Source: Bradyrhizobium sp. (GTDB lineage Bacteria > Pseudomonadota > Alphaproteobacteria > Rhizobiales > Xanthobacteraceae). From it: 22,218 nt of DNA. The notes below the pieces were generated by a model. The model did not search any database and had not been told where the DNA came from. It was given only the letters and a program-made list of their open reading frames with translations. The DNA is taken from the NCBI GenBank assembly GCA_028290305.1, contig JAQGKC010000276.1, forward strand, positions 1 to 22,218, read 5' to 3'. A program made the position numbers and the translations under genes. How positions within the stretch are numbered: the first letter of the stretch is position 1; every line of letters starts with the position of its first letter. This document shows, in pieces, positions 1 to 22,218 of this stretch.

Positions 1-438
1 CCGGGCGGCAGCTTCCTGATGCTCCGGAATGACTTTCAGGATCGCGCGCCAGGCGTCGCGGGCCTGCGGCTTGAGGCCGGCCTGGTCCAGCGTCCGCGCC
101 TTTTCCAGAAAGGCGTCGCGCTGCGGCGCGATCGCGATGGTCCGATCGAGATGCGCCAGCGCGGCATCGAAATCTTCGGCCGCGCGCGCGACCCGCGCCG
201 CGAGCAGGTGCGCCGGCGCGTTGCCGGGGCGTTTTGCCAGGCTCGCCTCGACGTGCGTGCGGGCGGGCGCAATCTCGCCGTTGGAGAACAGCACGGCGGC
301 CAGCAGATGGCTGAGCATGGCATCGCCGGGCCAGCGGCGCAGCCCCTGTTCACACAGCTTGCGCGCCTCGTCGGGCTGACCGGCATTGAACGCCGCGGTG
401 GCGCGGCGAACGACGTCTTCGGCGGAGGGGTGGGTCAT
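1..438 (-). CDS. Tetratricopeptide repeat protein, 3' end cut by window edge
   Basis: Reading the minus strand from the ATG at 438 gives 146 codons without a stop, running off the left edge. The protein starts MTHPSAEDVVRRATAAFNAG and shows repeated helix-turn-helix units of about 34 residues with TPR-style small and aromatic positions (A-x-x-x-F-N-A-G, C-E-x-G-L-x-x-W-P, A-L-A-H-L-D-x-T-I-A-I-A-P). TPRs are protein-interaction scaffolds; what follows the TPR part lies outside the window (a sulfotransferase or methyltransferase fusion is possible in such proteins), so no role is assigned. Third-position GC is high, as in the neighbours. A palindromic repeat (453-569) lies just upstream of the start and separates this gene from the Old Yellow Enzyme gene on the same strand. 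Confidence 0.8.
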   Translation of the reverse strand, partial: MTHPSAEDVVRRATAAFNAGQPDEARKLCEQGLRRWPGDAMLSHLLAAVLFSNGEIAPARTHVEASLAKRPGNAPAHLLAARVARAAEDFDAALAHLDRTIAIAPQRDAFLEKARTLDQAGLKPQARDAWRAILKVIPEHQEAAAR

Positions 439-452
439 GCCGCCAGACTACC

Positions 453-569
453 GTCATTCCGGGGCGCTCGCAAAAGCGAGCGAACCCGGAATCCAGAGAT
501 GGTCAGCTCGAGATTCTCCGATGTGCAACTGCACATCGGAGTTCGCGCTGGCGCGCGCCCCGGAATGAC
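453..569. repeat. Palindromic intergenic repeat, copy 1
   Basis: The outer arms GTCATTCCGGGGCGC and GCGCCCCGGAATGAC are perfect inverted complements. Inside is a second palindrome, CGATGTGCAACTGCACATCG, at 520-539. A related element with the same outer arm and the same inner palindrome is at 1945-2046. I recall such elements as dispersed intergenic repeats in Bradyrhizobium-type genomes; the copy number cannot be judged here. Confidence 0.8.
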
Positions 570-579
570 TCCGAGTTCG

Positions 580-1683
580 TTACTGCGCCGCATCCAGCGC
601 GTTGTCGAGCGCCGGGTAGTCCGTATAGCCCTTGGCGCCGCCGCCGTAGAAGGTGGCCTTGTCGGGTGCATTGAGCGGCGCGCCCTGTTTCAGCCGCTCG
701 ACCAGATCGGGATTGGAGATGAACGGTTTTCCGAAGGCGATCAGGTCGGCCTCATCGGCCGCGAGCACCTTGGTGGCGAGCTCGAAGTCGTAGCCGTTAT
801 TGGCGATGTAGGCGCCCTTGAAGCGCTTGCGCAAGGAGCCGTAATCGAACGGCGCGACGTCGCGCGGGCCGCCGGTGGCGCCCTCGATGACGTGGATGTA
901 GACCAGTTTCAGCGCGTTGAGATGATCGACGATATAGTCGAACAGCGGCTGCGGGTTAGAGTCGGAGACGTCGTTGGCCGGCGTCACCGGCGAAATGCGA
1001 ATGCCGGTCCGTTCAGCGCCCGCTTCCGCGGCCACCACTTTCGAGACTTCGAGCATCAGCTTGGCCCGGTTCTCGATCGAACCACCGTAAGCATCGGCGC
1101 GCTTGTTGGTGCCGTCCTTGGCGAACTGATCCAGCAGATAGCCGTTGGCGCCATGGATCTCGACGCCGTCGAAACCCGCCTCGAGCGCATTGGCGGTGCC
1201 GCGTTTGAAACCCTCGATGATCCCGGGGATTTCCTCCAGCGTCAGCGCGCGCGGCTCGGAGATCTCGGTGAAGGTGTTGTTGACGAAGGTCTTGCCCTTG
1301 GCGCGGATCGCCGAGGGAGCGACCGGTGCGCCTTCATTGGGCTGCAACGAAGTGTGCGAAACACGTCCGACATGCCAGGCCTGAAGGAAGATGCGTCCGC
1401 CGCGCTCATGCACGCGGTCCGTGACCTTGCGCCAGCCGGCGATCTGTTCTTTGGAATAAATGCCAGGGGTGTCCTGATAGCCCTGGCCCTGTTGCGAGAC
1501 CTGGCTCGCTTCGGTGACCAAAAGGCCCGCGGAGGCGCGTTGCCCGTAATATTCGACGGCCAATGGACTGGGCACCAGGCCGGCGACCGCGCGGTTGCGC
1601 GTCAGGGGCGCCATCACCAGGCGATTGGGGAGGGTGATCGGGCCAAGTTTGTAGGCCTCGAAGAGTTTGGTCGGCTTGCTCAT
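580..1683 (-). CDS. Old Yellow Enzyme family alkene reductase (NADH:flavin oxidoreductase, NemA-like)
   Basis: This 367-residue protein is a full-length FMN-binding TIM barrel of the Old Yellow Enzyme family, which reduces activated C=C bonds (enones, maleimides, nitro compounds) with NAD(P)H in the cytoplasm. Visible marks are the FMN-binding start LPNRLVMAPLTRNRA (19-33), AWHVGRVSH (102-110), and the substrate-binding H-x-x-N-x-Y set (H177, N180, Y182) in IHGANGYLLDQF. GTNKRADAYGGSIENR (191-206) follows. The reading frame is open for 29 codons further upstream, but the ATG at 1683 places the conserved start of the family (KLFEAYKLGPITLPNR) at the N-terminus and has a GGAA at modest distance, so I chose it. 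No regulator is adjacent. Confidence 0.93.
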   Translation of the reverse strand: MSKPTKLFEAYKLGPITLPNRLVMAPLTRNRAVAGLVPSPLAVEYYGQRASAGLLVTEASQVSQQGQGYQDTPGIYSKEQIAGWRKVTDRVHERGGRIFLQAWHVGRVSHTSLQPNEGAPVAPSAIRAKGKTFVNNTFTEISEPRALTLEEIPGIIEGFKRGTANALEAGFDGVEIHGANGYLLDQFAKDGTNKRADAYGGSIENRAKLMLEVSKVVAAEAGAERTGIRISPVTPANDVSDSNPQPLFDYIVDHLNALKLVYIHVIEGATGGPRDVAPFDYGSLRKRFKGAYIANNGYDFELATKVLAADEADLIAFGKPFISNPDLVERLKQGAPLNAPDKATFYGGGAKGYTDYPALDNALDAAQ

Positions 1684-1815
1684 TTTATTGGTTCCGAAAA
1701 ATTGCGGGTCAGGATGAGTTGGGCATTCCGAACCTTCGCTGCAATGCCGCGAGCCATGCCGTGGCTGCAAATTAGTTGCGCACGATGCCTGCTATCTGGC
1801 CGGCAGCGAGAAACG

Positions 1816-1847
1816 CCCTATGCGCGCTGATCCCTATGCGCGCTGAT
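1816..1847. repeat. Perfect 16-bp tandem duplication
   Basis: CCCTATGCGCGCTGAT occurs twice head to tail (1816-1831 and 1832-1847) in the 365-bp gap between the Old Yellow Enzyme start and the DUF1993 gene. The rest of that gap holds palindromic repeat copy 2; I see no gene in it. Confidence 0.85.
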
Positions 1848-1944
1848 ATAGGATGATTCATTCGGAATCAGGAATAACGCAGCACAAGCGGCCTCCCGGC
1901 CGGGGCGGTATTGGATTTCTTCCCTTCTTATCGGCGTTACCGGC

Positions 1945-2046
1945 GTCATTCCGGGGCGCATCGAAGATGCGCCCCTCAGATGTGCAATTGCACATCGGGG
2001 AATCTCGAGATTCCGGGTTCAGCCCTGCGGGCTGCCCCGGAACGAC
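1945..2046. repeat. Palindromic intergenic repeat, copy 2
   Basis: It starts with the same GTCATTCCGGGGCGC arm as copy 1 and ends with GCCCCGGAACGAC, one base off the perfect inverted complement. The inner palindrome is GATGTGCAATTGCACATC. It also has internal hairpins GGGGCGCATC/GATGCGCCCC, CTCGAGATTCCGGG and GCCCTGCGGGC. It ends three bases before the stop of the DUF1993 gene, so it may also serve as a 3' hairpin for that transcript. Confidence 0.8.
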
Positions 2047-2048
2047 AA

Positions 2049-2552
2049 TTAAGTCACACCCATGAAATCGCGCTTGCCGATTTCCACGCCGTTATGCCGG
2101 AGAATGCCGTGCGCGGTCGCGGCGTGGAAGTAGAAATTCGGGAAGGAAAAATGGCTCAGAAACTGCTGACCCGTGAGTGTCATGGTGTTGTTCGGGCCTG
2201 CCGGAAAGGTGACCTCGCGGCTATCGGCGCCATCGAACTGCGCGGGCTTGAACGCTTTCACGTAATCGATGGTTTTGGCGAGCCGCTGCTTCAGTTCATC
2301 GAAGCTCTTTTCGGTGTCGGGCGTGGACGGCACCTCGCTATGGGTGAGCCGCGCACAGCCCTTGGCGGCGAAATCGCAGGCGAGCTGGATCTGGCGGGAT
2401 AGCGGCAGCATGTCCGGAAAAAGCCGCGCGCCGAGCAGCACCTCCGGCTGGATGTTCTTCGCCGTGCAGTGCGCCTCGGCCTTGGTGAGGATGCCCGTGA
2501 GGCTGCCAAGGATCTGCAGGTAGGCGGGAACGGAGGCGTCATGGAAGGACAT
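2049..2552 (-). CDS. DUF1993 family protein
   Basis: This 167-residue protein matches my memory of the DUF1993 family (Pfam) along its whole length: MSFHDASVPAYLQILGSLTG at the start, ARLFPDMLPLSRQIQLACDF (42-61), a middle part with T-x-S-F-D-E-L-x-x-R, and SHFSFPNFYFHAATAHGILR near the C-terminus. The family has a DinB-like four-helix fold and no assigned reaction; the conserved His residues near the end (SHFSFPNFYFH) could bind a metal, which is inference. There is no signal peptide or membrane segment, so it is probably cytoplasmic. The start ATG at 2552 begins the conserved family N-terminus. It is followed downstream by a palindromic repeat and appears to be transcribed alone. Confidence 0.88.
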   Translation of the reverse strand: MSFHDASVPAYLQILGSLTGILTKAEAHCTAKNIQPEVLLGARLFPDMLPLSRQIQLACDFAAKGCARLTHSEVPSTPDTEKSFDELKQRLAKTIDYVKAFKPAQFDGADSREVTFPAGPNNTMTLTGQQFLSHFSFPNFYFHAATAHGILRHNGVEIGKRDFMGVT

Positions 2553-2707
2553 GTGATGCTCTTTTCTGTGGTGGGGAATATCGATCGGCGAGGTGTGGGC
2601 TCACCGAAGTGGTGCGCCGACGAGCGAAATACAACTCTTAAACGGGTCGGCGATAGTCGAATATTCCAGAGCGCGATGGATTCAGGTAAAGCGTTGCGGC
2701 GATGGAC

Positions 2708-2747
2708 CTCTTCTCCCTCTCCCCGCTTGCGAGGAGAGGTGAAGTCG
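2708..2747. repeat. Fragment of the CTCCCCGCTTGCGG-type palindromic repeat
   Basis: TCTCCCTCTCCCCGCTTGCG followed by AGGAGAGG forms a hairpin and matches the end segment of the larger repeats at 11705-11854 and 12278-12430. It lies 8 bp beyond the 3' end of the lytic transglycosylase gene, where it may act as an mRNA 3' hairpin. The rest of the 2553-2754 gap shows nothing else I recognise. Confidence 0.6.
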
Positions 2748-2754
2748 CCATGCT

Positions 2755-4104
2755 TTAGCGGACCGCTTCCGTTCCCTGCGGAACGGCTTGCGCGCGCGGC
2801 CCGCCGCGCATCCGCGCCAGCAATTCGGCGGATGGCCAGGAGTCGGCTGGAAGGCCATATTTGATCTGCATCGTCTTCACGGCGCTGCGGCTTTGCTGGC
2901 CCATCACGCCGTCGACCTTGCCGACATTGAATCCCGCGCGCACCAATAATTGCTGCAGCTCGCGGATCTCGTTGAACGGCAGTTGCACGACCGGCGCCAC
3001 TGGGCGATGCATTGGCGGGCTGCCGGCGATGCGGCTGGCGAGATAGCCCGCCGTGGTCGAATAGATCAGCGAGTTATTCCATTCGGTGTAAGCCGCGAAA
3101 TTGGCATAGGCCAGGAACGCCGGGCCGGTGCGGCCCATCGGCAGCAGCACCGAAGCCGGCATATTATCATTCGGCAGCGCGCGGCCGTCCGCATAGGTCA
3201 CGCCCAACTGAGCCCATTTCGAACGCGGCAGTTGGATCGTGAGGTCCGCCTTGTCCCAAGGAAAACTTGGTGCCAAGTTTGTCGGCACGCGAATTTCTTC
3301 CAGCCACGGCTCGCCGCGCCGCCATTTCAGCCCATTGGCGATGTAGTTCGCGGTCGAGCCGATCACGTCGGGCGGACTGCGCAGCAGATTGCGGCGGCCG
3401 TCGCCGTCGTAATCGACGGCGTAGTTGAAATAATGCGCCGGCAGGAATTGCGTCTGGCCGAGTTCGCCGGCCCACGATCCCACCATCTCCGGCGGCGTGA
3501 GATCGCCGCGATCGATGATCTTCAGCGCCGCGATGGTCTCGTTCTGAAACATCTCCGAACGGCGGCAATCATACGCCAGCGACACCAGCGAGCGCAGCGT
3601 CGGCAGATTGCCCATGTTGGCGCCGAAATCGCTTTCCAGCCCCCAGAACGCCGCGATGACTGCCGGCGGCACACCATATTCCTTCTCGGCGCGCGCGAAC
3701 GCCGCACCATAGGTTTTGATCCGCGCCTGCCCCTGCTGCATCCGATACGGCGCGGCCATGCGGCCGGCGAACTCCGTAAAAATCTGCCCGAACACGCGCT
3801 GGCCGCGGTCGCGATTGACGATGCCCTGGTCGTAGACGAGATAGGGCGAGGCCTCGGCCATCGCGCGCGGCGAGACGCCGGCGGCGACCGCCTGCTGTTT
3901 CAGATCGGCGAGGAAGCGATCGAACGTCATGCCGTTGTGGCAGGACGCAGCGCGGGGCGAGGGCGCTGTCGCCGGTCGTGGCACTGTGATGATCGGGCGG
4001 ACCGGCGCGGGAAACGGCTGTTGCGCGGCCGCCCACGACGAAACCGCGAGCGACCCCGCGAGGGTTGCGGCTGCAATTCCAATTCGAAACGAAGCGATCG
4101 GCAT
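2755..4104 (-). CDS. Secreted lytic murein transglycosylase, MltB/SLT_2 family, with C-terminal peptidoglycan-binding domain
   Basis: This 449-residue protein cleaves the MurNAc-GlcNAc bond in peptidoglycan with 1,6-anhydro product formation. It has a signal peptide (about 1-28, hydrophobic IGIAAATLAGSLAVSSWAAA, cleavage near AAA-QQ), a proline-rich linker, the catalytic domain (about 57-370) and a PG_binding_1 domain (about 390-445, ending in VDGVMGQQSRSAVKTMQIKY). The probable catalytic glutamate is E157 in FWGLESDFGANMGN; GELGQTQFLPAHYFNYAVD (213-231) and DYDGDGRRNL are typical of the family. The frame is open upstream for 60 codons with other ATGs (for example 4143), but 4104 gives a clean signal peptide. 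It acts in the periplasm. It lies 118 bp downstream of the membrane-protein gene in the same direction, so cotranscription is possible. Confidence 0.92.
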   Translation of the reverse strand: MPIASFRIGIAAATLAGSLAVSSWAAAQQPFPAPVRPIITVPRPATAPSPRAASCHNGMTFDRFLADLKQQAVAAGVSPRAMAEASPYLVYDQGIVNRDRGQRVFGQIFTEFAGRMAAPYRMQQGQARIKTYGAAFARAEKEYGVPPAVIAAFWGLESDFGANMGNLPTLRSLVSLAYDCRRSEMFQNETIAALKIIDRGDLTPPEMVGSWAGELGQTQFLPAHYFNYAVDYDGDGRRNLLRSPPDVIGSTANYIANGLKWRRGEPWLEEIRVPTNLAPSFPWDKADLTIQLPRSKWAQLGVTYADGRALPNDNMPASVLLPMGRTGPAFLAYANFAAYTEWNNSLIYSTTAGYLASRIAGSPPMHRPVAPVVQLPFNEIRELQQLLVRAGFNVGKVDGVMGQQSRSAVKTMQIKYGLPADSWPSAELLARMRGGPRAQAVPQGTEAVR

Positions 4105-4222
4105 CGATGTCACCAGCCCGGGATGAGAAAGCGAACGTTCCATACACCAGAGCCGCAGCGTGCATAAGCATTTTCCTAGCCCTGGCGAGGGACCGGCCCG
4201 GGGCGCAAGGCGCCGCCGAAGC

Positions 4223-4897
4223 CTATGGCTGGTCCGCCTCGACATTCCTGATGTCCTGGCGGAAGGCGTCGACCTCGTCTTCATCGGTCACGCATTTCTC
4301 GGCCAGCAGCTTGTTGATGACGTCGATATAGGCCGTGCGATAGGCGGCGCTGCTGCGGTCGAATTCATACTTTGCGTTGGCTTCCTGCACTTCCTTCCGC
4401 AGCCTTCCGCAACGCAGCGCCGTTGCCCATGGGCTGTCGTCATTGTCGACGATGATGAAATCCTGCGGAAACCGGCGCAGATAATAAACCGTGAAATGAT
4501 CGCCCACGTCTGGATAAACCACGCCGTTCTTCGGCGGGTAGATGTTGAAATCGTCGTCCTCGAAGCTGGTTTCGACAACCTTGCCGTCCGCCGTCTTGAG
4601 CAGGACATGATAGCCGACGACGTCGTGATCATTGTACACCGTGCTGGTGCCGTAGTTGCCGGTGATGGTTGCGGTGCCCTTCTCGCCGAAAGCATGCACC
4701 GTGCGGACCGCGATATCCGTCCCGAAGAACAGGTTCAGGAACGCGAGAACAAGGATGATGGCATAATACTTTAGATGGCGCGCCCGGGTTTTCCAGACCG
4801 ACAGGGCGATCAACAGGGGCAATATGGTGAATGTTGCGAACAAGACCAGGAAAGTGGACGTCGCGACGAAGTAGATGACATGCCAAAGAATATCCAT
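4223..4897 (-). CDS. Two-helix membrane protein of unknown function
   Basis: I do not recognise this 224-residue protein. It has two hydrophobic segments near the N-terminus (about 5-31, IYFVATSTFLVLFATFTILP, and about 43-64, YYAIILVLAFLNLFFGTDIA), followed by a soluble domain of about 155 residues rich in Asp and Tyr. That domain has a beta-rich run (TATITGNYGTSTVYNDHDVV, VVETSFEDDDFNIYPPKNGV, VGDHFTVYYLRRFPQDFIIV), reminiscent of DUF3592-type domains that sit after membrane helices, but the match is weak. The ATG at 4897 is preferred because the first membrane segment begins soon after; the frame extends to an ATG at 4990. Codon use fits the neighbours. Confidence 0.72.
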   Translation of the reverse strand: MDILWHVIYFVATSTFLVLFATFTILPLLIALSVWKTRARHLKYYAIILVLAFLNLFFGTDIAVRTVHAFGEKGTATITGNYGTSTVYNDHDVVGYHVLLKTADGKVVETSFEDDDFNIYPPKNGVVYPDVGDHFTVYYLRRFPQDFIIVDNDDSPWATALRCGRLRKEVQEANAKYEFDRSSAAYRTAYIDVINKLLAEKCVTDEDEVDAFRQDIRNVEADQP

Positions 4898-5048
4898 TCG
4901 AACGCCCGCCCTGCATTCCGCCACGCCCTTCGCCAGCGTCGATAAAAGAGGCGATCGCGTTGAAAATTTGACCGCCTCGCCGTTGTCCATCGGCCTTCAT
5001 GCAGAATTCACAGGGATGAAGGTGCATCCGCGCTCCAGAGCGGATGGC

Positions 5049-5798
5049 CTAGCAAATGACCTTCGCCGTCGAGACCACGATTTCGGTGAGCCTGCCTTCG
5101 TGGCTGAAGGGCATCAGGCGCGCCTCGACATCGCGCAGCATCGCTTCCACCCGGTCTCCGAGCACGGCAGGCGACGAGGTCGAGAACGTCAGGACGCGGC
5201 GCACCAGACCAGTCACGCTGGCCTCGTGGCTGGTCTCGACATTGATCTCGTCGATCAGCTGAAATCGGCTGCCCGCAAGGGCTGCCGCAAGCGCTTCGCG
5301 GTGCCGCTCGCCTCCGCCCGATCCCGACCAGAAGCGCCTCGCCTTGTTGTAGTCGTCGAGCCACGGATTGCGGCCGTCCGCGGCGGAGTTTGAGGAACAG
5401 ACGACAATGACGCCATCGGGCTTGACCAGCCGCTCGAAGACCGCTGCGATCGCGTCACGGTCCATCCAGTGCAGGGCTCGGCCGATCGTCACGACATCGA
5501 AGCTGCCGATGTCGGCCGGAAGCGCTTCGGCCCTGGCTTCGATCAGGGTGAAGGCCTCCCCGCGGCGCGCGGCCGCCTGCCGCGCGGCAGCGAGCATCGC
5601 GGCTTCCGGATCGACGCCGACGATGCGGCCGACATAGGGGGCAAAGCCGAGTGCGATCAGTCCCGGTCCGGTGCCGAGATCGATCAGCGCATGCTGTTTT
5701 GAAAACCCCAGCCGCCCGGCCACGGTGCGAAAGAATTCGGCCGGATAAGGCGGCCGGAATTCCTCGTACAGCGGCACCGTCGTCGCGAAGCGTCCCAT
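5049..5798 (-). CDS. Class I SAM-dependent methyltransferase
   Basis: The 249-residue protein has the methyltransferase_11/25 fold: motif I IDLGTGPGLIAL (39-50) binds SAM, GVDPE (61-65) is the acidic end of strand 2, EARAEALPADIGSFDVVTIG marks motifs around strands 3-4, and LVKPDGVIVV is the post-motif strand. The start resembles the trans-aconitate/ubiquinone-methyltransferase-like group that begins with Y-x-x-x-R-P-x-Y-P. The substrate cannot be told from sequence; small acids or lipids are possible. It is cytoplasmic, without signal or membrane segment. It is divergent from the yghU-like gene across a gap of about 200 bp (5799-5997) in which I see no further gene and which should contain both promoters. 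Confidence 0.88.
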   Translation of the reverse strand: MGRFATTVPLYEEFRPPYPAEFFRTVAGRLGFSKQHALIDLGTGPGLIALGFAPYVGRIVGVDPEAAMLAAARQAAARRGEAFTLIEARAEALPADIGSFDVVTIGRALHWMDRDAIAAVFERLVKPDGVIVVCSSNSAADGRNPWLDDYNKARRFWSGSGGGERHREALAAALAGSRFQLIDEINVETSHEASVTGLVRRVLTFSTSSPAVLGDRVEAMLRDVEARLMPFSHEGRLTEIVVSTAKVIC

Positions 5799-5997
5799 GG
5801 TGTGGCCTGTGGTTGCGCCAATGATGAACCTCAGCCTATGGCGTCATGGAAATCGCTACCAGCTTGCGCGGATCACGTTCCCTCCGGCACCGATCACAGG
5901 ATAGTGCAGCCATGCATCCAGCCCGGATTGAAGATTTGCTATTCGCCGCTATTTGCGGCTCATTGACCCGCCTGTCAGCCTCCCTGGAGCAAATGGA

Positions 5998-6876
5998 ATG
6001 ACCGACGAACCCGCCTACACGCCGCCGAAGGTATGGACCTGGAACAAGGAGAGCGGCGGCAAGTTCGCCAGCATCAACCGCCCGATCGCCGGACCGACGC
6101 ATGACAAGGAGCTGCCGGTCGGCCGCCATCCGCTGCAGCTTTATTCGTTGGCCACGCCGAACGGCCAGAAGGTCACCATCATGCTGGAAGAGCTGCTGGC
6201 GCTCGGCCATCGCGGCGCGGAGTACGATGCGTGGCTGATCCGGATCGACGGCAATCAGTTCGGAAGCGGCTTCGTGGAGGTCAATCCGAACTCCAAGATC
6301 CCGGCGCTGATGGACCGCAGCGGGCCCAAGCCGATCCGGGTGTTCGAATCCGGCGCGATCCTTCTGCATCTCGCCGAGAAATTCGGCGCCTTCCTGCCCA
6401 CCGACGCCGCCGGCCGCGCCGAATGCCTGTCATGGCTGTTCTGGCAGATGGGCAGCGCGCCTTATCTCGGCGGCGGCCTCGGCCACTTCTATGCCTACGC
6501 GCCGACCAAGATCGAATACGCCATCGACCGGTTCGCGATGGAGGTGAAGCGCCAGCTCGACGTGCTCGACCGCCGCCTCGCGGACAACGAATATCTGGCA
6601 GGCGACCAGTATTCGATCGCCGATATCGCGGTGTTTCCCTGGTACGGCGGCCTGGCGCAGGGCCTGCTCTACGGCGCGGGCGAATTTTTGAGTGTGCAGG
6701 ACTACAAGAACCTGCAGCGCTGGACCGCCGAAATCGCCAAGCGCCCCGCCGTGCAGCGCGGCCGCATGGTCAACCGCGTCTCGGGCGACCCCGCGCGTCA
6801 GTTGCACGAGCGCCATGACGCGAGCGATTTCGAGACCAGGACGGAGGACAAGATTGGGGAGCCGGCGAAGGTGTGA
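5998..6876 (+). CDS. yghU: Glutathione S-transferase family disulfide-bond oxidoreductase, YghU type
   Basis: The 292-residue protein matches E. coli YghU, as I remember it, almost end to end: PPKVWTWNKESGG near the start, GRHPLQLYSLATPNGQKVT (42-60), MLEELLALG, a long GFVEVNPNSKIPAL stretch, RVFESGAILLHLAEKFG, and the C-terminal signature LHERHDASDFETRTEDK. YghU binds two glutathiones and reduces disulfide bonds of small substrates; the TPNGQK loop (53-58) is the glutathione-binding site, with no catalytic Cys. It has an N-terminal extension before the thioredoxin-like domain, then the all-helical C-domain. The ATG at 5998 has GGAG 8 nt upstream and gives the family start; an upstream in-frame ATG (5953) is less likely. 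It converges with the Argonaute operon. Confidence 0.95.
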   Translation: MTDEPAYTPPKVWTWNKESGGKFASINRPIAGPTHDKELPVGRHPLQLYSLATPNGQKVTIMLEELLALGHRGAEYDAWLIRIDGNQFGSGFVEVNPNSKIPALMDRSGPKPIRVFESGAILLHLAEKFGAFLPTDAAGRAECLSWLFWQMGSAPYLGGGLGHFYAYAPTKIEYAIDRFAMEVKRQLDVLDRRLADNEYLAGDQYSIADIAVFPWYGGLAQGLLYGAGEFLSVQDYKNLQRWTAEIAKRPAVQRGRMVNRVSGDPARQLHERHDASDFETRTEDKIGEPAKV

Positions 6877-6922
6877 TGGGTAGGGGGCGCGAACGATCTG
6901 CGAGTAGCGCTTAGGTCCGTAA

Positions 6923-6949
6923 GGCGGATTAGCGAAGCGTAATCTGCCG
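6923..6949. repeat. Short inverted repeat in convergent gap
   Basis: GGCGGATTA, an 8-nt loop GCGAAGCG, then TAATCTGCC pair with one G-U. It resembles the widespread GGGTGGGTTAGCGAAGCG-type intergenic repeats. It lies in the 180-bp gap between the convergent yghU and Argonaute genes and may end transcripts, though no T run follows. Confidence 0.5.
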
Positions 6950-7058
6950 ATATATCTCTATCCGAAGGGTTATCTCTTCAACATGCGGCGCAGTACGCTG
7001 CGCTTTTGCACTCTACGAGCTAGCTACTCTCGTTCTCCAAATCCCGAGGGAACCACCA

Positions 7059-8606
7059 TTAAATATAATATTTGAACGGCTGACGGTCTGCGCCTTTTGC
7101 CGAACCCATCGTCAGCACCTCGCCAACCATATTGGCAAAGCGAACCGTTACAGGTAGTCCATCGTTATAATTGCAAGAATTATAATTGATTTTCGTCAAT
7201 CCCATAATGTCGCTGAGAATAGTTGGAAGCGGCGGCATGGCGGCCTTGCTCTTAAGAGCAGTGATAAAAAGCGGATTCGGCGTTTCAGGGCCGATATAGG
7301 TGTCGAGCTGAGGGACGTAACCGTTCGTCCAAAGGTAGGCGCTCTTGTTGTCAAGCAACATGGCAGTTCCGCGCAGGACCGGATAATCACCATCACGAAA
7401 TAGTTTGGTTTCTCCTGAAGTTCTACGTATGCGTACGCCAACGACATTAGTAGTCGAAGGGGCCGCAGCTTCAAACGCGCTCCATTCTTCGTCGTTGAAG
7501 TATGTCTGCCCATGGATGAAAAGCTCCTGAGGCGCAGAGCCGTGGAGTTCTCTGTAGGTCTCTAAAACCTTCCTGATCAGGTCTGTCGCGGCCGAAGCGT
7601 TGAGATGATAATCAAAATCGCCTTTCTTCCACGGGCCATTTGCGCCGCGGAACACGACACCATCTCCCTCGCTCAAAAACATCTGCGCGGCGCAACAGGC
7701 GTGATCCGACGCATCGCCGGGAAGATTCTTGTATACAAGCCCGATATAGCAAACCCCGGTGCGGATGCCCGATAGCTTCCAAGGTGGCTTTGGCTGCGTC
7801 TTGTAGTAGAGGCCGGTAGCTAGGTTCCAAGCGATGGTCGCTGCATCCTGAGTCCGGCGGAGCGGATATCCCGCTTTGTTTTTGAATTCGTCGGGAGCTA
7901 TCGTTGTTTCACGGAGGATCTGCGTTGGCGAGAGGGTTAGATATTCTGCTTTGACCTGCCGATGGAAATCGGGCGCGTCGTCGAAGACGTTCTCTTCGGG
8001 AAGGACCTCCTTCAGCAGTGGAAGGTCGGAACGGGTCTTCTTTCTCCTCGCGAAATCGCCAAGCTCCAGGGGCAAGCCTGTCCGGCGTGCATTTGGCTTG
8101 CATCGCTCAAAGATGATCTCCGGAACAACTAGAATCCACAAATCGACAGAGCGCTCATCATTTTCTCGGTGCCTCCGAGTTTTGTCGGCGTAGAGCTTTA
8201 CGACTTTCTTGACAGCTTCATGCAAATTCACGACGCGCGTCGCACCATCGATCGCCTTTGCGTCGAGCGGACATGCCACAAATTCAGCATCGTTCAAGGA
8301 AATTCCGAAAGCCTCTTCGAGCCCCGGAAAATTAACCAGATGCAGCCTGTCCTGCTTTTCAATTTTTCCCGGAGGGGGGACAGGGATGCCTTTCCTCAGT
8401 CGCCCGACCCAAGCACGGAAATAATTAATGCCCGTTGGGGTACCGATGACGCCAAGACGGACCTCCTTCGTCTTTTTTGCCTTTTCATGAGGACCATAGA
8501 GAAAGAGGCCGTCCTTCGGATGCGGTGTCGTTTGCTTGAAATTGAACTCCAGCAATGGCTCATTGAAATGTAACACCTGCAGGGAGCGCTCGGGAAAATT
8601 CGTCAT
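7059..8606 (-). CDS. Short prokaryotic Argonaute (MID-PIWI), SPARTA type, catalytically inactive
   Basis: This 515-residue protein has the length of short pAgos of SPARTA systems (about 500 aa), with MID (about 155-275) and PIWI (about 276-515) but no N or PAZ domain. PIWI marks are [15 protein letters not shown] (279-293), [13 protein letters not shown] (309-321), [15 protein letters not shown] (361-375), [20 protein letters not shown] (409-428), and the end motif [20 protein letters not shown]. It ends in KYYI, the hydrophobic C-terminus expected to face the guide 5' phosphate. The DEDX slicer residues are not in place: no Asp in the first PIWI strand, and IHGQT where active Agos have h-R-D-G. 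Such Agos bind guide RNA and target DNA and activate the partner TIR-APAZ. The ATG overlaps the TGA of the APAZ frame (ATGA), showing translational coupling. Composition is visibly AT-richer than flanking genes. Confidence 0.9.
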
Positions 8607-9265
8607 GGCTCTTCCTCCGGCTCAGGCCGTCCGAGCGTCGACGGATCGGCCTCTTCATCTTCGTCTTGCAAGACAGCCGGAAGAACAGTGCTGACAGGCG
8701 AGGAGAACAAAAGCGGGGATGCCTCAACGCGAACATTAGCGGCTTCACCAAGTTCGAGCAAAATGGCCGACCGTTCGCCAGACAGCACCTCCATAAAAGC
8801 AAGTAGTCGTCCATGCCACTGTCTGTTTCGCCATCCTTTGCAAACTGTACGCCGCAAACGGTGTTGCTTTTTGGCATCGTCGAGGGGAAGGTCAGCCTCG
8901 CCATCCAAAACCGGAGCGAACAACACACGGGATTTCAATTTGAAATGCGGGAAGGGCCAGAACGACGGGATCACGGAAACGCCGAATTGCCAAGCGTGAC
9001 CCTTCGCAATGTTTCGGAGCATTGAAGAACGCCGCTCACCTTGCGTTCCCCAAGCGATCTTCTTGCCGATCGTCGTTTGATCTTTCCCTACATGAAATCC
9101 GACCGCGTTTGAGTAGTGGTATTCAAGCAGCCCGCGTTTTTGACAATACCTATTCCATGCTTGGCGCAGCATAGAGTGCACAACATTCGACGCATCCTGC
9201 CGTTTAATATTTGCCGCCGCATATCCGACTTCCACGAACTCCGTGAGCGGGATTTGATGCTTCAA
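8603..9265 (-). CDS. APAZ domain, C-terminal part of a frameshifted TIR-APAZ protein
   Basis: This open frame continues the TIR-APAZ gene after a single-base frameshift. As a stand-alone frame it would start at TTG 9265 (220 aa), but coding-like sequence in this frame reaches back to about 9322, reading [19 protein letters not shown] before the body. Visible parts are the helical [20 protein letters not shown] and strand-rich [40 protein letters not shown] and VLFAPVLDG. The tail is acidic (DEDEEADPS... EPEEEP). APAZ is the analogue of Ago N/L domains: it binds the short pAgo and contacts nucleic acid. The TGA overlaps the pAgo ATG by 4 nt. Without frameshifting or a corrected base, this piece has no clear ribosome site of its own. 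The pairing with the upstream frame is strongly supported; identity as APAZ rests on context. Confidence 0.8.
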
Positions 9266-9281
9266 AACAAAGCGACCTACG

Positions 9282-10013
9282 CTACCGAAGATGGCGGTGA
9301 CTTCGTCTAAAAATCTGAAAAGTCACGAACCCCTGCTGCATGAGTGCAACCGGAAACGGGCTGGTCGGAGACACCTTCGCAAGGGAATCGCGATCGATAA
9401 CGCCGCTTGGCTCGAAATAGTTTATGAAATCCGGCGTTTCCGAAATGCGCAGCCAATTAGACGTTAAACGCTCCGGCTCATCCTTTAGAGCAATCGCGCC
9501 ACGACGGCGATAAAGCTCCCAGCTAGGTTGAATAACGATGCCATCGTGCCGACAGGGGACCTTTTGCCGTTTCAACGCTTCGAGAAGTTTTTCCAGACCT
9601 TCCGCCCATCCGCGAACGAAGTCGATATATTGAAGACCTCCGATACCAAAGAGCTTCTTGTACGGTCTGATCCGAAGCGGGATCACGAATCGTGGGTCTT
9701 TAAGCTCCTTTACGAGGTCCAAGCCGATTTCAATCTCTTCCTGCACCCCCGTAGCGGCGAGTGTCTCGTTGCTACAACACAACAACATCTTGCACGCCTG
9801 ATTTTGGAGCGTGGAAGTGATGATGGTTCGCCACCTGTCGCCCGGTTCTAACGTTCGAATATCCGTAAAGACCTTGTACCCTGCAGCCTCCAGCTTCGGG
9901 GCGAGCCAAAGCGCAAGCTCGTCATCACCCGGCGTCGCTTTGCTAAGAAAGACGACGTCCCGTTCGACCTGCACGATTTCTGGCTGAGCCGTTAGAGCAA
10001 CGCGTTCTTCCAC
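9282..10013 (-). CDS. TIR domain and start of APAZ (N-terminal part of frameshifted TIR-APAZ protein)
   Basis: This 243-codon frame starts at GTG 10013, with GAAGG seven bases upstream and an in-frame stop before it. Residues 18-150 are a TIR domain: VVFLSKATPGDDELALWLAP, AAGYKVFTDIRTLEPGDRW (43-61), then TLQNQACKMLLCCSNETLAA, and GVQEEIEIG (89-97), whose glutamates (E92/E93) are candidates for the NADase residue. In SPARTA the TIR domain oligomerises after target DNA recognition and degrades NAD+, killing or arresting the invaded cell. From about 155 the sequence enters the APAZ region (IVIQPSWELYRRRGAIALKD). The last residues, after MQQGFVTFQI, are out-of-frame sequence ending at a TAG. The two frames together span 1411 nt, which is 3n+1; removing one base gives 469 aa, the usual size. 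Confidence 0.85.
   Translation of the reverse strand: MEERVALTAQPEIVQVERDVVFLSKATPGDDELALWLAPKLEAAGYKVFTDIRTLEPGDRWRTIITSTLQNQACKMLLCCSNETLAATGVQEEIEIGLDLVKELKDPRFVIPLRIRPYKKLFGIGGLQYIDFVRGWAEGLEKLLEALKRQKVPCRHDGIVIQPSWELYRRRGAIALKDEPERLTSNWLRISETPDFINYFEPSGVIDRDSLAKVSPTSPFPVALMQQGFVTFQIFRRSHRHLR
9309..9313 (-). other. Frameshift site in TIR-APAZ gene (run of five T on coding strand)
   Basis: On the minus strand the first frame reads CAG ATT TTT AGA CGA; dropping one T gives CAG ATT TTA GAC GAA GTC, which continues directly into the second frame (Q-I-L-D-E-V-T-A-I-F-G-S-V-G). The second frame is closed by TGA at 9325-9323, so the shift must lie between about 9322 and 9284. The T run is the natural place for a one-base gain, by mutation, sequencing error or polymerase slippage. 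Confidence 0.75.
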
Positions 10014-10078
10014 TATTACGCCTTCGGCTGATCGGCCTTATCGGCTAAAGCAAACCCTGCCGCCGCCGGTCATCCGCC

Positions 10079-10912
10079 TCAGTCGGCGGAAGCCACCGGC
10101 GTGACCGTCGGCGCGCCCGGGTCGAATCCGAACAGCTCGACCAGGTACTTGTAATAGTCGGGCATCTTTTCCTTCAGGGTGTCGCGCGTCTTGGGATCGT
10201 GCACCGAGTCCTTGCCGGCCAGGAAAATGCTGGCGGTCACGGCAAAGAACTCCTTGTGGTTCATCAGCGCATAGGTGTCCTTTGGAAGCTGATCCTTTGC
10301 CTTGGCGTGGGCGTAGAAACCCTTGATGCCGAGGTTGTCGAAGCCGTTCGGCATCAGCTTGGCATGATAGGCATGGAGGAACTCGTGAAGCATGATCGGT
10401 TCCGGCGCATAGCGCATCATGTTCGGGCTCAGCATGATGACGCCACTCCCGGCATCGGCGGCCAGCTCGACCAGGTCCGGGTTGGTCCATTGCTGCTTGT
10501 CGTGATCCCAGGTTGTCAGTCCGCGCGATCCGTGGCGATTCCTGTCAGGCACCAAGGGGCCGTAACACGCGGCGCCGGCGCCTATCTCCATGCATGTCAT
10601 CTCGCTCGCGATGATCGGCACGGAATGAAAGAATTTTAGCACCCTCGGGCTAAATCCCGAGTTTTCAACGATGTCGAGCTGGCGCTTGAGATTGTCCTTG
10701 AGCGCGTCGAAATCCTTGCGTTCGGCATATTCCGACATGTCGAACGCGTAGCCGCGATAAGTCTCGAAGCCGGCCGGCGCCGACGGCGCCGTGGCGTTAT
10801 TGGAGGGCTCGACATTGGAGGGCTCGGCCTGGAGCACGCGCGGTGCCGCGCCGGCGGCATTGCAGCCGAGCGCAAAAACGATGATCGTTGAAAAGGCCAA
10901 TGCAACGCGCAT
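10079..10912 (-). CDS. Secreted HExxH metallopeptidase-like protein
   Basis: The 277-residue protein has a signal peptide (1 to about 22, LAFSTIIVFALGCNAAGAA); the Cys17 is not in a good lipobox. The core has HEFLH (176-180) within MLHEFLHAYHAKLMPNGFDN, and E221 in MNHKEFFAVTASIF 41 residues on. This is the arrangement of gluzincin-type zinc peptidases, with two His and a downstream Glu as ligands; members of this kind are loosely related to anthrax lethal factor-type domains. Two Cys in TCMEIGAGAACYG may pair in the periplasm. Its substrate is unknown. It lies 65 bp upstream of the TIR-APAZ start on the same strand, but its high-GC codon use matches the chromosome, not the Argonaute operon. 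The peptidase assignment is by motif only. Confidence 0.75.
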   Translation of the reverse strand: MRVALAFSTIIVFALGCNAAGAAPRVLQAEPSNVEPSNNATAPSAPAGFETYRGYAFDMSEYAERKDFDALKDNLKRQLDIVENSGFSPRVLKFFHSVPIIASEMTCMEIGAGAACYGPLVPDRNRHGSRGLTTWDHDKQQWTNPDLVELAADAGSGVIMLSPNMMRYAPEPIMLHEFLHAYHAKLMPNGFDNLGIKGFYAHAKAKDQLPKDTYALMNHKEFFAVTASIFLAGKDSVHDPKTRDTLKEKMPDYYKYLVELFGFDPGAPTVTPVASAD

Positions 10913-11149
10913 GATTATCCCCCTGCTGTCCGGTCGGCGGCCGCGAAAGACACGTCGTGGCTTTGCCGATAACCAGCGTTCGCACGTTACGTCATCGACG
11001 TTGCGGCACGGTTAATCTCCGCCGCGTAGCGACATCTCGGCCGTTAGCACGGAATTAACCGAACCGCATGACGCAGTGGTGGGCGGCTGATTTGGGGGAA
11101 TGTCCAGCCTCATTTGCAAAAATATTTCCATTCCCGCCCGACCCAAATC

Positions 11150-11690
11150 ACCACTACATCCCCCGCCGTCCCGTCCCTCAGAGGGGCGTATCGCGATCGT
11201 CACGGACGCGGGGTGGGATGCGGTGGACGCGGCAGCGTCGGGCGCGCGACGTGATGGCAGGGCGGGTCCTTTCGGGCCCGTGAGCGATCAAACGGCGAGC
11301 GGACGAACGGCGCTTTACACGGACGGCGAAGTCGTGTGGTCCTGGCATCCGTTGCTGGTGCTAAATCGGCGGAGGCGAAGTCGGCCCGACCGGGTCTGGC
11401 AAAACCTTAATCCGCCGATGACGGTGACAAGAAGAATTCGTCGCCGGGGAGAGCACGAAGGAAGCCGTTAAAACCATTGCGCAGGGAAGGCCGGGTGCTC
11501 CGGTGAACCTGTGGTGACTAACTCGTGTGCTTTCTACACTTTGCACGCGGGGCTGCGGGTGCAGCGGGCACCCGGCTTTCCCTGCGCCCTCTGATTTCCT
11601 GGGCGACCATTTCGTGCACAACCCGGGCGCCTCGCACCGCGGGATCGCGGGCGTGTACCCGCGTTAGCTCTTTGAAAATTGAATCCGGAA
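11150..11690. repeat. Non-coding region resembling a dispersed Bradyrhizobium-type repeat
   Basis: The gap 10913-11960 holds no gene I accept. About 11150-11690 gives short overlapping frames that look like proteins often mis-called in this group: plus strand starting at PSEGRIAIVTDAGWDAVDAA-like text, minus strand with KSEGAGKAGCPLHPQPRVQS. I know these as translations of a high-copy intergenic repeat, not real genes. Hairpins are plentiful (GGGTGCAGCGGGCACCC, GCGGGATCGCGGGCGTGTACCCGC). Boundaries are approximate. Between 10913 and 11150 I see only the upstream region of the metallopeptidase. Confidence 0.5.
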
Positions 11691-11704
11691 TTCGCGAGGA
11701 GCGT

Positions 11705-11854
11705 GATCACCTCGCCCCGCTTGCGGGGAGGCCGAAGCCGAAGGCTTCGGGTGAGGGGGCATATCCGCGAGTCAGAATTCGCGGAGAGGCCCCCACCCCC
11801 AACGCTCTCAGAGCGAGCTTCGCTCGTCTCGGCCCCGCAAGCGGGGAGAGGGAG
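11705..11854. repeat. 150-bp palindromic repeat, left copy flanking HiPIP gene
   Basis: It begins GATCACCTCGCCCCGCTTGC and ends GGCCCCGCAAGCGGGGAGAG plus GGAG, so its ends are inverted complements. Internal hairpins are GAAGCCGAAGGCTTC, CGCGAGTCAGAATTCGCG, and GCTCTCAGAGCGAGC with CTTCGCTCG. It is nearly identical and in the same orientation to 12278-12430, differing by a few short indels and substitutions. Confidence 0.88.
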
Positions 11855-11960
11855 TGATTCATCGCCGCTTTGTGTAAACTCCGAGTGTCCACCATCTTAA
11901 ATTCGACGACCGAGTATTAGAGTGGTGGCTAAGCCGAGCATGTCAGGAAAGAAAAACGCC

Positions 11961-12224
11961 ATGGTCGAAAAACAATTAAACAGATCGCGGCGAAGCGCAC
12001 TCCACGCGGTTGTCACAGGGATATTGGCGGGGCTTTTGTTCCGGATTTCGCAGGCCGGCGCGGCAGAAAAAATGACGCGGCAGCAAGCCGAATATCAGGA
12101 CACGCCAAACGGCATCTACAGCTGCAGCATGTGTAGTTTGTTCGAGCGACCGAACGCCTGCAAGGTGGTCGAAGGCGAGGTCAGCAAAGACGGCTGGTGC
12201 AAAGCGTTTGCGATGGCGGATTAA
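11961..12224 (+). CDS. High-potential iron-sulfur protein (HiPIP), Tat-exported
   Basis: The 87-residue precursor has a twin-arginine-like signal (NRSRRSALHAVVTGILAGLL, residues 7-26) ending near QAGAA, and a mature part of about 52 residues with four cysteines: C55, C58, C67 and C80 in YSCSMC, PNAC and GWC. The spacing C-x2-C-x8-C-x12-C fits the [4Fe-4S] site of HiPIPs, small periplasmic electron carriers between the bc1 complex and reaction centres or oxidases. GWC-x-A-F near the C-terminus is typical. ATG 11961 has AGGAAAG nine bases upstream and is preferred over ATG 11940 or GTG 11922. The gene stands alone between two near-identical 150-bp repeats. Confidence 0.88.
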   Translation: MVEKQLNRSRRSALHAVVTGILAGLLFRISQAGAAEKMTRQQAEYQDTPNGIYSCSMCSLFERPNACKVVEGEVSKDGWCKAFAMAD

Positions 12225-12277
12225 GCTTGAGCGCTCACAACTCTGTCGCATTGCTAAAAGAGAACATCCGCGGTTCG

Positions 12278-12430
12278 GATCACCTCGCCCCGCTTGCGGG
12301 GAGAGGTCGAAGCCGAAGGCTTCGGGTGAGGGGGCCTATCCGCGAGTCAGAATTCGCGGAGAGGCCCCCTCACCCCAACGCTCTCAGAGCGAGCTCTGCT
12401 CGTCTCGGCCCCGCAAGCGGGGCGAGGGAG
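12278..12430. repeat. 153-bp palindromic repeat, right copy flanking HiPIP gene
   Basis: This is a direct repeat of 11705-11854, with the same end arms (CTCGCCCCGCTTGCGGGGAG and GGCCCCGCAAGCGGGGCGAG) and the same internal hairpins. It lies 40 bp from the 3' end of the regulator gene (12471) and fills most of the 12225-12470 gap. Confidence 0.88.
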
Positions 12431-12470
12431 CAGTGCGGCACTAGCCTAATTGGAAATTTGCAGCGAGTCC

Positions 12471-13916
12471 TCACACCTCTCTCGCATTCGAAAACGCAAA
12501 CGACGAGACCCGCCTTGTGTTCTCGTCCAGGATCAACGTTCGCGTGATCGGCGGCTCGGCGCGCTGGCTGCAGTTTTCGCGTTCGCAAAGCCGGCAGTTG
12601 ACACCGATCGGCGTGCCCTCGGCCTTTTCGAGGTCCATTCCGGTGGCATAGACCAGTTTTGTTGCGTGGCGGATTTCGCAGCCGAGACCGATCGCAAAAC
12701 GCGGTTGCGGCTGCGGATGCGGCGAGACCTGCCGCCGCACCATCTGTGCGATGGAAAAATACCTGGTCCCGTCGGGCAGTTCGATGATCTGCTTGAGCAG
12801 ACGGTCCGGCGTATCGAAGGTCGAATGCACGTTCCACAGCGGACAGGTGCCGCCGAATTTCGAAAACGGAAACGTACCCGAGGAAAATCGCTTGGAAACG
12901 TTGCCAGCGTTGTCGACGCGCAGCATGAAGAAAGGAATGCCGCGCGCATTGGGTCGCTGCAGCGTGGTCAGGCGATGACAGACCTGTTCGAACCCGGCAT
13001 TGAAGCGCTGCGCCAGCACATGGACATCGTAACTGAGAGATTCTGCGGCGGCGTGAAACGCCTGATAGGGCATCATGGTCGCGGCCGCGAAATAATTTGC
13101 CAGCGTAATCCGGTAGAGGCGGCGCGGTGTATCGTCGAGCGGGCCGGCGCGGTTGATGATGGTTTCGAAATGGCTCACGCATTCGGAAAGGCCGATCTGA
13201 AAGGCGAGCTGGAACGCGCGGCCGGCTCCATCCACCAGCTCCGAGACCAGCAATTGCCGACGATGGCGATCGAACCGCCGCAGCGTCTCGCGCATCACAT
13301 CGACCGGCATGATGCGGGTGACAACAGAATGCTTTTCGCGCAGGCGCGTCGCGAGTGCGGCGAACAGCCCTTCGGACGGCACGTTCAATTCGTCGCGCAG
13401 ATTTTCCGCGGCCTGTTCAAGTTCGGGGAAATAATTGCGATTGGCCTCGATCAGGTCGCGGACGCGCTCGATCGGATTGGCCTCGAAGCGAGCGCCCTCG
13501 TCGCGGTCGGCCATTTGCGCGGCCACCATGGTCTCGCCGCGGCGGGCCTCGGTGTAGGCGGCGTACAGCCGTTGCAGCGAATGCGTCACGCCGGGGCACA
13601 ATTCGGCGAGATCGCGCAATTCCTGCTTCGGCAGGTCGATCTGCCGGAACAGCGGATCGGAGAAGAACTCGTTCAGCTCGGCGAAAAACCGGTCCTCATC
13701 GGCGGTGGCGAGGTCGCGCAGATCGAGGTCATAGGTCTCCGCCAGCCGCAGCAGGATCTGCGCCGTCACCGGGCGCTGGTTGCGCTCGATCAGGTTGATG
13801 TAGCTCGGGGAAATCCCAAGGCCCTCGGCGATCTGGGTCTGCGACAACCCCAATTGCTGACGGATGCGCCGGAACCTCGGTCCGACAAACAGTTTTTTAC
13901 CGGAGTCTCCAGCCAT
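12471..13916 (-). CDS. XRE-family ScfR/RamB-like transcriptional regulator of the glyoxylate shunt
   Basis: The 481-residue protein has an N-terminal Cro/C1 helix-turn-helix (about 15-66; LGLSQTQIAEGLGISPSYIN, with recognition helix to IERNQRPVT). A long middle region follows with a degenerate IrrE/ImmA-like segment, then the C-terminal domain of short-chain fatty-acyl regulators with a cysteine cluster C441-x2-C444-x4-C449 (NCRLCERENC). Relatives include RamB and PrpR of actinobacteria, which control isocitrate lyase and methylcitrate genes and may sense acyl-CoA. Being divergent from aceA, it very probably regulates aceA and itself; this is inference from context. ATG 13916 is preferred over an upstream in-frame ATG (13991) because the latter adds translation of a repeat fragment. 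The 3' end abuts a repeat. Confidence 0.9.
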   Translation of the reverse strand: MAGDSGKKLFVGPRFRRIRQQLGLSQTQIAEGLGISPSYINLIERNQRPVTAQILLRLAETYDLDLRDLATADEDRFFAELNEFFSDPLFRQIDLPKQELRDLAELCPGVTHSLQRLYAAYTEARRGETMVAAQMADRDEGARFEANPIERVRDLIEANRNYFPELEQAAENLRDELNVPSEGLFAALATRLREKHSVVTRIMPVDVMRETLRRFDRHRRQLLVSELVDGAGRAFQLAFQIGLSECVSHFETIINRAGPLDDTPRRLYRITLANYFAAATMMPYQAFHAAAESLSYDVHVLAQRFNAGFEQVCHRLTTLQRPNARGIPFFMLRVDNAGNVSKRFSSGTFPFSKFGGTCPLWNVHSTFDTPDRLLKQIIELPDGTRYFSIAQMVRRQVSPHPQPQPRFAIGLGCEIRHATKLVYATGMDLEKAEGTPIGVNCRLCERENCSQRAEPPITRTLILDENTRRVSSFAFSNAREV

Positions 13917-13942
13917 GAGCGTTTTCCCACGAGTTCTGACTA

Positions 13943-13969
13943 CCTCGCCCCGCTTGCGGGGAGAGGGAG
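13943..13969. repeat. Short fragment of the same palindromic repeat family
   Basis: CCTCGCCCCGCTTGCGGGGA followed by GAGGGAG is the end-arm segment of the 150-bp repeats, here in the regulator-aceA promoter region and just upstream of the regulator start. Confidence 0.7.
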
Positions 13970-14020
13970 CTATCTCGACGTATTGTGACAAAAATTACAA
14001 AATAACATCTATTACAAGTC

Positions 14021-14035
14021 GTGATGTTACATCAC
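14021..14035. promoter_or_regulatory. Perfect 15-bp palindrome, candidate operator between regulator and aceA
   Basis: GTGATGT-T-ACATCAC is a perfect palindrome with a one-base centre, in an AT-rich stretch (13981-14045) of the otherwise GC-rich divergent gap. AACATC at 14004-14009 and GATGTT at 14023-14028 make a second, overlapping inverted pair. It lies about 105 bp from each start codon. Binding by the divergent ScfR-like regulator is inference. Confidence 0.5.
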
Positions 14036-14140
14036 ATCACCATTCGATGACAAGCCATCTAGGCGAAATCAGCAGTTTAGCGTTTAGCTCCTATCACGCG
14101 TTTCGCAATGCACTGTCACGAATGTCGACTGGAGAACATG

Positions 14141-15448
14141 ATGACGAAGACCTTTGAACAGCTGGTTCCCGCGCCCGCAGGCCGTTTCGATGGCATCAGC
14201 CGTCCCTACAGCCCGGCCGAGGTAGAGAAGCTGCGCGGCTCCGTGCCGATCGCCTATACGCTGGCCGAGAAGGGCGCCAATCGGCTCTGGGAGTCGCTGA
14301 AGAAAGAGCCCTACGTCAATTCGCTGGGCGCCGTCACCGGCAACCAGGCGATGCAGCAGGCCCGCGCCGGTCTGCCCGCGATCTATCTGTCGGGCTGGCA
14401 GGTTGCCGCCGACGCCAACACCGCGGGCGCGATGTATCCCGACCAGAGCCTTTATCCGGCCAACGCCGGACCCGAACTGTGCCGCCGCATCAACCGCACC
14501 TTCCAGCGTGCCGACCAGATCGAGCACTCCGAAGGCGGCGCCAAGATCGACTGGTTCGTGCCTATCGTGGCTGACGCCGAAGCGGGCTTCGGCGGCCCGT
14601 TGAACTCGTTCGAAATCATGAAGGCCTATATCGAGGCGGGCGCGGCCGGCGTTCACTTCGAGGACCAGCTCGCGTCCGAGAAGAAGTGCGGCCACATGGG
14701 CGGCAAGGTGCTGATCCCGACCGCAGCCCATGAGCGCAACCTGATCGCGGCGCGTCTGGCCGCCGACGTCTGCGGCACGCCGACTTTTGTGTTGGCGCGC
14801 ACCGATGCGGAAAGTGCAAAACTGATCACCGCTGATGTCGACGAGCGCGATCGCGAATTCATCACCGGCGAGCGCACCGCAGAAGGCTTTTTCCGCCTCA
14901 AGCCCGGCACGGGTCTCGCCCATTGCATCAAGCGCGGCATCGCATTTGCCAAGTACGCTGACTTGTTGTGGTGGGAGACCTCAACGCCGAACCTCAAAGA
15001 GGCAAAAGAATTCGCCGAGGCCGTGCAGAAGGTCTATCCCGGCAAGATGCTGGCCTACAATTGTTCGCCGTCGTTCAACTGGGAAGCCAACATCGACAAG
15101 GCGACCATTGCCAAGTTCCAGGGCGAAATCGGCGCGATGGGCTACAAATTCCAGTTCGTGACGCTGGCGGGTTTCCACTCGCTCAACCACGGCATGTTCG
15201 AACTGGCGCGCGGCTACAAGGCCGAAGGCATGGCGGCTTATTCCCGCCTGCAGCAGGCCGAGTTCGCCTCGGAAAAGCACGGCTATTCGGCGACGCGCCA
15301 TCAGCGCGAAGTCGGCACCGGCTATTTCGATCTGGTGTCGACCACCATCACCGGCGGCACCTCATCGACGACAGCGCTGCACGACTCGACCGAAGCCGCG
15401 CAGTTCAAGGCGCACGGTTCGGACATCCACGTTCAAGCGGCTGAATAG
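14141..15448 (+). CDS. aceA: Isocitrate lyase
   Basis: The 435-residue enzyme splits isocitrate into succinate and glyoxylate, the first step of the glyoxylate shunt needed for growth on acetate and fatty acids. The catalytic signature KKCGHMGGK is at 181-189, with nucleophile C183. Other family marks are [33 protein letters not shown] (81-93), the metal and substrate region [10 protein letters not shown] (143-152), HFEDQL and YNCSPSFNW. The length matches the short bacterial type (about 430 aa). ATG 14141 has GGAG six bases upstream; ATG 14138 and an in-frame ATG at 14108 are less likely. The gene is followed at 12 bp by a DUF4170 gene and then a terminator, so the two form an operon. Confidence 0.97.
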
Positions 15449-15460
15449 CAGGAGGCTATC

Positions 15461-15670
15461 ATGAAGAATGGCAGTAATTTCTGGGTGATCGGCGGCGAGT
15501 TCGGTTCGATGAATTTCCACAAGCTGGTGGAAGGCTCGGCCCAGGTCCAGGGCCCGTTCGCGACCCGCAAGGAGGCCGAGGACGCCTGGCGCACGGTTTC
15601 GGAGGAGAACCGGCACAAGGCCGGCGTGCGCTTCTCGATTGTGGAAGAGCCCTCGCGCGTCCCGGCCTGA
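15461..15670 (+). CDS. DUF4170 family small protein
   Basis: The 69-residue protein, starting MKNGSNFWVIGGEFGSMNFH, matches the DUF4170 family (Pfam) as I recall it: a short alphaproteobacterial protein of a compact alpha/beta build, with G-x-F-x-T-R-K-E-A-E-D-A-W-R in the middle (a SPOR-like or RNA-binding-like pattern) and RFSIVEEPSR at the end. It has no known role. It has a strong ribosome site, AGGAGG, six bases before its ATG, and lies 12 bp after aceA, so it should be made at high level from the aceA transcript. Confidence 0.88.
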   Translation: MKNGSNFWVIGGEFGSMNFHKLVEGSAQVQGPFATRKEAEDAWRTVSEENRHKAGVRFSIVEEPSRVPA

Positions 15671-15710
15671 CCGGCTCGTCAAAACGTCTAAGAAACGTCC
15701 AAGGGCACCA

Positions 15711-15755
15711 GCGGCCTCATCCGGGTTATTCCGGGTGGGGCCGCCTGCCTTTTAA
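15711..15755 (+). terminator. Rho-independent terminator of aceA-DUF4170 operon
   Basis: GCGGCCTCATCCGGG, loop TTATT, then CCGGGTGGGGCCGC form a stem of about 14 bp (two G-U pairs), followed by CTGCCTTTTAATT. It lies 40 bp after the DUF4170 stop. Confidence 0.8.
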
Positions 15756-15859
15756 TTGTTCGAAAGATGTAAGCCTTTGGGAACAAACGGCCTTTGCTGA
15801 TAAACGCGGTTACTGATAGGTTAACGGTATCCGCACCCATCAGGACAAAGGCCTAGGGG

Positions 15860-16417
15860 ATGTCAGACGCGCAAAATACCGGAAGCACTGCCGTGAGCGA
15901 GTCGCGTCCGATCCGGCTGCGCGACGCCCTGCGGCAGGCGCGGATCGAGGCCGCGGATCGTACCGGCGTCGTCGTCGACCTGCGTGATGCCGAAGTGGCC
16001 CGGCTCGAAATTCTGAACGAAGCGCTTGATCCGTTGTTTGCGCAAATTCCGGATCAGGTCGATCTGTTCGATCGCGGCATCAGCCAGGGCGATACGCCGC
16101 GGCTGTGGATCGACGTGGTCGCTCACGTTGTGATGGGACGCGACAAGCGCATCTATCGCTTCGTGCAGGATACCCGTTTCGGCCGCATCGTGATCGCCGA
16201 ATCCCATGATGCCGCTACGATGGTCGATTCCATCACCGATTACGTCGCCCGCCGCATGATCGAGCGCGAGCATGCGCTGGTGGCGACGCCGGTCGCCAAA
16301 CCCGCGGCAATCGAGAAGCCGCGCCGCAGCGGGTTTTGGACCTTCGCGCTCGGATTCATTGTCGGTGCGCTGGCGCTGTTCGGCCTGGCGCTGTTCGCGA
16401 CCCTGCGGAATTTTTGA
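15860..16417 (+). CDS. Tail-anchored hypothetical protein
   Basis: I do not recognise the family. The 185-residue protein has a soluble alpha/beta part (about 18-145), with DALRQARIEAADRTGVVVDL and a basic-acidic strand pattern RLWIDVVAHVVMGRDKRIYR, then FVQDTRFGRIVIAES and a helix DSITDYVARRMIEREHAL. A linker rich in Ala and Pro follows, and one membrane helix at the C-terminus (about 160-182, FWTFALGFIVGALALFGLAL). The predicted topology is a cytoplasmic domain held to the inner membrane by its tail. It has its own upstream region after the aceA terminator. The AT-rich 15755-15859 gap should contain its promoter, though I cannot point to clear boxes. Codon use is normal for the window. Confidence 0.75.
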   Translation: MSDAQNTGSTAVSESRPIRLRDALRQARIEAADRTGVVVDLRDAEVARLEILNEALDPLFAQIPDQVDLFDRGISQGDTPRLWIDVVAHVVMGRDKRIYRFVQDTRFGRIVIAESHDAATMVDSITDYVARRMIEREHALVATPVAKPAAIEKPRRSGFWTFALGFIVGALALFGLALFATLRNF

Positions 16418-16420
16418 AGT

Positions 16421-16449
16421 CGTCATTGCGGGCGTAAGCGAAGCAATCT
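16421..16449. repeat. CGTCATTGCGGGCG...GAAGCAATC short repeat
   Basis: CGTCATTGCGGGCGTAAGCG followed by AAGCAATCT is a variant of the widespread CGTCATTGCGAGCGAAGCGAAGCAATCC-like intergenic repeat. It sits between the 3' ends of two convergent genes and overlaps the metallophosphoesterase stop codon. Confidence 0.6.
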
Positions 16450-17338
16450 ACATCAGCCGCGCACGGTTCAATTCCTGAACGCGCAAGGCTCCGTCCAACC
16501 CACGCACGGTTTGTTCGCATCGCCACGCATCGCCGTCGCGTTCGATCGAAAACAGATTATAGGCCGCGGCCGGATAGCGGCCGTGCGCGAGCGCCGAAGC
16601 CGAAGGCACGCCGATCGCGGGGATTTTCCCTTGCGGCCCGTCGATCCAGATCGTCGAATGAACGTGATCATGCCCGTGCAGGATCAATTCCACGCCGTGC
16701 TGTTTTAAAAGTGCGAGCAGCGGGTCCGAATCGGTCAGCCGCTTGGTGCGCGATACTGAACGCAGCGGGTGATGAATCAGCAGGACGCGGAACAGCCGCT
16801 CGGCGGACAGATCCTTCAGGATGCGATCGAGCGCATCAAGTTGGATGCGTCCAAGCCATCCCGTCGCCATCAGCGGTGGCGTCGGGACCGCCGAGGATAC
16901 GCCGACCAGCACCAAGGGACCGCGCCGGCGCAGCGTTGGAAATGCGCCGTTACCATTGGGCGCATCGTCGCCGTCAAGATAACTTCCCCAGGCTTCGGCA
17001 AAGCGATGCCGGGTAACACGGACATAAGCGTCGTGATTACCGGGAACGACGGTGACGCGATCCGGTGCGCCGACGCCTTCCAGCCAGGCCCGCGCCGGTT
17101 CAAATTCCGCTTCCAGCGCGAGATTGACGAGATCGCCTGTTATCGCGATGTGATCCGGCCCTTGCGCCCGCATGTCCGACACAAGCGCATCGACCACGTC
17201 GCGCCGCTGGAATTTTTGGCGATTGCGGGTCCAGTTGAGATAGCCAAACACGCGTTTGCCCATGAGATCACGAAGCCGCGGCGCGGGCAGGGGCGGAAGA
17301 TGCGGATCGGACAGATGCGCCAGCATGAATGCCGCCAT
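16448..17338 (-). CDS. Calcineurin-type metallophosphoesterase
   Basis: The 296-residue protein carries all five metallophosphatase blocks: D-x-H in AHLSDPHLPP, GD in ITGDLVNLALEAE, GNHD in VVPGNHDAYV, the lone H in LLIHHPLRS, and GHDHVH in LILHGHDHVH. These bind a di-metal centre that hydrolyses phosphomono- or diesters. Its closest functional groups are cyclic-nucleotide phosphodiesterases of the CpdA type and UDP-diacylglucosamine hydrolases (LpxH/LpxI-like roles); the substrate is not decidable here. There is no signal peptide, so it is probably cytoplasmic. Several ATGs cluster (17347, 17341, 17338, 17326) within seven residues; I picked 17338, and none has a strong ribosome site. The gene is divergent from the Nudix gene. 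Confidence 0.9.
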   Translation of the reverse strand: MAAFMLAHLSDPHLPPLPAPRLRDLMGKRVFGYLNWTRNRQKFQRRDVVDALVSDMRAQGPDHIAITGDLVNLALEAEFEPARAWLEGVGAPDRVTVVPGNHDAYVRVTRHRFAEAWGSYLDGDDAPNGNGAFPTLRRRGPLVLVGVSSAVPTPPLMATGWLGRIQLDALDRILKDLSAERLFRVLLIHHPLRSVSRTKRLTDSDPLLALLKQHGVELILHGHDHVHSTIWIDGPQGKIPAIGVPSASALAHGRYPAAAYNLFSIERDGDAWRCEQTVRGLDGALRVQELNRARLM

Positions 17339-17485
17339 CATAAGCATCCCGTCGGATGGCCTGAGAGATAGGGCTCCTGCACGATCATCTCGTAATACCT
17401 GTGAAATCCTGCAATGTATTGGCAAGTTGGCTGCCGCGACGCAAGGATCAAACATGCTGTTTGGATATCAGGGGTTTTGGTGGCG

Positions 17486-17971
17486 ATGAAGCGGCAGAAC
17501 TTGCGACAAAGATTTGAGCCGGCGCTGCGGCAGCTATTCCATCTCTATTGGCGGTTCGCGCGTGGCATGACCCTTGGGGTCCGCGCGGTGGTGCTGGACG
17601 GCGGCAACAAGGTGTTTCTGGTCAAGCACAGTTACATCTCCGGCTGGCACCTGCCGGGCGGAGGCGTCGAAGTCGGCGAAACGTTCCGTGATGCGTTGCG
17701 ACGCGAACTCACGGAGGAGGGCCGAATTGAGTTCCTGGCTGAGCCCGTCCTGCACGGAATATTCTTCAACAGCCACGTGTCCCGCCGCGACCATGTTGCG
17801 ATTTATATAATCAGGGATTTTCGCCAGGACAGGTTGCCAGAGCCCAATCGGGAGATCGTCGCGTGTGGCTTCTTTGATGCTGCGGCGCTTCCGGCGGAAA
17901 CGACCGAGGGGACGCGGCGACGCATCGCCGAAGTGCTCGAAGGCAAGCCGCCAATCCCCACATGGCGTTAG
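17486..17971 (+). CDS. Nudix hydrolase with altered Nudix box
   Basis: The 161-residue protein has the Nudix fold: strand GVRAVVLDGGNKVFLVKHSY (31-50), WHLPGGGVEVGET (54-66) and the helix with R73-E74-L-x-E77-E78. The box fits G-x5-E-x7-R-E-U-x-E-E-x-G-U except that the last Gly is Arg (R80). The metal-binding glutamates are all present, so activity on a nucleoside diphosphate-linked compound is likely. An N-terminal helix of about 28 basic and aromatic residues precedes the domain. ATG 17486 begins that helix; an in-frame ATG at 17414 is possible, but the added residues look non-coding. It lies 61 bp upstream of the membrane protein gene in the same direction and may be cotranscribed. Confidence 0.88.
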   Translation: MKRQNLRQRFEPALRQLFHLYWRFARGMTLGVRAVVLDGGNKVFLVKHSYISGWHLPGGGVEVGETFRDALRRELTEEGRIEFLAEPVLHGIFFNSHVSRRDHVAIYIIRDFRQDRLPEPNREIVACGFFDAAALPAETTEGTRRRIAEVLEGKPPIPTWR

Positions 17972-18032
17972 GAACTGCCTGTGCTACTAATCACGTCCAT
18001 CGCGTCACCATGTGCTGTGCGACGGAAACAAA

Positions 18033-19178
18033 ATGAAACAGTTGAAGAGCCTCTGCGGCTTCGCATGCTTTCTGGTTCTGGTCAGCAACGTCTGGGCGAT
18101 GTCGCGCTGGAGCGAAAGCCGGGGAGTTTACGACGATATCTGCTATTTGCGGCAGGCTCATCTGTTTCAGAGATTTGGGCTTGGTGATCTCGACACCAAT
18201 ATTTTCCGTGATGACGATCACTATCTCGCTTCGAAATTGAAGGAGATAGGTTTTCCGACCTGGAACGATCCGACGACGGCTCCCTGTCATACCTTGATGC
18301 CGGCGACGGAAAAGCGGGTGATGCAATATCCGCCGGGCACCGGCTTTGTGCTGGCGCTGTTTCCCTCCGGATTTCAGTTGATACCGCTTTACGTTCTGTC
18401 GACGACTGTCGTTTTCGGCTTTGCGTTGCTTGCAATTTCTTACGCACGCTCCAGGTCCGCGATTTTGCTCGCGGCCGCCTTTGGGTGCTTGGCCATTTAC
18501 CTGATGATCAATCCCACCAAGGCGAGCTATTCGATGGCGCCTACCATGGTGATTTGCGCTCTCGCCGGTTTTGTCACGGCAAGACTTTTTGCAGCACCAC
18601 AGCGGTACAACCGGCTTGTTTTGTCGGGACTCGTTGGGCTCCTGATTGGCGTGGCGGTCGATTTCCGATTGTCGAATTTGTTTCTCGCATCGGGATATGT
18701 TTTGTTTTTCCTGGGTTCATTTTTTTCATCCCGGAAAATCGAGACGGTTCTGCAAGGCGCTTTGTTCGCAGCTGCATTGTTAGCGGGGATGGTGCCGACC
18801 ATGCTCGCGAACGCGATAAATGCCGGCAGCCCGCTCACCACGACGTATGGAGGTGTTGATGTGACGCCGCCTGATTTCAGCTTTGGCATCATCTGGCGCT
18901 ACGTCGTTGACATGCAATTCGTTCTGCTCGTGCTCGCCGGTGCGTGGACGGCCTTGATCTTGCGGTGGCGTCGCGAGCGCGCCATCAGACGAACAGCTCT
19001 TGTCACGGTTGGAAATCTGCTGGTGAATCTGGCCTTCTTCATGAGCCATCCCATCTTCACGCCTTATTATACCATCCCTGTCGCCATGCTTTCATTGTGG
19101 AGTTTGCTGTTTGCCTCACTGATACAGCCGGCGGAAGCAGTGGAAGGTGGCCTTCTTGAGCAGGCGGCAAGAGCTTGA
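18033..19178 (+). CDS. Polytopic membrane protein, GT-C glycosyltransferase-like
   Basis: The 381-residue protein has one membrane helix at the N-terminus (CGFACFLVLVSNVWAM), then a soluble stretch of about 80 residues with YDDICYLRQAHLF and an acidic NIFRDDDHYL. About eight to nine further helices follow (for example GFVLALFPSGFQLIPLYVLS, AILLAAAFGCLAIYLM, ALFAAALLAGMVPTMLANAI, FVLLVLAGAWTALIL). A loop near the N-terminus with acidic residues, followed by many helices, is the build of GT-C enzymes that take sugars from polyprenyl-phosphate carriers; a DPM1-like enzyme that could make such a carrier is encoded 43 bp downstream. The function is inferred from this pairing. ATG 18033 has GGAA at about 6 nt. 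It is somewhat AT-richer than its neighbours. Confidence 0.75.
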   Translation: MKQLKSLCGFACFLVLVSNVWAMSRWSESRGVYDDICYLRQAHLFQRFGLGDLDTNIFRDDDHYLASKLKEIGFPTWNDPTTAPCHTLMPATEKRVMQYPPGTGFVLALFPSGFQLIPLYVLSTTVVFGFALLAISYARSRSAILLAAAFGCLAIYLMINPTKASYSMAPTMVICALAGFVTARLFAAPQRYNRLVLSGLVGLLIGVAVDFRLSNLFLASGYVLFFLGSFFSSRKIETVLQGALFAAALLAGMVPTMLANAINAGSPLTTTYGGVDVTPPDFSFGIIWRYVVDMQFVLLVLAGAWTALILRWRRERAIRRTALVTVGNLLVNLAFFMSHPIFTPYYTIPVAMLSLWSLLFASLIQPAEAVEGGLLEQAARA

Positions 19179-19221
19179 TCGTGATATGGAGGCTTGAGTC
19201 GACAGGATCGGTCAGGCGGGC

Positions 19222-20157
19222 ATGACATCATTATCGATGCGGGTTGCTGTTTTGGTGCCGTGCTTCAATGAGGAAGCCGCGGTCGCCACCGTCGTCGCCG
19301 ATTTCCGTAAAGCGCTGCCGGCGGCCGAAATCTTCGTCTACGACAATAATTCGTCGGATCGCACCATTGCTGTCGCGCGCGACGCCGGCGCGCAGGTCCG
19401 CAGCGAACGCCGGCAGGGCAAGGGGCACGTGGTCCGGCGGATGTTCGCCGATGTCGACGCCGATATCTACGTGCTGGTCGATGGCGATGCGACCTATGAT
19501 GCCGCTAGCGCCCCGCGCATGATTGACACGCTGGTATCGGATCATCTCGATATGGTGGTGGGCTTGCGCGTCGATCAGGTCGAGGCCGCCTATCGGCCCG
19601 GTCATCGCACCGGCAACTGGATGCTGACCGGCTTTCTTTCGTCGGTGTTCGGTCAGGCCTTCAAGGATATTCTTTCCGGCTATCGCGTGTTCTCGCGGCG
19701 CTTCGTCAAATCCTTTCCGGTGCTTTCCGACGGCTTTGAGATCGAAACCGAGTTGAGCGTCCATGCGTTGGTGCTGGCGCTGCCGGTCGCCGAGATTGAA
19801 ACGCCGTATTACGCCCGGCCGGCGGGCTCGTTCAGCAAGCTGAACACCTGGCGCGACGGTTTCCGGATTCTCGGCACCATCCTGAAACTCTACCGGTCGG
19901 AGAAGCCGCTGCGTTTTTTCACCGCTATCGGGATTTTCCTGACGCTGGTTTCGATCGGCCTCGCGATTCCCATCATTGTCACCTATCTCGAGGAAGGCAT
20001 CGTTCCCCGTCTGCCGACTGCGGTCCTGTCGATGGGATTGATGATCCTGGCGGTGCTGTCGGTTTCGTCGGGGCTGGTGCTCGATACGGTGACGCGCGGC
20101 CGCCGCGAGATGAAGCTGCTGGCCTATTTGTCGCAAGCCCCGATCGGCAAGAACTGA
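19222..20157 (+). CDS. GT2 family glycosyltransferase, DPM1/polyprenyl-phosphate sugar transferase-like
   Basis: The 311-residue protein has a GT-A domain (1 to about 225) and two C-terminal membrane helices (about 231-253 and 268-290). Motifs are VPCFNEEAAV (12-21), VYDNNSSDRT (39-48), GKGHVVRRMF, the nucleotide-sugar metal motif D87-G-D89 in VLVDGDATYD, and SGYRVFSRRF plus FEIETEL for the acceptor side. Such enzymes transfer a sugar from a nucleotide donor to undecaprenyl phosphate at the cytoplasmic face of the inner membrane. The GT-C-like gene just upstream would use that lipid-linked sugar outside. AGGCGGG lies immediately before the ATG; a second ATG at 19237 is possible. Sugar identity is unknown. 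Confidence 0.9.
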   Translation: MTSLSMRVAVLVPCFNEEAAVATVVADFRKALPAAEIFVYDNNSSDRTIAVARDAGAQVRSERRQGKGHVVRRMFADVDADIYVLVDGDATYDAASAPRMIDTLVSDHLDMVVGLRVDQVEAAYRPGHRTGNWMLTGFLSSVFGQAFKDILSGYRVFSRRFVKSFPVLSDGFEIETELSVHALVLALPVAEIETPYYARPAGSFSKLNTWRDGFRILGTILKLYRSEKPLRFFTAIGIFLTLVSIGLAIPIIVTYLEEGIVPRLPTAVLSMGLMILAVLSVSSGLVLDTVTRGRREMKLLAYLSQAPIGKN

Positions 20158-20226
20158 CACGGCTCGAAATTTGGCGAGACCGGGCGATGGACCGCGCCGC
20201 CGCTTGATGCTATCCCGCGCATACCC

Positions 20227-20739
20227 ATGAGCGACCTCTCTCTCACAATCTTGGCCGAGACCGCCAACGACGCGCAGGCGATCGAGCGGCTGCACGAGCG
20301 TACGTTCGGACCCGGCCGCTTCGTGCTGAGCGCCTACCGGATTCGTGAGCATGTGGACCACCTGCTCGATCTGTCGTTCACCGCCCGGATCGGAACGCTG
20401 CTGGTCGGTTCGGTGCGCCAATTGCCGGTCTGCGTCGGCGATACCAAGGCGTTGCTGCTGGGGCCGCTCACGGTCGAGCCGCCATTTCGCGGCCGCGGGG
20501 TCGGCCGCGCACTATTGGACCGCGCCTTGAAAGACGCGAAAGCAAGCGGACATCGCCTCGTGCTGCTGGTCGGCGACGAGGCCTATTACAGCCGCGTCGG
20601 CTTCAAGGCCATTCCGAAGGGGCGGGCGAGTATGCCGGGACCGGTCGATTACAACCGCCTCCTGGTGGCGGAACTGGTCGATGGCGCGTTCACCGATGTT
20701 TCCGGGGCGATCCGCCCGGACTGGAGCCTGGCGCGATAG
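20227..20739 (+). CDS. GNAT family N-acetyltransferase
   Basis: The 170-residue protein has the GNAT acetyl-CoA fold. The pyrophosphate-binding loop is FRGRGVGRALLDRALKDAK (motif A, R/Q-x-x-G-x-G/A), preceded by LLLGPLTVEP, and followed by VLLVGDEAYYSRVGF, the motif B tyrosine region found in the YhbS-like subgroup. YhbS-type enzymes often have the shape seen here: a short N-terminal strand with E-R-L-H-E-R-T-F-G-P-G-R, and a C-terminal domain ending in the protein's last strand. The acceptor is unknown. It lies 69 bp after the glycosyltransferase on the same strand, but nothing ties it to envelope synthesis. ATG 20227 starts the conserved part; no strong ribosome site is visible. Confidence 0.88.
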   Translation: MSDLSLTILAETANDAQAIERLHERTFGPGRFVLSAYRIREHVDHLLDLSFTARIGTLLVGSVRQLPVCVGDTKALLLGPLTVEPPFRGRGVGRALLDRALKDAKASGHRLVLLVGDEAYYSRVGFKAIPKGRASMPGPVDYNRLLVAELVDGAFTDVSGAIRPDWSLAR

Positions 20740-20770
20740 AGCGGGCGTATCGCGGGCAGCCATTTCGATA

Positions 20771-20799
20771 GCGATTGACCCGAAGTGACAGTCGCTTTT
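20771..20799 (+). terminator. Possible terminator after GNAT gene
   Basis: GCGATTG and CAGTCGC pair (one G-U) around an 11-nt loop and are followed by TTTTC. The stem is short, so this is tentative. It abuts the stop of the convergent transporter gene. Confidence 0.35.
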
Positions 20800-21941
20800 C
20801 AAAAGCAGGTCACGCGCTCGGCGGCGATGTAGCCCAGCAGCAGTCCCACCCCAAACAACAGCACCAGCCCGGCGGCGCCGAACTCGATCCCGCGCATCAG
20901 CAGTGCACCACTGCCCTCGCGGCTGGCGGCCATCCGCCACGCCAGCCCCTTTGCGGAGACCGCAATAATGGCAATGGTTGCGACGGTGATCGCGGTGCCA
21001 AGCCCCATAACCAAGGTGGCGGCGATGCCGGCCCAGAACAGCCCCTGCGCCAGCGCGAACACCAGAACCAGAATGGCGCCCGAACATGGCCGGATGCCGA
21101 CGGTAAAAACCGCACTGAAACCACGCCGCCAGCCGCCGGGACCGGCAAGTTGCGTGGGCTCGGGACCATGGGAATGTCCGCAATGCTCGTCGTGGACATG
21201 GTCATGATGCTCTGCATGCTCGTGCCCGGGCACATGGTCGTGAGCGACAATTGCGTGGGCAGGGGCGTGGCCGTGATGATGATGTTCATGATCATCATGG
21301 CCGTGCGGGTGATGTCCATGATGGTGGTGATGCGTTGCCGCGTGCGCCAGAACCGGCGCAAGCTGCGGCTCGGATCTGCCGTAAGATGATCGCAGAGCCC
21401 GGATGAAGCCGCCGCCCTTGGTCCAGACCAGCCGGACGCCGAAGGCTGCGATCAGCGTGTAGCTGGCGATCTCGATCACGCGCTCGGCACCGCACATGGT
21501 CTTCGCAGTGACGTTGAGCAGCCAGGCGCCGATGCCGACAATCAGAACTGCGATCAACGACTGCATCAGCGCCGAAACGAACGACAGCGCGATACCGCGT
21601 CGCGCGGTCTCTTCATTGGCAATGAGGTATGACGAGATCACCGTCTTGCCGTGGCCGGGGCCCGCCGCGTGGAATATGCCGTAGGCGAACGAAATCGCAA
21701 GCAGCGTCCAGACTGCGCTGCCGTCAGCCTTGGCGGCGCGAATAGTCGACGACATCTCGCGGTAGAATTCGGATTGCTTCGTCAGCAGCCAGCCGACGAT
21801 ACCGCCTACTTGCGCATCGGGAGCCGCCGCGGGGCCGCCGAACGGATTTTGCGCCAGCGCGTCCCGCAGCGCGCCATTGACGACCACAATGACGGCTATG
21901 ATCGCAAGGCAGTTCAACGCAATCTGTCGGCGTGTTTTCAT
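20799..21941 (-). CDS. NicO/RcnA-type nickel-cobalt transporter with histidine-rich loop
   Basis: The 380-residue inner membrane protein has an N-terminal signal or anchor (about 6-25), then six to seven membrane helices, with the family motif FHAAGPGHGKTVISSYLIAN in the first core helix (about 90-109) and RPCSGAILVLVFALAQG in a later one. Between the two halves lies a loop (about 200-258) with 28 histidines in 59 residues plus acidic residues, a metal-binding stretch typical of RcnA/NicO relatives. It moves Ni2+ or Co2+ across the membrane; direction (uptake or efflux) is not decidable. ATGs at 21956, 21947 and 21941 are in frame; 21941 has AGGAT seven bases before it. It lies 37 bp downstream of exbB, suggesting one operon, in keeping with TonB-dependent nickel or cobalt import. 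Confidence 0.92.
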   Translation of the reverse strand: MKTRRQIALNCLAIIAVIVVVNGALRDALAQNPFGGPAAAPDAQVGGIVGWLLTKQSEFYREMSSTIRAAKADGSAVWTLLAISFAYGIFHAAGPGHGKTVISSYLIANEETARRGIALSFVSALMQSLIAVLIVGIGAWLLNVTAKTMCGAERVIEIASYTLIAAFGVRLVWTKGGGFIRALRSSYGRSEPQLAPVLAHAATHHHHHGHHPHGHDDHEHHHHGHAPAHAIVAHDHVPGHEHAEHHDHVHDEHCGHSHGPEPTQLAGPGGWRRGFSAVFTVGIRPCSGAILVLVFALAQGLFWAGIAATLVMGLGTAITVATIAIIAVSAKGLAWRMAASREGSGALLMRGIEFGAAGLVLLFGVGLLLGYIAAERVTCF

Positions 21942-21978
21942 GCGCATAATCCTCATGGACGATCCGAGGTGATCTCAC

Positions 21979-22218
21979 CTACTCCGCCGCGTGCGAATGC
22001 CTGGCACCATGGGTGCGATCGAGATCGCGCGACAGCAATCGCGCGGTGGCGCCCGACGCCCGGCTGACCAATTCGAGATAGCCTTTCGTCGCGCGCGCGA
22101 AGTGATTGTAGATAATGACCGCCGGGATCGCCGCGACCAGACCGATCGCGGTCGCGAGCAACGCTTCGGCGATGCCCGGCGCAACCACGGCCAGGTTCGT
22201 CGTCTGCGATTTCGAGAT
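21979..22218 (-). CDS. exbB: ExbB/TolQ proton-channel family protein, C-terminal end (cut by window edge)
   Basis: This frame is open from the right edge and gives the last 79 residues of an ExbB-like protein. [20 protein letters not shown] continues into [15 protein letters not shown], the third membrane helix and following motif that ExbB and TolQ share, ending with [20 protein letters not shown] and a His-containing tail. ExbB with ExbD and TonB turns proton flow into energy for outer-membrane receptors. ExbB rather than TolQ is favoured because a metal transporter gene follows directly and no tol genes are seen; no exbD follows in the window, so it must lie upstream or elsewhere. The stop is at 21979-21981. 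Confidence 0.85.

Follow-up and report, generated by a model that had tools for sequence, protein, structure and literature searches.

A probably inactivated SPARTA operon with a frame-broken TIR-APAZ gene on a Bradyrhizobium-like contig

Three frames on the minus strand of a 22,218-nucleotide stretch of Bradyrhizobium sp. DNA (contig JAQGKC010000276.1; hereafter the window) raise the question of whether a working SPARTA operon is encoded there, and from how many genes it is built. A first-pass annotation, made from the DNA letters alone, had described a TIR frame, an APAZ-like frame and a short Argonaute in SPARTA-like order. All three frames were found in that order on one strand, and the 4-nt ATGA in which the APAZ frame ends and the Argonaute frame begins was located at 8606-8603 (Table 1). 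The frame of the APAZ piece stays open slightly upstream of its listed TTG. The genes are overlapping or adjacent on the same strand with TIR-APAZ first, as in SPARTA. Repeat and promoter/terminator scans gave nothing informative.

Table 1. Coordinates of the features of the locus within the window
Feature	Position	Strand	Detail or basis
TIR piece and start of APAZ, broken TIR-APAZ gene	9282..10013	-	243 aa, GTG start
APAZ piece, broken TIR-APAZ gene	8603..9265	-	220 aa, listed start TTG
Short Argonaute (MID-PIWI)	7059..8606	-	515 aa, uninterrupted
ATGA shared by the APAZ stop codon and the Argonaute start codon	8603..8606	-	sequence
GGAGG, likely Argonaute ribosome-binding site	8614..8618	-	sequence, by eye
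Reading-frame change, approximate	9300..9320	-	translations compared with L001 and L002
Shared cassette, the sole stretch of the window aligning with L001-L003	7063..10017	.	alignment

The 243-aa product was matched to Pfam TIR_2 at 3.2e-21, a strong hit for the frame on which the TIR assignment had been staked. Pfam returned TIR only for this piece, with no N-terminal nuclease domain, and there is no room upstream for an Mrr/PD-(D/E)XK domain, the preceding gene stopping at 10079 and the TIR frame starting at 10013. Glu93 of the TIR piece aligned with Glu77 of 8fex_A, so that the catalytic glutamate is present; E77A is described as a catalytic mutant of the SPARTA TIR in the text available from PMC10474274. 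Both smaller pieces were matched to the PADLOC TIR-APAZ model PDLC02400, the TIR piece over positions 179-401 (3.1e-89) and the APAZ piece over positions 418-636 (4.3e-105). In the PDB the TIR piece matched the TIR end of solved TIR-APAZ chains and the 220-aa piece their APAZ end (best 6.5e-17), which bears out the description of the latter as APAZ-like.

The 515-aa product was proposed to be a MID-PIWI protein that a PIWI profile should recognise. A Pfam search returned no family at E<=1 and an NCBIfam search none at 0.001. The assignment was carried instead by the PADLOC short-pAgo model PDLC02378 (3.5e-208) and by the SPARTA Argonautes of the PDB, which were matched over residues 10-515 (8j8h_A 4.4e-108, 8ifk_B 5e-108, 8qlo_B 1e-107, 8fex_B 1.8e-99); on these PADLOC and PDB matches the protein is a short MID-PIWI Argonaute of the kind found in SPARTA. 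The matches of the TIR, APAZ and Argonaute pieces are far beyond chance.

A fused TIR-APAZ protein beside the Argonaute, as is usual for SPARTA, was not found in the window: the two domains are adjacent and lie in two frames. On the alignments, the TIR and APAZ pieces are a single TIR-APAZ gene split by a frame change and not two genes, since both match consecutive parts of PDLC02400 and the nearest relatives have a single frame. Bradyrhizobium vignae (L001) and Bradyrhizobium sp. 132 (L002) each encode TIR-APAZ as a single protein, 470 aa long in the former and 469 aa in the latter. With the L001 protein as query, and lengths of 0.55-1.75x the query admitted, 1066 proteins were obtained, the best 120 of them of 394-537 aa. 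Twenty-four full-length or nearly full-length TIR-APAZ relatives were compared with the window pieces; among the matches listed the closest of the 24, P0124 and P0125, were uninterrupted, with identities of 93% and 91%, respectively, to the TIR piece and of 91% and 90% to the APAZ piece. With borders taken from Crenotalea SPARTA (linker 139-160, APAZ 161-420, in the text available from PMC11156904), the first product would keep the TIR, the linker and only the start of the APAZ. The SPARTA-like layout thus holds as to family, on the PADLOC and PDB matches, and fails as to separate TIR and APAZ genes, these being one gene in the relatives and frame-broken here. Because its domains sit in two frames, the locus was filed as SPARTA by descent with a disrupted effector, which retains the descent and drops the intact operon of the earlier description.

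The Argonaute was compared with Crenotalea SPARTA, for which the available text of PMC11156904 names 16 Argonaute residues as touching guide or target. These were counted by eye on the 8ifk_B alignment, whose 8ifk_B letters fit the numbering of that text. Eleven of the 16 are identical in the window (His207, Lys211, Arg225, Thr228, Arg243, Lys286, Lys395, Asn439, Asn466, Asn468 and Arg481) and five differ (Arg72, Lys287, Lys325, Arg362 and Arg364; Crenotalea numbering), so details of nucleic-acid binding may differ. In the pocket for the guide 5'-phosphate, as given in the same text, the side chains of His207, Lys211 and Asn468 are all kept. The PIWI domain would be expected to lack the DEDX catalytic tetrad, given its close kinship with the solved SPARTA Argonautes.

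According to the available text of PMC10474274 and PMC11156904, SPARTA stays inactive as long as it has not bound both guide RNA and target DNA; on activation four heterodimers join through their TIR domains, and the TIR then hydrolyses NAD+. An intact member of the present clade would, by analogy with the other members described in the literature, hold guide RNA in a short Argonaute that pairs with APAZ. Once complementary invader DNA is bound, four heterodimers would come together via TIR, and the hydrolysis of NAD+ by TIR would stop the cell. In the window copy the Argonaute is whole and the TIR appears to be cut off inside the APAZ by one frame change. With the TIR severed from the sensor, recognition of a target should no longer lead the TIR domains to assemble. 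Those steps that depend on a link between TIR and APAZ would be expected to fail, so the copy as read is most likely inactive; it is probably non-functional, and its depletion of NAD+ is doubtful.

The age of the break was judged from the remainder of the gene. No further stop was found within the TIR piece or the APAZ piece. Against L001 and L002 the dN of both pieces was 0.085-0.098, values not above those between L001 and L002 themselves (0.105 for TIR, 0.155 for APAZ). The three window dN/dS ratios that could be computed were 0.028-0.055, the remaining dS being saturated. The low ratios and the lack of excess amino-acid change indicate that TIR-APAZ was under purifying selection until very recently. 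Sequence quality was judged by comparing open frames of the related chromosome G020 with the window; 13 of them were accepted as true genes by identity and strand, and 13/13 of these syntenic genes match the window without a frame break. A further match, 4660_5613_+ (57-68% identical), is split between frames but lies opposite better-conserved genes on the other strand.

The break is unshared by the nearest relatives, is accompanied by no second lesion and no excess change, and has intact neighbours, which together make very recent inactivation the most likely explanation. The preferred reading, at a probability of about 0.6, is that the window holds a horizontally acquired SPARTA of a TIR-only alphaproteobacterial subclade, on a Bradyrhizobium-like chromosome, with a TIR-APAZ gene that would have been broken very recently. 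A broken gene otherwise free of decay is also what a single sequencing error would look like, and the main rival reading, less likely than inactivation, puts the frame change down to faulty sequencing or assembly, in a strain that has an ordinary intact SPARTA depleting NAD+ on sensing invader DNA. The lesion is alone, both pieces are otherwise conserved with no excess amino-acid change, and the closest relatives show no interruption. Against an error stand the 13/13 syntenic genes taken as true, in none of which a break occurs; errors are therefore uncommon here and the window is not error-rich, though it may contain a single one. Relatives moreover carry independent breaks in TIR-APAZ, namely in-frame TAG codons at different places in L005 and L006 and a shifted frame in L023, whose genome is complete.

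Very recent inactivation also has to be set against a break that the cell tolerates, through programmed ribosomal frame shifting or through two separately produced proteins that reassemble with the Argonaute, the system remaining functional. Conservation of both pieces would fit this, as would truncated relatives, four of whose five best matches (P0241, P0242, P0244 and P0245) are altered near the same place; the sequences of those truncated relatives differ among themselves after the break, the nearest relatives of the window need no frame change, and no ribosome-binding site was evident by eye before the TTG of the APAZ piece. A search with the TIR piece gave 248 proteins of 134-425 aa under the length rule, and 118 of the best 120 were examined, P0139 and P0142 being left out since they come from the search with the L001 protein. 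An unrelated C-terminal tail was found in 66/118, among the matches listed, with break points spread over reference residues 160-400; this spread speaks against a shared or programmed frame change, and a tolerated break is very improbable. The mode of the break points lay at reference residues 220-239 (16/66), and no hot spot is claimed because the end of the query itself biases the mode and many of the entries are short metagenome contigs. Scarcely credible is a reading in which the Argonaute outlasts its effector to serve a separate function, such as binding invader DNA in guide-loaded form with no NADase output. A whole Argonaute does accompany a broken TIR-APAZ in the window, L005, L006 and L023, but the reverse is seen in L030 and L032, so that there is no bias, and the break in the window seems so recent that retention carries no information.

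The frequency of disruption was counted in 38 loci, in 31 of which both genes are uninterrupted. TIR-APAZ is broken and the Argonaute whole in three (L005, which is additionally cut by its contig end, L006 and L023), and the Argonaute is broken and TIR-APAZ whole in two (L030 and L032). Both genes are damaged in L033, and L038 has pieces of Argonaute with no TIR-APAZ match. Decay that begins with the effector was considered, and at 3/38 against 2/38 no bias is claimed. In L030 (Sphingomonas faeni ALB2, 9001-11601) the Argonaute is split by ∼1 kb of extra DNA (10290-11335), perhaps an insertion element.

Among 265 Bradyrhizobium genomes, nine hold a whole Argonaute at 62-88% identity and three hold pieces or a remnant (G082, G100 and G034). 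TIR-APAZ is uninterrupted over the part held in seven of the nine and contains a TAG in the other two (G249 and G041, the genomes of L005 and L006). Disruption was thus found in 5/12 Bradyrhizobium genomes in which an Argonaute, whole or as remains, reaches ∼60% identity or more, and the window would be the sixth of 13; more distant Argonautes and a second Argonaute fragment in G001 were left out of this count. That fragment, in the genome of L001 (C131:1081-1812), is 55% identical over residues 272-515. Of 397 genomes from the order, 15 contained a TIR-APAZ match with an E-value no higher than 1e-20 and 16 an Argonaute match no higher than 1e-40. Eight of these genomes had a best TIR-APAZ E-value <1e-80; seven were uninterrupted and one, G628, was broken, this being the genome of L023 by its coordinates. 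G628 carries two separate TIR-APAZ-like loci (L118, L126, L127 and L128), both frame-broken, the second partial and in two frames. The disruption figure, as a raw count, is high in Bradyrhizobium and not in the order, and frequent loss in general is opposed by the seven of eight uninterrupted genomes. It seems unlikely that SPARTA cassettes of the window kind are acquired and silenced unusually often in Bradyrhizobium; if they were, the operon would be a gain-and-silence element on account of the cost of its NADase trigger.

The cassette lies between a glutathione S-transferase gene (GST; 5953-6876, plus strand, Pfam) and a metallopeptidase-like gene (10079-10912, minus strand). Both flanks align with chromosome G020, at 92% amino-acid identity for the GST and 84-85% for the metallopeptidase-like gene, and the window Argonaute groups with those of L002, L001 and L003 at a support of 99/99 in a tree of 38 rows. 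The tree of short pAgos that had been proposed supports, together with the flanks, the suggested Bradyrhizobium-type host. In G020 the GST and metallopeptidase-like genes are separated by 8.3 kb in which other genes lie, and a clean empty site for the cassette was not found there; the Argonaute matches of G020 lie elsewhere and are only 31-32% identical. The GC content of the cassette is 52-54%, with 60-65% in the adjoining windows; low GC is not peculiar to the cassette, a distant window (18001-19000) having 54.7%. No match was found in the phage records searched and none was confirmed in the viral contigs searched, and 101/72,556 plasmid records matched, the best at 67% identity. A PADLOC scan of 15 window proteins recognised no defence system outside the cassette, the hits there being generic ones of methyltransferase, regulator and phosphoesterase type.

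Several other features of the window were recorded. All or part of 1944-2046 matches three places in G020 at 82-91%, as a short interspersed repeat, and 452-569 matches one of the same three places at 74%. The metallopeptidase-like protein has an HEFLH stretch and sub-threshold Pfam matches to ATLF (9e-4) and Peptidase_M90 (2.4e-3); being present in 54/98 Bradyrhizobium genomes, its gene is taken as an ordinary accessory gene. Genes for a RamB-like regulator (NCBIfam NF038139, 1.9e-133, under its cut-off) and an isocitrate lyase (Pfam ICL, 2.2e-94) are divergent at 12471-15448, a pair belonging to ordinary acetate metabolism.

The SPARTA family is already known, and the window locus is a further, probably inactivated member. 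A literature search for TIR-APAZ together with frameshift found no such report among the matches listed. An apparent set of three genes is here resolved into a SPARTA operon of two genes, that of the effector being broken, which corrects a plausible misreading; a simple count of presence and absence would score the operon as active. The locus adds a data point on the loss of costly abortive-infection systems.

In the Argonaute tree the TIR-only group of the window, L002, L001 and L003 is joined, at weak support (83/63), to a group of 27 rows. In 24 of these the TIR is preceded by an N-terminal extension; one row has a partial extension and two rows are cut. Over the 38 loci, with extension length measured stop to stop, an extension of ∼165 aa or more was found in 26, none of note in eight and a partial one in one, three not being classed. 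A Pfam Mrr-type nuclease domain was detected in 4/4 of the extended proteins that were scanned; in two it exceeded the curated cut-off and in two it fell just short of it. In L029 (Gluconacetobacter diazotrophicus PA1 5) the TIR is preceded by a shortened nuclease part, with a PADLOC match from model position 133 and no Mrr match. The Argonautes of L013 (a Sphingomonas isolate) and L017 (an uncultured bacterium) are identical and that of L015 (a Tardiphaga MAG) is nearly so, reflecting either recent transfer across orders or MAG mis-binning.

An architecture in which PD-(D/E)XK is fused to TIR-APAZ has been known since Makarova et al., 2009 (in the text available from PMC2743648). These Nuclease-TIR-APAZ/short pAgo systems (PADLOC REase-TIR-PNTD1-PNTD2) have TIR and APAZ domains homologous to those of the window and Argonautes 58-70% identical to its own, in many Alphaproteobacteria; they differ in their Mrr-like N-terminal domain, of which the window has none. 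The solved SPARTA systems (PDB 8ifk, 8fex and others), a family placed in clade S2A in the available text of PMC11156904, comprise the same two proteins in the same order, whereas in the window TIR-APAZ is frame-broken and 5/16 of the named Argonaute contacts differ. Closest are the cassettes of L001 and L002, with 88% each for the Argonaute, 84% and 86% for the TIR piece and 84% each for the APAZ piece; like the window they have no N-terminal extension of note, and unlike it they have an uninterrupted TIR-APAZ frame and different flanking DNA.
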